A DNA stretch of 64,000 nucleotides from Candidatus Eremiobacterota bacterium. GTDB lineage: Bacteria > Vulcanimicrobiota > CADAWZ01 > Ess09-12. The notes beneath the pieces were generated by a model that worked only from the letters and a program-made list of their open reading frames with translations, did no database searches and had not been told where the DNA came from. Made by a program: the position numbers and the translations under genes. The stretch lies in contig JAVHLM010000020.1 of the NCBI GenBank assembly GCA_031082125.1, forward strand, positions 62,001 to 126,000, written 5' to 3'. Of this stretch, positions 1-64,000 are shown one piece after another. Each line of letters opens with the position of its first letter. Positions within the stretch are counted from its first letter, which is position 1.

Positions 1-476
1 ACAGGCCCTGCGGGCTCGGTGCGCATATGGATTATTGCGTGGCGCATCAGGTGCGGCAGGTTTCTGGGATTATCGACAGAGCTCGAGTAACGGGTGACCG
101 GCTTCAAAATGGCGACGTCATCGAGTGTCTGGCTGCTCGCATCCTGGAACATGCCAAGGCCTTCAATTTCTGTGGCGGCTTCCCCACTGATCAATAAAAG
201 CGGAGATCCATCTGTCTGTGCCGTGGTTACGGCAGTGACGGTATTTGCCGCGCCGGGGCCTCCGATGCAGAGAGCGGCTCCGAATTTACCGCTGGCGCGC
301 GCATAACCATCTGCCATGTAGGTAGCGCCGCCTTCCTGGGCGGCCACAATCGGCCTGAGCGCCGCCTGCCGGCCAAGAGCGCCCAGGAAGGGATCTACCA
401 GCCCTCCCGGCACCATGAACAGATGATCAATTCCCTCGCTGACAAGGCAATTCAGCACAAAATCGGCACCTTGCAT
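1..476 (-). CDS. TPP-dependent enzyme, acetolactate synthase family (N-terminal part, cut by window edge)
   Basis: This gene reads leftwards off the window, so only about 158 N-terminal residues are visible. They match the pyrimidine-binding domain of thiamine-diphosphate enzymes: a VPGG turn, the catalytic glutamate in AAQEGGATYMADGYAR (family RHEQxAAxMAxGYAR), then GGPGAANTVTAV and a GxFQDA-like segment. The histidine that normally precedes the glutamate is replaced (AQE instead of HE), so it is probably not a standard IlvB/AlsS. The ATG at 476 follows a strong GAGGAGG site at about 481-487. The start overlaps the end of the small upstream gene by 25 nt, which suggests translational coupling. 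The substrate cannot be inferred from the fragment. Confidence 0.8.
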   Translation of the reverse strand, partial: MQGADFVLNCLVSEGIDHLFMVPGGLVDPFLGALGRQAALRPIVAAQEGGATYMADGYARASGKFGAALCIGGPGAANTVTAVTTAQTDGSPLLLISGEAATEIEGLGMFQDASSQTLDDVAILKPVTRYSSSVDNPRNLPHLMRHAIIHMRTEPAGP

Positions 477-700
477 AAAATCCTCCTCTTTCCCGCCCGG
501 AGCAGACAGGATGCCTCTGACAGGCAGGTCTCACAGAGCACCCTGACTCCGGCGGGAAGCCCTCCCTCATAATCGGCGATGGATTTCGTGACAAGTATTT
601 CCCCAGGGCCCGCCCCGAAGAGAGAGGCAAGCGCCTCCACCATTTCGACCCTGGTGAAGATCCTGTCAAAAAAAGATCCTGCCAGAACATAGTCTGCCAT
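452..700 (-). CDS. Small cysteine-rich hypothetical protein upstream of the TPP enzyme
   Basis: An 82-residue ORF starts with MADYVLAGSFFDRIF behind a GGTGAG ribosome site. Its composition looks coding: an acidic and hydrophobic first half and four cysteines in the C-terminal third, two of them in a CETC pair. It overlaps the start of the TPP-enzyme gene by 25 nt, and the SD of that gene lies inside it, so the two would form a coupled operon. I do not recognise the family. It could be a small subunit or accessory factor of the enzyme. Another reading frame over the same region (427-765) is less convincing because it lacks an SD. Confidence 0.45.
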   Translation of the reverse strand: MADYVLAGSFFDRIFTRVEMVEALASLFGAGPGEILVTKSIADYEGGLPAGVRVLCETCLSEASCLLRAGKRRILCKVPILC

Positions 701-1036
701 ATTTTCTCACCAAGGAACAAAGATCCTTCAGAGCCCTGATTGACCTCCCGCGGGGATGCATGCAAGCAAGAAGGGCCACCAGATATGGGCCGGGCAGAAA
801 TATTTTTTTTTCAGCCGAGAAAACGCTGTCGGGCTTACTGCTCGTTCCGGATGGCCGCAGCAGGGCAAAACATGCCAGTGGTGATGACTTAAGAGCCTTC
901 AGGGTCATTTTTGACCTTTTTGTCCCTTTTCAGCCCGCCAGAGGCTCTCTGGTAACAGCCTCAAAACCTCTTCATTACTGGCTTTTTGAGGGATGCTCTC
1001 TTTGCTTTTTTTCACCTGATATGTTACAATGAATAT
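701..1036. other. Intergenic region between the divergent TPP-enzyme and HNH operons
   Basis: No convincing gene is present. The right part (from about 902) resembles the upstream region of the paralogue at 56207: both carry a GGTCATTTTTG-type segment followed by T-rich sequence and the TTGCTT promoter. This suggests the upstream DNA was duplicated together with the gene. Confidence 0.5.
1002..1036 (+). promoter_or_regulatory. Leaderless sigma70-type promoter of the first HNH gene
   Basis: A -35 TTGCTT at 1002-1007, a 17-nt spacer and a -10 TACAAT at 1025-1030 are followed by only 6 nt before the ATG at 1037. Transcription would begin on or beside the start codon, giving a leaderless mRNA. 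No SD lies upstream of the ATG. The paralogue at 56207 has the same geometry base for base. Confidence 0.65.
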
Positions 1037-3403
1037 ATGGATACATTTGAGCTCTCCACCACTCACTCAATTTTTCTTCCTGATGAAGAGGAGCTTCTTC
1101 ACCTCGGTAATTCTATTTCTTCGAAGGACTGCGAGGATCTTCTTCTGCTTCCCGAGCCTTATGAGCTCCCCGCCGAGGCCCGCGACAGGGCGGAGCGCCT
1201 TGTGAAGATAAGCAGGGATGGCCTTCTCCCCGAGGCCGAGAAGCTCACGGATAATCTCACCCTGGGACCTGCCCTCATCGACAGGGATGAGCGGGCCTCC
1301 CTGATAGACTTCACCCTCTGCAAGGCCATCCGCGGCCGCCTCGCCCTTGACCTGGTCCTTGGCGGCCTTCTTGTGAATCTCAAGATGAAAGGAGTTGATC
1401 ATTTAGGCTACCGCTCCATAGCAACCTTTGCTGCGGAGCACCTCTCGATGTCAGGGCGCACTGCGTCGGAGCTGATGCACAATTATATGCTTCTCGAGAG
1501 TCTTCCCCTCACCAGGGAGGCTTACCTTCAGGGCAAGGTGGCCAAGAGCGCCCTGAGGCACCTTTCGAGGGTCATCACCCCCGAGAGCGAGGCGTCGTGG
1601 ATAAAGGAGACGGCGCATCTTTCAATGAGCGCCCTGGAGCGTAAGGTGGGGGAGGTGTGCGCGGGAAAGGATCCCGCGGCTCAGGCTTTTCCGGCAGAGG
1701 ACGCCCAGGCACCAGACGGCGGCGAAAATGAAGGAGTGATGATGTATTTCCGCGTGTCGCCCACCCTTGCCCTCACCTGGGACTTCGCCCTCTCCCTCTT
1801 CCGTGATAAGGAGCACTATGACGGTCCTGTCGCAGGCTTCGTCGAGGCCATCCTCGCCAACTGGGCGGCCTCTGGAAAATTCGCCTGTGGTCCTGCAGCC
1901 CTTGATGAGAAGGGAAGCCTCCCGGTATTTTACAAGAGTCGTGAGGCAGGGAAGGATTCTCGTCCCGGCACAGAGTCCGTCACGGGCCCGGCACAGGCAG
2001 AGGCTTTTCCTGGAGATACAGGGAGCACCGCCCCGGAGGCAGAGATCTCGCCGTGGGAGATGCCGTGGGATATATTCTTTCCTTCGTGGCTTGAGGAGAC
2101 CCGGCGGGGCGGGAAGCCCGGCAGCGGTTCTGTCAGGGCCGTCGCGGAGAGGCTCATCAGGGCCGCTTCGATGCGCCAGAGACTTGAAGTCGCTATCGGG
2201 ATGCTGCTGCGGGCGATGCACTCCAGGCAGCTTTTCACCAACTTTGGCTTTGAATCAATCGAGGAGTATGCGCAAACACGGTGCGGCCTCTCAAGGACCC
2301 AGGCCCGCCAGTTCATCACGGTCGCCAATGGCTTCCGCCGCCATTCGCTCACCGAGAAGGCCTTTAAAAACGGCACCATCACCAGGGAGCAGGCAAGGCT
2401 CATCCTTCCCCTGGTAAACGGGAAAAATGAAGAAGCCTGGATAGAATATGCCGCGTCTGTCCCCACAGCGGACCTCCGGGAAGAAGCAGAGCGCATCGCC
2501 AGGATCATCGAGTACGACAGCTTCGCGGCGGTGAACTATACCCTCCTCCCGGGCTTCCGCTATATCAGTGATGAGCGCTCTCATGAGCTTCCCTTCGAGG
2601 TAAGGGACGCCATCAGGACCGGGTCGTGGTACGGCGGCCCCTCGCAGCCCCCGGTGTGGCCCCTCTCCGAGGATGACGAAGAGCTCATGGAAGCCCGCGA
2701 CAGGCGCTTTGACGAGCCCTGGAAGCATTTCAGCGATGTTGATGAGATGCTTGCCGCCGAAGCGACAATAAAAGTTGAAAAAAATTCCGCGCTGTGTGCA
2801 AGTCTGAAAGAGGCCCGGGATATCTGCACCATCCCTTCAGGCGCCAATCCCGAGGAGACATTTCTCGTGGATATCATCCAGGGAGGCAGTCCGTCGCCTT
2901 CAGGGAGGGGCACCATGACCATCAGGTTTTCTCTCCCGGAAGAGCTCTTCGAGATCTGGAGCACCGCCGCCCGGGCTTTTCTGCATCTCACCGCACAGGC
3001 AGAGGCTGCCGGGGTGGAAGATACCGCGATCCCCCCCGTTGAAACATTCCTTGCCGCCCTGCTGGCAGACTATCTCGCCACTGAAGGGCATTTCCAAAAG
3101 GCTGCCCATCACCACAGGATCCTCAAGCGAGACCGGTTCCGCTGCCAGTCCCCCGGCTGCCGCTGCCGCAGAAACTTGCACGTTCACCACCTCATCAGGC
3201 GCTCCCAGGGCGGCACCGACGACCCCTGGAACCTTATCACCCTCTGCGAGGCCTGCCACCTCCACCTGATCCATGGCCTCAGGACTCTCACCATCAGGGG
3301 AAGAGCCCCCTTCGAGCTCACCGTCACCTTCGGAGCATCCTCTGAGAGCGAGCCCTTCCTGGTCTATGACAAGGGCGTGAAGACTTCCAGAAAGCACCTG
3401 TAA
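1037..3403 (+). CDS. Large HNH endonuclease-like protein, paralogue 1 (788 aa)
   Basis: The C-terminal region (about residues 691-748) is an HNH nuclease domain with zinc cysteines: HHHRILKRDRFRC, then CRC, HVHH, NL and CEACHLH. Two related helical modules precede it, at about residues 123-205 (YRSIATFAAEHLSMSGRTA, LTREAYLQGKVAKSALRHL) and 401-488 (FESIEEYAQTRCGLSRTQA, LTEKAFKNGTITREQARLI). They resemble the DUF222/13E12-type repeats often found before HNH domains. The start is placed at the internal ATG (MDTFEL), because the paralogue at 56207 starts with MDTFET and both ATGs lie 6 nt after a -10 box; both proteins are then exactly 788 aa. The biological role of such HNH proteins is largely unknown; DNA cleavage is inferred from the family. 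Confidence 0.85.
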   Translation: MDTFELSTTHSIFLPDEEELLHLGNSISSKDCEDLLLLPEPYELPAEARDRAERLVKISRDGLLPEAEKLTDNLTLGPALIDRDERASLIDFTLCKAIRGRLALDLVLGGLLVNLKMKGVDHLGYRSIATFAAEHLSMSGRTASELMHNYMLLESLPLTREAYLQGKVAKSALRHLSRVITPESEASWIKETAHLSMSALERKVGEVCAGKDPAAQAFPAEDAQAPDGGENEGVMMYFRVSPTLALTWDFALSLFRDKEHYDGPVAGFVEAILANWAASGKFACGPAALDEKGSLPVFYKSREAGKDSRPGTESVTGPAQAEAFPGDTGSTAPEAEISPWEMPWDIFFPSWLEETRRGGKPGSGSVRAVAERLIRAASMRQRLEVAIGMLLRAMHSRQLFTNFGFESIEEYAQTRCGLSRTQARQFITVANGFRRHSLTEKAFKNGTITREQARLILPLVNGKNEEAWIEYAASVPTADLREEAERIARIIEYDSFAAVNYTLLPGFRYISDERSHELPFEVRDAIRTGSWYGGPSQPPVWPLSEDDEELMEARDRRFDEPWKHFSDVDEMLAAEATIKVEKNSALCASLKEARDICTIPSGANPEETFLVDIIQGGSPSPSGRGTMTIRFSLPEELFEIWSTAARAFLHLTAQAEAAGVEDTAIPPVETFLAALLADYLATEGHFQKAAHHHRILKRDRFRCQSPGCRCRRNLHVHHLIRRSQGGTDDPWNLITLCEACHLHLIHGLRTLTIRGRAPFELTVTFGASSESEPFLVYDKGVKTSRKHL

Positions 3404-3420
3404 GCAACCCAATTGCCTCC

Positions 3421-3442
3421 GAAAATGCTCTGCCGGGAGCAT
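3421..3442 (-). terminator. Weak intrinsic terminator of the PPC-domain gene
   Basis: Arms ATGCTC (3425-3430) and GAGCAT (3437-3442) with a 6-nt loop, followed on the minus strand by TTTTC. It lies just beyond the stop of the gene at 3489-4877. The stem is short, so this is tentative. Confidence 0.3.
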
Positions 3443-3488
3443 ATCTCTGCGGACGACTGAATTGTCATTCCGATGTTTCCGTTCAGCT

Positions 3489-4877
3489 CTATTTCTCAAG
3501 GAAGCGGAGCTCAGGGCAGCCGCTTCTCGTGTCCATGATCCTGGTGAACTCCACACCGTCAAGCGATCCGATTATGATCTCCGCTGTCGTGTAAACCCGG
3601 GAGCCTTCCATAAGATGGCCTCCCACGGTTCTTCCCTGGCTGTCCGAGAGGGAGATGTGAAGGTGGCTTCCGCCTGATGAGGATATGGTTCCCCCCAGGG
3701 AGACTATCTCGAATCTCCCCTCGAGCTTCGAAGGCTTCTCCATGCCGGCATACCGGATCGAAGCGGCGGTGAGGCTCCCGCAGCAGGTGGCCACGAAGCC
3801 CGAGATGATGCTCCGCTCCTTTGCAAATTTTTCGATCTCCTGGTAAAGGTCGCAGCCCGGGGCGAGCCTGAGGCCGTAAAAACGGGCAGATTTTGCTCCG
3901 GTGCGCTCACTCGCCGCTGGAATATTCTTGATGGCTGCATTTTTTGCACGCTCTTCAAGCATCTGCTCATGGGCATCGTCATTTGCTTTCCTTGCGGCCA
4001 GGAAAATGGGATCGCTCTCGCGCTCACGATGCCAGGGGCTCCCGTAGAAGTCTTTCAGGATGGTGCCGAAAAGGCTCACTGTCGCCTTGACGTCAGGATC
4101 GTCCCGGTGCTCGGGCTTGAGAGAGAAGTTGGGCTCGGCGCACTGGTAGCGCTTCACGAAGGGAATATCTGAGTCGACCATCGGGATCTTCCGTGACGAG
4201 GCTCTCCACTCCAGGAAATCCTTGATGGCGATGTCGGGGTATCCGTAGCGGATTCCGCTTGAAATGTCTTGTATATCGTCAATCTTGAGCCCCTGCTCTT
4301 GCGCCCTTTTAAAGACCTGGGCGTTCCAGCTTTTTAAAGCCTCCCATCCCGATGAGGCCTCAAAGGGGGTGTAAACGCTGAAGCCTGTGAGGCGCGAAAT
4401 GCGCTCGAAGCCGTGCAGGCTCTCGATGCCCACCATCATGCAGCTGCAACCGGGAAGAGGAATGCCTTTCCCGATCCTCAGTCCCCGGGGAGCGAGCATG
4501 GTGTTGAGGGACTGGAGAACCTTGTCGTCGCCGGGACGGGGATAGGCCACGAAGAACTCGGTGAAGCCTCGCGCCCCCGCGAGAGTGAGGACTATGTTGG
4601 CCTCGACGAAATAAGAGCCGAGGCGGGGGCCAAGGCGGTTATAGATCTCCGCCACAATCTTCGAAGTCTCACGGCCCGAGAGGGGGGCCGGAGGGGAGGG
4701 AGACGAGTATGGCTGGGACTGTGACGCGGATGGTGTGGCCCGGGAAGATGACGGGGACGGCGTGGCTTGAGAAGATGACGGGGATTCTGCGGCAGTGCAG
4801 GGATAAGAGGCAAGCCGGAAGGCGGCCAGCAGAATTGCTGCAAGGACCGTACAGAAGGATGTCGTTGCTTTGCTCAT
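3489..4877 (-). CDS. Exported protein with C-terminal PPC (DUF296) domain
   Basis: The 462-residue protein begins with a signal peptide (hydrophobic stretch up to about residue 28), then a Ser/Pro-rich linker of near-repeats (ATPSPSSSRATPSASQ). A middle domain of unknown family spans about residues 65-310. The C-terminal domain (about 330-460) looks like a PPC/DUF296 fold: FYGLRLAPGCDLYQEIEKFA, then SGFVATCCGSLTAASIRYAG and GGSHLHISLSDSQGRTVGGH. Cytoplasmic bacterial PPC proteins are usually small and trimeric, so an exported one with an added N-terminal domain is unusual. An AGGAG site precedes the ATG at 4877. It ends convergently with the HNH gene. Function unknown. Confidence 0.75.
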   Translation of the reverse strand: MSKATTSFCTVLAAILLAAFRLASYPCTAAESPSSSQATPSPSSSRATPSASQSQPYSSPSPPAPLSGRETSKIVAEIYNRLGPRLGSYFVEANIVLTLAGARGFTEFFVAYPRPGDDKVLQSLNTMLAPRGLRIGKGIPLPGCSCMMVGIESLHGFERISRLTGFSVYTPFEASSGWEALKSWNAQVFKRAQEQGLKIDDIQDISSGIRYGYPDIAIKDFLEWRASSRKIPMVDSDIPFVKRYQCAEPNFSLKPEHRDDPDVKATVSLFGTILKDFYGSPWHRERESDPIFLAARKANDDAHEQMLEERAKNAAIKNIPAASERTGAKSARFYGLRLAPGCDLYQEIEKFAKERSIISGFVATCCGSLTAASIRYAGMEKPSKLEGRFEIVSLGGTISSSGGSHLHISLSDSQGRTVGGHLMEGSRVYTTAEIIIGSLDGVEFTRIMDTRSGCPELRFLEK

Positions 4878-5039
4878 CAGATTACTCCTTTTCCTGGGGG
4901 TTGCTTTTCATTCATGGGAAGGCACTCCGGTTCCAGGGGCCTGGAGGCAGTTGTCCCGGGGGATGAGCACCTGCCCTTTGCCTCACTCATTTATTATCCC
5001 CTCCTGCCTTTGCCAGAATGTTGCCATATCATTGCCGGG

Positions 5040-5558
5040 ATGTTACCATGTGGAAGATTGGGAGTGATCGGGAAGAAGGATTTAGAGGGGAAGTGTGTAA
5101 AACTCCATGAAAGCCACCTCTACGAAATCGAGAAAATGATAGTATACAGCGATTCTCTCAAAGGCGTGACTGCTGACAGGCTTCAGGGTTTTTTTCATGG
5201 CTGGCCCACCAGGCCTTCTCCTGAAAACCACCTTGAGATTCTGAGGCACAGTGATTTCGTCGTATCTGCCGTTGACAACAAAACAGGGAATATCGTCGGC
5301 TTTATCACCGCAATTTCGGACGGCATCCTGTGCGCTTACGTGCCGCTGCTTGAAGTGCTGCCCCACTATCAGAGAAAGGGCATCGGCTCCAGGCTCGTCA
5401 AGCTCATGCTTGAGAAACTCAAGCATTTATACATGATTGACATAATATGCGACAAGAATGTCAGGCCGTTTTATCAAAAACTCGGGATGACTGAAGCAGG
5501 CGGCATGATAAAGAGAAATTACGAGAACCTGTCGGGCATTCCGCTGAAGCCGTTGTGA
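5040..5558 (+). CDS. GNAT-family N-acetyltransferase
   Basis: About 172 residues, with the acetyl-CoA binding motif A of GNAT enzymes at YQRKGIGSRLVKLML, preceded by the strand region GILCAYVPLLEVLPH and followed by VRPFYQKLGM near the C-terminus. This order (beta-4, Q/RxxGxG/A loop, then the FYxKxGF-like strand) is diagnostic of the fold. The acetyl acceptor is unknown. The start is uncertain: ATG 5040 and GTG 5064 are both possible, and the family homology begins near KCVKLHESH. The SD support is poor for each, and longer upstream reading lacks coding character. Confidence 0.75.
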   Translation: MLPCGRLGVIGKKDLEGKCVKLHESHLYEIEKMIVYSDSLKGVTADRLQGFFHGWPTRPSPENHLEILRHSDFVVSAVDNKTGNIVGFITAISDGILCAYVPLLEVLPHYQRKGIGSRLVKLMLEKLKHLYMIDIICDKNVRPFYQKLGMTEAGGMIKRNYENLSGIPLKPL

Positions 5559-5637
5559 ATTACCGCCTATAAGCCCCGAGGTGATTGCCGAGGTCCGGGA
5601 GGGGGCTGTCCCTATTTTTTTTACGGAGCGATATGTT

Positions 5638-5985
5638 ATGGAAATCAAAGAGAGCAGAACGGGGGAAATCCTGGTCCTCGACATTACAGGGAAACTTGAT
5701 GCCATCAGCTCTGAGGCCCTCAACAAAGAGCTTGCCGTGGTGATAGAGAAAGACAGGAACCTGATAATAAACTGCAAGGGCATCGATTATATAAGCAGCT
5801 CGGGAATCCGGTCGCTCCTGCTGGCCGCAAAACATCTCAAGGAGAAGGGGCACTTCGCCCTCTGCGAGCTCAGCGAGAGCGTCAAGGAAGTCTTTGAAAT
5901 AGCGGGGCTCATGAAGGTGTTCCCCATATATTCACAGCTCAGCGAAGCCGTTGAGGATTTCTCCCGGCATGCCGGCTCCCGTTGA
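5638..5985 (+). CDS. STAS-domain anti-sigma factor antagonist
   Basis: The 115 residues form one STAS domain of the SpoIIAA/RsbV type. The core includes ILVLDITGKLDAISS, the segment LIINCKGIDYISSSGIRSLL with the conserved serine that partner kinases phosphorylate, and the C-terminal EVFEIAGLMKVFPIY. The ATG at 5638 is chosen because GGAG lies 9 nt upstream and the STAS fold begins there; an in-frame GTG at 5581 would add 19 residues unrelated to the family. In the usual partner-switch scheme a SpoIIE-type phosphatase dephosphorylates such proteins; one is encoded at 18055, but it is not adjacent, so the pairing is inference. Confidence 0.85.
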   Translation: MEIKESRTGEILVLDITGKLDAISSEALNKELAVVIEKDRNLIINCKGIDYISSSGIRSLLLAAKHLKEKGHFALCELSESVKEVFEIAGLMKVFPIYSQLSEAVEDFSRHAGSR

Positions 5986-6088
5986 AAACCGCGCAGAATT
6001 TACCATGGTGCCGTCGTGCCTGAAGTTGCCTCGAGGGTGCAGTGTATTCCCTGGATTGGCGCCTGCGTGGCCGGTTCTCTGACAAGCC

Positions 6089-7747
6089 CTAATGCCCGAT
6101 GTTCTGATCGGTCGCTTTGAAAAGCTCGGGGTTATCGGAATAATCGATGGGCACCTCCACAATGACCGGGCCGGTCATCTCGAGGGCCCTGGTCAGGACA
6201 TCCTTGAATTCGTCACTGTGATTGATGCGGAATCCATGGGCGCCAAAGCTTTCGGCGAATTTCACGATGTCCACGTGACCGAACCGCACGGCGCTCTCAC
6301 GGCCATACTTCATCATCTGCTGCTCCATCACCATATCGTAGGAGCCGTCGCACCATACGAAGTGCACGAAGCTCATTTTTTCCCGCACCGCTGTCTCCAG
6401 CTCCATGGCTGAAAAGAGGAAGCCTCCGTCACCGGAGATGGAGATCACCTTTTTCCCCGGGCGGGCAAGGCATGTCCCCATGGCCCATGGCAGCCCCACA
6501 CCCAGGGTCTGCTGCCCGTTGCTGAAGAGCAGGTGGCGCGGCGCATAGGACCGGAAATATCGTGCAATCCAGATATAGTGCGAGCCTATGTCGCTTATTA
6601 CCGTGACCTCGTCATCGAGGGTCTTTCTCAGATCATGGATAAAGCGCAGGGGGTGCACCAAGGTGCCGCTGCGGTGAGCGCCCGATTCAAACTTTTCATC
6701 GAGCTTCCGCTGCAGATCGTTTATGAAGGGGATATCATGAAGACTTTTGCGCCTCACAAGCAGCGGGGCCAGCGCGGAAAGATTCCCGGCGATGTCGCCG
6801 GCCAGCTCAATCTGCGGCAGATAGGCGGTGTGAATGCTCGCCCCGTAGTAATCAATATGGATGATCTTTTTCGCTCTGGCGGCGTTCCATACCTCGGGAT
6901 CGTACTCGATGGGATCATAGCCGACAGTTATCACCACGTCTGCCGCGTCGAGGAGCGCATCGCCGGGCTGGTTCCTGAACAGGCCCACGCGCCCGATGAA
7001 GCAGTCTTCACGCTCACGGGAAAGGGCGCCGGCCGCCTGATAGGTGCCTATGGTGGCAAGGGGGGCCTGTCCCAGCAGCTTCCTTATTGCGAGGGCATTT
7101 TTCAGCCTGCTTGCCTCGAGCCCCAGGAAAAGCAGGGGCTTCTTCGCGTCATTGATCATCCGGGCGGCACGCTCCAGAAGGGAATCGGGAGCCTTGCCCA
7201 GCTCCAGGGAGGGAATCGGCTCATGGGGCGCCATATCGGTCTTCTCCTGCAGCACATCCTGCGGAAGGCTTATGAAAACGGCCCCGGAGCGGGGTTTGTT
7301 CGCGATGCGGAATGCGTTCTCGACAATCTCGGGGACGTTCTCCGCCATGATCACCTCCATCCCCAGCTTGGTGACGGCCTGCATCAATCTGAGATTGTCC
7401 ACATTCTGGTGCGTCTCCCTGAGTTTTGTGCTCCTGGGCACGCTTCCTCCCAGTGCAATGACAGGATCGCCTTCAGTGGTCGCCGTCAACAGCCCCGTTG
7501 CCAGGTTGGAGACTCCGGGCCCTGACGTCACCACCACCACGCCGGGCTCACCGGTGATCCGGCCGTAGGCAGAAGCCATGAAGGCCGCGTTCTGCTCATG
7601 ACGGCAGACGATTACTTTAATGGGAGAGTCCAGAAGGGAATCAAAAAGGAGATCAATCTTCGCTCCCGGAATGCCGAAAATATATTTCACCCCATGCCTG
7701 ACAAGGCACTCTACAACCAGCTGAGACGCTGTTTTCATTTCACCCAT
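6089..7747 (-). CDS. alsS: Catabolic-type acetolactate synthase (AlsS-like, TPP enzyme)
   Basis: The 552 residues cover all three TPP-enzyme domains. The N-terminal domain has GIPGAKIDLLFD and the catalytic glutamate in RHEQNAAFMASAYGR, then TSGPGVSNLATGLLTATTEGD. The C-terminal PP domain has GDGGFLFSAMELETAVREK, the GDG...N-type TPP/Mg site with CDGSYD as the variant. The match is closest to AlsS/BudB, which condenses two pyruvates to 2-acetolactate, rather than biosynthetic IlvB with its regulatory subunit; no ilvN-like gene is present. GGGAGG precedes the ATG at 7747. It lies 35 nt after the gene at 7783-8619 and is probably in the same operon. No recognisable acetolactate decarboxylase lies nearby. 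Confidence 0.85.
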   Translation of the reverse strand: MGEMKTASQLVVECLVRHGVKYIFGIPGAKIDLLFDSLLDSPIKVIVCRHEQNAAFMASAYGRITGEPGVVVVTSGPGVSNLATGLLTATTEGDPVIALGGSVPRSTKLRETHQNVDNLRLMQAVTKLGMEVIMAENVPEIVENAFRIANKPRSGAVFISLPQDVLQEKTDMAPHEPIPSLELGKAPDSLLERAARMINDAKKPLLFLGLEASRLKNALAIRKLLGQAPLATIGTYQAAGALSREREDCFIGRVGLFRNQPGDALLDAADVVITVGYDPIEYDPEVWNAARAKKIIHIDYYGASIHTAYLPQIELAGDIAGNLSALAPLLVRRKSLHDIPFINDLQRKLDEKFESGAHRSGTLVHPLRFIHDLRKTLDDEVTVISDIGSHYIWIARYFRSYAPRHLLFSNGQQTLGVGLPWAMGTCLARPGKKVISISGDGGFLFSAMELETAVREKMSFVHFVWCDGSYDMVMEQQMMKYGRESAVRFGHVDIVKFAESFGAHGFRINHSDEFKDVLTRALEMTGPVIVEVPIDYSDNPELFKATDQNIGH

Positions 7748-7782
7748 GGGCCACCTCCCTGTGGTCAGTGTGCGGCAGATGC

Positions 7783-8619
7783 TTATTTATTCTCGTAGTC
7801 GTCCAGTCCGCTCACCGTATAAATATCGGCCCTGACCGAGCGGATGGCGGTCCCCCCGGTGAACAGGTGGAGCACCCTGTCGGCCTTCTCAGGTCCTGTC
7901 TCTTCGATTTTTTCCACCCTCCTCTTCAGGGTCAGTGCATGGGTATGGCTGCTCAATGCAGTGTCTGCGTCAAAGGGGTTTTTATACAGGACCACTTCGA
8001 GCTGCGCATTGATCTCACCGAAGCGCGCTTCTCGATAATCGGTGAATGCGCCGATGATAAATGCCGGCACCTCATTGGATCTTATCTCCGGGAAAGGGTA
8101 ATAGTCCTCTTTATGCTCAAAAATGGCTTTCCCGTCTATGGGAGGCTTCCCGATGACCGTTCCATGCACCTCGGCAAATTCCGCCACGCCGACAAACACG
8201 GCGGGATGCCTGAGCCTCCCGTACAACGCGTCAAAAAAGTCCATAAGGGCAAGCGGAGAATCACCCGCCTGATAATTCACCCTGTGGCTGGGCTCCACTG
8301 CGTGGGGAACAAGAAACATGCCTCCGGTCACGAATTCAGGACCGCTTATTGTACGGTTATAATCAGGTGAAGAGCTGTCCGTTGAGTTCGCATAACAGAT
8401 CCCGTTCACCATCAGAGCTTCACCGAGTGAATATATGTCCCTTGGCGAGGCCAGCTCAAATCCGTAGTGGTAATCAGCGGCTCTGAATTTTCTGCTGAGA
8501 AGCGCTTCGGGTATTCGCGCCGCAATGACATCAGCCACTGAGCCGATATGACCGAGCCTCGCTGCTCCGCTTCCCAATGATTCCACTGCTGAATCTGGAA
8601 TATGTATCATCTTTTCCAT
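7783..8619 (-). CDS. Uncharacterised protein in operon with acetolactate synthase
   Basis: The 278-residue protein has no signal peptide or membrane segment and I do not recognise the family. Visible features are an N-terminal region MEKMIHIPDSAVESLGSG, a central segment VHGTVIGKPPIDGKAIF followed by FPEIRSNEVPAFIIGAFTDY, a histidine pair in SSHTHALTLKRRVEKI that could bind metal, and LFTGGTAIRSVRADIY near the end. The ATG at 8619 follows AGGAGGAGG directly, so the longer TTG-initiated reading is rejected. It is the first gene of a two-gene unit with alsS. Position suggests acetolactate decarboxylase, but the AlsD/BudA motifs are absent. Confidence 0.65.
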   Translation of the reverse strand: MEKMIHIPDSAVESLGSGAARLGHIGSVADVIAARIPEALLSRKFRAADYHYGFELASPRDIYSLGEALMVNGICYANSTDSSSPDYNRTISGPEFVTGGMFLVPHAVEPSHRVNYQAGDSPLALMDFFDALYGRLRHPAVFVGVAEFAEVHGTVIGKPPIDGKAIFEHKEDYYPFPEIRSNEVPAFIIGAFTDYREARFGEINAQLEVVLYKNPFDADTALSSHTHALTLKRRVEKIEETGPEKADRVLHLFTGGTAIRSVRADIYTVSGLDDYENK

Positions 8620-8667
8620 ACCTCCTCCTGATGGGTATTCCCTATGCAGGGCTCTCTCCCTCTTTCC

Positions 8668-8696
8668 TTGACACAACCCTCAATAGGGTGTATGAT
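8668..8696 (+). promoter_or_regulatory. Sigma70-type promoter of the DEAD-box helicase gene
   Basis: TTGACA at 8668-8673, a 17-nt spacer and TATGAT at 8691-8696. The spacer contains ACCCT-CAAT-AGGGT, a small inverted repeat that could be an operator. The predicted 5' UTR is about 145 nt, as is common for DEAD-box helicases under cold or autogenous control. Confidence 0.65.
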
Positions 8697-8848
8697 GAGA
8701 AACGTACTAGAGATGAAACATTGTCAGAGAACTTATACTCAAGAGCAAAACCCCGATTGAACTTCTCTCCTGATTTCGTTCTCACTGCCGGGTTCCTCCT
8801 CACGTACATATCAGGATTAGTAGCTTGACACTACAAAAAGAGGTAAAA

Positions 8849-10108
8849 ATGCCATTTGAACGTTTAAGTATTATCGCCCCGCTCCGGCGGGCACTGACCA
8901 GGGAAGGCTACACCGAGCCCACGCCCATACAGGCCAAGGCCATACCGCACCTGCTGAAAGGCCGGGACCTTATGGGCATCGCCCAGACGGGCACCGGAAA
9001 GACCGCTGCGTTCGTACTGCCCATATTGCAGAGAATGTCTGAAGAGACCAAGGCTCCAGCTCCAGGATATCCGCGGGTGCTTGTGCTGGCGCCCACCAGG
9101 GAGCTTGCGGCGCAGATCGGGGAAAGCTTTGCCACTTACGGCCAGTTCCTTCGATTCAGGCATGTGGTGATATTCGGCGGCCTCAACCAGGGTCCCCAGG
9201 TAAGGGAGCTCTCACGGGGCATAGACATTCTCGTCGCCACCCCCGGCCGGCTTCTCGATCTTATGAACCAGGGATACGTGCATTTGAAGGCCGTGGAGTA
9301 TTTTGTCATTGATGAGGCCGACAGAATGCTTGACATGGGCTTTATCAACGATGTGCGCAGGATCGTTTCCGCCCTGCCGGGGAAACGCCATTCACTTTTT
9401 TTCTCGGCTACCATGTCACCCCAGGTAGGTGAGCTGGCAGATACAATGCTGAAAGACCCGGTGCATGCCGAGGCGGCTCCCCAGGCAACGACAGTGGAGC
9501 TTGTGAAGCAGTCCGTGTTCTTCGTGGATCAGGCAAATAAAGAGCATCTGCTGGTGGAGCTTATTAAGCAGCATCATATGACATGCGCCCTGATCTTCAC
9601 CCGCACAAAGCATCGTGCGAACAAGGTCGCGCTGATGCTCAACAAGAATAATATCCAGGCAGACGCCATCCACGGCAACAAGTCGCAGACCCAGCGGACC
9701 AGGACCCTGCAGAATTTCAAGTCCGGCATATCAAGGGTTCTGGTGGCGACGGATATTGCGGCGCGTGGCCTCGACATCGAGAGCATTTCCCACGTCATCA
9801 ATTATGATATGCCCGTCGAATCCGAGAGCTATGTTCACCGCATCGGCCGCACCGCCAGGGCGGGAGCAGAGGGGAACGCGTATTCCTTCTGCGCGGCAGA
9901 CGAGCGCTCTTTTCTTCATGAGATTGAGAGGCTGATACGGATGAAGATAGAGGTCGCCACGCATCGGTACCATTCAGAGCAGGCAAGGAACGCAGTCGGA
10001 GCGGCAGCAAGGCCTGCCCCGAAGCAGGCGAGGAACGCATTCGGAGCGGCAAGGCCTGTCCCGAAGCTGGCAAGAGCCACGGAGAGAAGCTTCAAGCCGC
10101 ACTGGTGA
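8849..10108 (+). CDS. rhlE: DEAD-box ATP-dependent RNA helicase, RhlE-like
   Basis: The 419 residues carry the full helicase motif set in order: Q-motif (YTEPTPIQAKAIPHLL), motif I AQTGTGKT, Ia PTRELAAQI, GG, Ib TPGRLLDL, II DEAD, III SAT, IV region FTRTKHRA, V DIAARGLDI and VI HRIGRTARAG. The C-terminal tail is basic and has an internal near-repeat (ARNAVGAAARPAPK, ARNAFGAARPVPK), as in RhlE-type tails that add RNA affinity. AGAGGT lies just upstream of ATG 8849; the earlier TTG at 8825 adds 8 residues with no support. Expected to unwind structured RNA during ribosome assembly or mRNA turnover. Confidence 0.9.
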   Translation: MPFERLSIIAPLRRALTREGYTEPTPIQAKAIPHLLKGRDLMGIAQTGTGKTAAFVLPILQRMSEETKAPAPGYPRVLVLAPTRELAAQIGESFATYGQFLRFRHVVIFGGLNQGPQVRELSRGIDILVATPGRLLDLMNQGYVHLKAVEYFVIDEADRMLDMGFINDVRRIVSALPGKRHSLFFSATMSPQVGELADTMLKDPVHAEAAPQATTVELVKQSVFFVDQANKEHLLVELIKQHHMTCALIFTRTKHRANKVALMLNKNNIQADAIHGNKSQTQRTRTLQNFKSGISRVLVATDIAARGLDIESISHVINYDMPVESESYVHRIGRTARAGAEGNAYSFCAADERSFLHEIERLIRMKIEVATHRYHSEQARNAVGAAARPAPKQARNAFGAARPVPKLARATERSFKPHW

Positions 10109-10143
10109 AAACAGGCCTGGAGCAATGCCCCTGGCCTCAAAGC

Positions 10144-11991
10144 TTACCAGTTAGCCGTGAAACCATCTTCTTCTTCCAGGATTGAGAACCCGTATGGAGG
10201 TATGGTGAGCTTCCCGTAAGTAACAGGCTCTCCGCTGAAACTCTTGAGCACCACCAGAGGCTTCCCTTGATCGCTGACAAATGTGCGCTTTTCTACAAGA
10301 GGCTGGAGCACAAGGGCATCAATATTGCAATATGACTCAGAGCTTTGAGAGATGCGCCTCACGGTGAGCTCATGGCTTCCCGCCGCGAAGGCTGCCGGCT
10401 TCATCGGCACCCAGGCGAGGCATCCGGAAAGCGGGGGCTTCAGGTGCACCGCAGCATTGCCGTCAATCGAGCACCATACCCCGGCATCATCGGTTGAGCT
10501 CATTACCAGAGAGGGAATAACCAGGGTTTCATCTGCAGTGGTGAAAGGAATCACAAGGGTCCCCCTTCCCTCGATTCTCATCACGGCATTTTTCGAGGGA
10601 ATCCCCCTGTCTATCGATGAGGATTCCCGCACTCTCACCGTCCCTTCCGTTCCCCTCCCCCCTTCCGCCTCCCACAGGGCGAACGACGATTTTCTCTTCT
10701 CCCTGTATGCCAGGTATTTCGCCGCTTCCCTGCATTCCCCGATGGCCATGAGCGCAAGGAGCCCTGATACGGTGGCCTCGGCTCCGGAGTTCCTGTTGAG
10801 CTTCGGCCCGTCCACCCCGTCATAGACCCTTCCCGTCGAAGCATCATAGACAGCAGATCGTGCGCTGTTGTTTCCCATGAGCCACGAGGCCATGAGCCCT
10901 GCCATCACTGCATAATGCGGCTTTCCTGTCGCATGGTGGAGCTCCACGAGGCCTCCCGTGAGGACCTCGCAGCCATAGGGCTGCGAGGGAGAAGGAAGGG
11001 GAGCCGGCCCCAGGCCGAAGATAATGCCCTCCGAGGCGAGAAGATGAATCACAAGATTATTGGCTTCACGCTCTGCAGCGGCAATCCACTCCGGGTGCCC
11101 CGCCAGTCGCCCCGAGCGGGCAAGAGCCATCATCTGCCGCGAGCCCCACGCATGCCACACCGTGGGAGAAGGAAGCCATGAGGGAAAGGAGCAGTAAAGC
11201 GGTGACGAGGGATCGTTGCCCTGGGCAGCGAGTATCCCTTCTGCAAGCTTCTCCATGAGGCTTTTTATCACCGGATCACCGTCGGCCTCATAAAGAAAAG
11301 AGAGACTGTAAAGGGCAAGCGAAGTCTGATCGGTCCCTTCACCGATAAGCCAGCGCGGGTGCTTCCAGGGTCCGTCGTTTTCAAAAGTGCCGTAACGGGC
11401 AAGGGGGCTCCTCTCCCCTTTAAGATATTCAACGGTCCTGAGGCAGTGCCTCCTGAGCTTCGCGGCATAAGATGCGTCAATGGAGCGGAAATGCCAGTAC
11501 CCCTCGGCAAGGGCCCAGAAGCCCCTGATGGTCCAGAAGTCAAGGGATGCCCTGCTGGTGGGGCCTTCCCTGTTGATGGTGCCGTCAGGAAAGATGAAGT
11601 TGATAAAGAGCCCCCCGGGAGTCTGCATGGACATCACGAACTCAAGGGCTTCCCTGGCCCGCGAAAGCGAGAGGCTATCGCCTTTCTGCTTATAATGCCT
11701 GAGGTACACTATGGCAGCGCGGGCCACATCGTCAACACAGCTCACTCCCTCATCTGGATCGGTGACATGCTCATAAGGCTCCGAGGGATTCCTGCCCGGT
11801 TTTGAATAAATTACCCATACGCGGCGCCGCGTCCCATCCTTTAAAGCAACAATGGTGCTGAGACTTTCAAGATGACTCAGGTTGATCGCCGGGGGATTCC
11901 CGCTCTCAAAAGCTTCTGCCCCCGGCGGAAAGCCGGCAATCATCAGAAATAAGACTGCCGCGGCAATAAGCCTGTTTCTCACTGTGCCCAT
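10144..11991 (-). CDS. Secreted alpha/alpha-barrel protein, possible glycoside hydrolase
   Basis: The 615-residue protein starts with a signal peptide (hydrophobic core RLIAAAVLFLMIAG). The region about 55-420 is helical with repeated hydrophobic hairpins and motifs such as EGVSCVDDVARAAIVYLRHY and SRASLDFWTIRGFWALAEGY, typical of (alpha/alpha)6 barrels of glycosidases and lyases. A beta-rich C-terminal part (about 430-610) resembles a jelly-roll or carbohydrate-binding domain. The exact family is not recognised. GAGG precedes the ATG at 11991. It ends convergently with the helicase gene, 35 nt apart. Likely acts on polysaccharide outside the cytoplasm. Confidence 0.7.
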   Translation of the reverse strand: MGTVRNRLIAAAVLFLMIAGFPPGAEAFESGNPPAINLSHLESLSTIVALKDGTRRRVWVIYSKPGRNPSEPYEHVTDPDEGVSCVDDVARAAIVYLRHYKQKGDSLSLSRAREALEFVMSMQTPGGLFINFIFPDGTINREGPTSRASLDFWTIRGFWALAEGYWHFRSIDASYAAKLRRHCLRTVEYLKGERSPLARYGTFENDGPWKHPRWLIGEGTDQTSLALYSLSFLYEADGDPVIKSLMEKLAEGILAAQGNDPSSPLYCSFPSWLPSPTVWHAWGSRQMMALARSGRLAGHPEWIAAAEREANNLVIHLLASEGIIFGLGPAPLPSPSQPYGCEVLTGGLVELHHATGKPHYAVMAGLMASWLMGNNSARSAVYDASTGRVYDGVDGPKLNRNSGAEATVSGLLALMAIGECREAAKYLAYREKRKSSFALWEAEGGRGTEGTVRVRESSSIDRGIPSKNAVMRIEGRGTLVIPFTTADETLVIPSLVMSSTDDAGVWCSIDGNAAVHLKPPLSGCLAWVPMKPAAFAAGSHELTVRRISQSSESYCNIDALVLQPLVEKRTFVSDQGKPLVVLKSFSGEPVTYGKLTIPPYGFSILEEEDGFTANW

Positions 11992-12117
11992 AGATTCCTC
12001 ACCTTATGACCTGTTTCTCCCTCTCAGCGGTGGAAGCCTCTTTTTGAAGGATTTCGGCCATAGACAATGTAACCTCTCTCATTGCAGATGTCCGAGATTC
12101 TCCAGGAGGAAAGAGCC

Positions 12118-12882
12118 ATGAAAATACTTGGTATCAATGGAAGCCATCGCCCGAATGGCGCTACAATGAACCTCACCAGGAAAGCGCTCGAAGGGGCACA
12201 TTCCGCAGGCGCTGAAACGGAGCTGGTAATGCTCTCGGAGCTTGAGATCAGGTACTGCACAAACTGCCTGAAATGCTACAGTGACATAGAATCTGACATT
12301 GCGCCCTGCAGCATCGATGATGGCGTGGGGAAGGTTCTTGAGAAGATACGGGATGCCGACGGGATCATACTCTCTTCACCGGTTCACAACGGATTTGTCA
12401 CCGGCCTCATGACGACTTTCATGGAGCGCATCGCCTGGAGGCTCTGCCGTCCCACCGGTGAGATCCTGGGGCTTCGTGGTATCCCGGCTCCCAGGCTCAC
12501 TGAAAAAACCCGCGCTGTGGCAACCATAGTGAGCGCCGGCTGCATGCCGACAAAGCTGAGAAAATTCTGCGACACGGGGACTCCCTGGCTGAAGGAGCAG
12601 GGCGCGATCTGCTTTAACGGCGAATGCGTAGCCGATATGTATGCAGGGGTCGTGCTTGACAGGGAACTGGAAAAAGATGAGTGGGCAAGGATCTATTTCA
12701 TAAGAAAGCTTTCTGAAAAACAGCTCCAGGAAGCCTTCGGGATTGGAGTGAAGATGGTAGATGCGATAAAGAACCACAGGATCAGGCCAGCCAATCTTTC
12801 CGGCATGGTAGGAATATTTTCCGACACGGCAGCCAGAGTGCTCAGCAAGATCATCAATCCCTACGAGATCAAAAAAAGCTAG
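12118..12882 (+). CDS. NADPH-dependent FMN reductase / iron-sulfur flavoprotein family
   Basis: The 254 residues have a flavodoxin-like fold: MKILGINGSHRPNGATM is the phosphate-binding first loop, and ADGIILSSPVHNGFVTGLM is the second FMN loop (family GSPVYxGxxSG). Between them lies a cysteine cluster, YCTNCLKC...APC, as in iron-sulfur flavoproteins, although spacing alone cannot prove a cluster. More cysteines follow in the second half. AGGAGG sits 8 nt before the ATG at 12118. The electron partner is unknown. Confidence 0.8.
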   Translation: MKILGINGSHRPNGATMNLTRKALEGAHSAGAETELVMLSELEIRYCTNCLKCYSDIESDIAPCSIDDGVGKVLEKIRDADGIILSSPVHNGFVTGLMTTFMERIAWRLCRPTGEILGLRGIPAPRLTEKTRAVATIVSAGCMPTKLRKFCDTGTPWLKEQGAICFNGECVADMYAGVVLDRELEKDEWARIYFIRKLSEKQLQEAFGIGVKMVDAIKNHRIRPANLSGMVGIFSDTAARVLSKIINPYEIKKS

Positions 12883-12933
12883 CGAGCCGGAATCTCAATT
12901 CTCATCAAGCAAAGAAAAAGGAGACATACCACA

Positions 12934-13718
12934 ATGAAAAGCGCATTCGTTGCCGCTGTAATAGTCCTGTTTACCCTTTTCATCCCGCCGGCTTCAGCTG
13001 AAAAGGCCGGCCAGGTTGCACGCCAGCCCGCCGGGGAGGGCCTGTACGCCCAGAGAGCACCCGGATCGGCAGAATCGAGAGGTTTTCTGGTGACTGCCAG
13101 TTTCTCAGAAGCTATCGCTGGCCCTGTCATGGATTATCTGAAAGCTAATGGTATAAAAGCCTCTGCAACAGCACTGCCGAACAAGCGCGGCTATAAAAAA
13201 ATCCAGATTTCCCATATTTCAAGGACAGGGCAGAGGCCGAGGCCTATGCAGGTAAGATTGAAAAGGATCTTGCGGTAAAATTTCAGGTCGAGGAGACATC
13301 CAATGATTATCTTATCGTGGAAGGAAAAAGAATCGGTCCAATCTCAATCGGCCTTGAGGAGAAAGCTGTCATCGCGATCCTCGGGAAGCCTTCGTCGCGC
13401 AAGGGATATGAAGGCGGCACCTCCGTTCTGGTCTTTCCCAAAGAAGGGTTTCTGGTGGCGATGACTCCCATGAGAGAAAAACCTTCAATGAAAGCGACTG
13501 ACATAAGCACGACCAATTCTGCATACAAGACAGGAAAAGGAATTCATGTAGGCAGCACCGCGGCGGAGGTCACCAGGGCTTATGGCACACCGAGAGTCAG
13601 CTCCTACGAGGGCAAGACCTCCTATGCGTTTCTTGACAACAACAACTATCTGGTCATTACGTTCGAATTATCGGGAGACAAGGTTTCCAAAATAATGGTG
13701 AGCTACCTGGAAATGTGA
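12934..13718 (+). pseudogene. Exported SPOR-like / BamE-like protein, interrupted by a frameshift
   Basis: Two reading frames belong to one gene. The first (12934-13278) starts after AGGAG and encodes a signal peptide, then RGFLVTASFSEAIAGPVMDY and KRGYKKIQIS, the first half of a SPOR-like domain. The second half (FKDRAEAEAYAGKIEKDLAV) reads in the other frame from about 13215 and runs on into 13317-13718. That part has two BamE/SmpA-like segments: GPISIGLEEKAVIAILGKPS and GIHVGSTAAEVTRAYGTPR. One missing base at about 13212-13214 restores a continuous protein; a run of seven A at 13195-13201 is an alternative slip site. It may be true decay, an assembly error or recoding. Confidence 0.65.
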
Positions 13719-13763
13719 TCGGATTCGGAGCCATTCTGCTCTCCTGATGAAATCATTACGCAT

Positions 13764-14660
13764 TCAAGTCGCCTGGCCATGCGGTAGTTGCTGACATTTT
13801 GCACCGCACCCGACACAGAATTTATCGCCTTCCTTGAGGCGGGCGCCGCACTTCGCGCAGACGGGTGGAGCCGGAGCCGCAGGAGGGGGCGCCGGATGCG
13901 CGGGTGCCTCGTATTTTGTACCGCAGGTTACACAGAATTTGTGGCCTTGCTTGAGGCGGGCGCCGCACTTCGCGCAGGCAGGACGGGATGGCGCCGCAGG
14001 AGGGGGCGGCGGAGGCGCATGTGCCTCGTATTTTGTACCGCAGGTTACGCAGAATTTGTGGCCTTCCTTGAGGCGTGCGCCGCACTTCGCGCAGGCAGGC
14101 CGGGATGGAGACGGAGGCGGCGGAGGTGAAGAGGGACCTGTTTCAATAGGCTCTGCCTTAGATCCTTCAGGCAGCCAATGGAGGGGAGCGGCAGTCCAGG
14201 GAAAGCCCGCAGGCGCATCCTTAAGGCCGGCACTCTGGGACCAGGCCCTGTTCGTAATGAGAAGTGACGGATTTTCGGCGCTCTCTTCAGGATAAATCAG
14301 GAATGCTTTTTCCACCTCTCCACCCTGGGTCAATGAGCCGCTGTAAAAATTTCCTTCAGCATCGCGGTAAAAAACCATTTCATGACCTGAGGTATCCACA
14401 AGCTTCACCAGTGAGCCAGAAGGAAAGCTCATAGAAAAGGCTTTCCACGAGCCGCCCGGTTCTGTGCCCGCTTTTCCATTGATGAGCAATGACGGCACGG
14501 CAAGGGCTTTGAAAAGAACAGTGTTTTCGATCCAGCCTGACGATCCCGAAATGCTTCCCAGGGCAGAATATAATGCAGAGAGCGGTTCGCCGTCGGCAGC
14601 TGACAGGGCGATCTCTCTCCAGGGATTCATTGGCTCAGGCTCAGAAGCATTACCCACCAT
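13764..14660 (-). CDS. Triple zinc-ribbon protein
   Basis: The 298-residue protein ends in three almost identical zinc ribbons, each CAKCGARLKEGHKFCVTCG-like (CxxC...CxxC), separated by Pro/Ala-rich linkers (PPPPPPAAPSRPA). The period is about 39 residues, and the DNA is a 117-bp tandem repeat at about 13790-14120. The first 190 residues contain a beta-rich region of unknown family. No signal peptide or membrane segment is seen. AAGGAG lies 5 nt before the ATG. It is 22 nt downstream of the large exported protein gene at 14683 and probably in its operon. The ribbons suggest protein or nucleic-acid binding; function unknown. Confidence 0.75.
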   Translation of the reverse strand: MVGNASEPEPMNPWREIALSAADGEPLSALYSALGSISGSSGWIENTVLFKALAVPSLLINGKAGTEPGGSWKAFSMSFPSGSLVKLVDTSGHEMVFYRDAEGNFYSGSLTQGGEVEKAFLIYPEESAENPSLLITNRAWSQSAGLKDAPAGFPWTAAPLHWLPEGSKAEPIETGPSSPPPPPSPSRPACAKCGARLKEGHKFCVTCGTKYEAHAPPPPPPAAPSRPACAKCGARLKQGHKFCVTCGTKYEAPAHPAPPPAAPAPPVCAKCGARLKEGDKFCVGCGAKCQQLPHGQAT

Positions 14661-14682
14661 GGCCGCTCCTTCTTATTGTTGT

Positions 14683-17403
14683 TCACCATGCGACAGGATT
14701 GCCCACGGTTGGGACAGCGGTGTTATTTTCAACAAGGTATCTCACTCCCTCCCCGCTCCAATGGATGTGATGGCGATCATAATCTCCCGCGTCATTCAGC
14801 ACACGGGCTTCTCTATAAACCCCTATCAACAGGCTTGCAGCAGTAGTTTCTCCTATCGCATTCGCGTTTGCGCCAAGTAAAGTAATCCACCTCAAGCAAT
14901 CCATGGCTGTCATCCAACCTTTTGCAAGAGCCACGGCATAAACCGCATTGGTCAACAATGCCAATGACACATGGACTACCGAGACATAGGCGACCTCGCT
15001 TGCCATAGTGTCAAGGCCGTCAATATTCCTGTAAGCCGGTGACGACCAGTGCTGGCTCCACCAGGGATCTATGAATCGCGGCTCCCCCGTCGCCGAAGTA
15101 CCTGAAAGGTACAGACCGGTAAAATGATGAGTCATGATAATCAAAAATATCACTGAATATTCCTGGAATTCTATGCCGTTCATTGAAAAGCAGGCGTCTA
15201 CATCAAGCTGCCTCCATCCTGCTCCTCCAGCAGTATCAGGGCCGAAGCGCCTCGTGGCCATGAAGTTACGCAGCCTTGTTGCATAATCAGAACAGATATA
15301 ATCGTTAAACAGCGAATTATTGAAAGAATGAACAATGTTCACGAAAGGCCCTCTCAGCATGGGAGGAAGAAGCGGCACCATCCCTTCAAAAGCCGGATTA
15401 TCAAGGTTGATTTGAGCCCGGCGGTCATAGATATCGGCAACCAGCGCCCTTGCATTGGCGCCGACATCTATGGTGAGATCAAGTGCCTCACTGACAGAAG
15501 CCTCACTATTATACCGGTCTGCGGATAAAGGCCTGGAAATCCCGCAGATCACCCTGAATCGGGCATCATTGACATTCTGCCAGTTCATCCCTGAGTAGCG
15601 GAGCGTCCAGACCTGTGTAAGCCCCCTTTCGTCGGTAAGGTATTCCTCCGGCCCTTCTCTCGCCAGTTGTCCACTCCCCTGGCTCTCCACCCTGAGACGG
15701 ACATGGACTCCCCTGAGTGCCTGCCTCATCGAAGAAGAGAGCGCAACGAACGCTGATGCCTCCGAGGTGCCGGGCCGGCGGCCCGGGTATATCCACAGTT
15801 TCAGATAATGAAAGAGCGGATGGACTTCTATGTTATTGCACACCACAAGCCTTCCCTGGCCGCCCTCACCCTCGGCGGGGCGGACTCTCGCCAGCGCATG
15901 AATGTTCAGTATGTGGCCTGCATTCACCTCCGTATAAAGCATTGGCTCCCTTGCCCTTATGCTCACTCTGCGGCATCCCTTATTCTTCCTGTCGGCATTG
16001 AATGCCTTGTCATCTGCATCTTCTTCAACCAGGTAACGGATGAACCCGATGGATGTGGTCGCCTCAAGCAGATGGGGGCCGATCCCGCGTCCATCCAGGC
16101 TGATATCGACAAACTCCGCCTCCTTGATCACCTGCTCTCTCGGCGGACGGGCATCACCCCTGACGCGCACGTAGAGTATGGCTCTTGCTTTATCCTCGCC
16201 ATTCGCTATGAACTCATTCTTGTTGATCATTACTGCGTCTATCTGTCTTGACGGCATTTGTTCGGGCTCAAACATGGCGGCTATCTCCAGGACCGGCGGC
16301 AGCACCTCTATCTCAGCCTTTGCCGTGCTCGCTCCCTCCCGCGCTTCTATGGTGAGGGTGACCGGGTCGGTGAATGCGCCGACCATGGAGACAAAGCACT
16401 GTATCGTTCCCGTCCCGGTGAGCGGGGTAACCTGTATCCCCTTGCAGCCGGCGGGCAGAGTGATGGTTATGGCTGCACCAGGCGCAGGAAGCGGAGCAGT
16501 GCTGCCTGCTGCCACTTTCCAGGCAGAGGCGTCGAAGGGCGCGGGGTGCCCGGCGGAAAAATCGATTTTCTGGGTGCTGAGCTTCAGAATATAGCGGAGC
16601 ACGTCGCCAGGTTTCGCTTTTTTCCCTGATTTCACTGCTGCTGCAATAATCGCGAGAGTCGCGGCAACTAAAGCGACGGTAAGCGCAAAGCCGCCGGCAG
16701 TTCCGGAATCATCGGGCGGTGGTCTGGTGTAGGGAGGATGTGCCGTCATGGGAAAGGGAGCAGTCGCAGCGGGAACAGGCGGCTCCACGACCGTCGTCCA
16801 TTCAGGAGCATCAGTCGATATGCCATAGATGGCCAGGACGTCGTAACCGTATGAAGAGCGGTGATCACTCAGCGGAGTGAGATCATAAAGAGATTTCTGG
16901 TAATTTGTCGTGTCATAGTCGTTGGGAGATCTGAAGAGGTAAAGCATGAAACACACCTTATACCCGGAAGGCACATCAAGGGCGAGGGAAAATGATCCGG
17001 CTTGAGACGGGGCAGCAATGAAATATGACTTTGCCAGTCCTTTCTGCTCCAATCCAGGCAGATCAGAGGTGGGGCCCCAGGGACTGTCCTTATTGATGCA
17101 AGCGAGATACACTTCAAGATATTCCGCTAATTCGGAAGAAGCATTGGCATCACTGACCCGTCCTGAGAAAGTGACCCTCTCCCCCTTTGTCTTGTATTTA
17201 ATCTCGTAATCGCGGATATATACGTTGCCGGAGCCTTCCCTGTCGGGGATTTCCCTGTCCTGCGGCGCGGAGAGCGAGAGGCCCGTGATGGAATACTCCA
17301 CACTCATGCCTCCCGGCCTGTTTTCAAAAGTCTCGGAATAGACCCTGCAGGTGAGAAACGCAGCAAAAAACAAGATCAAAAACAGGGAAAATCTTTTTCT
17401 CAT
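14683..17403 (-). CDS. Large exported membrane-anchored protein of unknown function
   Basis: The 906-residue protein starts at the internal ATG 17403, which begins a clear signal peptide (MRKRFSLFLILFFAAFLTC); the longer TTG-initiated reading adds 21 residues before it. A hydrophobic segment (FALTVALVAATLAIIAAAV) at about residues 240-260 follows a Pro-rich stretch and is probably a membrane anchor. Several beta-rich modules follow (about 290-620), with Ig-like character. The C-terminal third contains long hydrophobic helices (YVSVVHVSLALLTNAVYAVA) and a histidine cluster DRHHIHW. I do not recognise the family. The zinc-ribbon gene follows 22 nt downstream; the opposite-strand gene at 17533 also encodes a zinc ribbon. 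Confidence 0.7.
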   Translation of the reverse strand: MRKRFSLFLILFFAAFLTCRVYSETFENRPGGMSVEYSITGLSLSAPQDREIPDREGSGNVYIRDYEIKYKTKGERVTFSGRVSDANASSELAEYLEVYLACINKDSPWGPTSDLPGLEQKGLAKSYFIAAPSQAGSFSLALDVPSGYKVCFMLYLFRSPNDYDTTNYQKSLYDLTPLSDHRSSYGYDVLAIYGISTDAPEWTTVVEPPVPAATAPFPMTAHPPYTRPPPDDSGTAGGFALTVALVAATLAIIAAAVKSGKKAKPGDVLRYILKLSTQKIDFSAGHPAPFDASAWKVAAGSTAPLPAPGAAITITLPAGCKGIQVTPLTGTGTIQCFVSMVGAFTDPVTLTIEAREGASTAKAEIEVLPPVLEIAAMFEPEQMPSRQIDAVMINKNEFIANGEDKARAILYVRVRGDARPPREQVIKEAEFVDISLDGRGIGPHLLEATTSIGFIRYLVEEDADDKAFNADRKNKGCRRVSIRAREPMLYTEVNAGHILNIHALARVRPAEGEGGQGRLVVCNNIEVHPLFHYLKLWIYPGRRPGTSEASAFVALSSSMRQALRGVHVRLRVESQGSGQLAREGPEEYLTDERGLTQVWTLRYSGMNWQNVNDARFRVICGISRPLSADRYNSEASVSEALDLTIDVGANARALVADIYDRRAQINLDNPAFEGMVPLLPPMLRGPFVNIVHSFNNSLFNDYICSDYATRLRNFMATRRFGPDTAGGAGWRQLDVDACFSMNGIEFQEYSVIFLIIMTHHFTGLYLSGTSATGEPRFIDPWWSQHWSSPAYRNIDGLDTMASEVAYVSVVHVSLALLTNAVYAVALAKGWMTAMDCLRWITLLGANANAIGETTAASLLIGVYREARVLNDAGDYDRHHIHWSGEGVRYLVENNTAVPTVGNPVAW

Positions 17404-17532
17404 AGCTCTTTCTTCTCTAAGGACGGCTCCCATCTCCTTTATTATCCAAATCCGCTCCCCTCTCAAAGGATTTTCCCCTGACCTCGCGAAGTAGCCTCAC
17501 CTCATCTGCGAGGTACAGAGGGAGGAGGGCCC

Positions 17533-17910
17533 ATGACAGAACCTGTCAATTTCTGCCCCGGCTGCGGCGAAAAACGCAGGAAAGGCGCGGCTTTCTGTGC
17601 AGAATGCGGCACCTCATTCGAGGAGAGGGCTTCTGCTGAAGCGGCGGTCACGCAGGCAACAGTGCCGCAGGCAGCGGCTCCTCAGGCAGCGGCCCATCAA
17701 GGGCAGGCGCCCCTGGCAAAATCTCCGCCGCGCACCGGAGCAGGAATATGGTTCTTCATCGGCTGCCTGTCTCTTGCACTCACTCAGTTACCAAAAGCCA
17801 CCGATATGGATATGATGAACGGCGGCTATGCCCTCATCGTCTTTGCAGGCTTTCTGACCTTTGTCTCATTTCTCGCCGCACTCGTCTGCCACAGCCGCAG
17901 CCGCTCTTAA
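17533..17910 (+). CDS. Small zinc-ribbon membrane protein
   Basis: The 125 residues consist of an N-terminal zinc ribbon (FCPGCGEKRRKGAAFCAECG), an Ala/Gln-rich linker with near-repeats (VPQAAAPQAAAHQ) and two predicted membrane helices (IWFFIGCLSLALTQL and YALIVFAGFLTFVSFLAALV). A GGAGGGAGGG stretch lies just upstream of the ATG. Proteins of this layout are common but rarely characterised. It is divergent from the large exported protein gene at 14683-17403. Confidence 0.7.
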   Translation: MTEPVNFCPGCGEKRRKGAAFCAECGTSFEERASAEAAVTQATVPQAAAPQAAAHQGQAPLAKSPPRTGAGIWFFIGCLSLALTQLPKATDMDMMNGGYALIVFAGFLTFVSFLAALVCHSRSRS

Positions 17911-18054
17911 AAGTCAATACATTATCAGGCTCTATTATGCAGCACGTTGTGTGCCGGGCATTTTCTTTTTCCCCTGATACGCCGAAAGGATAATTGTGCG
18001 ATAAGGAGAAGTTTCCTTGACTCTCAGCGCTTTTGGAGGTTGTCAATTTCTTCC

Positions 18055-19473
18055 ATGCTTGATAAGCAAACCGTAGAAAGACGCTTTATCAAAGAAATAA
18101 ACTCTTCCATGGAAAAGGCCGGGCTTTATTCATCCATCCTGGCCTTCTCCAGTGTCATGATAATTTTTCTTTTGAATTTTCTTTACCCTTCAATGAACCT
18201 CTGGCTCCCCGGTATCTTTGTCCTGCTTGCAGGAGGCCATGCGTTGATGATATTCATGATAGCCAGAAAATGGGGATTTCAAAAGAAGACGGTATATGTG
18301 ATATTCTTCCCGATGCTTCTGCTGCTCACTGCTTATTTTGTCGTGTCATACTGGTGTTTTCCCGAGGAGGCCCCGAGGTACCTTTCAGGCCCCTTTTCCT
18401 TTTCATACTTCATCCTCATCATTTTCACCGGTTTTGTGCTTGAGCCGAAGCTCTCATATTATATCGGCATCCTTTCCGCAGCCGCGTATTTTCTTGTGTA
18501 CCTGCTGATGAGAGACCAGATGGTGACTTCTCTTTCAGCAGCCCCCTCGTCACTGTCCTCCTTCGCCACTCCCATGGTGTTCATATTCAAAAGTATCTTC
18601 ATGATCTTCGCAGCCTATCTTGTCGGCACGATGTCCCATATCTTCAAGCGGCTGATATTTGAAGTTCTTGAAGAAGAGAGAAAGAAGAATATCGTGGCCC
18701 TGGAACTGGCAGAAACCACAGCGGCAAAAGCCAGAATTGAAAATGAGCTGAAAGTGGCTCACGACATACAGATGAGCATAATGCCGAAGAATTTCACCCC
18801 CCTGCTCGACGGCCATGGCTTCGATGTGTATGCCCTCATCAAGCCTGCCAGAGAGGTGGGAGGAGACTTTTACACCTTTTTATTTATCGATGATGATAAC
18901 TTCCTGTTCACTATCGGCGATGTCGCGGGGAAAGGCATCCCGGCAGCCCTTCTGATGAGCAAAACGGTTACCCTCATCAGGACGCTGGCTCTTGAAAAAC
19001 TCAGTACCGATGAGATTTTAAGGAAAGCTAACGAAGAGCTGTGCATCGATAATGACTCATGCATGTTTGTTACCGTGTTCTGCTCCATATTGAATAAAAA
19101 AACCGGTGAAATGACCTTTACCAACGGGGGACATAACATGCCGGTGATTATCCGCAAAGACGGCGGGTTGAGCCTTCTGGATGATGCCCGCTGCACCTGC
19201 CTGGGATTGGAGCAGGATGCCCGGTATGAAAAATCCACATTGATTCTGCAGCCCGATGAGTGCATCTGCCTTTATACTGATGGCGTCACCGAAGCTTTAG
19301 ACAAGGACAGTGAATTGTTTTCCACGAAAAGACTCATTGAGCTCCTGGAAAAGCACAGGAGCCTTCCTGCGAAAGAGATGGCGCAGAAGATTTTCTCATC
19401 GGTTGAGACCTATTCCCATGGCGTGGACCAGTCCGACGACATTGCGGTTCAGATTCTAAGATTCTATAAGTAG
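18055..19473 (+). CDS. SpoIIE/RsbU-type protein phosphatase with membrane sensor
   Basis: The 472 residues begin with about six hydrophobic segments (residues 20-210), a linker coiled coil (EERKKNIVALELAETTAAKA), then a PP2C-like SpoIIE phosphatase domain. Its metal and catalytic motifs are visible: PAREVGGDFY, GDVAGKGIPAALLM, FVTVFCSILN, LYTDGVTEA and SDDIAVQIL. Such enzymes dephosphorylate STAS antagonists in partner switching; the STAS protein at 5638 is a candidate substrate by inference only. The start at ATG 18055 has GGAGG 15 nt upstream, slightly far; no better in-frame start exists. Confidence 0.85.
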   Translation: MLDKQTVERRFIKEINSSMEKAGLYSSILAFSSVMIIFLLNFLYPSMNLWLPGIFVLLAGGHALMIFMIARKWGFQKKTVYVIFFPMLLLLTAYFVVSYWCFPEEAPRYLSGPFSFSYFILIIFTGFVLEPKLSYYIGILSAAAYFLVYLLMRDQMVTSLSAAPSSLSSFATPMVFIFKSIFMIFAAYLVGTMSHIFKRLIFEVLEEERKKNIVALELAETTAAKARIENELKVAHDIQMSIMPKNFTPLLDGHGFDVYALIKPAREVGGDFYTFLFIDDDNFLFTIGDVAGKGIPAALLMSKTVTLIRTLALEKLSTDEILRKANEELCIDNDSCMFVTVFCSILNKKTGEMTFTNGGHNMPVIIRKDGGLSLLDDARCTCLGLEQDARYEKSTLILQPDECICLYTDGVTEALDKDSELFSTKRLIELLEKHRSLPAKEMAQKIFSSVETYSHGVDQSDDIAVQILRFYK

Positions 19474-19922
19474 ATTGAGTGCCGCTCCCTGACCTGTGGC
19501 GTATTCTCCTCAGTCATGCTCATCACGTCCAGGTCGGATTCATCGGCCGCAGAAAAGGGGACAGTTGAGCATTATTTCTTGTTTCCCATGTAGGTCCTCC
19601 GGGTGGGGGCAACGCGCGTGCGTGCAGGTTCGGAGGACCATATCGTGACTTTTTTCTTTTCCCTTTCAATCTGCCTTCTCTGATATCATTATAACGCTTT
19701 CCCTTCATGCGCTCTGTACTGCGTGGCACAGAGAGAAAAAGAACGCTTTATCTCCATAGATGGTATCTGAATCTCTGACATGGGCTTTACTGCGAGTAAT
19801 GCAGGGATTTCCGGAAATATTCTTGACAAAAGGACAATCCAGAAAATATAATGATATTGCAGGGAATGACAGATGGTCACCAGTTGCCGGGATAGAGACC
19901 TGGCAACAACAGGAGAAATGGA
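19474..19922. other. Intergenic region with hairpin, palindrome and calpain-gene promoter
   Basis: No gene is supported. A 9-bp inverted repeat, GGTCCTCCG (19593-19601) and CGGAGGACC (19631-19639), has a 29-nt GC-rich loop and is followed about 10 nt later by six T (19650-19655). It may be a terminator for the SpoIIE gene or a structured RNA. A perfect palindrome ATTTCCGGAAAT lies at 19807-19818, just before the -35 box at 19823. Confidence 0.5.
19823..19852 (+). promoter_or_regulatory. Consensus promoter of the calpain-like gene
   Basis: TTGACA at 19823-19828, an 18-nt spacer and TATAAT at 19847-19852. The predicted 5' UTR is about 65 nt. The palindrome ATTTCCGGAAAT at 19807-19818 abuts the -35 and is placed well for a regulator. 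Confidence 0.7.
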
Positions 19923-21071
19923 ATGGATCTTTTCTCTCCTTTGTCATGTTCGGGCGCTCAACTCCTTCGCGATTTCCATGGCGAGATGCAGAACCAGCAG
20001 GGGGCGCCGGAATTGCCACGTGCTTCAACGGACTCAGCGCCTGCCGGGCAGCTCCCAAACTGCGGGTCGTCATTTCTTCATTCTTTTTACCTTACCACGC
20101 TGGCAGCCATCGACCGTATCCGTTTTCCGGGAGTTTTTCCCGATCTCACGCAACTTGCCCGGGAACAAAAGCCCCCTGAGCCACCGCTTGAAAAATCCCA
20201 TGATTCTGACGATATGGAAAAGAGTTTCCAGGAACTCTACAGGCGCGATCAGGAGGAGTTCAAGAGAAAAATCGCCACACCCGGTGAACAACCTGAACTG
20301 GCCCGGGACGACAACGATCAGCCTCATCAGGCCAGATACCGAAGAATCAGGAATGCGACACCTTTTGTGCAAGGCACCTCCGACACCGGGGCTATCGCAC
20401 CTGATGATGTGAAACAGGGAAAACTAGGTGACTGCTGGCTCCTTGCCTCCCTTGCCGCACTGGCCAGTGCAAGGCCTGATATCGTTGAGAAGGCGATTAT
20501 CGACCACGGAGATGGTTCATATACGGTCTCCCTGCCTGGCCTGGAGCATGATATGGGGAAGGGACTGGAAGTGAAAGTCGATTCCCTCTTCCCCGGAGGG
20601 GAGGGCCCTGAAGGACGGCCGCTCTACGCCGGTGCCGGCGACAGTGAAGGTGGCAAAAACGAAATCTGGCCCATGCTCATAGAAAAAGCCTTCGCAAAAG
20701 CAAAAATCATGAATTACCAGTATATTGACGGAGATAACCCTGCCATCGCACTGACTTCCCTCACCGGCAAGGAGACCAGGACCATTAAAGTGAATGACGA
20801 AGGCGTCGATGCTTTTGAAGAGATGAAAAGAGGCATTGAAAACAGGTCCCCCATGGTTCTGGGAACGAGAAGATCGACAGGGGAACCGGAAGACGGCAGG
20901 CTCTTTCTGAATGCCGGCCTTAATGACTGCCACGCCCATGCGGTCATTGGCACCTCCATGGAGGATGGTAAAAAGATGGTTCACCTTTACGATCCCCATG
21001 GGAGGGAAATAAAAGTTGAATGGGACAGCGTAAAAAACCTGTTCCAATCCCTCGTCATCCTTTCTGAGTGA
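19923..21071 (+). CDS. Calpain-like cysteine protease (family C2) with N-terminal leader
   Basis: The 382 residues contain a calpain catalytic core: the cysteine motif VKQGKLGDCWLLASLAALA (Cys171), EIWPMLIEKAFAK, and the histidine in CHAHAVIG (His337). The third triad position, normally Asn in NPWG, reads LYDPHG, so Asp357 replaces Asn. The first 160 residues have no signal peptide; they include SFYLTTLAAIDRIRFPG (54-70), which matches a segment of the barrel-like protein encoded at 21550, then a Pro-rich linker and a charged helix. AGGAG lies 7 nt before the ATG. The substrate and site of action are unknown; a leader-dependent extracytoplasmic role is inference. Confidence 0.8.
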   Translation: MDLFSPLSCSGAQLLRDFHGEMQNQQGAPELPRASTDSAPAGQLPNCGSSFLHSFYLTTLAAIDRIRFPGVFPDLTQLAREQKPPEPPLEKSHDSDDMEKSFQELYRRDQEEFKRKIATPGEQPELARDDNDQPHQARYRRIRNATPFVQGTSDTGAIAPDDVKQGKLGDCWLLASLAALASARPDIVEKAIIDHGDGSYTVSLPGLEHDMGKGLEVKVDSLFPGGEGPEGRPLYAGAGDSEGGKNEIWPMLIEKAFAKAKIMNYQYIDGDNPAIALTSLTGKETRTIKVNDEGVDAFEEMKRGIENRSPMVLGTRRSTGEPEDGRLFLNAGLNDCHAHAVIGTSMEDGKKMVHLYDPHGREIKVEWDSVKNLFQSLVILSE

Positions 21072-21549
21072 TGCCTGCCGCCTGTCTCCACTCCCGCATA
21101 CATTGTCGCAGCCTCCCTGTCTCTATGATGTCATACGGTATGCTCCGGATTATAGCTCACTAATGTAACCATATGGTGATCTCTTTATCAGGGCTATTTA
21201 TGGATAGAATGCACACCTGCCTTACCTTCAGAAAATCATTGAAAGCGTGACGAGTATTTTATCGATGTGGTTCTCGGGCTCAGGCGCTCATTTTGAGACA
21301 ATTCCCAAAGGCCCAGATGTTCAGGATTCTCTTTATTATACTCACAGAGCATTACTGACGGCATTCAGGGGGATCCGCTTCCCATACTTTTCTGATGAGC
21401 GCAGCCCAGCTCCTGCGACAGGCTCTTGAGGAAAGCAGAGGCTGCAGTGTATTTTACTCTTGGCCAGATAGCTCTGCCTCCATTAAAAACCGAAGCCCCC
21501 GGTCCCCGGGGGCCTGTTCCGTCAAAGAGCCTCGTCAAGAGGAAGCCCT
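21072..21549. other. Convergent intergenic region
   Basis: Apart from the terminator at its right end I see no gene, promoter or repeat here. A 60-codon GTG-initiated frame at 21247 lacks an SD and family features. Confidence 0.45.
21485..21513 (-). terminator. Intrinsic terminator of the barrel-like gene
   Basis: GCCCCCGG (21495-21502) and CCGGGGGC (21506-21513) form an 8-bp GC stem with a 3-nt loop. On the minus strand it is followed by TTCGGTTTTT (21485-21489 is the T run). It lies 37 nt past the stop at 21550. Confidence 0.75.
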
Positions 21550-22713
21550 CTAAAACTTCACGCCCAGTTTCACGACGGGCTTGAACTTGAAGGCCTCGTC
21601 CTGGTCGCCCTCTATCTGGGGGCCCGCCTTGAGCGACGCATTGACGGTATGACCGAACATCCTGATGGGGAACTTCTTGGAGACTCCCGCATACACCTCG
21701 TAAGAGGCGCCGAACTCTCCCGAGGCCGTCGCGTAGCCCACCTGCTCCTTGGCCTCGACTGACCAGTCATAGCTCATTCCCCAGGCCTTCGCATCCTTTC
21801 CCGAGAGTTCCTGGCGGAACGTGGCCGTGAGGGCCGTGTTGTTCTCGGCGAAATCATGAGTTGCCCCGGCTGCGGCGTCAAGGCGCAGGTGCCTTCCGCT
21901 GCCGAGATCCTTGTCCCAGCGGCGGAAGGCGAGCACATCGGCCGAGAGTGTCCTCTCTCTCTCGGTAGTCCATGAAGTCTCGCCATCCTTCGCCTGACGC
22001 TCCCCTGAAAGGGTATCCACCTCGTGAGCCCGGAAGCCCCCGCGCACTCCCTGGCTTACCGTCCAATCGCCCCTCTGCTCTGTTCTGGAGAGCTCTGTCC
22101 TGAGCAGATCGACTTTTGTCTCGAGGCCGAGGGACGCCTTTCCACCGAGCTTTCCATCTTCGAACTCGGGTTTCACCTTCGGCTTCACGCGGACCCGGTA
22201 ATCCATATAGTCAACCTTGAGCTTGTACGATCCAACTTCTCTTTCATAGTTGGCGCTTTTCACCCTTCTGAGCGAATCGTCGGCGCTCTCGAAGACTCTT
22301 TTCAGCATTCCCGGCCTGGCTTCTTTCTTCCCGCTGAGGAGGGCGCTGGCATCAATTCCTATGCGGCCTTCCTCGGAAGGGGCATCACCTGCTTCCAGGG
22401 CTTTCTCATCGGCCCCGGCTGCCGGTGTGGCGGCCTTTTCTTCGGGGGCCACCCTGGGCATTATGTCCCTCTCGAGGAGGGGGAGGCCGCCGGGATTCCT
22501 GAGGGAATCGATGTGCTGAAGGGTCCTGTTGTAGAAGGAAGCAAGGTCCCTTACGCCGTTGCCTGTGATTTCGCCTTTCTGCACCGAGGGGGTTTCATTT
22601 CCCGGGAAGGCGCAGCTCTCTTTGCTGTCTGCGGTCTGGCGCCCGGCGGTATCTACGGCAACCGGCACCTGTTGAGTGACATACGCTTCGTTGCTGCTCA
22701 GTGCACTTATCAT
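21550..22713 (-). CDS. Barrel-like protein with leader motif, possible outer-membrane protein
   Basis: The 387 residues lack an ordinary signal peptide. Residues 59-80 (SFYNRTLQHIDSLRNPGG and onward) match the leader of the calpain-like protease at 12 of 22 positions. From about residue 170 the sequence alternates polar and hydrophobic residues in strand-like runs with many Arg/Asp/Trp and ends in VKLGVKF; a terminal Phe after a beta-strand is typical of outer-membrane barrels. The ATG at 22713 follows GGGGGAGAG; the longer start at 22743 has no SD. A consensus promoter and a perfect inverted repeat lie upstream. Export without a Sec signal would be odd for a barrel, so the location is uncertain. 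Confidence 0.65.
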   Translation of the reverse strand: MISALSSNEAYVTQQVPVAVDTAGRQTADSKESCAFPGNETPSVQKGEITGNGVRDLASFYNRTLQHIDSLRNPGGLPLLERDIMPRVAPEEKAATPAAGADEKALEAGDAPSEEGRIGIDASALLSGKKEARPGMLKRVFESADDSLRRVKSANYEREVGSYKLKVDYMDYRVRVKPKVKPEFEDGKLGGKASLGLETKVDLLRTELSRTEQRGDWTVSQGVRGGFRAHEVDTLSGERQAKDGETSWTTERERTLSADVLAFRRWDKDLGSGRHLRLDAAAGATHDFAENNTALTATFRQELSGKDAKAWGMSYDWSVEAKEQVGYATASGEFGASYEVYAGVSKKFPIRMFGHTVNASLKAGPQIEGDQDEAFKFKPVVKLGVKF

Positions 22714-22731
22714 CGGGCTCTCCCCCTTAGC

Positions 22732-22761
22732 ATATGTTATCACTATAAAATGATAACATAT
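22732..22761 (-). promoter_or_regulatory. Perfect 11-bp inverted repeat in the 5' region of the barrel-like gene
   Basis: ATATGTTATCA (22732-22742) and TGATAACATAT (22751-22761) are separated by 8 nt. The repeat lies between the promoter and the SD, so it could be an operator or an RNA stem-loop in the leader. The arms are AT-rich and there is no T tract after them, so it is not a terminator. Confidence 0.65.
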
Positions 22762-22776
22762 TTTTGTGTTGATTAT

Positions 22777-22805
22777 AATATACCAGATTGTGACAGTAAT
22801 GTCAA
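22777..22805 (-). promoter_or_regulatory. Consensus promoter of the barrel-like gene
   Basis: On the minus strand: TTGACA (22805-22800), a 17-nt spacer and TATATT (22782-22777). Transcription would start near 22770, just before the inverted repeat at 22732-22761. Confidence 0.75.
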
Positions 22806-22940
22806 GACTTCAATGCAAGGTCATACTCATCAAGGTCCCGGGGACGGAAATCCAGGGGAATCACCCTTCCTGTCCATCGAAGAGACTTCAAAAACAATGA
22901 GGTATCTGTAAAAAATAGAACTTTTCAAGAGGAGAGAGGA

Positions 22941-23734
22941 GCCGACGCCGACATCGCTGACAGTGAAGGGAGGACCGCCCTGCTTCATGCGGTAAAGCTC
23001 CATGATATGAAGCTTGTTGAGCTTCTCCTGGAATACCGCGCCGATCCCAATATCTGCTCATCTGAAAAGGAAACGCCTCTCATCGAGGCGGTTGAAGCCG
23101 GGAATGCCGTCATGATTCTCGCGCTCCTCTCCGGAGGGGCCGAGGTGAATGGCAAGGGCCTTAATCAGTGGACGCCCCTTTTCAAGGCCGTGATGAATCA
23201 CAATATGGAACTCGTGGAGCTTCTCATCTCCAGGGGAGCCTTGGTGAATGCCCGTTCCATTGAAGAGACAGCCCGCTCCATAAGGCGGCCAGGTTGAACA
23301 GCCGCCCTCTTCTTCAGTTGCTTCTGCGAAACGGTGCTGAGCGGGATGCCAAGAACCTGAAGGGTGAGACTCCCCTTGACATGGCCCGGGAGTTCAGGGC
23401 GCTCGGCACAATAGAGCTGCTTGGGGGGAGCGCCGCGGTGAAGGAAGTAAAAGGCGCTCAGTTCAAGGAAAAGATGGATGATTTTCTGTGGTGGCTCCGT
23501 ATTCCCTCAGAGTTGTTCAAGACGATGGCCCGGCCCCCCTCTGATGAGCCCTGGGAAGCTTCGAGCGAGGGGAGGGTACCCCTCACCCTTGGAGAAAGGG
23601 CACAGAGACTCGATGAGGCCATTCAGTCTGAGGTGGACTGCCTCGCCCGCTATGTTGACATGGGAGCCATCAACTCCCGCGATGCCGAGATTGACGGCGG
23701 CAGGTGGCGCGATCTCTACGAAGGGTGGCGGTGA
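22941..23734 (+). pseudogene. Ankyrin-repeat protein, truncated and frameshifted
   Basis: Ankyrin repeats are readable from GADADIADSEGRTALLHAVK at 22941, but the frame has no start codon before 23007 and a stop at 22797, so the 5' end is missing. Repeats continue to about 23264 in this frame, then shift: RDSPLHKAARLNSRPLLQLL reads in the next frame from about 23264 through 23734. Gene callers would split it into 23007-23297 and 23294-23734, the second with a TTG start and no SD. About four repeats remain, followed by a C-terminal region rich in charged residues with FLWWLRIPSELF. A single-base indel near 23262-23265 explains the shift. Confidence 0.65.
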
Positions 23735-23796
23735 TGCGAACTCTCATCTTCATCGCATCTTCACATCGAATTCACGGTTTTTTCAAATTTGTTCTG

Positions 23797-23940
23797 TATA
23801 ATATGGTTATGACACGACAGAAAAGAAAAGAGGCGATAACAGTGATACAGAGAGTATTCAGGGGTGGAACAGCCAGAATAAGCGTCTGCTTCCGGTGTAT
23901 TTCGGGCCAGGTGGCTTTTATAGTGAACATGCCTCTCTGA
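23797..23940 (+). CDS. Putative 43-residue leaderless ORF with an IQ-like motif
   Basis: A -10 box TATAAT at 23797-23802 is followed by 6 nt and an ATG at 23809, the same spacing as the leaderless HNH genes; the -35 is weak. The ORF runs to 23940. Its residues VIQRVFRGGTAR fit the IQxxxRGxxxR pattern of calmodulin-binding IQ motifs. No SD is present. With so short an ORF the motif may be chance, so this is tentative. Confidence 0.35.
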   Translation, partial: YNMVMTRQKRKEAITVIQRVFRGGTARISVCFRCISGQVAFIVNMPL

Positions 23941-23999
23941 AGATGCTTTTCCCCCCCATCCGTGCGGGCAAGGAAAGGGAGGTTCCGGTACATGAAAAA

Positions 24000-24084
24000 T
24001 GGGAAGGAGCGGGTTCGAACCACCATGGAGCATAGCTCGCTGGATTTACAGTCCAGTGCGATTAACCACTTCTTCCTGCCGCAC
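24000..24084 (-). tRNA. tRNA-Tyr (GTA) remnant with degenerate 5' half
   Basis: On the minus strand an anticodon arm CTGGA-CTGTAAA-TCCAG (24056-24040, anticodon GTA), a long variable arm GAGC-TAT-GCTC (24038-24028), a T arm with loop TTCGAAC and a 3' acceptor strand CCTTCCC (24007-24001) follow bacterial class II tRNA-Tyr. A D-loop-like AGTGGTTAA is present. However, the 5' acceptor strand that should read GGGAAGG is absent (best local fit 5 of 7 pairs) and the D-stem pairs poorly. A tRNA whose 3' part is intact and 5' part is not fits an integration-site scar better than a working gene. Confidence 0.45.
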
Positions 24085-24181
24085 TTTTTAACGAGCCTCG
24101 CCAGAAAAGCAGGATCGATCCTGAACCCGAGGCTCTCAGCTTTGCGGACATCACGCAAGGCTCTGTGGTGAGCCTGTCAGC

Positions 24182-26317
24182 CTATCGCCGGGGCCTTGCG
24201 TAGACCCTCACAGGATTGCCGTAAAGCCCTCCTCCCAGGTCCCCGGGGTCCGCAATTCTGATTCTCTCATGGATTCCCATTTTGCTTGAGAACAGGCCGT
24301 CTTCATCCTGAATGACCGCATGATAGCACAGGGGACCCTGGTAATTCGCATAATCGGGCCCCCAGGCTCCCCTCCTTATCTCGTAGTCTTTGCCGTCTGA
24401 GGGGGTAAACCCGTATAAAACGACCTTCTCAATCCCTTCCCGGAGGGAATAGTCCAGGGTGTCAAGGGGCTTGAACCCATGCGCTCCATAAAACTCGTCA
24501 AATCTTTCCACGAACACCTTGGGCTCGATAATCTCTTTCTCGTTTCGGACACTGTTTGCGATGCAGTTGAAGCGGGGCTTCCCATCCTTGCCGTCGGTGG
24601 CCCCCGAGAGAGCCTCGTACTTTTCCGGCGTGAGCCTGGGGAGGTCCTGCTGGTGCTCCCGGAGATACCGGTCGAATGTTTCTCTCACCTCGGGGTGTGC
24701 CCTGGTATCCAGCTTTTTTCCTGCTTCCTCGGGAGCGCCTTTATGGTCAGCAGCAGCATCGCCGGCAGGGCAGGGCCGGCTTTCATCATATCCATGTGCC
24801 TTTGGCGGGAGCATGATGTCAGGCTTTTTCCCAAGCTCTTTTGCCGCCCTCAGAAGCTCAATTGCCCCGGAGGCCATGCTGTCAGCCACTTTGAGGGCCT
24901 CGGGAACGGGGGGATTGAACTCCTTGCCGTCCTCCATGGTAAGCGCATAGATTCCCTTGCGGCGATAAAGGTAATCGTCAGTCTGGCCGTTGACGTTATA
25001 CGACAGCTCCGGCCTGTAGCTTTCTCCCTGCGGCTTCCCCACGGCGCCTATCATGCGCTTCTGAAGATTCTCAAAGATTTCGCGGTCGTGAGCATCAGTG
25101 ACGCTGTCGGGAATCATGACCTTCTCGCCATGGGAGTGGAAATCACAGGCGACCCTTATCTCGGGATGCTCATCGACAATGCCGGCGATATGCCTTGTCT
25201 CGGGCTCTGAAAAGGGGGCCGGCCCCGGATAGCCATCGTGCTGTGTCCATCTTCCCAGAAGCTTGTTATTGTCTGTGGGATGGGGCAGCATCCCCTTCTC
25301 CCTGATTATCTTCTGCTGCTCCGGCGAGGCGCCCTGTGGGTATGGCGTCCACTCGATATCAAAATTCCTGTTGATGTCAACGCCCTTGTCGCCGCTTCCG
25401 CTCCCGGCGAGGGGAGCCCTTGTCCTTCTCCATTCAGGATCGTCATGGATGGCGTAATTGAGGCCGTCGGGGTTTGTGACAGGGACCACATAGATATTCA
25501 ATGAATCAACAAGGTCCGTCAGCTCCCTGACCTTGGGATCATCGCTCCCGGGCCTGTAGTTTGCGCAGAGCTGCTCCAAGAGCTCGACCATCGCAAGAGG
25601 ATTCATCTTCTCCCTTCCATGGGGAGATGCCATGAAAAGCGCGCCGGGCTTTGAGGCTTTGTCACCTTTCCCGCTCGATATTGTGACATAGCGGAGCGGC
25701 GCGGGCCCCCGGAGCGAGGCGTTCTTCCCGTCATAGCCGGCAGTGCCGTACTCCCGCGTGGTTACCTTGACAAGGTCAGGATATTTTTCTGCAAGCTTCA
25801 ACACCCTGTCGTCTATCTGCCGCGCATCCATGTAGTCATTGACAAAACCCCTGGCGAAAGCGGTCCTGGAAGATCCGGGGGCGGTGGACGTCACCCCGTA
25901 GCGCGCCGCAAAATTAATGCCCTTCTCTTCTCCCTGAGGCGCAGAGGGTGCTCTTTCCTGTAAAAGGCTCAATGTGCCATTTTTATTGGCCACCAGGCTG
26001 CTGTCCCGATGCTGATCACTCGAAGGCGCCGCCTGTGGCTCTGCCTGGAGAGAAGCCTGAGGGGGAGCTGCTTCCGCCTGGGGCCCGGGGGCCCGGGGGA
26101 TCCTGAAATTATCCCTCAGTGCATCAATGTGGGCTTCTGCCAGATCAGCAGGTGCCCTGCCTTGCCCGCGCACTATATCGCCGGAGCTTTCCATGGTGTC
26201 CTGCGGTTCGGCTGAAGGGCTCTGTTCTCTTTCAGAGCTCTTTTCACCATGGGGCGCCCTTATGTTGTTCAATTCCCTGCCATAGCCGATCTGTGCACGC
26301 ATGTTCATGATAAGCAT
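24182..26317 (-). CDS. M14 zinc carboxypeptidase with shared N-terminal leader
   Basis: The 711 residues have three parts. Residues 1-53 (MLIMNMRAQIGYGREL, AEPQDT, RGQG) are 32/53 identical to the S8 protease encoded at 43178. Residues about 155-490 are an M14 domain with zinc ligands His233/Glu236 (SPHGRE) and His394 (CDFHSH), substrate-binding DINRN (Asn316-Arg317) and catalytic Glu462 (TMEDGKEF). The C-terminal domain (about 540-711) has FNCIAN (Cys585), KVVLYG, YHAVIQ (His666) and FSSKMG, reminiscent of the NCIA-type (DUF7689-like) domain. No Sec signal is seen. GAGGGGG precedes the ATG. CTTGAG direct repeats lie upstream. Probably cleaves peptides, perhaps cell-wall stems, outside the cytoplasm (inferred). 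Confidence 0.85.
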   Translation of the reverse strand: MLIMNMRAQIGYGRELNNIRAPHGEKSSEREQSPSAEPQDTMESSGDIVRGQGRAPADLAEAHIDALRDNFRIPRAPGPQAEAAPPQASLQAEPQAAPSSDQHRDSSLVANKNGTLSLLQERAPSAPQGEEKGINFAARYGVTSTAPGSSRTAFARGFVNDYMDARQIDDRVLKLAEKYPDLVKVTTREYGTAGYDGKNASLRGPAPLRYVTISSGKGDKASKPGALFMASPHGREKMNPLAMVELLEQLCANYRPGSDDPKVRELTDLVDSLNIYVVPVTNPDGLNYAIHDDPEWRRTRAPLAGSGSGDKGVDINRNFDIEWTPYPQGASPEQQKIIREKGMLPHPTDNNKLLGRWTQHDGYPGPAPFSEPETRHIAGIVDEHPEIRVACDFHSHGEKVMIPDSVTDAHDREIFENLQKRMIGAVGKPQGESYRPELSYNVNGQTDDYLYRRKGIYALTMEDGKEFNPPVPEALKVADSMASGAIELLRAAKELGKKPDIMLPPKAHGYDESRPCPAGDAAADHKGAPEEAGKKLDTRAHPEVRETFDRYLREHQQDLPRLTPEKYEALSGATDGKDGKPRFNCIANSVRNEKEIIEPKVFVERFDEFYGAHGFKPLDTLDYSLREGIEKVVLYGFTPSDGKDYEIRRGAWGPDYANYQGPLCYHAVIQDEDGLFSSKMGIHERIRIADPGDLGGGLYGNPVRVYARPRR

Positions 26318-26357
26318 GGTGGATCCCCCTCTTCAGCTATTCATATGCCACTGTTCC

Positions 26358-26401
26358 ATACTACTATAAACCGCTCAAGGAGCACTCAAGGAATACTCAA
26401 A
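26358..26401 (-). promoter_or_regulatory. Three 11-bp-spaced direct repeats upstream of the M14 gene
   Basis: On the minus strand, TTTGAG (26401-26396), CTTGAG (26390-26385) and CTTGAG (26379-26374) recur at exactly 11 bp, followed 10 nt later by a -10-like TAGTAT (26363-26358); TATAGT overlaps it 5 nt upstream. The S8 gene has the same array and 10-nt gap. One-turn spacing of direct repeats is typical of OmpR/PhoB-type response-regulator sites. Confidence 0.7.
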
Positions 26402-26498
26402 TCCGGAGGAAGAAGGGCTCTTTGGGAAGAAGAAGCAAGGAGGATTTCCGGCAGGCCTCCTGCAGCCACAGAACCTTACAAGACCTTGGGAGCGTGTT

Positions 26499-27464
26499 AT
26501 GGCTCAATACTGCAATGGGTACGGCAAGGAAAACAATGAAAAGTGGAAGCGCGCCGTTGTGTTTATGGCGCTTCTCCTTACCGGGCTCCTGCCTGGCTGC
26601 GCGATGCGGAAGGATTCCGCCTCCCGGCCTCAAGCGACACCTTCACCGCCGGCGATCCAGGCCGCCGTACCCACGCCTGCGGCGACTGCCTCGAAAGCGC
26701 CTGCCCCACAGGCCCTGCCGCCGCAGAAGAATAACCCGAAGGACGGCGCCGCCATGATCCTCATCGCCGCCGGCGACTTTCTGATGGGCTCCCCCGAGCA
26801 CAAGGGCGATAGTATCGAGAAGCCTCAGCACAGGGTGTATCTTGACGCCTATTATATCTCCAAATACGAGGTGACCAACGGGCAGTTCAGGAGATTTATC
26901 AGCGAATCGGGCTATGACGCCGAGGGGAGCTGGAAGGACTATGCCCTCGAGGGAAGGGACACTCACCCCGTGGTGTGCGTCACCTGGAACGACGCGAAGG
27001 CTTATTGCGAATGGGCGGGAGGGTCTCTCCCGACTGAGGCGCAGTGGGAGAAGGCCGCCCGGGGTGTTGACGGGAGAGTCTGGCCGTGGGGAAACAAGTG
27101 GGACGGCACGGAATGCAACTGGGGCAAGGGGCCGAAGGTGGCAGGGAAGGCTGATATATGGAAAGGGAGGGGCACGGCGCCTGTAGGCTCATTCCCTGCC
27201 GGTGTGAGCCCCTGCGGCGTCCATGACATGGCGGGGAATGTGGCGGAGTGGTGCGGTGACTGGTTCAGCGAGAGATATTACCTTGAGAGCCCTTCAGATA
27301 ACCCCGGGGGGCCGGCGAGCGGGCAGACACGCGTGATACGCTTCGGCAACTGGTTCTCCGGCTCACCCGAAGTCAACCGGTGCGCCTCCCGTGAAGGGTA
27401 TCTTGCTGACCGCTGGCTCAACTTCCTCGGATTCCGCGTAGTTCTTGCCGCCACTCTGCCCTGA
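26499..27464 (+). CDS. FGE/SUMF1-domain lipoprotein
   Basis: The 321 residues start with a lipoprotein signal (MALLLTGLLPGC, lipobox LPGC), a Pro/Ala-rich linker and then a formylglycine-generating-enzyme-type domain: AGDFLMGSPE, YYISKYEVTNGQFRRFI, HPVVCVTWNDAKAYCEWAG, LPTEAQWEKAARG, YPWGN-like VWPWGNKWDG, GVHDMAGNVAEWCGDW and LGFRVVL. The paired active-site cysteines of true FGE are not evident, as in most bacterial members of this family, whose functions vary. GGGAG lies 7 nt before the ATG. It is divergent from the M14 gene, sharing a 181-nt control region. Confidence 0.85.
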   Translation: MAQYCNGYGKENNEKWKRAVVFMALLLTGLLPGCAMRKDSASRPQATPSPPAIQAAVPTPAATASKAPAPQALPPQKNNPKDGAAMILIAAGDFLMGSPEHKGDSIEKPQHRVYLDAYYISKYEVTNGQFRRFISESGYDAEGSWKDYALEGRDTHPVVCVTWNDAKAYCEWAGGSLPTEAQWEKAARGVDGRVWPWGNKWDGTECNWGKGPKVAGKADIWKGRGTAPVGSFPAGVSPCGVHDMAGNVAEWCGDWFSERYYLESPSDNPGGPASGQTRVIRFGNWFSGSPEVNRCASREGYLADRWLNFLGFRVVLAATLP

Positions 27465-27486
27465 AGGTGCCACCTGAGGAGAGGTA

Positions 27487-27515
27487 TTGATTTTTGTTGT
27501 ACCTTGGGTTATACT
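27487..27515 (+). promoter_or_regulatory. Promoter of the MazEF-type toxin-antitoxin operon
   Basis: TTGATT (27487-27492), a 17-nt spacer and TATACT (27510-27515). The predicted start of transcription is near 27522, about 13 nt before the antitoxin ATG. Confidence 0.65.
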
Positions 27516-27534
27516 ATTGGTAGGAGTGATGCCC

Positions 27535-27789
27535 ATGGCTACCATAAAAACCGCCATATCCATTGAAAAAGACCTCTTTACCCGGGTTGAAGAGCTTGCC
27601 CAGGTCATGCATGTTTCCCGAAGCAAGGTGTTCCAGGAAGCCTTGCTCGCTTATCTGGAAAAGTATGAAAACCAGCAGCTGCTCGCCGAGCTTAATCGTG
27701 CCTACGCAGACAGCACCACAACTGCAGAACAGGATTGGCTTCACAACACAAGCATACACCATACAAAAATAGTTAAAGACCAATGGTAA
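27535..27789 (+). CDS. Ribbon-helix-helix antitoxin (MazE/CopG-type)
   Basis: The 84-residue protein begins with MATIKTAISIEKDLFTRVEE and VSRSKVFQEALLAYL, a ribbon-helix-helix DNA-binding domain; the charged C-terminal part would bind the toxin. AGGAG lies about 9 nt before ATG 27535, and the ATG at 27529 is too close to it. The gene overlaps the toxin gene by 7 nt. Such antitoxins usually repress their own promoter, here at 27487-27515. Confidence 0.85.
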   Translation: MATIKTAISIEKDLFTRVEELAQVMHVSRSKVFQEALLAYLEKYENQQLLAELNRAYADSTTTAEQDWLHNTSIHHTKIVKDQW

Positions 27790-28139
27790 TTGAACAAGGC
27801 GATATATACTGGATTGAGCTCCACGCCCCGACAGGCTCTGAACCGGGGTACCGCCATCCCCATGTGGTTGTTCAGAATAATCTTTTCAACCGGAGTAAGC
27901 TCAATACAGTAGTAGTCTGCGCCCTGACCTCAAATCTGCAGAGAAGGACCGCCCCGGGGAATGTTATACTCGCCAGAGGAGAGGCAAACCTTCCCAAGCA
28001 CAGCGTCGTTAACATAACCCAGCTTGTTACGGTAGATAAATCGGCCTTTCGAGAAAAGATCGGAAAGCTTTCCCGGGAGAAAGTGGCGGAAATACTCAAT
28101 GGAATACGCCTGCTCACCGAACCGCGGGAAGTTGACTAA
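27783..28139 (+). CDS. MazF/PemK-family endoribonuclease toxin
   Basis: The 118 residues match MazF/PemK: N-terminal EQGDIYWIELHAPTGSEPGY (family RGDVYWVxLxPxxGxEpxxxRP), the strand RHPHVVVQNN and later HSVVNITQLVTVDKSAF and a final helix SREKVAEILNGIRLL. It acts by cutting mRNA or other RNA at short sequences; the sequence specificity cannot be read here. It starts inside the antitoxin gene, a layout typical of type II systems. Confidence 0.85.
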   Translation: MVIEQGDIYWIELHAPTGSEPGYRHPHVVVQNNLFNRSKLNTVVVCALTSNLQRRTAPGNVILARGEANLPKHSVVNITQLVTVDKSAFREKIGKLSREKVAEILNGIRLLTEPREVD

Positions 28140-28152
28140 CCAAGGGAGAGGT

Positions 28153-29847
28153 ATGACCATTCAAGGAAGAATACAGAATAAGAGCCTCTTTTTATCTCTT
28201 GCCGCGGCTCTCCTGTCACTTGCCCTTTTCTCCTTGTCTTCCGCCCTGGCGGCGGGAGACAAGGAAGGCCTCCAGGTGAAATCCTTCCTCTTCAGGACCG
28301 ATCCTCCCGGCGCCCGTGTATACCTGGTCGGCGACGACGGCATGGAAAGGGAGATCGGTGTGAGCGGGAAGCCTTTGCCTGTCACTGCCGGAGACGAAAT
28401 CTACGTCTTTGTCCTTAAGCTCCAGGGCTTCCTGGAAGAAAGGCTGGTCCTCACCAAGGGCGATATAGAGTTTCATCAGTCATATCCTCCCGAGCACAGG
28501 CCCCCTTTAAGGCTCCCTTCACCCCTGCGCAGGGTGGTGTTCCGCACCTTACCGGAAAAAAGCGAGGTCAGGCTTCTTGGGACAGCGGCTCAAGGCGACG
28601 GGGAACTCCTGGGCCTCTCGGGGATCCCTCTTGAGCTCAACCTGGCGGAATTTGCCGCCGGCAGCGAGGCCTTCTTCGCCATAAGGCGGAAAGGCTACAG
28701 GGACCTCCGGTTTTCCCTGAAGCCCCATGACTTCAAGCCTTATTCTCCGCAGGCCCTGATCTCCCATCCCCCCGAAGGGAAAGAGCCTCTCGCCCTCGAG
28801 CCCGCAACTGTCTGCGTGAAGATGGCCTTGTGGCTTTCACGCTACAGGCTGACCATAGCAGTAATTGCTCTCATCATGGTGCCTTCGGCACTCCTCATGG
28901 CGCTCAAGATCTCAAGGATGAACGCCGAAAAGCGCAAGTGGAGCGCCTGGGAGGCCCTCACGGCCGGCGTGAACAGGGAGGACCCCATGTTCAACAAGGC
29001 CCTGGGAGGCTACGTGCTTGTAGAGAAGATCGGCCAGGGAGGGATGGCGGCAGTGTACAGGGCGGTCCCTGAGGAGACGCGCTCGGAAAAGGAGGAAGTG
29101 GCTATAAAGGTGATGGAGCTCGACGAGGAGAGCGAAAAGAATTACCTCAGGAGGTACAGGCGCGAGGTGAAGATACTGAGCGAACTCAGCCATCCCAATA
29201 TTCTCCGCATCCTCAATTATGGAACCCAGGGTAATCTCTTTTATCTCATTACCGAGCTCATAAGGGGAAGAACGCTGGAATCGGAAATCAAGGAGGGCGG
29301 CATTGAGCTTGAAGCCTTCAGCACTATCATCAGGCAGGTCCTTGACGCCCTGATTCATGCGCACAGAAAGGAGATACTGCACCGGGACATCAAGCCGGGG
29401 AATATCATGATTGACGGGCAGAGCCACGTGACGGTGATGGACTTCGGCCTTGCCAAGGGCCGCCACTACTCGGCGATCACCGACACGGGGCTTACCCTGG
29501 GAACGCCTGACTACATGGCTCCCGAGCAGGTGACGACAAAAATCGTGGACTCCCGCACCGATGAGTACTCCCTCGGCGTCCTTGCCTATGTCCTTCTCAC
29601 GGGGGCCCTTCCCTTCTACGATGAATCGCCCTTCAAAATCATGTACCGCCACGTGACGGAGCAGCCGCCTCCGCTTCGGGCCGTCAGGCCCTCTCTCCCC
29701 GGAGCGCTTGAAGCGGTGGTGCTCAGGATGATGGAAAAGGAGCCTGACAAGCGTTACCAGGCTCTCGAAGAGGTGAAGGCAGCTTTGGAAGAGGCCCTGG
29801 CGCGCACGGCAGGAAGCCCGCCGCCGGCGGAGGGCGAAGAAAGATGA
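28153..29847 (+). CDS. Membrane Ser/Thr kinase with N-terminal PEGA-like sensor
   Basis: The 564 residues have an N-terminal signal/anchor (SLAAALLSLALFSLSSALA), two PEGA-like beta modules (FRTDPPGARVYLVG and FRTLPEKSEVRLLG), a membrane helix (LTIAVIALIMVPSALLMAL, about residue 235-260) and a C-terminal Hanks kinase: GQGGMAAVY, VAIKVM, LHRDIKPGNIMI, MDFGLAK and PDYMAPEQ. The usual order is kinase first and sensor last; here the order is inverted. GGGAG precedes ATG 28153; the earlier ATG overlaps the toxin gene. Only 13 nt separate it from that gene, so it may share the transcript. Confidence 0.85.
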   Translation: MTIQGRIQNKSLFLSLAAALLSLALFSLSSALAAGDKEGLQVKSFLFRTDPPGARVYLVGDDGMEREIGVSGKPLPVTAGDEIYVFVLKLQGFLEERLVLTKGDIEFHQSYPPEHRPPLRLPSPLRRVVFRTLPEKSEVRLLGTAAQGDGELLGLSGIPLELNLAEFAAGSEAFFAIRRKGYRDLRFSLKPHDFKPYSPQALISHPPEGKEPLALEPATVCVKMALWLSRYRLTIAVIALIMVPSALLMALKISRMNAEKRKWSAWEALTAGVNREDPMFNKALGGYVLVEKIGQGGMAAVYRAVPEETRSEKEEVAIKVMELDEESEKNYLRRYRREVKILSELSHPNILRILNYGTQGNLFYLITELIRGRTLESEIKEGGIELEAFSTIIRQVLDALIHAHRKEILHRDIKPGNIMIDGQSHVTVMDFGLAKGRHYSAITDTGLTLGTPDYMAPEQVTTKIVDSRTDEYSLGVLAYVLLTGALPFYDESPFKIMYRHVTEQPPPLRAVRPSLPGALEAVVLRMMEKEPDKRYQALEEVKAALEEALARTAGSPPPAEGEER

Positions 29848-30025
29848 CACGGGGTCTTCCCATATCATTCTCAGGCTCGGTATGCCCCCAGTTGTTTCTC
29901 ATCTCAATCATGTCGCTTGCGCGCTCATATCCCAGGAATGGAGTCTGTCCCCAATAACTCCATCTGTTACAATGAGGAGCCATCCGGAAGAGCCTGGGGA
30001 GATGTGCAGACAGAAGATGGCTCCA
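29848..30025. other. Convergent intergenic region with inverted repeat
   Basis: GGAGCCATC (29976-29984) and GATGGCTCC (30016-30024) form a perfect 9-bp inverted repeat with a 31-nt loop just past the stop of the GH94 gene. No T tract follows. A 12-mer AGTCTGTCCCCA at 29942-29953 recurs at 47926-47937. Confidence 0.45.
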
Positions 30026-33000
30026 TCAGAGACTTACTTTGATCGTATTGTCCTTGTCTGTCAAAAGGCTCAGAAAGTCTTCAACCGGCAGTACCGCGCC
30101 TCCGCTGCGGTACTTGCCCGGTTCGGTGGAAAACTGCACCTGCCTGTCGTTGATAACAAGCTCTTTAGGCGTATAGCAGCCTTTCCTGACTGAGTATTCC
30201 AGTCTCACTCTCCTGCCCATGAAGCTGATTTCTGCCTTCACGCCATCGAAAGCACGGGGCATTACAGGGTCGATGATTACCTTGCCGGCCTCATGGCGTA
30301 ATCCCAGCAGGCGCGATATGATCAGGGTGATGTAGATTCCCGGGCCGCTGGAGTACACACGCCATCCTCCACGCACGGAAAAGCTGCCTTTCAGCACTTC
30401 ACCGTAGCGCTCATCGGCCTCGTAGCGGTTCCTGAAAGCGACGTCGGAGCTGCTGTAGTAGCAATTGGCCTGGCGTATGTCGCCGCATGGCACCACGGTG
30501 CGATAACCGACCGGGTTTGCCTGTCGCAGGGCTTTCACGAATGCGTCGGCTCTCCCGGTTACCGCCTGCGATTCGGCATAGCGGATGTGTTCGTGTATAT
30601 ACATGAGCCCTATTTCCCGGCCGAAATGTGTGCTGCTCTCGGCACGCTGGAAAATCTCCTGTATGCCGCCCCGGTATTTCAGCGGGCGGTCCATCAGCCG
30701 CGCCCCGTCCGGGCCTTTGAGTTTACTTTCAATGAGTTCCTGGTGCATTTCAGCCTGTTCCCGCGTAAAAAGCTCACTGAGCACACCGCGATCCATGGGG
30801 AGCAGGCTGTAACTGATACGCGTGGTCCTGTCGGTCGGATGAAGCAGAACAGCGATACTGCCGTCGTCTTCCACCAGGCCGTAGCCGGCAACCACTCCAT
30901 CCTTCACAAGGCAGCGGTTGAAATCTTCCTTGATTTTTTCGCAGATGGCCTTCAGCTCCGCTGCTTTCGCATGACTGCCTGCCCATTCATATACCATCCG
31001 GTACTGGTCAAAGGCCTGGTAGTTCATCTCCACCGTCCAGCTTGAAATCAGTCGCCTGGCGAACTCTTCGCTCACGGGCTGCAGCGAGTCGTTCCAGTCG
31101 CCTCCGCCGAAAGGAACAAGTGCCGTTCCGGGTATGAAGGAGCGGCGGATCATTGTGATCAGCCTCTCCATATGCTCGCTCAGAGAGGTCTTCTCGGCGA
31201 AATCAGGCCCTTTTTCGTGGTAATAAGGAAGCACCTCATCAAGGACCGGCAGGTCGCGTGTTACCCTGATGTAGCTTGACAGTGAGAGCATGCACCAGTA
31301 CCAGACATCGCCGTGGCAGTCGCCCGCCCTGATGGTGAAGTAGCTGTCAAACATCCACCACTGCGGCCAGTCGCCCGCCGGGTTCTGGTTGGCAAAAATG
31401 GTGAGCAGCACCCTGCGGGCTTCGGCATATCTTCCTGTTCCAAGAAGCAAATCGAAAGGCCCCTGCGAAACGTCACGGGTGCCCCAGGCCGCCCCGCCAA
31501 ACTGCTCGAGGCCGTGGGGGGTGAGATAATGGGTGAGCGCATTGAGCCCGAACCAGGGCAGTATTTCGCTGATGGCCTGCACATCAGCTCCTTCACCGGT
31601 CAATTCAAGATGCATCAGCAGGTCCTCGAGCTGTGCCTGGGCCTTTTCAAGATCAGCGGTGAACTGCTCTTCGGGATCCTCTACTCTTCCCTCGCGGCAA
31701 TGCCGGCACACCTCGCCGATAATACTGAGACTCGCATAATCGGTATCATCAATGCTGAGTGCCAGCAGTCTGTCCCTGTAATCCGCGGTGTCCGGGAAAC
31801 CTGAATCGGCCCCTTCTTTCAGATTCCCTGTATGGGTGTTCACCAGCAGGCGGAATCGCGCATGCGGGAATCTGCTGCGTATCATATCCGAAGCGCCGGG
31901 TCTTACGGTGTATTCACCCGGAGCGCTCGAAGGCTCAACGGTCCACGTATTCGTGCCGTCGAAATGATGGGTGACCGTAAGGTTTACAGGAGCGCCTGCA
32001 AGTACCCGGAAGCTGAGGTTGACGCGGGGGGCATCCTTGGAGGTCCATGTGCGGACTTCGAACATGCCGCCGCCGTGCTTATAAATCCATCGGCAGAAAT
32101 TAACACCCATCTCGAAAGCTGAGGGGATACCCAGCAGGTACTTCTTCCCGCCGGCTTCCACGAAAATGCGCTGCCCCGCCTCCCGGACCTGGTTGAACTG
32201 CGTGGCGCAGATGGAGAGCAGCACATTGAAATTCGTATTGCCCTGGGTGACGTGCGAGTTGAAAACCCCGAACATGAAAGCGGTGGTTGACAGGATGTCC
32301 TCGTCGGCAGCAAGGCCTGCCCGTGCCTGCATGATATGGCCATGGGGACGATCCGTCAGCAGCTCCTTGGCCTTGAGCACCACATGAGCGTTTTTCGAAT
32401 GGAAAAACGACAGCAGCTGCCCGTCCACGATTTCTTCATGCCTGCGCTCAGTTCCGAAAAAACGGCTGATTTCCTCACTGTCTAAATCGTCAACAGCGAG
32501 GAAAGGCGAGGTGTTGAAAAGGTTCCTGACAGGTTCGTCACATGCAGCCTGGTCAGGAGGCTCAGCCGCAGGTTCAAATTCCGCGAAAAGCGCCGGCAGC
32601 CGCTCAAGGTCGTCGGCGGATGTGGCTCGAGGATGATCGGGAAGGTAAGTGCCGGCAAAAACGCTTTGATGTTCTTCGCCCGGATTCAGGGTAAAGGGCT
32701 TTTCCTGCAGGGCCACCACTGATGACTCGCCGGCATATTCACCTGCAAGCTCGGGCATCAGCAGGCCTTCAGGAATGCCTGTCAGGCGGAAGCTTCTCCC
32801 GTAGAACTGCATTCCGTCAGTGCTTCCGGCAAGGGCGCCATTTGCACATCCAATTAAAAGCCAGGGATGGCCCGCAGCCTCCCTCATATTCTGCCGGCAG
32901 CAGACAACCGCACCGAACCTGGCATCAGTAAGGACCCGCCGTTCAATATACTGGCTAACATAATATTCATTCACCAGACTGTCGGTGCTCCCCTTGAGGC

Positions 33001-33367
33001 CGACATCCTGCTGGTACACGACGTCATATTCAGCAGCCACCGCTCCATTGTTTTTCAGATCGACCGTCCATCGCCAGCTGGGGCTGGCAGCTGAGAGCTG
33101 CAGGCTCACCGAGTATTCAAGTCCTTCCCAGCTGCCGGCAGCCGTATAGGCGGCGCCGTTCAAGGCAAACCGGCCTTTGCCTGCCGGGCCCGTAAGCGCC
33201 GTGTAGTCAATGCCATGTCCCCGCCTGCGCAGGTAAAGGTTTGCGCCTGAAGGCGAATAGGGTGAAGCGGACCGCAGGCTGATCCTGACAGGGCCGGCTT
33301 CGATACGGCGCACCGATCCGTTTCCGAGGAACTCGATGGAAAGTCCTTTGACGCTGCTGTTATTCAT
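30026..33367 (-). CDS. GH94 glycoside phosphorylase, possibly 1,2-beta-oligoglucan phosphorylase
   Basis: The 1113 residues show GH94 features: an N-terminal beta-sandwich (about 1-300) and an (alpha/alpha)6 barrel with the catalytic aspartate in VPFGGGDWNDSLQP. GH94 enzymes cleave beta-glucosides with phosphate, giving a sugar 1-phosphate. At about 1100 residues it is longer than cellobiose or chitobiose phosphorylases (about 800) and close to the 1,2-beta-oligoglucan phosphorylases. It has no signal peptide, as expected for an intracellular phosphorylase. The ATG abuts the GH35 stop codon, so the genes are translationally coupled. Substrate is inferred, not proven. Confidence 0.8.
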   Translation of the reverse strand: MNNSSVKGLSIEFLGNGSVRRIEAGPVRISLRSASPYSPSGANLYLRRRGHGIDYTALTGPAGKGRFALNGAAYTAAGSWEGLEYSVSLQLSAASPSWRWTVDLKNNGAVAAEYDVVYQQDVGLKGSTDSLVNEYYVSQYIERRVLTDARFGAVVCCRQNMREAAGHPWLLIGCANGALAGSTDGMQFYGRSFRLTGIPEGLLMPELAGEYAGESSVVALQEKPFTLNPGEEHQSVFAGTYLPDHPRATSADDLERLPALFAEFEPAAEPPDQAACDEPVRNLFNTSPFLAVDDLDSEEISRFFGTERRHEEIVDGQLLSFFHSKNAHVVLKAKELLTDRPHGHIMQARAGLAADEDILSTTAFMFGVFNSHVTQGNTNFNVLLSICATQFNQVREAGQRIFVEAGGKKYLLGIPSAFEMGVNFCRWIYKHGGGMFEVRTWTSKDAPRVNLSFRVLAGAPVNLTVTHHFDGTNTWTVEPSSAPGEYTVRPGASDMIRSRFPHARFRLLVNTHTGNLKEGADSGFPDTADYRDRLLALSIDDTDYASLSIIGEVCRHCREGRVEDPEEQFTADLEKAQAQLEDLLMHLELTGEGADVQAISEILPWFGLNALTHYLTPHGLEQFGGAAWGTRDVSQGPFDLLLGTGRYAEARRVLLTIFANQNPAGDWPQWWMFDSYFTIRAGDCHGDVWYWCMLSLSSYIRVTRDLPVLDEVLPYYHEKGPDFAEKTSLSEHMERLITMIRRSFIPGTALVPFGGGDWNDSLQPVSEEFARRLISSWTVEMNYQAFDQYRMVYEWAGSHAKAAELKAICEKIKEDFNRCLVKDGVVAGYGLVEDDGSIAVLLHPTDRTTRISYSLLPMDRGVLSELFTREQAEMHQELIESKLKGPDGARLMDRPLKYRGGIQEIFQRAESSTHFGREIGLMYIHEHIRYAESQAVTGRADAFVKALRQANPVGYRTVVPCGDIRQANCYYSSSDVAFRNRYEADERYGEVLKGSFSVRGGWRVYSSGPGIYITLIISRLLGLRHEAGKVIIDPVMPRAFDGVKAEISFMGRRVRLEYSVRKGCYTPKELVINDRQVQFSTEPGKYRSGGAVLPVEDFLSLLTDKDNTIKVSL

Positions 33368-35800
33368 TCAGCTCAGCTCCAAGCTCAGAATCATTTCTTT
33401 CTTATGCAGGTGCGAATACCTGATGACAACCCTATGACCGGGAAACGACATTTCAGGCGGCCGGCCGTCGAGGGTTGCAGTCTTTACCCTGCCTGCCTGA
33501 GGGCCTTCCAGTACCAGTTCACCTTCCAGGTCGCGGTCGCCGAACAGGGTCATGACAATCTGGTTATCATCGGCATCTATGCTCAGCAAATCTGAAGTGC
33601 AGTGCAGCAGGCTGATTCCTTCGGCAAGGCTCAGGCACAGAGGCGAGAGCACCGCATACAGTGGCGGCCAGGGCATTTCCTTCTGTGAATAAGGAAGGCT
33701 TATGATTTCACCATTTCCGGGATGGGTATAGGTAACCTTGCCCGTGTGCTCCTCGTTGTAGTAGTTCGCGGCAAAAAGCAGGGCTGATTTATCAGGCGTG
33801 AAGCGCTCGCGGACAGTCACGTGGTAGGTGCTGGATGCTGCCTGTTGAAGCCTTGCCCCCGACTGCCCCAGGAGCTTCTCATAGACCGGCTTATGCCCTT
33901 CGGTATCGAAACCGAGCCACGTGCCGAGGTGGATAAAGCTCCCTTTCCCCAGATTTCCGGCCAGCCCGCACACTGAGCCATTCAGCGTCCTGGCAACGAT
34001 CTCAGCTCCGTTCAAGGATTCACCGGAGTAGGTCAGTATAGGGCTGGCACATCTCACATCGAGGTGCTCGTACACATCAATCAGAGGGGAGTCCATCACT
34101 ACAGCGCCGTCTGGATGAGCTCCGAAGGCTTCGCGGATCAGCGTGCAGGGCTTTTGCGACAGTTCCCGGTCGGGCAGGCAGGGAAATATCACCAGCTGCC
34201 CGCCTGCCGAGGTGTAGTCAAGCAGTTTCTGCTGCTCAGGCGCATTCATCTCGTCGGTACAGAACGCCCACACCTGCCTGTAACGGCTCATGGCGGCACC
34301 AGCAGCCTGGCCCAGGTCAAGCATGTCGTACTCAATGTTCAGCACCTGCAATATCCTGAGCAGCCCGTCAAAAAATGCCGGCCGCCTGATTGACCACGCA
34401 TTGAACATCAGGCCGGAAGCAGCCGGAACCGGACGCCCAAGCTCCGAGGCATAATAGGGTGAATAGAAGAGCACGGCGATTTCAGCCTTGCGGCTGGCTT
34501 CAACGATGAGCGGCTCCAGAGTTTTTATCATGCGGTTCATGCGCCTGACCAGCGGGAAGGCGCTCGTTCGCCCGGCTTCAGGCGTCAGCGGGGTGAACCA
34601 GTAGAAAGTCCCGCCTGAGTGACCTTTGTGGCGCACGTTGCGTCCCTGCGAGAACATGTAGTAATTCCAGCCTTTGAGGCCGTTGGCAATGCTCGCTTTG
34701 TAAAAGAGCTCCATCTCGCGGGGACTGGTCTCCACATGGTGCTCGCGCGAGCCGCACTGGAACTCGGCCGCGAAAAGGGGCTTCCCGGCCTGCTTGGCAG
34801 AAACGATGTCGTTGATGATACGGTCGTCATGAAAGTTGCGATGGCTCTGGAATTCGGGAATATGGTCGATGCCGAAGAGTATTTCGCTCCCGGTGCTGAA
34901 CAAATCGTCATACATCGTGATGTTCACCGGGAAATCATACCCGCTGCCGAAAATCCAGCCCGGCAGGTTGTGATACACAGGCACCGTTACCCCGCGCTCT
35001 CTGGCCATGGTGCAGAGGAGCCGGAGGTAATCGCCGTAACAGGTTCGCCAGAAACAATGCCACTCGTAGTCGCAGGCTTTTTCGCCCCGGGATTGATACG
35101 GTACCATGCCATCCTGCGGCAGCTCAACGGAGTCAAAATCAGCGAAAGCAGTCCCCCACAGCCCGTTCATCTCATTGACGGCACTGAACCTGCGCTTCAG
35201 GTAGGCAATAAAACGCTCCTGCACCGCATTGCCATAATCGGCCTGGTGGGCAAGCCATGAGAAAACACCAATCTCGTTGCAGACCTGCATCATGATGATG
35301 GGACCACCGGCAGAGTCCTGGCTGCGGCTTATGAGTGGCATGATGCGATCATACCAACGCCCGACTTTTTCCAGATATTCTTTGTTGAACAGGCTCACTC
35401 CATCGCCGGCAACGATGGTTCCACCGCGGGTGCGCATTTTTACCCGGGGACCGTAGCGGTCAAGAAACCAGTCGGGCAGGCCGGCGCCTCTGAACTCGGC
35501 AAGGATAAAGGGTCCGGGCTTTACGATGCAGGTGAGTCCATGTGCTTTGCAGCGCTCAATCCATCCAAGGAGGTCACGCTCGGGTGTGACGTCGCCGCTG
35601 AAATCGAAAACGCCTTCTTCCGGTTCGTGCCACGCCCAGGGTACATAGCTGCTTACGGTACGGAGGCCGGCATCCGCGGCAGCATCGAGATGCCGGTCCC
35701 ACAGCTCGCGCCTGATCCTGAAATAATGGACTTCGCCCGAGAGCAGAAAGGTTCTGGTGCCGTCAAGATAAAAGCTTGAGTTGCGGACAGCAAATGACAT
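33368..35800 (-). CDS. GH35-like beta-galactosidase-type glycoside hydrolase
   Basis: The 810 residues begin with a GH35/GH42-clan barrel: GEVHYFRIRRELWDRHL, SSYVPWAWHEPEEGVFDF, IVKPGPFILAEFRGAGLPDW. The acid/base glutamate is in MMQVCNEIG (family QVENEYG) and the nucleophile is probably in LFAAEFQCGSR. Accessory beta-domains follow. There is no signal peptide, so it acts inside the cell on imported sugar. It is the middle gene of the transporter-GH35-GH94 operon: 35 nt after the transporter stop and directly abutting GH94. Confidence 0.85.
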   Translation of the reverse strand: MSFAVRNSSFYLDGTRTFLLSGEVHYFRIRRELWDRHLDAAADAGLRTVSSYVPWAWHEPEEGVFDFSGDVTPERDLLGWIERCKAHGLTCIVKPGPFILAEFRGAGLPDWFLDRYGPRVKMRTRGGTIVAGDGVSLFNKEYLEKVGRWYDRIMPLISRSQDSAGGPIIMMQVCNEIGVFSWLAHQADYGNAVQERFIAYLKRRFSAVNEMNGLWGTAFADFDSVELPQDGMVPYQSRGEKACDYEWHCFWRTCYGDYLRLLCTMARERGVTVPVYHNLPGWIFGSGYDFPVNITMYDDLFSTGSEILFGIDHIPEFQSHRNFHDDRIINDIVSAKQAGKPLFAAEFQCGSREHHVETSPREMELFYKASIANGLKGWNYYMFSQGRNVRHKGHSGGTFYWFTPLTPEAGRTSAFPLVRRMNRMIKTLEPLIVEASRKAEIAVLFYSPYYASELGRPVPAASGLMFNAWSIRRPAFFDGLLRILQVLNIEYDMLDLGQAAGAAMSRYRQVWAFCTDEMNAPEQQKLLDYTSAGGQLVIFPCLPDRELSQKPCTLIREAFGAHPDGAVVMDSPLIDVYEHLDVRCASPILTYSGESLNGAEIVARTLNGSVCGLAGNLGKGSFIHLGTWLGFDTEGHKPVYEKLLGQSGARLQQAASSTYHVTVRERFTPDKSALLFAANYYNEEHTGKVTYTHPGNGEIISLPYSQKEMPWPPLYAVLSPLCLSLAEGISLLHCTSDLLSIDADDNQIVMTLFGDRDLEGELVLEGPQAGRVKTATLDGRPPEMSFPGHRVVIRYSHLHKKEMILSLELS

Positions 35801-35835
35801 CTCTCAGCGAATCAGCCTTTCAATAATTGATGAGG

Positions 35836-37920
35836 TCACGCCATGCCTCCCGCCTGCCCGGAATTCTGCTGCTTCAGAATATCCTTGATTTCGAGCGAAC
35901 GCTTTTCAGTGAGCGTGTACCTCAGTATGAAGAAGATGGACAGCAGGCTCATGATGAACGGCAGGCCGATTTCCACCACGCGCATCATCAGCAGGGTGTA
36001 GGGAGTCTGTTTTTTGATCGGCATGATATCCCTGTCGAGCCTGTCGAGAGCCTGTTCAAGCGCCGAAAGCTCTGAAGAAGGTGACAGATGGCGGACCTGT
36101 TCCTGCACGCTCTTCATTCTCGCAAGTATGTCAACATAATGCTCCCTGTTCTCCCCGCTGTTTATCCAGCGTGGCTTCGCCGATTTGGATTCAAGGTGCG
36201 AGATCAGCTCAAAGGAGTTGAGCCCGGCTTTCTCGAGCTTGGTGCGGAAGGTTATCGCGGCGGTCTCGAGCGCCAGGCTTTTCAATAAAGGCTCCGGCGT
36301 CTGGCCTGTGACCGTGTTGAGCTCATCGCCTGCCTTCTTCAGGTCAATAATGGTTGCATTGGTCACTTCGAGTGCCCGTGCGAGAGCTTTCTTACGGTCT
36401 GCTTTGTAATCAGGCAGGCTCTCATTGCCCTCCGCTCCGGCCTTATCCAGTTCCTTTTTCAGGTAAGTGGCGTAAATCCTCGATTCGTCGAGCGCGTCGG
36501 CACACTGTTTTCTGGCCGTGGAAAGCAGGCCTGCCGATGTGCCGCCGAATCCCTTCTGGCCGCTCCAGGCCTGCACGCTGCTGCGCAGCTCCCTTATGGT
36601 GCCCTGCAGGCTGTCGACCTTGGTGACCTGGGCTTCGTCGAACATAATGAACACGATCAGCGCGCCGGCCACAAAACTTGCCAGGGCGGTTCCCATCTTG
36701 ATAAACCACCAGAAAATGGCGTAATAGTTTCCTTCGGAGCGCTTGCCGGTGTTCAGCTCATCTTCGTCGCATATATCGCCGACCATCGACGAGCCCAGTG
36801 TGAAGAAGAACAGCATGCCGGCCGACAGCAGCATGGTGGGAATGACGATAAGGTAAGGATAATGAGGATTATAGCATACAATCTTTGACAATTGTGCAAG
36901 TGCCATGAGCGCCATTGAGATGATGAGCGTGTTGCGTTTGCCGAGTCTTGGGCTTATCCAGTTAAGGGGGAACACCGCCAGCACGCCTGTAATGGCCCAT
37001 ACCGTCCCGTTGATCCCCAGCAGGGTGGCCCCGGCCACTTTATCGCCTCCAAAGATATAAAATATGGGGATGTATGATCCCAGGAGCTGAACGAAATTGA
37101 AACCCATGGCCAGTGTAAACACAGTGAGGGTGAGCATTACGAAGTTGCGGTTTGACACCACCATCCCCATGTCCTTCCAGAAATGGGTCTTCTCCTGTTT
37201 CGATGCCTTCTGGAAGCCGGGCTCCCGCAGCGCATAGAACCACCAGAACGACAATGGTATGATGAGGCCGGCAATCATGAGGGAGACGTAACGCATGCCG
37301 TCGGCTTCGTTGCCTCCCGGTCCCTTGAAAATCTCCATGCTCGCGATGGCAAAGAGCCATGGGGTGCTCATGGCAAAAAGGTTGCCCACGAAACTCTTGG
37401 CGCTGAAAAGCCTTGTCCGCGCATGGTAGTCGGTAGTGAGCTCCATGCCCAGGGCGCCGTGCGGAATCTCGAAAATATTCACCGCGGTAAAGAACAGCAG
37501 CAGCGTGAAGAGGATGTATACGAGCTGGAAGGTATGGTAGCTCGATTCAGTCGGGAACCACGATTGCACCAGCTCTCCTTTTGGGATCCACCACATGATC
37601 ACGAAGGTGACGGCTACCATAATGCCGCCGAACAGCAGGTAAGGCCTGCGCCTCCCGAGGCGGCTGCGGGTATTGTCGCTGAGGTGCCCGATTATCGGGT
37701 CTGAGACGGCATCCCACAGACGGGGAATGATGAGGATGAAGCCAAGCCAGAAGGCGCTGAGTCCCAGGCTGATGTTGCCCATGAGGCCGACAAGTATGCC
37801 GGCGATATTAAACAGGGCAATCGGAATAATCCCCCCGGCGCCATAGGCGGCAAGCTGTGAAAACGGTATGTATTCCCCGGTTTCCTGGGCCGCCTTATCA
37901 GTGTTTTTTTCGTCTTTCAT
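35836..37920 (-). CDS. GPH/MFS sugar:cation symporter with a large soluble insert
   Basis: The 694 residues carry the GPH-family signature SDPIIGHLSDNTRSRLGRRR and about 12 membrane helices. After the tenth or eleventh helix (about residue 435) there is an insert of roughly 200 residues (VQAWSGQKGFGGTSAG, KQCADALDESRIYATYLKKE, SKSAKPRWINSGE) that is charged and partly coiled coil; a last helix (VVEIGLPFIMSLLSIFFIL) follows. Normal GPH symporters have about 450-500 residues. First gene of the operon; a palindrome lies upstream at 37947. Likely imports the glycoside that GH35 and GH94 degrade. Confidence 0.8.
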   Translation of the reverse strand: MKDEKNTDKAAQETGEYIPFSQLAAYGAGGIIPIALFNIAGILVGLMGNISLGLSAFWLGFILIIPRLWDAVSDPIIGHLSDNTRSRLGRRRPYLLFGGIMVAVTFVIMWWIPKGELVQSWFPTESSYHTFQLVYILFTLLLFFTAVNIFEIPHGALGMELTTDYHARTRLFSAKSFVGNLFAMSTPWLFAIASMEIFKGPGGNEADGMRYVSLMIAGLIIPLSFWWFYALREPGFQKASKQEKTHFWKDMGMVVSNRNFVMLTLTVFTLAMGFNFVQLLGSYIPIFYIFGGDKVAGATLLGINGTVWAITGVLAVFPLNWISPRLGKRNTLIISMALMALAQLSKIVCYNPHYPYLIVIPTMLLSAGMLFFFTLGSSMVGDICDEDELNTGKRSEGNYYAIFWWFIKMGTALASFVAGALIVFIMFDEAQVTKVDSLQGTIRELRSSVQAWSGQKGFGGTSAGLLSTARKQCADALDESRIYATYLKKELDKAGAEGNESLPDYKADRKKALARALEVTNATIIDLKKAGDELNTVTGQTPEPLLKSLALETAAITFRTKLEKAGLNSFELISHLESKSAKPRWINSGENREHYVDILARMKSVQEQVRHLSPSSELSALEQALDRLDRDIMPIKKQTPYTLLMMRVVEIGLPFIMSLLSIFFILRYTLTEKRSLEIKDILKQQNSGQAGGMA

Positions 37921-37946
37921 CTTTTTTCTTTCACGTTCATTGCGGT

Positions 37947-37970
37947 CTGTTGATGTGGGCGTATCAACAG
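37947..37970 (-). promoter_or_regulatory. Palindromic operator candidate upstream of the sugar operon
   Basis: CTGTTGAT (37947-37954) and ATCAACAG (37963-37970), a perfect 8-bp inverted repeat with an 8-nt centre, 27 nt before the transporter start. Its position suits a local sugar repressor. Confidence 0.5.
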
Positions 37971-38109
37971 TAAATTCCTAATTTGGCCGGAATATCCTTC
38001 ACCGCCCTCGTGACCTTCGAGATCACTCGCAATCACTTCCAAATAGATGGGAAGCCCAGGTTTCTTCTTTCTAATCCACCACTTTCACCTCAACCCATGG
38101 GTATGGACG

Positions 38110-38205
38110 ACTCATAGAGACAGACTATGCCAGAGCGGCGCCATAGCCGTCACCACCTGCATCCGATGGGCATGGCATGAGCCAAAGGAAGCTCTCGATA
38201 AGGCC
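38110..38205 (+). pseudogene. Relic of a GH35-like gene
   Basis: A plus-strand frame encodes THRDRLCQSGAIAVTTCIRW continuing WAWHEPKEALDKA. This aligns with the GH35 segment RRELWDRHLDAAADAGLRTV-SSYVPWAWHEPEEG of the gene at 33368 and with the GH35 consensus (WxDRL...VTTYVPWNWHEPxEG). It is on the opposite strand to the intact gene and stops soon after. The flanks are not coding, so this is a decayed fragment. Confidence 0.4.
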
Positions 38206-38268
38206 CTCCCGCGCCCGGCGGAGTGCGGGGAAAGATGATCCGGGCCGCGCAGTGATAAAGGCAATGAG

Positions 38269-38484
38269 TCACTCTGCTGTTCTGCGGAGTGCCCGGGATT
38301 TTCTCTCGTCCTCTGCCTCTTCAATGGAATGATATTTCTTCACGCCTCTCACAGGAGAAGGGAGGGGGGACAGGCGCGCGAGTGACCAGGCTGCCTGGAT
38401 GCGACGCACAAGGGAGGGATCATCCGGCTCCAGCCACATCGCCCTCTGGGCTTCTTCGTGACTCTTGAAGCGCCATATCGTCAT
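38269..38484 (-). CDS. Small protein paired with a nucleotidyltransferase
   Basis: The 71 residues start MTIWRFKSHEEAQRAMW and end with a basic tail (KYHSIEEAEDERKSRAL). The ATG at 38484 follows a GGAGGAG site. It begins 4 nt after the nucleotidyltransferase stop, so the two are co-transcribed. Small proteins of this pattern (FKSxEEAxRAMW...) are often seen next to AbiEii-like nucleotidyltransferases; the role is undefined. Confidence 0.65.
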   Translation of the reverse strand: MTIWRFKSHEEAQRAMWLEPDDPSLVRRIQAAWSLARLSPLPSPVRGVKKYHSIEEAEDERKSRALRRTAE

Positions 38485-38488
38485 ATCC

Positions 38489-38959
38489 TCACTCCTCCTC
38501 GATATGAAACTTCTCACGGAGAAGCTCCGCATCGACGCGGTCCTGGCTTCGAATCGTCCCGCGTTTCATTCGGTACAGTGTCAGGGGAGTGGCTACCCGG
38601 ACTCTCACCCCTTCAAGGCTCCGCTCCTCTGCCACAATATCATCAAAGCCCAGCGCTTCTCCGAGCCTGGAGAGGATATCGATGACATAGTCACAGGAAG
38701 GCGGGCCATATCGAACCACAGGATATTCTCCGGCCAGATCCTGCTCGGTGATGCCTTCTATTTCCGGATCATCGAAGACGCTTCGCAGCGCCTCTTTGAG
38801 CCGCCGGACATTGACAGGGTCGGGCCGGATGAAAAGGTCAATATCGCCGGTGGCGCGGACAATTCCCTGGAGGGCCATGGCGACTGCTCCCACGAGAACA
38901 TATTCCACATCATGTTTCTGGAGAGCGGCGGCGATTTTCAGGAACTCCTGGATCTCCAT
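38489..38959 (-). CDS. AbiEii-like nucleotidyltransferase
   Basis: The 156 residues have a nucleotidyltransferase core: YVLVGAVAMALQGIVRATGDIDLFI, i.e. VGAxAMxxxGxxRxTxDID, with Asp residues for metal binding, then SCDYVIDILSRLG as the third acidic position. The ATG at 38959 follows AGGAGG by 9 nt; longer starts are rejected. Known members are toxins of AbiE-type systems or antitoxin-like AMP-transferases (MNT). With the small partner gene it could form a toxin-antitoxin pair, but which is which is unclear. Confidence 0.75.
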   Translation of the reverse strand: MEIQEFLKIAAALQKHDVEYVLVGAVAMALQGIVRATGDIDLFIRPDPVNVRRLKEALRSVFDDPEIEGITEQDLAGEYPVVRYGPPSCDYVIDILSRLGEALGFDDIVAEERSLEGVRVRVATPLTLYRMKRGTIRSQDRVDAELLREKFHIEEE

Positions 38960-39179
38960 ATCATTCTGCCTCCTGAGTGAAGGAAAGGAAACTGGATCCC
39001 GGCGCCCCGTCCTTCGCAGATAGTATACAAGAAATTTCGGGAAAAGTCTAGAAATTTCACGGAGAAGGACAGCGAAAAGGTCTCTGCAATGCCTCCAACG
39101 ATAGATGATCTTCTCAAGCTCTGCCCCCAATTCATGCCCATGAGAGGAGTGGTGAAGGCACAGAGAGAAAGCTCAATTC

Positions 39180-40484
39180 ATGGCCGGGCAGAAAAATCCC
39201 ACTGATCCAGGAAGCACCGGTGACGACCGTCACTTCGAGCTTGTCATTCAGGCGAGCGAGATCCTCACCTCTTCACCCGATATCAAAGAGATACTTGACC
39301 GCCTCATGGACCAGGTGCTCACCGTCATCAACGCCCAGGCCGGCTACGTGCTCATGAGGAGAGACGACGGCGGCGACTGGCAGTTTTATGCTGCCCGCTC
39401 CCGTGAAAAAGGAGAGATCCCCCCGGAAAAAATAATGATCAGCAGGAGCGTCGTCAACCAGGCGGTCTTGTCGGGAGAGCCCGTCATCACCACCGATGCC
39501 CTCCATGACCAGAGGTTCGAGGGAAAGACAAGCATAGGCCTTTATGGGCTCAAGTCGGTGCTCTGCGTCCCCCTTGTAATCCAGGGAGAAGCCCGGGGCG
39601 TCATCTATGCCGACAACCCTGTTGAAACCGCCGTATTCGGGCCCAGGGACACCGCGCTCCTCCTGTCCATAGCGCGCCAGGCGGCAATCGCCATGGAAAA
39701 CGCCGGGCTTTACGAAAAAATGAAGACCATCCATGAGGAAAGCATGGAAAAGGCCAGGAGGGAACTGCAGGAGACCCAGGCCCGGCTCTTCCAGGCTTCG
39801 AAAATGGCCGCCGTGGGCGAGCTTGCCGCAGGCGTGGCCCATGAAATCAACAATCCCCTCGGGGCCATCGAAGTCACCATATCGGCGATGCAGAGCCATG
39901 GCGGTGATGAGAAGCTCATGGGCCGCCTTGACAATGTAATGCGGGCCATCCTTCGCTGCAAGTCCATAATCAGCAAGCTCCTCGCCTTCTCCCGCCCCTC
40001 CGGCGGCCCCGTCACGAGGACAGGCATTGCCGACCTTATCGGGAACACCCTCCCGCTCTTCGACCTGGCCCTTCAGAAGGAACGCATCAAGATCCGCCTG
40101 GATATTGAGCAAGGCCTCTTCGTGCGAGCCGACGGGGGAGAGCTTGCCCAGGCCATCACCAATATAATTCTCAATGCCCGTGACGCCATGGCCTCCCTTG
40201 AGACGGGAGCGCGCCGTGAAATAGCCATCTGCGCTTACTCACGGGGGGAAATGGTCTCTTTGGAGATTGGCGACACAGGGACGGGCATGAGCGAAGAGGT
40301 GATGGAGCGCGCCTTTGAGCCCTTTTTCACCACGAAGAAACCAGGGGAGGGAACGGGCCTCGGCCTTGCCCTGGCCTTCCAGATAGTAAAGAAGCATGGC
40401 GGATCCATAGAGCTTGCCTCAAGGGCCGGTGAGGGGACCAGGGTCAAGATGGACTTTCCTGCAGACGAAGAACACGTGAGGTGA
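39180..40484 (+). CDS. GAF-domain sensor histidine kinase
   Basis: The 434 residues comprise a GAF sensor (about 20-180: EILTSSPDIKEILDRLM, GLKSVLCVPLVIQGEARGVI), a coiled-coil linker and a kinase core with H-box GELAAGVAHEINNPLGAIEV, N-box TNIILNARDAM, G1 DTGTGM, F-box FEPFFTTK and G2 GEGTGLGLALAFQIVKKHGG. No membrane segment, so it is cytosolic. Only 3 nt separate it from the response regulator at 40488, its expected partner. The SD is weak (GAGAGAAAG). Confidence 0.9.
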   Translation: MAGQKNPTDPGSTGDDRHFELVIQASEILTSSPDIKEILDRLMDQVLTVINAQAGYVLMRRDDGGDWQFYAARSREKGEIPPEKIMISRSVVNQAVLSGEPVITTDALHDQRFEGKTSIGLYGLKSVLCVPLVIQGEARGVIYADNPVETAVFGPRDTALLLSIARQAAIAMENAGLYEKMKTIHEESMEKARRELQETQARLFQASKMAAVGELAAGVAHEINNPLGAIEVTISAMQSHGGDEKLMGRLDNVMRAILRCKSIISKLLAFSRPSGGPVTRTGIADLIGNTLPLFDLALQKERIKIRLDIEQGLFVRADGGELAQAITNIILNARDAMASLETGARREIAICAYSRGEMVSLEIGDTGTGMSEEVMERAFEPFFTTKKPGEGTGLGLALAFQIVKKHGGSIELASRAGEGTRVKMDFPADEEHVR

Positions 40485-40487
40485 CCT

Positions 40488-43034
40488 GTGGCCGAGAGGA
40501 TCCTGATTGTTGACGACGATGAGTTCATGCGCACAAGCCTCAAAACGGAGCTTGAAGAGGAGGGCTTTGACGTGGCCCTCGCGGTGAACGGGACACAGGC
40601 CGTCACCCTTGCAAGGGAAGGCCATTTTGACCTCATACTCTGCGACGTGCGGATGCCCGATATAGACGGGATAGAGACCATTACGGCCATCAGGGAGGCC
40701 AATCCCTCGGCGCGGGTAATCTTTATCACGGCTTATGCAAGCGCCGACACCCCTGTTTCCGCCTTGAGGCTCAGGGTCGATGATTACCTGATGAAGCCCT
40801 TCTCTTTCAGCGAGCTTCTCAGCAGCATCAAGGCGGCCCTTGTGCGCCTGCGGCAGAAGGAGAGCTTTATCGACGGCGTGGCGCGGTACTGCGGAAGCTT
40901 CATGAAGATAATAAGGGGCGTCCTCTTCGAGAGCAAGATATCCCACCTCCAGGGCCATGCCGAGCATGTAGCCCGCTTTTCTCTCAGGATAGGCCGCCAC
41001 CTCGGCCTCTCACCCCTCAGGATGCAGAATCTTTACCTTGCGGCCCTCCTTCACGACATAGGCTACGTGGAGCTCCACCCCTCGCTCATGGAGAAAAGGG
41101 AGTTCGAGGAGCGCGACAGGGAGCTTGTCAAGAATCACCCTGTCTTTGCCCGCGAGCTTCTCGCCCCCTTCAGGGAGCTCAGGGAAGTGGCCACCATAAT
41201 TTACTGCCACCATGAGCGCTGGGACGGAAAGGGCTATCCCCAGGGACTCAGCGGAGAGCAGATCCCCGTCGAGTCGAGGATCATCGCCATCGCCGAAGCC
41301 TATGACAGCCTCACCAGCGCCAGGCCCCACAGGGAAAAGCTTGATATGGCAGGGGCAGTCAGCCACATTGAAAGGGAGAGCGGGAAGGCCTTTGACGGCA
41401 CGATTGTCGAAACGGCAAAAAAAATACTGGCCTCCACTGAGAAAGATGACATCGAGGTGCTTCCTGTGGCGAACGAAAAGCACGACGGCCGCATCTCAGC
41501 CCTGCTCACCCTGGCTGAGCTTTACCTGGAGGCAGGCGATTACGGGACTGCCCGGGAGGCTTTCAGCAATGCGAAGGAGCTCATCAATGAAGGCGCTTCT
41601 GAAGAGCTCTACGCAAGGGCTGAGATGGGTATGAGCGATCTGCTTTCACGGCAGGGCAGGCACGAAGAAGCGCTCGCCATGGCACTGGATCTTCTTGATT
41701 ACACGGCGCAAAGATCCCTCCAGCTCCTCCAAGCCCTTGCAATTATCAGGGCCTCGGCCCTCAGGATGGAGCTGGGCCGCTATGACGAGGTGGAAAAAGA
41801 CCTGCTCCTCGCCCTGAAAGTCCTCACCCTCTGGGAATCGGCCCCTGGAAAGTGCCAGGCGGAGCTTCTCCTCACGGCCCTCTACGCGCTGGGCGGCGAA
41901 AGGGATTCCAGGAAATTCGAGGAGCATCTTTGCCTTTTTGTTGCCTCGCCTTCAGCCGGTCAGTGCTTCAAGGCTTTCACCCGTTATGAAGCCCTCATCC
42001 ATGCGATATTGAAGCGCTCCATGGAAAAGGACGCATATCTTGTGGAGATCACAGCCCTTCTTGCCAAGGCGCCGGGAGCGGCGATGAAAGTGCTTGAGAG
42101 CCTTTCAGAGGACCGCGACTTTCTGGTGAGAGAGAGGGCCGGAATGATCCTTGGGAAGCTTTCGGCACATCAGCCTGCCGGGCTCCCTGCAGGGAAAGAA
42201 TCACCTCAGAAGCCTGCGGATACCGGAGAGAAGGCCTCTGCGGCCTCTCCCCGGGCACCGGCGGGCCACCTCCTGAAAGTATTTCTTTTCGGAGCCTTCA
42301 GGGTCTCGGCAGGCGCCGCCTTCATTGAGAGCGGGGTCTGGATCACCCAGAAGACCAGGAGCCTTTTCGCCTTTCTTGCCTCGAGGCTCGGCGAGGAAGT
42401 CCACGAGGAGAAGCTCATCGATCTTTTCTGGCTCGAGGGAGGCAAGGACCCCCGCCATTCTCTTCACAACAGCGTCTCTACCATAAGGAAGCTTGTCACC
42501 GCCCATCTCGGCGGGCAGGGACGGTCTGTCATCATCCACAGGCAGTCCACCTATTGCCTTAACGCCAGGCTTGTCGATTTCGTGGACTATATAAGCTTCA
42601 ACGACAGCTATCACCGGGGGATGGCCCTTCTCAAGGAAGGCTGCCATGAGGAAGCCATCGCCGCGCTTCAGAAAGCCGAGGGCCTTTATACCGGCGACTT
42701 CCTGGAGAGTTCCTATGACGAATGGAGCGACGAGGTGAGGCTGATGGCGCGGAACAGGCACATAGAGCTTCTCTTCACCCTGGGGAAATACTTTGCCGAT
42801 AAGCAGAAATACGAGGTAGGCATCGGGTATTTCAGAAAGATCCTCACTGTTGACAATATCTGCGAGGACGCTTACTGGGGCATCATGGTCTCCTCCATCG
42901 GCCTCAAGAACGAGAACGAGGCGATCCGCTCCTACCAGCAATGCGCGAAAGTGCTGAAGAGAGAGATGGACCTGCCCCCCCCCTCGAAGCTCACCGAGCT
43001 TTACCTCTCCCTTATCGACAGGAAGCCCTCCTGA
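40488..43034 (+). CDS. Response regulator fusion: REC, HD-GYP, TPR and SARP-like domains
   Basis: The 848 residues start at GTG 40488 (AGGTGA just upstream). Order: REC (about 1-125; LILCDVRMPDIDG with phospho-Asp, FITAYAS, MKPFS); HD-GYP c-di-GMP phosphodiesterase (about 150-325; HAEHVARFS, LLHDIGYVELHP, HHERWDGKGYP); helical TPR-like region (about 335-570); linker; then a winged helix plus BTAD-like region (about 595-848; KVFLFGAFRVSAG, KTRSLFAFLAS, RHSLHNSVSTIRKLVTAHL, GDFLESSYDEW) as in SARP/AfsR regulators. It would link c-di-GMP breakdown with transcription control under the GAF kinase. Confidence 0.85.
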   Translation: MAERILIVDDDEFMRTSLKTELEEEGFDVALAVNGTQAVTLAREGHFDLILCDVRMPDIDGIETITAIREANPSARVIFITAYASADTPVSALRLRVDDYLMKPFSFSELLSSIKAALVRLRQKESFIDGVARYCGSFMKIIRGVLFESKISHLQGHAEHVARFSLRIGRHLGLSPLRMQNLYLAALLHDIGYVELHPSLMEKREFEERDRELVKNHPVFARELLAPFRELREVATIIYCHHERWDGKGYPQGLSGEQIPVESRIIAIAEAYDSLTSARPHREKLDMAGAVSHIERESGKAFDGTIVETAKKILASTEKDDIEVLPVANEKHDGRISALLTLAELYLEAGDYGTAREAFSNAKELINEGASEELYARAEMGMSDLLSRQGRHEEALAMALDLLDYTAQRSLQLLQALAIIRASALRMELGRYDEVEKDLLLALKVLTLWESAPGKCQAELLLTALYALGGERDSRKFEEHLCLFVASPSAGQCFKAFTRYEALIHAILKRSMEKDAYLVEITALLAKAPGAAMKVLESLSEDRDFLVRERAGMILGKLSAHQPAGLPAGKESPQKPADTGEKASAASPRAPAGHLLKVFLFGAFRVSAGAAFIESGVWITQKTRSLFAFLASRLGEEVHEEKLIDLFWLEGGKDPRHSLHNSVSTIRKLVTAHLGGQGRSVIIHRQSTYCLNARLVDFVDYISFNDSYHRGMALLKEGCHEEAIAALQKAEGLYTGDFLESSYDEWSDEVRLMARNRHIELLFTLGKYFADKQKYEVGIGYFRKILTVDNICEDAYWGIMVSSIGLKNENEAIRSYQQCAKVLKREMDLPPPSKLTELYLSLIDRKPS

Positions 43035-43083
43035 GGCTCACGCCATCAGAAGCTCCGTCCCGCTCCATGAGAAATCTCCAGGA

Positions 43084-43127
43084 CTTGAGCATTCCTTGAG
43101 CGCTCCTTGAGCGGTTCCTGTTATACT
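43084..43127 (+). promoter_or_regulatory. Three 11-bp-spaced CTTGAG repeats upstream of the S8 protease gene
   Basis: CTTGAG at 43084-43089, 43095-43100 and 43106-43111, exactly 11 bp apart, then 10 nt and TATACT (43122-43127) with an upstream TG that makes an extended -10. No good -35 exists, so activation by a repeat-binding regulator is likely. The array matches that of the M14 gene in spacing, sequence and distance to the -10. Confidence 0.75.
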
Positions 43128-43177
43128 ATGAAGCAGGGAAAATTCCCGTGCCCGATAGATTGAAAGGGGGCTACGGC

Positions 43178-45331
43178 ATGCTTATCAGGAACATGCTCGC
43201 ACATATCGGCTATGGCAGGGAGCTGGAGAAGAAAAGCCCGCCTGCGGTGGAAAAGGACGCTGAAAGAGAAAAGAGCCTTAGAGCGGAGCCTCAGGACACA
43301 CTGGAGACGTCAGCGGAGCTTGAACGCGGCCAGGGCGGAGGCGTGCCTTCGGCTGATTCAGTGAAAGCCTATATGACTGCGTTGAAAGCCGCTTACTGCA
43401 TGAAGGAAGCCGCGGCGCAGCGGACGGAAATGGCTGCCCCTCAGGGCAGGCCCCTTTCCAATGAAGAGAAGAAAGTCATAGCGATGACGGAGTCGAAGGA
43501 AAGTGATTCCGAAGAGCTCAAGGCGCTCAAGAGGGACTACAGGGCTGCTTATCTTGATGCAGGCAAAGAGCTCGGCTCCGCACAGGAAGATGCAAAACAG
43601 GGAAACTGCGTGAGGGAAGACGGGTCGCGGCAGGAGGTCACCCGGCTTGAGAACGGCACTACCCAGGTGAAGATTACCGCAAAGGACGGGAGCGAGAAGA
43701 TGGTGCAGTTCAACCCTGAATTTCCCGGGAGCGTGCTCATCACCAGAAAAGAGCCTCCCCATAGTGATGAATCGGGAAACAAGGTGCCTGGAAAGGAATC
43801 CCAGGTCCTGCGGAGGGGATCGATACTCACCACGGGCCCCGGTCAACATGGCTCCGTAACGGGGAAAGGTGACACTGTGGTTTACAGGCCTGATGCCATT
43901 GGGAATCCCGAGAGGATCGAGTACCTCAATAATGAGGGAACCAGAAATCCCTTCGCCATGCGATATTCCCATGTGGAGGGCAGAGACGGCAGGTTTGTGA
44001 AGGAAGAGCTCTGCCAGGAGAAAATGCCTGAAGAGGAGAAGAAAAAGAGCCTGCTGGAGGCAGAGAAGGGCGACGAGATCCCCCATATCCGCAGGAATAT
44101 ACACCAGAACGGCGACTACCGCGACCCGTCGGGAAGAAGGCTCGACGGCACGGGCCAGACTGTCGCAGTGCTTGAGGCAGACTGTGATGATTTCTCAGGG
44201 CGTCTCGGCTCCCATGCGCAGATGGTCATGGACACCATGAACTCGGAAGGGACAGGCGTCGCTCCCGGTGCAAAGGGGGCAGCCTTTGAGCACAGGTCTG
44301 ACGATAATTCGTCACTGCTGCCGGGATTCAGCTCGTCGCGCAGGCCTCCCGAAACCATGGCGATCCCCGACAATAAAGAAGCCTTGACCAAAGAGCTGGA
44401 TAAGGCCATGCGCTTTGATAAACGCATCGTCCCCGACCTGGAGAGAATCCTTGATGCGCAGAAAAAAGGCGCCGGGATAAGTGTCCTTGACATGTCATTT
44501 GGAGAAGGACCCAACAGGTTAATGGACCAGGTGCTGAGCCTTCTCAACGTGAGCGATCCTTCCAATAATGAGCGCTATGCCCGCCCGGAGCTCAGAAAAG
44601 CCATCCTCGGCGAAAGCGCCAATAATCTTCCCACCAGGGAAGCTCTTGAAAAAGACCCCGCAGGCGTCTACCGGAAAGAAAGGCTTGCCGAAGAGATGAC
44701 AAAGGTGGCCGCCTTTGTCAGGGGGCGCATGGAAGGGCCCGGGAGCGGCTTCCAGCAGGCTCTCGGTGAATACCGCAAGGCCGTATCACGACTTGCTGAA
44801 GCCGGTGTCACCATAGTGGCGTCGGCAGGCAATGATCAGCAGAAAGCTCCCAAAGGCTCTTCCTGTATCGAGGAGGGCCTGCCCCCGTGGGATTCAGTAT
44901 GTCCCGGCGCTTCCCTGAGCTATTTCGGCTGGAGCCCCGACGTGATAACCGTTGCCGCCACAGACAGCCGGGCCACGGCGGGCAAATATGGCGATGACAC
45001 GGTTTCGGATTTTTCCTCACATGGTGAGGGCCAGGGCGGCTGGAATCCTACCGTCGCGGCACCGGGAGTAAACGTGAAAACGAATATCAAGGGAGAAACC
45101 ACCGAGGGGACTTCTTTCTCCGCTCCCTATGTGGCGGGTATCGTGGCCCTCATGAAACAGGCCGATCCCGCTCTTTCAAACGCCGAGGTGATAGATATTC
45201 TGAAAAAGACGGCAATAGATATCGCTCCAGGAATATCCGCCGACGGCGCAGGCGAGGTGGATCCTGAAGCGGCGGTAAGAGAAGCCCTCAGAAGAGCGGG
45301 GAGGCTGCCGCAGGCGGCAGGAGGCCGGTAA
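43178..45331 (+). CDS. S8 subtilase with shared N-terminal leader
   Basis: The 717 residues start at ATG 43178, after GGGGG; the upstream in-frame GTG adds 10 residues missing from the M14 relative. Residues 1-53 match the M14 protease (32/53, no gaps). Residues about 130-325 are a spacer with YD-like segments (VVYRPDAIGNPERIEYL). The subtilase domain follows: VAVLEADCDDF (Asp335 or a neighbour), GSHAQMVM (His346), the oxyanion Asn in VASAGNDQQ and GTSFSAPYVAGIVAL (Ser646). The Asp and His motifs depart from DTG and HGTHVAG. No Sec signal is visible. Preceded by CTTGAG repeats. Confidence 0.85.
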   Translation: MLIRNMLAHIGYGRELEKKSPPAVEKDAEREKSLRAEPQDTLETSAELERGQGGGVPSADSVKAYMTALKAAYCMKEAAAQRTEMAAPQGRPLSNEEKKVIAMTESKESDSEELKALKRDYRAAYLDAGKELGSAQEDAKQGNCVREDGSRQEVTRLENGTTQVKITAKDGSEKMVQFNPEFPGSVLITRKEPPHSDESGNKVPGKESQVLRRGSILTTGPGQHGSVTGKGDTVVYRPDAIGNPERIEYLNNEGTRNPFAMRYSHVEGRDGRFVKEELCQEKMPEEEKKKSLLEAEKGDEIPHIRRNIHQNGDYRDPSGRRLDGTGQTVAVLEADCDDFSGRLGSHAQMVMDTMNSEGTGVAPGAKGAAFEHRSDDNSSLLPGFSSSRRPPETMAIPDNKEALTKELDKAMRFDKRIVPDLERILDAQKKGAGISVLDMSFGEGPNRLMDQVLSLLNVSDPSNNERYARPELRKAILGESANNLPTREALEKDPAGVYRKERLAEEMTKVAAFVRGRMEGPGSGFQQALGEYRKAVSRLAEAGVTIVASAGNDQQKAPKGSSCIEEGLPPWDSVCPGASLSYFGWSPDVITVAATDSRATAGKYGDDTVSDFSSHGEGQGGWNPTVAAPGVNVKTNIKGETTEGTSFSAPYVAGIVALMKQADPALSNAEVIDILKKTAIDIAPGISADGAGEVDPEAAVREALRRAGRLPQAAGGR

Positions 45332-45350
45332 AAAACCTGGATGAGAATGC

Positions 45351-46058
45351 TCATTGTCTCATGAATGCCTGGTAATCATCATTGAACCCTTCCTTGTTTG
45401 AATAGGTATATCGGGTTCTGTTTCTCAAGTTGTCGCATGTGAGAGTATAATTTGCCGCGGCGGCATCTCTTTCATAGGCAAGGTCGGGAACGGGGATCTT
45501 CCTGCTCCTGTAAAAAGCCTTGTCATCCCTGGTGAGATGGGGAGCATAGTCGGGCAGCCTGTCCAGATACCCCGGCAGAAGCTCCGTGAGAGCCCCGGGA
45601 TAGCTTCCTTTGTTATCGGCCGCGTATTTTTCCATTGCATCACCGATTTTTTTGAGGTCCGTTTGAAAGGGAGCGCTGCAGAATTGCGCTTGAATGCTGA
45701 ATGGATGGGGGATGGAAGAAGGAAACTGCCAGATTAAGGCAGCAAGAAGAGCTGCAAGGAGCACGAGACCTGTCCCCCTGAGGGCGACTTTTCCCCGGAT
45801 GAGCCCCAGGCCCTCATGACGGTTTAAAACCCTTACGGTCACTATGAAGAGCATGAGCAGAAGCGTCGAAGTGAGCCCGAACCCGCCTTCTCCCACGATG
45901 TATGAATCTTCCGGCATCGGCGCCTGGAAAATACCCAGGAACCCCGCGAGGCCGAGATCGATGGCGAAGAGCATCTTCTGATAGATCAGGAGGTAATCCA
46001 GAGCCATGAGCAGGAGTATCAATCCTGTGAAGACATAGTGCTTGACGGGTAATACCAT
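45351..46058 (-). CDS. Membrane protein with pseudopilin-like C-terminal domain
   Basis: The 235 residues have three membrane helices (YVFTGLILLLMALDYLLIY, STLLLMLFIVTVRVL, GLVLLAALLAALIW) followed by a soluble domain: TDLKKIGDAMEKYAADNKGS and YPGALTELLPGYLDRLP, the layout seen in the globular part of GspG-type pseudopilins. It lacks the FTLxE processing site, so it is not itself a pilin. It is the last gene of a kinase / 24-residue ORF / membrane-protein unit. Function unknown. Confidence 0.65.
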   Translation of the reverse strand: MVLPVKHYVFTGLILLLMALDYLLIYQKMLFAIDLGLAGFLGIFQAPMPEDSYIVGEGGFGLTSTLLLMLFIVTVRVLNRHEGLGLIRGKVALRGTGLVLLAALLAALIWQFPSSIPHPFSIQAQFCSAPFQTDLKKIGDAMEKYAADNKGSYPGALTELLPGYLDRLPDYAPHLTRDDKAFYRSRKIPVPDLAYERDAAAANYTLTCDNLRNRTRYTYSNKEGFNDDYQAFMRQ

Positions 46059-46073
46059 TACCCCGGGAATTCT

Positions 46074-46148
46074 TCAGCCATAGGCAAGCCCATGGAGGGA
46101 GAAGTAGAATGCGCCTATGAAAAGGAAGATCTGCAGCAGCTTTTTCAT
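46074..46148 (-). CDS. 24-residue hydrophobic small protein
   Basis: A 75-nt ORF (MKKLLQIFLFIGAFYFSLHG continuing LAYG) starts at 46148 after a perfect AAGGAGG, 14 nt past the kinase stop. It has one membrane helix or signal-like segment and ends before the next gene. The strong SD and operon position support translation. It could be a small membrane regulator or just a leader peptide. Confidence 0.55.
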   Translation of the reverse strand: MKKLLQIFLFIGAFYFSLHGLAYG

Positions 46149-46161
46149 ATATCCTCCTTGC

Positions 46162-47727
46162 CTATGACCTTGAAAGCTTGACGGGAGAAAGCTTCTGGTG
46201 CAGTGCGGCAAAATAATTCCTTATGAGGTCCCGGATAGATATCTTTATCTGCAGAATCTGCAGGAGAGATCGAGAGAGTGCCGTCACAAGAGCAATTATG
46301 GCAGCCCACTTGAGAAAGAGCACAGGCTCCGTGGGCCCGGTGAAATACGCAGGTGTTGCCAGCTTCAAATATATCGCTGCACCGACAAAGACTGCCTGCC
46401 AGGCGTCAGGGTGCTGCGCCGGTCCCTGGAGAAGCTCTCTGGCCTCCAGAAGCTCCCGCTTTACCTCTTCCGTGGTACGGTACCTGGAGGAGGGATTTTT
46501 CTCAAGGCATTTCATCAGGATACGCTCGAGCTTCCGTGGCACCTGCCTGTTGAGTGTCCGCAGGGGAGGAAATTTGAAATAGAACTGCTGGGGGTCTTCC
46601 AGGGTGAGGAGGTAATAGAGGGTCGCTCCCCAGGCATAAATATCGGAGCGCTCATCGGTCTGCCCTGTGCCGTACTGCTCGGGGGGGGAAAATCCCGGCG
46701 TGCCGTAAATAAAGGTGTCTTTCTCCTTTGAGGGGTCCACGTGGCGGGCGATGCCGAAATCGATGAGCTTCAGTTTTCCTTTTTCGGAGACAAGCACGTT
46801 GTCGGGCTTCAGATCCCTGTAAATGAGGGGCGCCTGTTCCCTGGTATGCAGGTATGAAAGGATCTCCAGAAGTCCTTCCCCCAGATCGATTACCCGGCCC
46901 GCCTCCAGGGGTCTGCCCTCTTCCCGCACGAGGTCGGAAAGCGTCTTCCCTGAAACATATTCCATCACTATATGAGGCCGCCCTCCCTCGGTGAAAAAGT
47001 CAACAGCCTTGGGGATGGAGGGATGATTCAGTGCCAGGAGAAAAGACTTTTCACGCTCGAAGAGTGCCTCTGATTCATGCTTTTCCGCAAGGCCAAATCC
47101 TGCGAGGTCAATTTCCTTGACCACCCAGTGCACTGTCTCGCGGGGAAAGCTCATATCCCTCACCCGGAACGCGGTGCCGGCGGCTCCCTGTCCCACCACT
47201 GCCTCTATCATATAGCGGTTGTTGAGGATCTCTCCCGCCCTGGCGGTGGCGGGATCTTTATGAGCCGCCTTTTCGACAGTGCCTGCACAGGCACCCTGCA
47301 GGAAGCACTTCCGATCCAGGTAGAGAAGGATGCACAGGATACTGTGTGCCAGCAGTAAAAGGGGATTGAAGGAGCTTCGTGAAAAACCGTTAATCAGCAC
47401 TCCCAGAATGAAAAGCACTATCAAAGAAACGAACGCGAATTGAACAATGCTGCGGTCTTCTTTCCTTGCCTTCATGGCGGTGTCAAATGAAAAGTACGCG
47501 ATCAGTGAGAAAACCGGGATGATGAATAAAAAAATCCCGAGCCCGGCGATTCCGGCAGAATAGGGGCCAGGTGAGAACCATGTCTGGACAATGAAAATCA
47601 CGGCGTACAGCATATACAGAGAAATGGTGATTCCATAAGTGAAGAACATCATGAAAGCAAAGAGGTAGAGAGGACTGATTTTAGGCAGCACTTTTGGTCT
47701 TGCCGGCGGGTTGAATCTTCTTTCCAT
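46162..47727 (-). CDS. Multipass membrane Ser/Thr kinase
   Basis: The 521 residues have four membrane helices (about 20-150), a Hanks kinase domain (about 168-430: VVGQGAAGTAFRV, HWVVKEID, LIYRDLKPDNVLV, LIDFGIARHV, GTPGFSPPEQYG) and two further hydrophobic segments (about 440-495). The HRD histidine is replaced by Tyr (YRDLKPDN). There is no extracytoplasmic sensor domain, so signals may be sensed in the membrane. GAGGAG lies upstream of the ATG. It heads a three-gene unit with the 24-residue ORF and the membrane protein at 45351. Confidence 0.85.
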   Translation of the reverse strand: MERRFNPPARPKVLPKISPLYLFAFMMFFTYGITISLYMLYAVIFIVQTWFSPGPYSAGIAGLGIFLFIIPVFSLIAYFSFDTAMKARKEDRSIVQFAFVSLIVLFILGVLINGFSRSSFNPLLLLAHSILCILLYLDRKCFLQGACAGTVEKAAHKDPATARAGEILNNRYMIEAVVGQGAAGTAFRVRDMSFPRETVHWVVKEIDLAGFGLAEKHESEALFEREKSFLLALNHPSIPKAVDFFTEGGRPHIVMEYVSGKTLSDLVREEGRPLEAGRVIDLGEGLLEILSYLHTREQAPLIYRDLKPDNVLVSEKGKLKLIDFGIARHVDPSKEKDTFIYGTPGFSPPEQYGTGQTDERSDIYAWGATLYYLLTLEDPQQFYFKFPPLRTLNRQVPRKLERILMKCLEKNPSSRYRTTEEVKRELLEARELLQGPAQHPDAWQAVFVGAAIYLKLATPAYFTGPTEPVLFLKWAAIIALVTALSRSLLQILQIKISIRDLIRNYFAALHQKLSPVKLSRS

Positions 47728-48041
47728 GGCTTTCTCCTCTGTAAAAGTGTTTCTGTACCCTACTATGCCCAGAAATATTTTTTTCAGACACTTTTATGCT
47801 TTTTCACCAGGGAATGCTCATGGCTTCCGCCCATCAGGAGGTTGACCGAAAAGGCATCTGATGGTATGATCTGCCTGGATAAAGGCCAGGATTCCAATCC
47901 ATTGCCAGTGCATCAAAGAGGAAATAGTCTGTCCCCATTGTATGATTGGGGTCCGGGGGGTCCCGGTGATTGACGAGTCCGGGCCGCCGGAGCGGGAGAA
48001 CTGACAAGTGCCCCCTTCAGAAGAGAGCGCAGCCATAAATC
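47728..48041. other. Intergenic region upstream of the membrane kinase
   Basis: AAAAGTGT (47743-47750) and ACACTTTT (47788-47795) form an inverted repeat just upstream of the kinase start, a possible operator or hairpin. The 12-mer AGTCTGTCCCCA (47926-47937) also occurs at 29942. I see no gene here. Confidence 0.45.
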
Positions 48042-48890
48042 CTAGAAATCAATCGTAAAGTCTTCCAGGACAGGGGTGACTCGGGGAGCAGCCTTGGCTC
48101 CGGGAGCAGTTTTGACCTGGAGGAACCGGTTCATGAACTCTAAAAGACGAAGCCTGTTCTGCTCGGAAAGCTCCGTGAATCCGAACCATCCCTTGTCGCG
48201 GCCCGTGGGAAGATCCCCCCGGAACTCATAGGTCACCTTTTCTTCCAGAGGGGGCCTGCCGGCCTCAAGGTCACACCGCAGGATCAATGCCTCGCCGGAG
48301 GGAAGAAGGTAATCCGTGGTAATCTCCATCCCCTCAAGACTTATTGTCAGCAGGAAGGCATAAAAGCTCTCCCATCTGCCATCTTTCTTGCACTGGAAAC
48401 TGAGCTGCCTGTTCGGGTGGATTATCTTCTGAGAGGTGTCTATGGAGTATTTCGTCATGAACTGCTCAATATTCTCCCGGGTCAGCTTCTCCTGCACAAT
48501 GACCCGCAGTCCCACCGCGTTCATATAACCGAGGACCTTCTTCTGCCATATCACTTCGGAGGTGAGCTCAACAGGCTCAGGAATGAAAAGCTTCATCAAA
48601 AAGGGCCTGTCATCAGGCAAATCAATGTCAGTGATGACTTTCAGCCCCTGATTGCTTATATCTATCACATAAATATAGCCTTTTATCACCCTGTCCGCGT
48701 GGATCTCCGCTAAAAAGGTCTTATTGAGAATAATCTTTTTCCTGTCTTCTTTTCTCCGCTCCGTGTAGTCCCAGTCTTCCTTCTCCGTCAGCTCATCCAG
48801 GCTTTTCTCAACTTCCCTGATGCTCCTGGAGAATTCTTCCGCCTGCATGCCGGCAGCATCCTGACCATCTTCGAAATTCATTGTACTCAT
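48042..48890 (-). CDS. PilZ-domain protein, likely c-di-GMP receptor
   Basis: The 282 residues contain a PilZ signature: RRKEDRKKIILN (RxxxR) and YVIDISNQGLKV (DxSxxG) in the first half. A second, diverged copy (LLTISLEGMEITTDYLLPSG) follows in the second half. No membrane segment. The ATG at 48890 is chosen (GGAG 10 nt upstream); an in-frame ATG at 48926 adds 12 residues. It would respond to c-di-GMP levels set by enzymes such as the HD-GYP protein at 40488 and could act on the adjacent pilus genes; both links are inference. Confidence 0.8.
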   Translation of the reverse strand: MSTMNFEDGQDAAGMQAEEFSRSIREVEKSLDELTEKEDWDYTERRKEDRKKIILNKTFLAEIHADRVIKGYIYVIDISNQGLKVITDIDLPDDRPFLMKLFIPEPVELTSEVIWQKKVLGYMNAVGLRVIVQEKLTRENIEQFMTKYSIDTSQKIIHPNRQLSFQCKKDGRWESFYAFLLTISLEGMEITTDYLLPSGEALILRCDLEAGRPPLEEKVTYEFRGDLPTGRDKGWFGFTELSEQNRLRLLEFMNRFLQVKTAPGAKAAPRVTPVLEDFTIDF

Positions 48891-49311
48891 GGCTGCATCT
48901 CTCCCACTGGTTATACTCCAGAGCATATCTGACTGGAATTGAATTCTCTCTCATCTATTCACTATTCCTCCATAGCGTTTTTTTTGCGCATGATGTGCCG
49001 ATGATGCACTGATTTCTGCCGGTCAGCTCGTCTGCGAGCTTTCCCGCTCTGCCTGCCGGGCTTGCGATCACCGGGGGAATTGCCGCCCGAACAAGGAAAA
49101 GCTTTTCATGCCATGAAGCATGAGCTCCATGGGCTCTCATGGATATTCAAGGGGAGAAAGCCTGGTCCCTCTCTGCGGCCGGTTCTGGCGCCTGGTTTGC
49201 CTGCCTTGCTCAATGCTCACAGATTGTTGTATAATTATATCTGACCCATCATTGCACAGGTCTGTGCCCGGAAGCCTCAAAAAGACAGATTATCAACGAG
49301 AGGAGCGGACC
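48891..49311. other. Divergent region between PilZ and pilus genes
   Basis: The pilus promoter is at 49206-49235. On the minus strand a TATAAC lies shortly upstream of the PilZ start but without a clear -35. No further gene is supported. Confidence 0.45.
49206..49235 (+). promoter_or_regulatory. Promoter of the pilus gene pair
   Basis: TTGCTC (49206-49211), an 18-nt spacer and TATAAT (49230-49235). The -35 resembles that of the HNH genes (TTGCTT). The predicted leader is about 70 nt. Confidence 0.6.
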
Positions 49312-50994
49312 ATGAGACACCGGCAGAATGGCTCAGGCATTGCACTCCCCATGGCACTCTTCATCGTGATGGTGCTTTTTGCCCTCATTACCATGACGGT
49401 GGTGCTGGTCAATCAGAACATTCAGTTCACGCGGTATTCTCACCTGAAGACGAGAGCGCAGTATATTGCACAGGCAGCAGTCAACCAGGCCCTCAAGGCA
49501 ATGTCCGACAACTCCTCATGGGAGCCGTCGCATACCGGCGAGGCCAGTGCCTACAGCGAAGACACCGCTTCCGACGAGCGCCTGAAAGCCTGGATCATTC
49601 CTCACCCGACAAAACCCGATCTCCTCTATGTGCATGGCCAGGGAATCATAAACCCCGGAAGCTCCCATGCAGTCATTCAGAACTATGAGACAGTGGTCAG
49701 AAAGGCTGCAAGCAACAGCGGCATCGTATATGCCTGCAGCAATCTTAACGGCGCCGACATGATCTATTACAGGCAGCAGGGAGGGGACTGGAAGACGCTC
49801 CCGCCTGCACCAAAGATGTACTATAACGAGAACTTCACCCTGCAGCAGACCACCCCTTCAGGCCTGGGAGATTTTGCCGACAATATGAAATGTCTCTGCG
49901 GGGACAGCCAGGGCAACCTCTATGCCCTCTCCGACCGGTCCGGAGGTACCGCAATCTATAAATACAGCCTGAGCAGCAATAAATGGACTGCCGTCAAACC
50001 ACCCAGCCAATACCAATACAACCTCTTCGGCATTGTGACGCAGTCCAGCGCCCCTGTCAAATCACTCTCCGATCTTGCCACCGATGGAAAAGACACCCTC
50101 TATGCCGTTCATCACAGCCTGCTGGGAACAGATACCCTGTATCGCTGCGACCTGACGACAGGCAAATGGGAAGTGCTCCCTCCGACAAGGAAGGCCTATT
50201 ACCAGAATGACGGCCAGCTCACTATTGAAGATATCATCGGGGGAGACCTGAAGGATATCACGGCCGATAAATCGGGCAATCTCTATGGCCGGTATTCGGC
50301 ACTTACCCTTGAGGCAGGCTTTGAAGTCGGTGTCTCCAACACCGTATATAAATACAGTGCACAGGACAGGAAGTGGCATGTCCTCCCGTCGGTTCCCGTA
50401 AGCTATTACACCATCGCAAACGGCGCAGTCTCTCTCTTTACCGACCCTTCGCAGAAAACGGGCAGGATAAAAAGCCTGGCAGTGAGCAGGGACGGCACTC
50501 TCTATGGAAGATATGCGCGGGAAGGCGTGGACACGCTCTACCGCTTCACCTCATCGGGCGATACCGAACAGGGCGGCGTGCTGAATGGCCTGTGGAGCAC
50601 CTTGCCCCCGCCCTCCAAGGTGCTCTATGATTTTCTGAACACACCGCCGACCTATTACTCCGATGGAACTGAAGAGGAGCCCCCGAATCCCGATTTCGAT
50701 AAAACAGCCATCGATGTGAACGGCACACTTTACATGCGGTATCATAAGAAAGGAGAGACCGATACGATATACTCATACCAGGAAGGCAAGGAATCGGCGT
50801 TCGAAGAGCTTCCTGCCATCCCGGTGAGCCGGTACGAGTGGGACAGCACCTCGGATCCCCCTCAGTGTAAAGCCGTCTCTAAAAATGACAGCGCGGGGAA
50901 TCCCTGCACCGAGAACAATATCGACGATCTTGCCGCCGGGGGAAGCACCGCTGAGGGAGGAGGCTACACCTATGTGGTCGTCTCTCATTACTAG
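49312..50994 (+). CDS. PilX-like pilus protein with six-bladed propeller domain
   Basis: The 560 residues start at ATG 49312 (GAGGAG 6 nt upstream). The N-terminus SGIALPMALFIVMVLFALI with a following polar helix is like PilX/minor pilins. From about residue 135 come six repeats of a Kelch-like unit, (G)xLYxxxx...TLYRYxxxxxKWxxLPP, e.g. GNLYALSDRSGG...IYKYSLSSNKW, DTLYAVHH...LYRCDLTTGKW and GTLYMRYHKKGETDTIYSYQ; this predicts a six-bladed beta-propeller. A propeller on a pilin stem fits a pilus-tip adhesin such as PilY1 (inferred). It overlaps the next gene by 23 nt. Confidence 0.75.
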   Translation: MRHRQNGSGIALPMALFIVMVLFALITMTVVLVNQNIQFTRYSHLKTRAQYIAQAAVNQALKAMSDNSSWEPSHTGEASAYSEDTASDERLKAWIIPHPTKPDLLYVHGQGIINPGSSHAVIQNYETVVRKAASNSGIVYACSNLNGADMIYYRQQGGDWKTLPPAPKMYYNENFTLQQTTPSGLGDFADNMKCLCGDSQGNLYALSDRSGGTAIYKYSLSSNKWTAVKPPSQYQYNLFGIVTQSSAPVKSLSDLATDGKDTLYAVHHSLLGTDTLYRCDLTTGKWEVLPPTRKAYYQNDGQLTIEDIIGGDLKDITADKSGNLYGRYSALTLEAGFEVGVSNTVYKYSAQDRKWHVLPSVPVSYYTIANGAVSLFTDPSQKTGRIKSLAVSRDGTLYGRYAREGVDTLYRFTSSGDTEQGGVLNGLWSTLPPPSKVLYDFLNTPPTYYSDGTEEEPPNPDFDKTAIDVNGTLYMRYHKKGETDTIYSYQEGKESAFEELPAIPVSRYEWDSTSDPPQCKAVSKNDSAGNPCTENNIDDLAAGGSTAEGGGYTYVVVSHY

Positions 50995-51376
50995 GAGAAG
51001 ACAAAGGGCATTCACGCTTGCAGAGATTATGGTGTCCCTTCTCTTTCTCTCCATTGCGCTCCTCGGCCTGGTGAGCTCGCAGATCTATTCCCTCAGGGCA
51101 TCAGGCGGAAACAGGGGGCGCCACTACGCGAGCCTTCTGGCCGGGCGCATCATGAACGAGAAGAAAGAGGTCGCGAAGACGGACTTTTCAAAAGCGCTGC
51201 AGCAGGATACAACGCCCGTCGCAGGCGAGGAAGGCTATTCGTACAGGGTGATCGAAGAATTGAAATCATCGGATTTCAAGAAGATCACCGTCACTGTTTA
51301 CTGGCGGGAAGACAGCCTGGTCTGCGAGTACTCGCTCTGGACCTATTTCTATAAAGGCACCGATATCTCATCGTAA
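50972..51376 (+). CDS. Type IV pilin-like minor pseudopilin
   Basis: The 134 residues have a prepilin signal: basic RRRQR then A-FTLAEIMVSLLFLSIALLG, with the cleavage site before Phe and Glu at +5. A short globular domain follows with no Cys pair. GGAGGAG lies 9 nt before ATG 50972; the longer start is rejected because it puts 29 extra residues before the signal. It overlaps the propeller gene, so the two are coupled. Function in pilus or type II secretion assembly. Confidence 0.8.
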   Translation: MWSSLITRRRQRAFTLAEIMVSLLFLSIALLGLVSSQIYSLRASGGNRGRHYASLLAGRIMNEKKEVAKTDFSKALQQDTTPVAGEEGYSYRVIEELKSSDFKKITVTVYWREDSLVCEYSLWTYFYKGTDISS

Positions 51377-51485
51377 GGGCGCTCATATCCAAAGCATCAC
51401 ACAAGCCCTCAACACAGGTGCCTCTCTCTTTCCCCGCCCTGAAGTGACGGTCTTGCTGAGGGATTTTCAAGGCACGACAATGAGC

Positions 51486-53450
51486 TTATTTTTTTCCTCC
51501 CGCCTTTCTCAGGTAATCGGCAGCCTCTTTTTTTCCCCCGCCTTCTGCGACCGCGAGGGGAGTTTCCCCCGCATTATCACGGGCATTTACCTCGGCCTTG
51601 CGGGCAATAAGCACCTTTATGACCTCCAGAGAACCGCAGGAGGATGCTGAATGGAGGGGAGTCCAGCCATCATGTGCCTTTTGATTTACCTTCGCGCCCT
51701 TCTCGATGAGCACATCCGCAATTTTGCCCCAGTCTTTCCATCCTGCCACGTGAAGCGCCGTCGCTCCTCTATGGTCCTGGGCCTGAGGATCGGCGCCTTT
51801 TTCAAGAAGAAGCTTCACCACGTCAATATGGCCGCACCATGTGGCCTGCATCAGTGCCGTTGATTTCTTGCGGGACTCCCGCGCGTCAATCCGGGCTCCG
51901 TGGGAGAGAAGATATGAGACTCCTTCAGGGTTGTTCATCACAGAGGCAACTACAATGGGCGGAGCACCATTCCTATTTGCCTTGTCTACCTCAGCGCCCT
52001 TTGATATCAGGAGATCTGCAATATCCCAGTGCCTGTTTCTTATTGCCATGCATAGAGCATCACTGCCGCCTTTATTCTCCGCAGAGATATCGGCTCCCCT
52101 CGTGATAAGAAGCGCAGCTACCTCCTCACGCCCCTGGTCGGATGCGCCCATAAGCGCGGTATCGCCGTCTGCAGTTTCCTTGTTGATATCGGCTCCGGAG
52201 GAAATGAGCGCCTCGACAATGTCTTTATACCCGTAATAAGAAGCAATATACAGGGGAAAAATACCCTGCCCGGTGATTGTTGCATTGACATTGGCTCTGT
52301 GCTGCAGCAGAAGTTTGGTCATTTCAAGGTTGTTTCTGTGCACTGCGCAGTGAAGCGGCAGATTTCCATTTTTGTCTTTCGTATTCACCAGGGAAGCATT
52401 CGAGGCGAGGATTTGCCTGACTTCCTGCACGTCTCCTTTCACTACCGCGGAGAAAAAATCGGGAGGAGGCGACTGCGGGTTGAAGGACGCGAATAACCTG
52501 CTCAGCACATACATAATAAAAATAACGCCGATCACTTTTTTGACGTTTTTCATGGATGGTGAATATGGCGTGACGGGCACCGCCGGCGAAGGAGAGGCCG
52601 GTGAAGACGACACGGTGAGAGCATCTGGAGGCTCATTGAGGCTTCTCAATGCGTTTCTCAACTCTTCCATGCTCTGAGGCCTTTTCGCGGGATCGAGCTC
52701 AAGGCATTGGCAAAGTATATTTTCAAGCGCCGGCGAGACATTTTTATTGATTGATCTCACAGGGGGTATCTTGAAGGCGAAATGTGCGAGGTCCTCACCT
52801 GTGAGGAGATGATATACCGTAGCTCCCAGGGCATAGATATCGCTTCTTGGACTTGATTGAGCGGTGCCGTATTGCTCAGGGGCAGAAAAGCCGGGTGTCC
52901 CGAGCAGGGCGGTGTCTTTTTCCTTCTGAGGATTAAAGAACCGTGCAATTCCAAAATCAACGAGAATCACTCTTCCCCTGGGGGTCACCATGATGTTGTC
53001 AGGCTTCAGATCCCTGAAGATAATGGGTTTTGGGTCCTGGCAGTGGAGGTATTCCAGAATATTGCATATCTTTAAAGCTATGCTTACCGCTGCTTCTTCA
53101 TCGAGGGGCGTCTCCTTGCTCAATGCTGCCAGAGTCTTTCCCTCAATGTGCTCCATGACAATATAGTGGCATGGTCCCATGGAGAACGAGTCTATGACCT
53201 TGGGTATGCCGGTATGGTTTAATGCCCGGAGAATCCGGGCTTCCCGCTCAAAGCGCTCAACGGCTTCAGTGCGCTCTCCGCTCTCAAGGCTTCCTTCCCG
53301 CACTTCTTTGAGCGCCCACTGAGTGGAGTGTGCCGTGATGTCATCCACAAGGTATACCACGCCATAAGCGCCCTGCCCGAGGACACCCGCTATCATATAG
53401 CGTTTCCTCAGGATTTCACCTTCTTCAAGCATGCCATATTCTTCAGCCAT
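51486..53450 (-). CDS. Ser/Thr kinase fused to ankyrin repeats
   Basis: The 654 residues comprise an N-terminal kinase (about 15-275: VLGQGAYGVVYLVDD, IIFRDLKPDNIMV, LVDFGIARFF, GTPGFSAPEQYG), a linker, one membrane helix (VIGVIFIMYVLSRLF, about residue 315) and 9-10 ankyrin repeats (GADINKETADGDTALMGA, GADPQAQDHRGATALHVAG). The HRD His is Phe. If the kinase is cytoplasmic, the ankyrins lie outside, which is unusual. The -10 TATAAT is 6 nt before the ATG at 53450 and there is no SD. It lies between two pseudopilin genes but on the opposite strand. Confidence 0.85.
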   Translation of the reverse strand: MAEEYGMLEEGEILRKRYMIAGVLGQGAYGVVYLVDDITAHSTQWALKEVREGSLESGERTEAVERFEREARILRALNHTGIPKVIDSFSMGPCHYIVMEHIEGKTLAALSKETPLDEEAAVSIALKICNILEYLHCQDPKPIIFRDLKPDNIMVTPRGRVILVDFGIARFFNPQKEKDTALLGTPGFSAPEQYGTAQSSPRSDIYALGATVYHLLTGEDLAHFAFKIPPVRSINKNVSPALENILCQCLELDPAKRPQSMEELRNALRSLNEPPDALTVSSSPASPSPAVPVTPYSPSMKNVKKVIGVIFIMYVLSRLFASFNPQSPPPDFFSAVVKGDVQEVRQILASNASLVNTKDKNGNLPLHCAVHRNNLEMTKLLLQHRANVNATITGQGIFPLYIASYYGYKDIVEALISSGADINKETADGDTALMGASDQGREEVAALLITRGADISAENKGGSDALCMAIRNRHWDIADLLISKGAEVDKANRNGAPPIVVASVMNNPEGVSYLLSHGARIDARESRKKSTALMQATWCGHIDVVKLLLEKGADPQAQDHRGATALHVAGWKDWGKIADVLIEKGAKVNQKAHDGWTPLHSASSCGSLEVIKVLIARKAEVNARDNAGETPLAVAEGGGKKEAADYLRKAGGKK

Positions 53451-53456
53451 GCCTTG

Positions 53457-53462
53457 ATTATA
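53457..53462 (-). promoter_or_regulatory. -10 box of the kinase-ankyrin gene (candidate leaderless)
   Basis: TATAAT at 53462-53457 on the minus strand, 6 nt before ATG 53450, the same distance as in the HNH genes. The -35 is poor (TTCATG at 18 nt), so regulation or an activator is possible. Confidence 0.45.
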
Positions 53463-53594
53463 CCATGAAACTGCCTCGAACATGAATCTTTATCCCGGAT
53501 CCCCACGGCCTCCGCTCAAAGGCGCCGGGACAGGATACGACGCCGGCAGCAGGTGAAGGAGGTTTTTCGTACGCGGTAAGCCAACTACACGGGT

Positions 53595-54149
53595 ATGCAC
53601 AAAAACTTTCAACACCGCCGGGATACCAGAGGCCTGTCCCTTGTCGAGCTTCTTGTCTCGATTGCCCTGTTTCTCTCGGTGGTGGTCTTTGTGACGCTGA
53701 CCCACCGGACAGGGAGCCAGGCATTTCAGAAAAGCCGGATTGACAGCGACGTTTACCGAATGGCCATGCTTGCGGCAGAGCACATGAAAAAAGAGCTCCA
53801 CGGGGCAAAGGTCAACAGCGTGACCGATGATGAAGTGCACTATCTCATCCCTCAGCTCGAAAACGGCCATGTCAAGGTCGCTGATGATGGAAGAATCGCC
53901 TTTAATACAGGCGAAGCGGTGCTTTCAGTCGGCGAAAGGCATGGAGTCAGGTACCTGATCCGCACGCAGAACGGCATTGAAACAAGGATTGCCGGCCTGG
54001 GGAACTCCGGCTCCGCCACCTTTTCAATGCCTTCAACCCACGTCCTGCAGGCGGAGATCAGGGCCGAGGTGACGGAGGCCGGCATAAAAGTGAAGGAAAG
54101 CAGCTATAAAGTGGTGACGAGCTTCTTCCTCCTCAACCAGAACAATTAA
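53595..54149 (+). CDS. Type IV pilin-like minor pseudopilin
   Basis: The 184 residues carry the prepilin signal RDTRG-LSLVELLVSIALFLS (cleavage after Gly, Glu at +5) and a helical then beta-rich globular domain like GspJ/PilW-type pseudopilins. No SD is evident near ATG 53595; an AGGAGG is about 35 nt away and an in-frame stop lies at 53577, so this is the first possible start. The stop codon overlaps the stop of the convergent GspF-fusion gene in a shared TTAA. Confidence 0.8.
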   Translation: MHKNFQHRRDTRGLSLVELLVSIALFLSVVVFVTLTHRTGSQAFQKSRIDSDVYRMAMLAAEHMKKELHGAKVNSVTDDEVHYLIPQLENGHVKVADDGRIAFNTGEAVLSVGERHGVRYLIRTQNGIETRIAGLGNSGSATFSMPSTHVLQAEIRAEVTEAGIKVKESSYKVVTSFFLLNQNN

Positions 54150-55762
54150 ACGGCCCTCACGAGCTGAAAGATGGGGAGAAAGGCAGCCAGCACGATAAAT
54201 CCCACCACGAAGCCCATGAACAACAGCATGAGGGGCTCGAGGACTTTCATAAAATCACTGACGGCGAGCTCGTTCTGCACATCCTGTAGATCGGCGTATT
54301 GAACCAGCATTGCCACCACTTCGCCTGATTCCTCGCCTGCAGCGATCATGGTGCCCATGATGCGGGGGAAGAACCCGCTCTCGGCCATCGCTTCGGTGAG
54401 CGTGCTGCCCTGGTTCTTCAGCACATATACCATCTGATCAATTGCTTCGTCGAGGCGGTAGTAGCCCGTTGAATCGCTTCCCAGCACCTGTAATGCCGAT
54501 ACGAGAGTGCTGCTTCCCGAGAGAAGCATTGCAAGCGAGCGGGAGAATCTCGTCAGGAGCGGATAGAGAAAGAGCCCTTTCAACAATGGCGCTTCATAGA
54601 GCAGCATCTGGCCGCAGGCCCTTCCCACCGGCGTCCTGAAATACGGCACCACGAGCATTGCAGCTGCTGCGATGAAGATTGTCCCATAGATGAAAGGCCT
54701 TCTGTCATGCATGAGCTGCATCAGAAGTGCCGTCGCCCGGGGAGTTTCAGCACCGCTGCCTGCAAAGGCGACCATGAAGTTCGGAAGCATGTAAAAGACA
54801 AGAAATGCCACCATGAGGAGCGAAAAAGCAAGGATGCACATCGGATAGACAAGAGCCTGTGTCATCTGTGCCCGTTTCTGCTCTTCCCGCGAGAGATACG
54901 ATGATAATTCCGACATCGACTCTGCCAGCCGTCCCGTATGCTCACTCATCTTCACCATATTGATCATAAGCGGGCTGAAGGTCCCGCGTTTTTTTGACAG
55001 AGCTTCTGAAAGGGAGTGGCCCTGCTCAACGAGCAGCAAAATGTCACGGGTTAAAGAGCTGAGACGTCTGTCCGAGGTGGAAGCTATGGTATTCAGCGCG
55101 GCAATGGCGGGAATTCCTGCTTTCAGCAGGATGGCGAACTGCAGGGTGAAGATGATCGCCGAGCGCAGCGGAAGCGGCCCTTCCGGGCTCTTTTTCAGGC
55201 CGGCGCCCCTTTTAATCCCGGATTTATGCTGATGCTTTTCCTGAGCCCCGCCCGATGAAGCCCTTGTCTGCCCTTTATGCCCCGGCAGTGCAGGGTCATC
55301 TTTTCTCCCGGACGGGCCGTCATGGCGGCTTTTCCCTTTCAGAATGGACTCTGTTCTTCTTCTCTGCTCTTCAATTCTCTTCAGTATATCCTTGCGGACA
55401 TCGGGCACGGAATAGAGATGGTGAAAAAAGGCATCTCTGCCGCACACGCACAGCGTGGCGTCATCCTCGGCCCTTATCGACAGCTTCCGCTCCGAAGGGG
55501 CCACCAGCATCAACGCGCCGAAATAGTCAGGCGCCTCAAGAATGGTGGTCTTCACCTCGATGCCCCGGTATTCCACCCAGAGGGAGACCCTTCCTGAAAC
55601 CAGGAATACAAAGCTCCTGCCATCTGCTCCCTCACTGATCGCGCTGCCTGCGGGATATGCAACAATTCCGGCACCTCTTACAAGCTCATCGAGAGTGTCG
55701 CCCCGTAGAAAGGAGATCTGCTTCAGCGCCTTGAGCTTCGCCTTTACCTCTTCTGCATTCAT
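54146..55762 (-). CDS. Cyclic-nucleotide-binding domain fused to GspF/PilC platform protein
   Basis: The 538 residues begin with a cNMP-binding domain (about 10-130: QISFLRGDTLDELVRGAGIV, GSAISEGADGRSFVFLVSGR, APDYFGALMLVAPSERKLSI). A charged linker (140-195) leads to a T2SF/GspF domain with two repeats (LQFAILLKAGIPAIAALNTI, LTRFSRSLAMLLSGSSTLVS) and membrane helices ending in LMLLFMGFVVGFIVLAAFL. GspF is the inner-membrane platform of pilus and type II machines; a nucleotide-sensing input is unusual. The ATG follows GGTGGAAG. It converges on the pseudopilin gene at 53595. Confidence 0.85.
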   Translation of the reverse strand: MNAEEVKAKLKALKQISFLRGDTLDELVRGAGIVAYPAGSAISEGADGRSFVFLVSGRVSLWVEYRGIEVKTTILEAPDYFGALMLVAPSERKLSIRAEDDATLCVCGRDAFFHHLYSVPDVRKDILKRIEEQRRRTESILKGKSRHDGPSGRKDDPALPGHKGQTRASSGGAQEKHQHKSGIKRGAGLKKSPEGPLPLRSAIIFTLQFAILLKAGIPAIAALNTIASTSDRRLSSLTRDILLLVEQGHSLSEALSKKRGTFSPLMINMVKMSEHTGRLAESMSELSSYLSREEQKRAQMTQALVYPMCILAFSLLMVAFLVFYMLPNFMVAFAGSGAETPRATALLMQLMHDRRPFIYGTIFIAAAAMLVVPYFRTPVGRACGQMLLYEAPLLKGLFLYPLLTRFSRSLAMLLSGSSTLVSALQVLGSDSTGYYRLDEAIDQMVYVLKNQGSTLTEAMAESGFFPRIMGTMIAAGEESGEVVAMLVQYADLQDVQNELAVSDFMKVLEPLMLLFMGFVVGFIVLAAFLPIFQLVRAV

Positions 55763-55804
55763 TTAACAGCTTCCACCCTGTTTATCAAGCGGCATGGGGT
55801 ATAT

Positions 55805-55832
55805 ACTATAGCTTTTTCCCCCGCCGGTCAAA
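55805..55832 (-). promoter_or_regulatory. Promoter of the cNMP-GspF gene
   Basis: On the minus strand TTTGAC (55832-55827), a 16-nt spacer and TATAGT (55810-55805), about 45 nt before the ATG. Confidence 0.5.
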
Positions 55833-56171
55833 GTTCCTGCCGCCATGACGATCCAATGAGCGACTGGCTGAATGTGCGCTCATTGAAACAATGACCACTC
55901 TCGGGGTTCTGCTTTTTTCCCGGCCTCACCGCTGCCCGGGAGCGGATAATCCTGCGGGATAACGGCATGAATTTTTCAAAATAGTTTTCAAGAGGCTTAT
56001 CGCTTTGAGGGTCCTCACAGAATGGCCGGCAGGGCCTGAAACAGGCGCCTCCGCCTTCCCGGAGGGCCATCAGGTCATTTTTGCCGTTTTTTTCTCTCTC
56101 CATGCAATGGCGGGGCACCCTGCGATGGCTTTAAAAGCCCTTCAATATGAGCTTTTCTTGGGGTGGTCCTT

Positions 56172-56206
56172 TTGCTTTTTATCTCTCAATATGGTATCAT
56201 TATTAC
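56172..56206 (+). promoter_or_regulatory. Leaderless promoter of the second HNH gene
   Basis: TTGCTT (56172-56177), a 17-nt spacer, TATCAT (56195-56200), then 6 nt to ATG 56207. It is the same as the promoter at 1002 in -35 sequence, spacer length and distance to ATG. Confidence 0.65.
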
Positions 56207-58573
56207 ATGGATACGTTTGAGACCCACACCATTCACTCATTGTTCCTGCCCGATGAAGAGGAGCTTCTTTACCTCGCGGATCCCTGCTGTCTTCAGGACC
56301 ACGAGGACCTTCTGCTCCTCCCCGAGCCCTATGAGCTTCCCGGGGAAGCCCTCTGGAAAGCTGAACGCCTGGTAAAGATCACCAGGGAAGGGCTCATTCC
56401 CGAAGCGGAAAAGCTCACGGAGGATATCTCCTGGGGACCCCCCATCTCCACTATCAGCAGTGATGAGCGGGCAGCCCGCATAGATTTCACCCTCTGTGAG
56501 GCAGTCAGAGGCCGCCTCGCGCTTGATCTGGTTCTTGGCGGCCTTCTTGTGAATCTCAAAAAGAAAGGAGTGGATCTTTTAGGGTATCGCTCCATCGGTT
56601 CTTTTGCCGTGGAGCACCTCTCGTTCTCGGGGCGCACCGCATCGGAGCTGATGCGCAACTTTGAGCTTCTCAGCAGCCTTCCTCTCACCAGGGAGGCATA
56701 TCTCCAGGGGAAAATTGCCAGGAGCGCTCTCAGGCATCTTTTAAGACTCGTCACGCCTGAGAACGAGGCGGAGTGGCTTGGCATAGCGCAGAAGCTCTCG
56801 ATAAGCGCCCTGGAGCGCGAAGTAAAAAAGGCGCTTGCCGGGGGGAAGGAGCCTGCCGCCCAGATGGCGGGAAACTGCGGGATGGAGCCTGATGCCCAGG
56901 GAGCGCCTGATGAGGGCCTCATGATGTATCTCAGCGTCTCCCCCACCCTTGCCCTCACCTGGGATTTCGCCCTTTCCTTTTTCCGCGACAAGGAGCACTA
57001 CGACGGGCCCCTCGCGGGATTCATCGAGGCGCTTCTCGCCAACTTCCTGGCATCACGGAAACCGGCTCCATCGCCTCTTGATGACAAGGGAAGCCTCCCC
57101 TTGTTTTACCGGGCGCCTTTCATGACCCGAGAGCAGAGAGCCCGTCTCATAGGCGATGAAGAGGCAGTGCAGGAGAACGGCAGCGATGGAAAGGGGGGCA
57201 CTGATGATCCCTGGGAATCGCCGTGGGATATCTTTTTCCCTTCCTGGCTTTACGGGGAGAAAGACGGGGAGCCAGTGAGAGCCCTTGCCGCGAGGCTCAT
57301 CAGAGCCGCGATGATCCGCCAGAGGCTTGACGTGGCCACAGGGATGCTCCTCAGGGCGATGCAGGTGAGATCGCTCTTCACCGGCTTCGGCTATGAATCC
57401 GTCGAGGAATACGCCCAGGAGCGGTGCGGTTTTTCAATGGCACAGACCCGCCAGTTCATAAGGCTTGCCAATGGGTTCCACCGCCACTCTCTCACCGAAA
57501 AGGCCTTCATGAGCGGCACCATCACCAGGGAGCAGGCCCGCCTCATTCTTCCCCTGGTGAATTCTAAAAACGAGGAAGCCTGGATAGCTTATGCCGCAGG
57601 CGTGCCCACGGCGGACCTCAGGGAAGAGGCGGAGCGCATCGCCCGGATCATCGAATACGACAGCTTCGTGCCGATACAATATACCCTTCTTCCCGGCTTC
57701 CGCTATATCACCGACGAGAGATACCACGAGCTTTCCTTTGAGGTGCGGGACATCATCAGGACCGGGTCCTGGTATGGCGGGCCATCGCCTGTATCATCGT
57801 GGCCTCTCCCCGAGGATGACGAGGCATCCCTGGTAACGCGGGACAGGCGCTTTGATGAGCCCTGGAAGCATTTCAGCGATGTCGCTGAAATGCTCTCCTG
57901 CGAGGCCCAGATTAAAATTGAAAAAATTTCCGTGCTGTGTGCGGGGCATCTCGATAAAGCCAGGCAGATCTGCGCCATCCCCCAGGGCGCCAGTCCCGAA
58001 GAGACCTTCCTGGTGGACATCCTCTCGGCAAAGGACCCCTCACAGGCGGCAGGGAGCTCCATGATGATAAAATTCTTTCTCCCCAAAGAGCTTTATAACC
58101 TGTGGAACACCGCCGCCATGAATTTTCTGCACCTCACTGCGCAGTCAGAGGCCACCCGGACTGATCCAACCCGGCATGTTCTCAGCCAGCCTTTCGAGGC
58201 CCCTGTCCTCCCGGAAGAGAGATTCCTCGCCGCCCTTCTTGCCGATTATCTTTCCACCGAGGGGAAGATCCAGAAGGCTGCCCATCACCACAGGATCCTG
58301 AAGCGTGACCGGTTCCGCTGCCAGACTCCAGGCTGCCGCTGCAGGCGAAATTTGCATGTGCACCACATCATCAGGCGATCTCAGGGCGGCACCGATGACC
58401 CCTGGAACCTCATCGTGCTCTGCGAGGCCTGCCACCTCCACCTGCTTCACGGCCTCCGGACCATCACCATCAGGGGTGAAGCTCCTCACAACCTCACCTT
58501 CACCTTCGGCGCCCTCTCTGACGGCGAGCCTTTCCTGGTCTATGAAAAGGGCTTGAAGGCCCTGCCTGCCTGA
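56207..58573 (+). CDS. Large HNH endonuclease-like protein, paralogue 2 (788 aa)
   Basis: It is a close paralogue of the protein at 1037 and has the same length. The N-terminal and middle helical modules (FAVEHLSFSGRTASEL, LTREAYLQGKIARSALRHL; ESVEEYAQERCGFSMAQTR, GTITREQARLILPLVN) and the C-terminal HNH (HHHRILKRDRFRCQTPGC, HVHHIIRRSQGG, CEACHLHLLHG) are conserved. Divergence is concentrated in the charged linkers at about residues 230-255 and 360-390 and before the HNH. The start is the ATG of MDTFET, 6 nt after the -10. Two near-full-length copies within 55 kb suggest family expansion. Confidence 0.85.
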   Translation: MDTFETHTIHSLFLPDEEELLYLADPCCLQDHEDLLLLPEPYELPGEALWKAERLVKITREGLIPEAEKLTEDISWGPPISTISSDERAARIDFTLCEAVRGRLALDLVLGGLLVNLKKKGVDLLGYRSIGSFAVEHLSFSGRTASELMRNFELLSSLPLTREAYLQGKIARSALRHLLRLVTPENEAEWLGIAQKLSISALEREVKKALAGGKEPAAQMAGNCGMEPDAQGAPDEGLMMYLSVSPTLALTWDFALSFFRDKEHYDGPLAGFIEALLANFLASRKPAPSPLDDKGSLPLFYRAPFMTREQRARLIGDEEAVQENGSDGKGGTDDPWESPWDIFFPSWLYGEKDGEPVRALAARLIRAAMIRQRLDVATGMLLRAMQVRSLFTGFGYESVEEYAQERCGFSMAQTRQFIRLANGFHRHSLTEKAFMSGTITREQARLILPLVNSKNEEAWIAYAAGVPTADLREEAERIARIIEYDSFVPIQYTLLPGFRYITDERYHELSFEVRDIIRTGSWYGGPSPVSSWPLPEDDEASLVTRDRRFDEPWKHFSDVAEMLSCEAQIKIEKISVLCAGHLDKARQICAIPQGASPEETFLVDILSAKDPSQAAGSSMMIKFFLPKELYNLWNTAAMNFLHLTAQSEATRTDPTRHVLSQPFEAPVLPEERFLAALLADYLSTEGKIQKAAHHHRILKRDRFRCQTPGCRCRRNLHVHHIIRRSQGGTDDPWNLIVLCEACHLHLLHGLRTITIRGEAPHNLTFTFGALSDGEPFLVYEKGLKALPA

Positions 58574-58707
58574 CAGCAAGAGGCAGGGGAAAGCCCCGCT
58601 TGATCATCTCACTCTGGAAATTTCAGTATCAATATTTTTTTCCCCTGAAACATTTTGCCCCCTTGCCGGGTAGTCATACCAGAGAAAAGGGAAAGGCAGA
58701 AAAAAAG

Positions 58708-58932
58708 ATGAAGGTAGTAAAAATAATCGCGATACTGATGATAGCTGCAGTGCTGCTCGCGATGGTCACCAGCTCAGCTCTTTCAGTCGAGGAAAAATGT
58801 ATCAGGTGCGACGGGAAAAAGGACTGTCAGGTGTGCAGCGGAAGCGGGAAGAATCTCAGCGGGAATGATTGCTCAATGTGCAGCGGAACGGGCAAATGTT
58901 ACTACTGTAATGGCACGGGGAAGAAAAGCTGA
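58708..58932 (+). CDS. Small membrane protein with DnaJ-like zinc-finger repeats
   Basis: The 74 residues have a hydrophobic N-terminus (IIAILMIAAVLLAMV) and then CIRCDGKKDCQVCSGSGK and CSMCSGTGKCYYCNGTGKK, i.e. four CxxCxGxG-type units as in the DnaJ cysteine-rich domain. ATG 58708 is chosen because it starts the membrane/signal segment. It ends 2 nt before the sigma factor start. The operon position suggests a role in redox or zinc-linked signalling, but this is inference. Confidence 0.7.
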   Translation: MKVVKIIAILMIAAVLLAMVTSSALSVEEKCIRCDGKKDCQVCSGSGKNLSGNDCSMCSGTGKCYYCNGTGKKS

Positions 58933-58934
58933 CA

Positions 58935-59516
58935 ATGACTTATAGCGGAGCTCAGATCGCCGGAGAAGGCGCATCCAAAGATGAGGAAATAATTGATAAA
59001 GTCCTTAAATCTCGCGATAAGAATACTTTCGAGCTCGTGGTGGAGAGGTTCAAGAAGCCGGTGATGACTATCGCCTACAGAATGACAGGTAATTATGAAG
59101 CAAGCGTGGAGATTGCCCAGGAGACCTTTATCAAAGCCTGGAGCTATCTCAGGTCATACCGGCATGAGATGCGCTTCTCCTCCTGGCTCTTTAAAATCGC
59201 TGCCAATGAAGCGAGAGACTTTCTCACGCAACGGCACCGGGAAATTGAGCATGAGAGCCCTCTTGAAGATAAAGTGGCCGCGCAGTTTCAGAACAACTGG
59301 GAAGAGAAGGCAGAAGGCGGCTTGATGGTGCAGTCCCTTCTCAGTGATCTCAGAGAGCCCTACAAAACGGCAGTAATCCTGAGATTCATGGAAGATCTCA
59401 CGTATGAGGAGATCGCGGCGATCATGGAGTGCTCCATCGAACAGGTCAAAAACTATCTATTCAGGGGGAAGAAATACCTCCTCACCCTGGCCAGGGAGGG
59501 AACCCATGGACAATGA
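58935..59516 (+). CDS. ECF-type RNA polymerase sigma factor
   Basis: The 193 residues contain sigma70 region 2 (FELVVERFKKPVMTIAYRMT, AQETFIKAWSYLRSY, RFSSWLFKIAANEARDFL) and region 4 (LREPYKTAVILRFMEDLTYE, EIAAIMECSIEQVKNYLFRG). No regions 1.1 or 3. It overlaps the anti-sigma gene by 11 nt. ECF factors direct transcription in response to envelope or oxidative signals; the target promoters are not identifiable here. Confidence 0.9.
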   Translation: MTYSGAQIAGEGASKDEEIIDKVLKSRDKNTFELVVERFKKPVMTIAYRMTGNYEASVEIAQETFIKAWSYLRSYRHEMRFSSWLFKIAANEARDFLTQRHREIEHESPLEDKVAAQFQNNWEEKAEGGLMVQSLLSDLREPYKTAVILRFMEDLTYEEIAAIMECSIEQVKNYLFRGKKYLLTLAREGTHGQ

Positions 59517-60006
59517 ATGTGGTTACGAAGAAAAGGTCTTCCTGTATCTTGATGGAATGATCGATGATGAAGGGAAGAGAGAAGTGGAGGAGCACCTCAG
59601 CTCCTGCCAGTGGTGCAGGGAGCAGGCAGCGCTTCTTTCGAACATCCAGGGAGATTTCCATAGAGGTATCCAAGTCCCTTCGGACTTCACCTCCAAAGTC
59701 CTGGAGAAGATCGACATGAAATCCAGGCAACACTCGATCCTGCCTGCAGTGATGGCAGGGATTCTTTTCATCTTGGTCTTCCTCCTTACCGGCTCTCAAG
59801 CACCTTCACCGCAGACAGGCACAGTCATCTCTTCTCTGTTTTCAGTAATAAAGAACCTCCATGTCACCAATCTTTTATCCCAGACATTGACGCAGAACAT
59901 GCACTTCATCGCTTCCTATATCACTGCAATCTCAGCTCTCGTGCTTTACACATCGATAATGAAATCAAGAAGGAGCCCCGGTGCCATCAATGGGGCTCAC
60001 CAGTAA
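59506..60006 (+). CDS. Zinc-finger anti-sigma factor (zf-HC2 type)
   Basis: The 166 residues start MDNECGYEEKVFLYLDG and show the anti-sigma ZAS motif: HLSSCQWC (HxxxCxxC). A membrane helix (ILPAVMAGILFILVFLLTG) follows and a second near the C-terminus (FIASYITAISALVLYTSIM). GGAGGG lies before ATG 59506. It overlaps the sigma gene, so it is its cognate inhibitor. Confidence 0.85.
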   Translation: MDNECGYEEKVFLYLDGMIDDEGKREVEEHLSSCQWCREQAALLSNIQGDFHRGIQVPSDFTSKVLEKIDMKSRQHSILPAVMAGILFILVFLLTGSQAPSPQTGTVISSLFSVIKNLHVTNLLSQTLTQNMHFIASYITAISALVLYTSIMKSRRSPGAINGAHQ

Positions 60007-60018
60007 GGAGGTACCGAC

Positions 60019-60996
60019 ATGAAGAGAGTGTTGAAAATCGCCTGTATAGTGATGCTGATGCTTTTTGCAGTTACCGGAGTGCTTCTGAAATCCGGGATAA
60101 CCCATGCTTCATCGGAGCGCACTATTGTCATCACCGAAAGCATCAATCCGGAAAAAACTGTGACACCAACGCCACTTCAGAGCGGAGATGAAGGGGGTTC
60201 CGATAAAGATGAAGGTGACCGCTCCCCGGCCAAAGAGGGGGAAAACGATTTTATCAGGATTTTCGGGTCCGGAACGATAGACGAAGGCGAAAAAGTCAAT
60301 GACGCGGTGCTCATCTTTTCTGATGGGGTCATCAAGGGGGAAGTCCGGGGAGATTGCGTGGTCATCGGGGGCAAAGCCCGTCTCACTGACAGCGCCATAG
60401 TAAAGAAAGATCTCGTGTCAATATTCTCCGCTCTCTCCACGGGCCGCCGGACGATAGTGAGGGGAAACAGGGTGAATATCGGCTCGTATGAAAGCACAGG
60501 GGTGCCCGATTTCGTGAAAACACTGTTCTCATGCTGGGATCTGATGCTGGCGCTTCTTCTCCTCCTCATCTTCTGGAGATTTGTCATCAGAATGACAGAC
60601 CGCTTCCTCCTCAATCCCGCTGCCTGCCTGGTGACGGGCTTCTTCGGGCTCATCGGATTCATCCCGCTCATAGTGCTCCTTGCGATAAGCATTGTAGGAA
60701 TCCTGCTGATACCATTGATCCCTGCACTTTATTTCTTCAGCTTCGTTGCAGGCTTCGCAGTGACGGGGACTATTCTTGGCAACACCATATCCGATAAATC
60801 GGGGAAGGAATTCTCACAGCCTCTCAAGTCCATCCTTGGCCTGCTGGCAGCCCTCATCATCCTGAAGGTCATGGCGCTCTTCCCTCTCATAGGGCCTCTC
60901 TCCGCCGAAGTGATGAAGATGATAATAAGGACCGCAGGGCTTGGGCTCCTCATAGTGATGCTATGGGACGCCGTCAAGAAGAAAAAGGCGGCATAG
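60019..60996 (+). CDS. Membrane protein with bactofilin-like beta segment
   Basis: The 325 residues start with a signal peptide (IACIVMLMLFAVTGVLLKSG), then an acidic linker and a short beta segment (DAVLIFSDGVIKGEVRGDCV, VIGGKARLTDSAIVKKDLVS) resembling polymer-forming/bactofilin repeats. Four or five membrane helices follow (LMLALLLLLIFWRFVIRMT onward). AGGAGGT lies upstream of the ATG. It closes the sigma/anti-sigma operon and may be an envelope-sensing output; function unknown. Confidence 0.7.
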   Translation: MKRVLKIACIVMLMLFAVTGVLLKSGITHASSERTIVITESINPEKTVTPTPLQSGDEGGSDKDEGDRSPAKEGENDFIRIFGSGTIDEGEKVNDAVLIFSDGVIKGEVRGDCVVIGGKARLTDSAIVKKDLVSIFSALSTGRRTIVRGNRVNIGSYESTGVPDFVKTLFSCWDLMLALLLLLIFWRFVIRMTDRFLLNPAACLVTGFFGLIGFIPLIVLLAISIVGILLIPLIPALYFFSFVAGFAVTGTILGNTISDKSGKEFSQPLKSILGLLAALIILKVMALFPLIGPLSAEVMKMIIRTAGLGLLIVMLWDAVKKKKAA

Positions 60997-61281
60997 GGTG
61001 ATCGCCCTCAGATGCGCCAGAATCCTGCCCGGGATGAAGGGATCAAAGAGCGCTTATGGTGGCATTGCCTGGCACGATATTGATCCCAGAGGCACCTTTT
61101 TGCTATAATCACCTCAGGGAGCCAGTGTTGAGAGACGGGGCCCTGGTCAATGACGGAGACCTGGCCGTGTGCTCCCTGGTTGAGTCCTGCGACTGGATGG
61201 TGCGCCCGGTCTTCTGGCACCAGAAGCCCGGGGTAGACGATGGTGAAGAAGGATGAGGAGAAGTGAGGAAAGGAGGCATCC
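60997..61281. other. Intergenic region upstream of the RelE/ParE-type pair
   Basis: It holds the promoter at 61080-61109 and a long untranslated stretch of about 165 nt before the antitoxin. I see no gene in it. Confidence 0.4.
61080..61109 (+). promoter_or_regulatory. Promoter of the RelE/ParE-type operon
   Basis: TTGATC (61080-61085), an 18-nt spacer and TATAAT (61104-61109). Confidence 0.6.
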
Positions 61282-61566
61282 ATGAAAAAACGTGACACGA
61301 GAAAAGAATTGATCGATGCCCTGGAATCTCTGCCTGAGTACCAGATTACCCTGGTTCTTGCCTATATCAAGTCATTGAGGGCTATCCTGGCCGAACAGGA
61401 AAAAAAGCTCAGGAAAGAGGCATTTATGGCTTACCTGCACGGTGTGCCTGAAGACGATGAAGAGCTTACGCCGGAAGATTTGGCCGCCATCGAAGAAGGC
61501 GAGAAAGCCTTCAGAGAAGGCAGAACCCAGCCCTGGGAAGAAGTCAGACAGGAGCTTGGGATATGA
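61282..61566 (+). CDS. Putative antitoxin of a RelE/ParE-type pair
   Basis: The 94 residues start MKKRDTRKELIDALESLPEY and are helical and acidic with LTPEDLAAIEEGEKAFREGR, a pattern common in antitoxins of this class. AGGAGG lies 7 nt upstream. It ends in an ATGA overlap with the toxin gene, so translation is coupled. The DNA-binding fold is not certain. Confidence 0.75.
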   Translation: MKKRDTRKELIDALESLPEYQITLVLAYIKSLRAILAEQEKKLRKEAFMAYLHGVPEDDEELTPEDLAAIEEGEKAFREGRTQPWEEVRQELGI

Positions 61567-61814
61567 GGCTTACCATAGACGAGCCCGCCAAGAAAGCGCT
61601 AAGAAAACTCGATAAGGCAGTGAGGTGCAAGATAGGTATTGAAATCGACAGATATCAAGCCGGGCTTCCAGTGAACATCAAGAAAATAAAGACTTCTGAT
61701 AATACCTGGAGAATTGCAGTTGAGAAGTGGAGGATCATTATCAAATATGATCCCAATGCCCAGGTCATGCACGTGACTTCTGTCATTCAAAGAAAGGATG
61801 CCTACCGGCAATGA
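61563..61814 (+). CDS. RelE/ParE-family toxin
   Basis: The 83 residues match the RelE/ParE fold: KKALRKLDKAVRCKIGIEID, VNIKKIKTSDNTWRIAVEKW, RIIIKYDPNAQVMHVTSVI. This family includes ribosome-dependent mRNA endonucleases (RelE) and gyrase inhibitors (ParE); which applies is not evident. It overlaps the antitoxin by 4 nt. Confidence 0.8.
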   Translation: MRLTIDEPAKKALRKLDKAVRCKIGIEIDRYQAGLPVNIKKIKTSDNTWRIAVEKWRIIIKYDPNAQVMHVTSVIQRKDAYRQ

Positions 61815-61878
61815 AGGGCCGCCTCATGGATAGATTTGGTGATACATCTCCTCTCTGAGCAATTCAATATAGCTTTTC

Positions 61879-61944
61879 CTGACGCTTTCCTGACGCTTTC
61901 CCCGGATTTCCTGATGCCATTTTTACCTGGAGCAGGGCTATAAT
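61879..61944 (+). promoter_or_regulatory. 11-bp direct repeats and -10 box before a small membrane protein
   Basis: CCTGACGCTTT occurs twice in tandem at 61878-61888 and 61889-61899 (11-bp period), with weaker related TGATG at 61912. TATAAT is at 61939-61944 without a good -35. The arrangement recalls the CTTGAG arrays of the proteases, though the core differs. Confidence 0.45.
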
Positions 61945-61976
61945 GAGAGAGAAGACGGGAAAGGCAGGAGCATGCC

Positions 61977-62222
61977 ATGTACAGCTCAAGGATTACTCTC
62001 GAAAAAGTAAGAAATCTACGGTTTCTCGATGAGCCGGAAGCTCACGCTGCCGCTCCCGGAAATGAAGAACGGCACAGGATTATACTTTTTGGACTGATTG
62101 TGCTTCTCACATGCATCGTGACCTCGCTGGAGCATCAGGCTGGCCTTCCAGGCGGCTCCACCCTGCTGCTCATCACGTGTGCCGTCACCATGATAGTGTC
62201 AGTTGTAATGCTTCTTGCATGA
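61977..62222 (+). CDS. Small two-helix membrane protein
   Basis: The 81 residues have a soluble basic N-terminus and two membrane helices (IILFGLIVLLTCIVTSL and LLLITCAVTMIVSVVMLLA). AGGAG lies about 8 nt before the ATG. It is followed 52 nt later by the KimA-like transporter and may be co-transcribed with it. Family not recognised. Confidence 0.6.
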   Translation: MYSSRITLEKVRNLRFLDEPEAHAAAPGNEERHRIILFGLIVLLTCIVTSLEHQAGLPGGSTLLLITCAVTMIVSVVMLLA

Positions 62223-62274
62223 GAAGCGGTGCCTGGAAAGATGCTATCGGAGCAAAATCTGAAGAACTTCAAGC

Positions 62275-64000
62275 ATGGCATATATGGAAACTTTGACTCG
62301 ACCCCAAGAAAAAAAGCAGGGAAACAGAAGAAACTCTTTTAATATCGCCAATGTAAAAGAGCTTCTCATCGGCCACCCCATGAAGACAGAGCAGCAGGCC
62401 AACGAGCGTCTCACCAACGCCAAGGCGCTCGCGGTGCTCTCTTCTGATCCGGTGTCCTCGACTGCATACGGGACAGAGGAAATCATGCTGATCCTTCTGC
62501 TTGCAGGGTCGGCCGCCCTCTCCTACACCCTTCCGATAGGCATAAGCATAGTAGCTCTCGTGCTCATAGTGGCCACTTCTTACAGGCAGGTGGTGTATGC
62601 CTATCCGAACGGCGGCGGCTCATATATTGTCGCAAGCAAGAACCTGGGGAAAACCGCGGGGCTTGTGGCAGGAGCATCCCTTGCCACTGATTATATACTT
62701 ACCGTTGCCGTTTCAATAGTTGCAGGTGTCGCGGCAATAACTTCGGCATTTCCTCAGCTTATGCAGCATACGGTGCTGCTCTGCCTCGGAAGCATCGTCA
62801 TCGTCACCATGATAAATCTGAGAGGAGTGCGGGAAGCAGGCACCATATTCTCAATTCCCACCTATTCCTATATAGCAGCTCTCGTGTTACTCATCATGGC
62901 GGGATTTTTTCAATGGCTTGTGCTGGGGCGGCCTCCCCAGGCAGCGGTTCACGAAGTGCATCCTGCCGTGCAGGGTATCACCCTCTTCCTTATTTTAAGG
63001 GCCTTTTCCTCCGGCTGTGCGACTCTTACCGGCCTTGAAGCGGTATCGAACGGAGTGCAGGCATTTTTTGAGCCCGTATCAAAGAATGCCGGTAAGGTCA
63101 TGATTACCATGGCCATATTACTTTCGATATTCACGGTCGGAATCGTCGTGCTCTGCCGCAAGGCCGGCATCGCGCCGGTTCACAGCGAGACGGTTCTTTC
63201 ACAGCTTGGGAGGAGCATCTTTCACAGCGGGGCGCTCTACTATTTTCTGCAGGTCACCACGGCATTGGTTCTTTTCATGGCAGCAAACACCGCATACAAC
63301 GACTTCCCCCGGCTCTCTTCGATAATGGCCCGGGACGGGTTCCTGCCAAGGCAGTTCGCAAATCTGGGCGACCGCCTTGTCTTTTCGAACGGGATAGTGA
63401 TTCTGGGAATCATCGCAGGCCTCCTCTGCATCCAATTCAAAGGCTCGGTGAATTTACTGATCCCGCTCTATGCAGTGGGGGTCTTTGTATCTTTCACGCT
63501 CAACCAGTATGGCATGGTGGTCCACTGGAAGAGGAACAGCAAAAACGAACCGCGGTGGCTCCTGCGCTCCGTTATCAATGCAATCGGAGGCACCTGTACC
63601 GGAATAGTGGCGATTGTGATCATGAGCACGAAATTCCTGTCGGGAGCCTGGATGGTGGTGCTTCTGATCCCCTTGCTGGTTCTTGTGTTCCGTGCGATTC
63701 GAAGACATTACGACCTGGTTGCCGAGGAGCTTAAAATAGAGCTCTCGGAGCCCATCAGGCCGGTGACCCATACCATCATAATCCCTGTTGCCGACATCAA
63801 CAGGACCCTTGCAAAGACCATTTCCTATGCACGGTCCCTCAAGGTGGATGTCCGCTGTGTCCATATATCGGTGAACCGCGCCTTTACCGAGGATCTTGCC
63901 GTCAGGTGGAAACAATGGGATCCGGGAATCCCCCTCACCGTCATAGAATCGCCATACCGCTCCCTTACCCAGCCGCTTCTCAGGTATATCGCCAAAATGG
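62275..64000 (+). CDS. kimA: KimA-like APC-family potassium transporter (N-terminal part, cut by window edge)
   Basis: About 575 residues are visible and the gene runs off the right end. The sequence follows KimA/YdaO closely: ALAVLSSDPVSSTAYGTEEI, SYRQVVYAYPNGGGSYIVAS, NLGKTAGLVAGASLATDYIL, AFSSGCATLTGLEAVSNGVQ, SNGIVILGI, IPLYAVGVFVSFTLNQ, VHISVNRAF and SPYRSLTQP. KimA imports K+ driven by protons and in Firmicutes is controlled by c-di-AMP. ATG 62275 or 62284 are possible starts; an in-frame stop lies at 62260 and the SD is weak. No riboswitch is evident in the 52-nt gap upstream. Confidence 0.85.
   Translation, partial: MAYMETLTRPQEKKQGNRRNSFNIANVKELLIGHPMKTEQQANERLTNAKALAVLSSDPVSSTAYGTEEIMLILLLAGSAALSYTLPIGISIVALVLIVATSYRQVVYAYPNGGGSYIVASKNLGKTAGLVAGASLATDYILTVAVSIVAGVAAITSAFPQLMQHTVLLCLGSIVIVTMINLRGVREAGTIFSIPTYSYIAALVLLIMAGFFQWLVLGRPPQAAVHEVHPAVQGITLFLILRAFSSGCATLTGLEAVSNGVQAFFEPVSKNAGKVMITMAILLSIFTVGIVVLCRKAGIAPVHSETVLSQLGRSIFHSGALYYFLQVTTALVLFMAANTAYNDFPRLSSIMARDGFLPRQFANLGDRLVFSNGIVILGIIAGLLCIQFKGSVNLLIPLYAVGVFVSFTLNQYGMVVHWKRNSKNEPRWLLRSVINAIGGTCTGIVAIVIMSTKFLSGAWMVVLLIPLLVLVFRAIRRHYDLVAEELKIELSEPIRPVTHTIIIPVADINRTLAKTISYARSLKVDVRCVHISVNRAFTEDLAVRWKQWDPGIPLTVIESPYRSLTQPLLRYIAKM

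What the first reader, a model, noticed from the sequence alone, without database searches (positions are those of the whole stretch)
19923..22713. Calpain-like protease and barrel-like protein share a second leader motif
Residues 54-75 of the calpain-like protein and 59-80 of the barrel-like protein match at 12/22 positions (SFYxxTLxxID, then R, PG, P and L). The M14 leader also contains HIDALR followed by P (63-74). The four proteins may share one diverged leader module before a Pro-rich linker.
Basis: seen in the sequence. Interest (0 to 1): 0.7.

Follow-up and report, generated by a model that had tools for sequence, protein, structure and literature searches.

The report
Shared docking leader on effector-like proteins
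A little-known bacterium puts the same short helical start segment on many unrelated proteins, among them proteases, annexins and cell-wall cutters, which looks like an address tag that a dedicated partner reads to send them to one place, probably out of the cell.

Summary
The motif is real. Residues 54-75 of the calpain-like and 59-80 of the barrel-like protein are 12/22 identical. They belong to an ~80-residue N-terminal module on 14 proteins of this 7.4 Mb Eremiobacterota genome and 33 proteins in 9 of 149 genomes of the phylum. Models leaving out both window proteins still find them. M14 is not a member. The module matches nothing in Pfam, NCBIfam or PDB.

It is a disordered start, one predicted helix and a linker. 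Tails are unrelated: calpain, annexin, SLT, VanY, NlpC/P60, LysM, HNH, PTP-phytase. None of 23 leaders looks like a Sec signal.

At eight loci in seven genomes a leader gene lies beside or near a small acidic protein and a MerR regulator; in four the regulator's C-terminus resembles the acidic protein. Best reading (inferred): the helix is a docking/export tag read by the acidic protein. The exporter is unproven: a flagellar-type type III route has circumstantial support and negative neighbourhood tests; type VI was not tested.

The parts
19923..21071 (+). calpain-like protein, 382 aa: leader + linker + Peptidase_C2 domain
   Evidence: ORF; Pfam PF00648 E 2.3e-25 at residues 133-368
19923..20165 (+). 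N-terminal leader module of the calpain-like protein
   Evidence: HMM matches (window = G000:C20:62001-126000)
20082..20147 (+). core helix motif, residues 54-75
   Evidence: 12/22 identity with the barrel protein
20319..21026 (+). Peptidase_C2 domain, residues 133-368
21550..22713 (-). barrel-like protein, 387 aa from ATG 22713 (397 aa from GTG 22743): leader + linker + strand-rich tail
   Evidence: ORF; no Pfam family
22474..22539 (-). core helix motif, residues 59-80 (ATG numbering)
   Evidence: predicted helix at 61-82 in GTG numbering
21721..22254 (-). strand-rich tail (predicted strands)
   Evidence: single-sequence AlphaFold2, mean pLDDT 37.5, so only a hint
24182..26317 (-). M14 carboxypeptidase + DUF7689: tested and NOT a member of the leader family
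   Evidence: domains; leader score at shuffle level

Best explanation
The motif is the core of an ~80-residue N-terminal sorting leader: a disordered, lysine-poor start, an amphipathic helix (consensus LxxFYNxxLxxIDxLRxPG) and a flexible linker, placed before unrelated effector-like domains. Shown: it is homologous across at least 33 proteins in 9 of 149 genomes of the phylum, lies near the start of the protein, and its tails are unrelated. Inferred: the helix is a docking tag read by a small acidic, probably helical protein (pI 4.1-4.3) encoded beside one or two leader genes per genome together with a MerR regulator, which in several cases carries a related acidic domain. The partner would act like a secretion chaperone serving many scattered substrates, and the regulator would sense unbound partner or substrate. 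Also inferred: the tag leads to export by a non-Sec route, because many tails act on peptidoglycan and no leader resembles a Sec signal.
For: Homology. Unrelated tails; 8 of the 14 own-genome members have a tail domain over Pfam's cut-off, 10 of 14 at E < 0.01, and 6 of 14 carry a peptidoglycan-acting or -binding domain, two of these six (CHAP, PG_binding_1) below cut-off. No Sec-like stretch: 0 of 23 leaders reach mean hydropathy 1.8 over 15 residues, against 30% of 332 other genes. Helix as a unit: predicted helix 61-82, pLDDT about 77-80, surroundings disordered; the helix occurs twice in L027 and, weakly, again in L026. Core locus: leader + acidic protein + MerR at eight loci in seven genomes; in 2.11 Mb of the own genome the acidic model scores E < 1e-50 at two places only, one adjacent to a leader gene and one about 3.3 kb from one. 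The model of the acidic proteins hits the MerR C-terminus at i-E 2.9e-20, 2e-8, 1.2e-9 and 1.4e-9 in four of the eight loci. A leader-like helix ends the small protein upstream of the acidic gene in three of four cases tested (0, 1 and 2 of 2000 shuffles as good; two of the three are orthologues), not in the fourth.
Against: No binding, export or expression has been measured. Most leader loci lack the acidic and MerR genes (13 of 15 own-genome leader loci examined), so one partner must serve distant genes. Neighbours of leader genes do not have leader-like N-terminal composition (p 0.52). The 15th own-genome leader, at the L228 core locus, is only weakly matched (E 0.89; domain i-E 0.0019). 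Core loci in other genomes were seen only because leader loci were fetched, so their specificity there is untested. The calpain tail has no need of export in itself. In L022 and L026 the open frame runs on upstream of the leader and the start codon was chosen by me.
Confidence: 0.5

Rival explanations
1. The export route is a type III machine: the leader is a T3SS-type signal plus chaperone-binding segment, and the effectors leave through the flagellar apparatus or a second, scattered flagellum-derived export gate, perhaps for predation as proposed for the needleless T3SS* of Myxococcus. (A sharper form of the best explanation, not its opposite.)
For: 7 of 9 leader genomes have six or more FHIPEP matches against 4 of 140 others (p 4e-8). 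The own genome has several extra FHIPEP proteins and a second lone FliP. The only HrpK1-like proteins in 149 genomes lie at two leader genes of one genome. An 80-84 aa protein encoded after flhA in three leader genomes is also encoded next to leader gene L026 and is fused to a leader in G028.
Against: Leader genomes are mostly the large ones; among 14 genomes of 5 Mb or more the link is 7 of 11 against 0 of 3, p 0.19. Leader genomes G026, G028, G030 and G148 have a single FliP. Neighbours of FHIPEP genes are not leader-like (p 0.28). Extra FHIPEP/FliP proteins resemble flagellar models more than injectisome models. The HrpK1 match is to part of the profile (best stretch 11-108 of 251). The 80-84 aa protein has no known family, and its other copies (L207, weak L189) show no link to leaders.
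Confidence: 0.3
2. The leader serves another contact-dependent system (T6SS, eCIS, T7SS), like MIX, FIX or RIX for T6SS.
For: Architecture is like that of RIX: a conserved domain defining polymorphic effectors that lack canonical signals (start of abstract of PMC10435454 in the listing). Tails suit attack on other cells.
Against: Phage_sheath_1 in 0 of 9 leader genomes (9 of 149 overall); WXG100 in 1 of 9 and not in the own genome. T6SS genes were not searched for.
Confidence: 0.12
3. The leader is an internal targeting tag: it gathers enzymes on a scaffold or granule inside the cell, like encapsulation peptides (recalled), with no export.
For: One helix with flexible flanks is the usual form of such tags (recalled); calpain, phosphatase and HNH tails could work inside; the acidic protein could be the scaffold.
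Against: SLT, VanY, NlpC/P60, CHAP, LysM and PG-binding tails act on the cell wall. No shell or encapsulin gene was searched for.
Confidence: 0.15
4. The leader is a folding or inhibitory propeptide, or merely an inherited start segment spread by duplication, without a sorting role.
For: Paralogous spread within one genome is evident.
Against: Unrelated tails keep the same leader; the helix is repeated in L027 and recurs at the C-terminus of small core-locus proteins, which fits a binding motif better.
Confidence: 0.08

Closest known systems
RIX (and MIX, FIX, WHIX) domains of T6SS effectors
   Same: A conserved module on polymorphic effectors without a canonical secretion signal (abstract starts, listing)
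   Different: No such family among Pfam or NCBIfam matches; here a single predicted helix; T6SS presence not tested
Chaperone-binding domains of type III effectors (and the N-terminal motif of Salmonella SPI-2 effectors; both recalled)
   Same: Disordered start then partner-binding segment within the first ~100 residues; small acidic protein encoded near a substrate
   Different: No classical injectisome found; acidic protein matches no Pfam family over cut-off; binding untested
Needleless T3SS* with Kil pilus of Myxococcus xanthus (passages of PMC12075869)
   Same: A type III-like apparatus used with prey-lysing activity; the comparison is by analogy
   Different: No Kil or T3SS* genes searched for here; FHIPEP paralogues here are nearer to FlhA
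T7SS LXG/WXG100 N-terminal domains (recalled)
   Same: Helical N-terminal targeting modules on polymorphic toxins
   Different: No WXG100 match in the own genome and in 1 of 9 leader genomes; single helix here
Bacterial annexins (PMC3894181)
   Same: Annexin repeats in bacterial proteins
   Different: A term search of that paper's main text found no 'secretion', 'calpain', 'peptidoglycan' or 'LysM'; here annexins carry the leader

Membership tests
Shared leader family (defined here) | Calpain and barrel N-termini match a profile built without them | tested here: met
   E 5.4e-6 and 1.1e-6 with the own-genome profile, 6.6e-4 and 3.3e-6 with all 21 others; with a profile of other genomes only, barrel 7.3e-4 and calpain missed (8.8)
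Shared leader family (defined here) | M14 N-terminus matches the profile | tested here: not met
   0.7-1.2 bits; 169-324 of 500 shuffles as good
Type III secretion substrate | No Sec signal at the N-terminus | tested here: met
   0 of 23 leaders have a signal-like hydrophobic stretch
Type III secretion substrate | Small acidic chaperone encoded beside substrate | tested here: inconclusive
   Acidic protein near one or two leader genes in each of seven genomes; none in the window; function unknown
Type III secretion substrate | Dedicated injectisome in every genome with the leader | tested here: not met
   One FliP only in G026, G028, G030 and G148; own-genome cluster is flagellar by NCBIfam cut-offs for FlhA and FliP
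Type III secretion substrate | Secretion depends on the type III ATPase and gate | not testable with these tools
   needs genetics
T6SS MIX/FIX/RIX effector | T6SS core genes in the same genome | not tested
T6SS MIX/FIX/RIX effector | Match to a known marker domain | tested here: not met
   No such family among Pfam/NCBIfam matches of 23 leaders at E <= 0.1
T7SS substrate | WXG100/ESX genes present | tested here: not met
   0 in own genome; 1 of 9 leader genomes
eCIS cargo | Contractile sheath genes present | tested here: not met
   Phage_sheath_1 in 0 of 9 leader genomes
Calpain family (Peptidase_C2), tail only | Match over Pfam's cut-off | tested here: met
   89.7 bits, cut-off 23.8

The most novel reading that the evidence does not exclude
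A previously undescribed effector-sorting system: a docking helix spread over calpains, annexins, phosphatases and wall-lytic enzymes, read by an acidic chaperone and sensed by a MerR regulator bearing a related acidic domain, feeding a flagellum-derived exporter with expanded FlhA-type gates used against other cells.
Probability: 0.22. Interest if true: 0.85.

Novelty: new variant of a known kind. Interest (0 to 1): 0.62.

Why it matters
If the leader is an export tag, it gives a sequence handle to list the secreted arsenal of large-genome Eremiobacterota, for one group of which predation has been suggested (passages of PMC9259500). It also names a candidate chaperone and regulator to test, and offers a case of eukaryote-like calpains and annexins grouped under one bacterial sorting signal.

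Tried and rejected
M14 as a third member: rejected. The second own-genome calpain (L002/L138) has at best a faint leader (E 4.1) and was not counted. Viral scans with A6 and A8: no relatives. First genome-contig scan with A5: 79 pattern matches, none confirmed. Plasmid and phage tblastn of one leader (L005): no match. Neighbour composition tests for FHIPEP and leader genes: negative. HrpK1/NolX as proof of T3SS: only part of the profile is matched, so kept as a lead. Fold of the barrel protein: mean pLDDT 37.5, too poor for a fold search, so none was run. The 80-84 aa protein as a needle: no family or structure match, so not claimed.

Full report
What was checked. The window is G000:C20:62001-126000 of a 7.43 Mb genome in 69 contigs, 97.6% complete. 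Records fetched by name for relatives in the same phylum are mostly titled Candidatus Eremiobacterota, so I take the phylum to be Eremiobacterota; the own organism's name is not shown.

Chance. None of 1500 random pairs of N-termini reached 11 of 22; four reached 10. The alignment score of the two N-termini (74) exceeds all 2000 shuffles. Profiles built without both window proteins find both, at E 1.1e-6 (barrel) and 5.4e-6 (calpain) with 12 own-genome leaders, or 3.3e-6 and 6.6e-4 with all 21 others, among 4003 frames. A profile of nine leaders from other genomes finds 13 of the 14 own-genome leaders and misses the calpain (E 8.8). A profile of the two window leaders alone finds seven further own-genome members at E < 1e-3. 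The 4003 frames came from the window and from loci around leader, FHIPEP and FliP genes; with 2.11 Mb (28,412 frames) the same 14 stand out and the next hit is at E 0.89.

Extent. A seven-seed profile of the whole own genome gives 14 proteins, 13 at E <= 4.9e-4 and one, with two units, at 0.009. In the phylum, 9 of 149 genomes have matches at E <= 1e-3: 15 matches (14 proteins) in G000 and 19 in eight others, 33 proteins in all; members of the alignment match it by construction. Two hits of the first, looser search (L033 in G007, L035 in G013) did not pass this second search, and L035 lies in a frame that looks like a tRNA synthetase (my reading). No leader matched Pfam, NCBIfam or PDB beyond chance level.

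Tails. Own genome: calpain (window), HNH (L004), annexin-like + LysM + transglutaminase-like (L005), CHAP (L007, below cut-off), PG_binding_1 (L021, below cut-off), VanY (L022), SLT (L023), NlpC/P60 (L024), annexin (L025, L027); no family for the barrel protein, L003, L012 and L026. Other genomes: calpain with EF-hand (L032/L153), PTP-like phytase (L071), HrpK1/NolX-like repeats (L036), and a HrpK1-like plus annexin frame downstream of, but out of frame with, leader L030 (L150). Six others given to Pfam (L034, L037, L040, L042, L060, L151) had no family over its cut-off.

Build. AlphaFold2 on the barrel leader with six relatives gives one helix, 61-82 (GTG numbering), block pLDDT 77-80 in its core, and nothing else ordered; mean pLDDT 57.5. 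Leader starts are poor in lysine (0.13 of background), rich in glutamine (3.5 times), and none has a Sec-like hydrophobic stretch. The helix is doubled in L027.

The core locus. Scanning more of the own genome turned up a 15th leader protein, L228:9257-11359, weak by profile but resembling L031/L037 beyond the leader as well (by eye). Next to it lie two small acidic proteins and a MerR regulator. The same acidic-plus-MerR pair lies near leader L025 (L128) and beside leader genes in G028 (L150), G018 (L154), G145 (L159), G030 (L157), and in records L165 and L167, whose leader proteins read the same as L058 of G146 and L060 of G148. That is eight loci in seven genomes. L167 is titled Burkholderiales, which I take for a mis-binned record. 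Gene order varies: same strand in L128, L228, L154, L159 and L165; divergent in L150, L157 and L167. MerR_1 is confirmed by Pfam for the three proteins given. The profile of the acidic proteins also matches the C-terminus of the MerR protein in L128, L228, L157 and L167. In the own genome only two places score strongly for the acidic family in the 28% examined. Most leader loci do not have the pair: among those fetched at length, one of three in G018, one of two (of three known) in G145, one of four (of five known) in G028, none of one in G026, and 2 of 15 in G000. G143 was not examined. I read this as one partner serving many scattered substrates; that is inference.

Link to the flagellum. 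An 80-84 aa Met/Gln-rich protein lies after flhA in G000 and G026 and in the flagellar cluster of G028, beside leader gene L026, and as the tail of a leader protein in G028 (L151). It was absent from 29 FHIPEP loci of other genomes (28 without the leader, and G143 with it), but these loci reach at most 1.5 kb to each side. Two further own-genome copies (L207, weak L189) are not near leaders. The cluster itself is flagellar: FlhA and FliP in G000 and FliG and FliI in G028 pass NCBIfam cut-offs. FHIPEP counts are lower bounds, since only seven candidates were scored in the largest genomes; the tie with the leader is confounded with genome size. Composition tests on neighbours were negative. I therefore keep the type III route as the leading but unproven exporter.

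Other routes. Contractile sheath genes occur in 0 of 9 and WXG100 in 1 of 9 leader genomes. T6SS was not tested.

Literature. A search for Eremiobacter with calpain found no paper; Eremiobacterota with 'type III secretion' found two, one of which I searched and which links type III only to Myxococcaceae in the passages shown. Passages of PMC9259500 suggest predation in Ca. Eudoremicrobium. Passages of PMC9758169 report no flagella in cultured Vulcanimicrobium. RIX and WHIX were seen as abstract starts in a listing. I found no description of this leader in these searches; they cover open PMC papers only.

Verdict. Function as a docking/export tag is likely but untested.

Noticed in passing
G000:C31, C56, C41, C9, C2 and C6:59k (L143-L148): Several proteins carry only the cytoplasmic C-terminal part of FHIPEP (FlhA/SctV), one fused to ankyrin repeats and one ~1940-aa protein with two matches: an unusual expansion of export-gate domains.
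   Followed up: partly
L137:14556-14798 +; L139:8227-8481 -; L151:1303-1809 +; L180; L181: Undescribed 80-84 aa Met/Gln-rich protein in flagellar clusters of three leader genomes, also beside or fused to leaders.
   Followed up: partly
L178:10368-11189 +; L179:8895-9689 +: A second FliP-like protein encoded alone, outside any flagellar operon, in two genomes.
   Followed up: partly
L141:685-3156, L132:1-607, L136:12661-15048, L138:11262-13649, L228:16125-18668: Repeated ~800-aa family starting ...LPDEEELLHL...EDMLLLPEPYE; one copy has a partial match to IscB (E 1.1e-11, 44 bits, cut-off 175).
   Followed up: no
L140:7750-8478 -: A homologue (by eye) of the HNH tail of leader protein L004 without the leader, divergent from an extra FHIPEP gene.
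   Followed up: no
L127:422-4114 + (L005): A very long NQTP repeat between the leader/annexin-like part and LysM plus transglutaminase-like domains.
   Followed up: no
L128:4649-4846 +; L157:9492-9677 -; L167:6365-6709 -: Short Cys-rich protein (MP[FI]CPF...ECF) just upstream of the acidic gene in three genomes.
   Followed up: no
window 24182-26317 -: M14 carboxypeptidase fused to DUF7689.
   Followed up: no
window 27487-28139 +: Two small adjacent genes that look like a MazEF-type toxin-antitoxin pair (by eye).
   Followed up: no

What the first reader, a model, noticed from the sequence alone, without database searches (positions are those of the whole stretch)
26358..26401. Triple 11-bp direct repeats upstream of both leader-tagged proteases
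CTTGAG-type hexamers recur at exactly 11 bp three times, then 10 nt before a -10-like box, at the M14 gene (minus strand) and at the S8 gene (43084-43127). The genes are 17 kb apart on opposite strands. The shared array indicates one regulator for leader-tagged proteases, and one-turn direct repeats are typical of PhoB/OmpR-type regulators.
Basis: partly seen in the sequence, partly recalled or inferred. Interest (0 to 1): 0.75.

Follow-up and report, generated by a model that had tools for sequence, protein, structure and literature searches.

The report
SARP-type repeat promoters of a regulon
The two three-fold DNA repeats in front of the protease genes are real and belong to about 20 matching gene switches across this bacterium's genome, most likely operated by a two-component version of the SARP activators known from antibiotic-making Streptomyces, here placed in front of genes for mostly small proteins that look exported.

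Summary
In detail: TTGAG repeats three times at exactly 11 bp, the last copy ending 10 nt before a -10 box, at both genes. But the array is not specific to the proteases. A profile trained without the window sites finds 19 sites genome-wide at E<0.01, both window sites included. Copies keep one register (-49, -38, -27, -16), and every site faces a gene. The likely regulator lies in the window: the gene ending 49 nt before the S8 array (40488-43034) encodes receiver, HD-GYP, TPR, winged helix and BTAD, beside a histidine kinase gene. Its C-terminus matches EmbR and AfsR in sequence and predicted fold, and 11-bp repeats with the last heptamer 8 bp before the -10 is the published SARP rule. Three of six such loci carry an array within 300 bp (permutation P about 1e-5), as does the region before the ortholog in another family; none of nine ordinary OmpR-type regulators is near one. 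The leader occurs only in M14 and S8, which share one duplicated promoter-plus-N-terminus cassette. Other array genes encode mostly small G/S/M-rich proteins without signal peptides. Regulator identity, binding and export are inferred, not shown.

The parts
26374..26401 (-). Array before M14: TTTGAG 26401-26396, CTTGAG 26390-26385, CTTGAG 26379-26374 (registers -38, -27, -16 from the -10)
   Evidence: recovered by an independently trained profile at E=3.3e-4
26358..26363 (-). -10-like box TAGTAT of the M14 promoter
   Evidence: register shared with the other sites
24182..26317 (-). M14 zinc carboxypeptidase gene, 711 aa, with C-terminal DUF7689
43084..43111 (+). Array before S8: CTTGAG 43084-43089, 43095-43100, 43106-43111 (registers -38, -27, -16)
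   Evidence: recovered by the independently trained profile at E=1.8e-3
43122..43127 (+). -10-like box TATACT of the S8 promoter
   Evidence: register shared with the other sites
43178..45331 (+). S8 subtilase-family protease gene, 717 aa
40488..43034 (+). Candidate regulator: response regulator with receiver, HD-GYP-type HD_5, TPR, OmpR-like winged helix and BTAD (SARP domain), 848 aa; ends 49 nt before the S8 array
39180..40484 (+). Cognate-candidate histidine kinase, GAF-HisKA-HATPase_c, 434 aa, directly upstream of the regulator gene
26190..26408 (-). Duplicated cassette, M14 copy: promoter array, ribosome site and about the first 43-50 codons
   Evidence: local alignment with 43076-43305, identity then falls to background
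43076..43305 (+). Duplicated cassette, S8 copy

Best explanation
The arrays are activator sites of SARP type. A two-component system (GAF histidine kinase plus a receiver/HD-GYP/TPR/winged-helix/BTAD response regulator) is switched on by a signal. The regulator's SARP domain then binds the 11-bp TTGAG repeats side by side on one face of the DNA, over the place where a -35 box would lie, and recruits RNA polymerase to the -10 box. Each promoter has up to four subsites; the last, counted as the heptamer TTGAGNN, ends 8 nt before the -10. The window's regulator (40488-43034) and its paralogs on contigs C26 and C28 are the candidate readers. They control about 20 genes, some beside them and most elsewhere in the genome: mostly small Gly/Ser/Met-rich proteins without signal peptides, plus the two proteases. 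Shown by computation: the array, its register and promoter position, the site list, the SARP homology, and the linkage of arrays to SARP genes. Inferred: binding, activation, phosphorylation control, which paralog reads which site, and export of the products.
For: Profile trained on 13 non-window sites finds 19 sites at E<0.01 in 7.4 Mb, both window sites included. Copies peak only at -49, -38, -27, -16. All 20 aligned sites face a gene, -10 usually 30-63 nt before the start codon, although only 13.5% of the DNA is noncoding. SARP promoter rule: direct repeats 11 or 22 bp apart, 3' repeat 8 bp from the -10, overlapping the -35 (PMC10936776; PMC4393881). Regulator's C-terminus matches EmbR (1e-13) and AfsR (5e-13) by profile, and its model (pLDDT 92.8) has EmbR and AfsR as the six best PDB matches. 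An array follows the SARP gene directly in the window and on C26 (nine arrays in 19 kb there), and one precedes the kinase-SARP operon on C28; 3 of 6 by chance has P about 1e-5. In relative G028 an array lies about 570 nt upstream of the SARP ortholog. These four SARPs fall in a clade of five with 100/100 support. None of nine ordinary OmpR-type regulators is near an array.
Against: No binding or expression data. The C19 paralog of the same clade has no array nearby, and most array genes lie far from any SARP gene. Relatives G032 and G038 have arrays, but the SARP found there for G038 lies outside the array-linked clade. The C26 regulator has no kinase gene beside it. Conserved TTAAC/(T)CAAC elements upstream and conserved bases after the -10 are not part of the SARP rule and may mean another factor.
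Confidence: 0.72

Rival explanations
1. A conventional PhoB/OmpR-family response regulator encoded elsewhere reads the arrays as pho-box-like direct repeats.
For: PhoB-type boxes are also 11-bp direct repeats about 10 nt before the -10 (own knowledge), and AfsR and PhoP can share a site (PMC10972967), so geometry alone does not separate the two. The genome has nine ordinary Trans_reg_C regulators.
Against: None of the nine lies near an array; the nearest is about 23 kb from the S8 array on C20. SARP loci are linked to arrays far beyond chance. No regulated gene looks like a phosphate-regulon gene.
Confidence: 0.17
2. The repeats mark promoters of a dedicated alternative sigma factor or another unrelated factor, and the SARP genes are near them only because they belong to the same islands.
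For: Array genes far from any SARP outnumber those beside one. Sequence after the -10 and a TTAAC/(T)CAAC pair upstream are also conserved.
Against: Geometry fits the SARP rule to the base. The -10 is close to the ordinary TATAAT, and up to four tandem subsites do not fit a sigma factor. Linkage recurs at three separate loci and in another family.
Confidence: 0.07
3. The arrays are only a by-product of duplicated promoter cassettes and carry no regulatory function.
For: M14 and S8 do share a duplicated cassette of about 230 bp, and the C30 site has similar spacers.
Against: Other sites have diverged spacers and unrelated genes but keep the hexamers and the exact register; the pattern recurs in other families of the phylum.
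Confidence: 0.03

Closest known systems
Streptomyces SARP activators and their promoters (AfsR/afs box, OtcR, DnrI, ActII-ORF4)
   Same: OmpR-type winged helix + BTAD; direct repeats at 11 bp on one face of the DNA, last repeat 8 bp before the -10, covering the -35; AfsR is a top fold match.
   Different: Here the SARP domain is C-terminal behind receiver, HD-GYP and TPR domains, with a histidine kinase; usually three or four subsites instead of two or three; targets are exported-looking proteins and proteases, not antibiotic clusters; not an actinomycete promoter set.
Mycobacterium tuberculosis EmbR
   Same: Winged helix + BTAD architecture and best fold match.
   Different: EmbR carries an FHA domain and no receiver or HD-GYP domain (own knowledge).
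PhoB/OmpR regulators and the pho box
   Same: 11-bp direct repeats replacing the -35, about 10 nt before the -10 (own knowledge).
   Different: No BTAD in those proteins; the nine ordinary OmpR-type genes here are not linked to arrays.
Terminal reassortment of type III effectors (promoter plus N-terminal signal copied onto new bodies; own knowledge)
   Same: M14 and S8 share promoter and about 50 N-terminal residues, then have unrelated bodies.
   Different: Export by a type III system is not shown; only divergent FlhA/SctV paralogs were found.

Membership tests
SARP family (regulator protein) | OmpR-type winged-helix DNA-binding domain followed by BTAD | tested here: met
   BTAD over cut-off in all six; Trans_reg_C weak in the window copy (19.9 bits, below cut-off) but over it in others; EmbR/AfsR by profile and by fold
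SARP family (regulator protein) | SARP domain at the N-terminus | tested here: not met
   SARP domain is C-terminal, after receiver, HD_5 and TPR; so this is a variant architecture, not a standard small or large SARP
SARP-type promoter | Direct repeats separated by 11 or 22 bp | tested here: met
   exact 11-bp register in the aligned sites
SARP-type promoter | 3' repeat 8 bp from the -10, repeats covering the -35 | tested here: met
   TTTGAG at -16 ends 10 nt before the -10, heptamer TTGAGNN ends 8 nt before; copies at -27 and -16 cover the -35 position. Some sites have only a degenerate copy at -16
SARP-type promoter | Bound and activated by the SARP protein | not testable with these tools
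   needs EMSA, footprint or reporter
PhoB/OmpR regulon | Array linked to an ordinary OmpR-type regulator gene | tested here: not met
   nine such genes, none near an array
PhoB/OmpR regulon | Phosphate or other typical PhoB target genes behind the array | tested here: not met
   mostly uncharacterised small proteins, two proteases, NlpC/P60
Type III-exported proteins (array gene products) | No N-terminal signal peptide; Ser/Thr/Asn-rich N-terminus | tested here: met
   0 of 19 with a hydrophobic N-terminus against 149 of 497; STN enrichment p=8e-6; necessary but not sufficient
Type III-exported proteins (array gene products) | A matching injectisome linked to the array genes | tested here: inconclusive
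   several divergent FlhA/SctV paralogs in loci without recognised partners; hrcV model matches 56 of 58 relatives, none over cut-off

The most novel reading that the evidence does not exclude
In an uncultured lineage, two-component SARP regulators run a regulon of proteins exported through divergent FlhA/SctV-type machines, and new members (such as the M14 and S8 proteases) are recruited by copying a promoter-plus-leader cassette onto unrelated enzyme bodies.
Probability: 0.28. Interest if true: 0.78.

Novelty: new variant of a known kind. Interest (0 to 1): 0.58.

Why it matters
SARP activators are studied almost only as switches of antibiotic clusters in Streptomyces. Here the same promoter geometry, extended to as many as four subsites, is tied by linkage to a two-component SARP with an HD-GYP domain and to a regulon of exported-looking proteins in an uncultured bacterium, with sites in relatives of other families. 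It gives a readable consensus (TTTGAG at -49/-38/-27/-16) with which the regulon can be listed from sequence, and it joins two proteases to a set of unknown small proteins that are probably used together.

Tried and rejected
Relatives of M14 in named genomes: none. Named relatives of the regulator: matches mostly confined to the receiver/HD part, so the phylum could not be named. Leader as the shared tag of the regulon: rejected, exact only in M14 and S8. Ordinary OmpR regulators as readers: no linkage. Type III machinery as a presence/absence test: uninformative, nearly all relatives match through FlhA. Two-copy pattern alone: many hits lie in coding DNA. MAFFT misaligned the window sites in the first DNA alignment, so the profile was built without them, which made them an independent test. 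PDB search with one sequence gave only TPR proteins; the alignment profile gave EmbR and AfsR. Rfam: nothing in the window. The own-genome profile scan scored only 150 of 2765 first-look candidates, so weaker sites may be missing.

Full report
OBSERVATION. On the minus strand before the M14 gene: TTTGAG, CTTGAG, CTTGAG at exactly 11 bp, then 10 nt, then TAGTAT (26401-26358). On the plus strand before S8: three CTTGAG at 11 bp, 10 nt, TATACT (43084-43127). The full pattern occurs only there in the window, with none in 100 shuffles.

NOT INDEPENDENT. M14 and S8 align over about 230 bp running from the array through the ribosome site to about codon 50, after which identity falls to background. 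This is one duplicated cassette of promoter plus N-terminus, joined to two unrelated protease bodies. So the two window sites are not two independent cases, and the shared leader is explained by the same duplication. The leader's DNA motif is exact nowhere else in the genome, and inexact hits equal the control.

GENOME SCAN. The triple pattern gives 12 places against 0 for the reversed control. Nine clear promoter sites have copies in one register relative to the -10: -49, -38, -27, -16. A weight-matrix scan of 656 kb gave 12 places scoring 22 or more, with none in Markov controls, and pointed to further sites on C26 and C18. A sequence-only profile built from 13 non-window sites then searched the whole genome: 19 sites at E<0.01, among them the two window sites (3.3e-4, 1.8e-3) and new sites on C40, C12, C27 and C28. 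I aligned these 19 plus one weaker site (C18:79.5 kb, E=0.24). All 20 face a gene; the -10 lies 30-63 nt before the start codon except on C28 (212 nt, a kinase-SARP operon) and C12 (where the called start overlaps the -10 and is probably too early). Noncoding DNA is 13.5%. The phase profile peaks only at the four registers. Also conserved: TTAAC at about -68 and (T)CAAC at about -57 upstream, and bases after the -10 near GGAACCAGAG.

THE REGULATOR. The gene ending 49 nt before the S8 array encodes receiver, HD-GYP-type HD, TPR, OmpR-like winged helix and BTAD, directly after a GAF-HisKA-HATPase kinase gene. The genome has six such full-length proteins. The winged helix + BTAD part matches EmbR and AfsR by profile (1e-13, 5e-13), and its model (pLDDT 92.8) has EmbR and AfsR as the first six PDB matches. 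SARP promoters are described as direct repeats 11 or 22 bp apart, the 3' repeat 8 bp from the -10, overlapping the -35 (PMC10936776; PMC4393881; PMC10972967). Counted as heptamers TTGAGNN, the last repeat here ends exactly 8 nt before the -10. The resemblance to TCGAG-type heptamers of DnrI and ActII-ORF4 is from my own knowledge and was not tested.

LINKAGE. An array follows the SARP gene directly in the window (S8 gene) and on C26 (an NlpC/P60 gene); C26 holds nine arrays within 19 kb around its SARP gene; and an array precedes the kinase-SARP operon on C28. Three of six SARP loci with an array within 300 bp has P about 1e-5 when array clusters are placed at random. In relative G028, of another family in the same phylum, an array lies about 570 nt upstream of the SARP ortholog. 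These four proteins fall in a clade of five with 100/100 support; the fifth, on C19, has no array nearby. None of nine ordinary OmpR-type regulators lies near an array. Among 58 relatives searched, arrays in the same register precede small genes in G028, G032, G038 and G006; in G032 and G038 the -10 differs, and the SARP compared for G038 lies outside the clade, so the pairing there is open.

THE REGULON. Products are mostly small and lack a hydrophobic N-terminus (0 of 19 against 149 of 497 others); they are rich in G/S/M (p=2e-8) with S/T/N-rich N-termini (p=8e-6). Most have no Pfam family; exceptions are NlpC/P60, the two proteases, a PQQ-like propeller and, behind the weak C18:79.5 kb site, DUF1521, a domain of NopE-type, type III-secreted proteins. 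The genome has several divergent FlhA/SctV paralogs, but the search for type III machinery was uninformative. Export is therefore a suggestion only.

READING. The most likely mechanism is a phosphorylation-controlled SARP activator filling up to four adjacent subsites over the -35 position and recruiting polymerase to the -10, as the AfsR dimer does on its two repeats. Binding, activation and the pairing of each paralog with its sites are inferred.

Noticed in passing
own genome, e.g. L068:10457-11356, L073:15359-17197, L074:7888-9465, L100:8998-9891, L100:12736-13557; window M14 and S8 leaders: A D-[STGAV]-F motif recurs near residues 28-37 of Pro-rich N-termini without signal peptides: 14 of 317 proteins in residues 10-70 against 2 of 271 in residues 70-130. 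M14 and S8 carry a similar PQDTM/PQDTL. Two such proteins flank a divergent FlhA/SctV paralog on C38. Possible export or sorting signal.
   Followed up: partly
L099:8096-10309, L100:10052-12331, L098:9885-12026: Three full-length divergent FlhA/SctV paralogs besides the flagellar FlhA, below both curated cut-offs and in loci without recognised partner genes.
   Followed up: partly
own promoters, about -68 and -57 from the -10; also L142, L174, L313 in relatives: TTAAC and (T)CAAC, 11 bp apart, upstream of the TTTGAG array; (T)CAAC resembles the repeat read on the other strand, so there may be inverted upstream subsites.
   Followed up: partly
C27:40493 (L131), C28:64969 (L127), C18:79537 (L135): Variant arrays with TGTGAG or TGTAAG in place of TTTGAG, perhaps read by a different SARP paralog.
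   Followed up: no
window 58708-58932; L096:9240-9539; L142:1019-1243; L310: Small proteins with repeated CxxCxGxG motifs recur near SARP genes or arrays in this genome and in G028.
   Followed up: no
window 1037-3403 and 56207-58573; L072:12443-14983: Three long paralogs starting MDT.ET..I..LFLPDEEELL, two of them in this window, of unknown function.
   Followed up: no
L069:9636-10025 and L071:11323-11754: Two array genes on different contigs share an acidic C-terminal segment (EDQMA.DA.GP.PE.N.TDDGP.G.EGDAPGE).
   Followed up: no
window 24000-24081: tRNA-Tyr gene just downstream of the M14 gene on the same strand.
   Followed up: no
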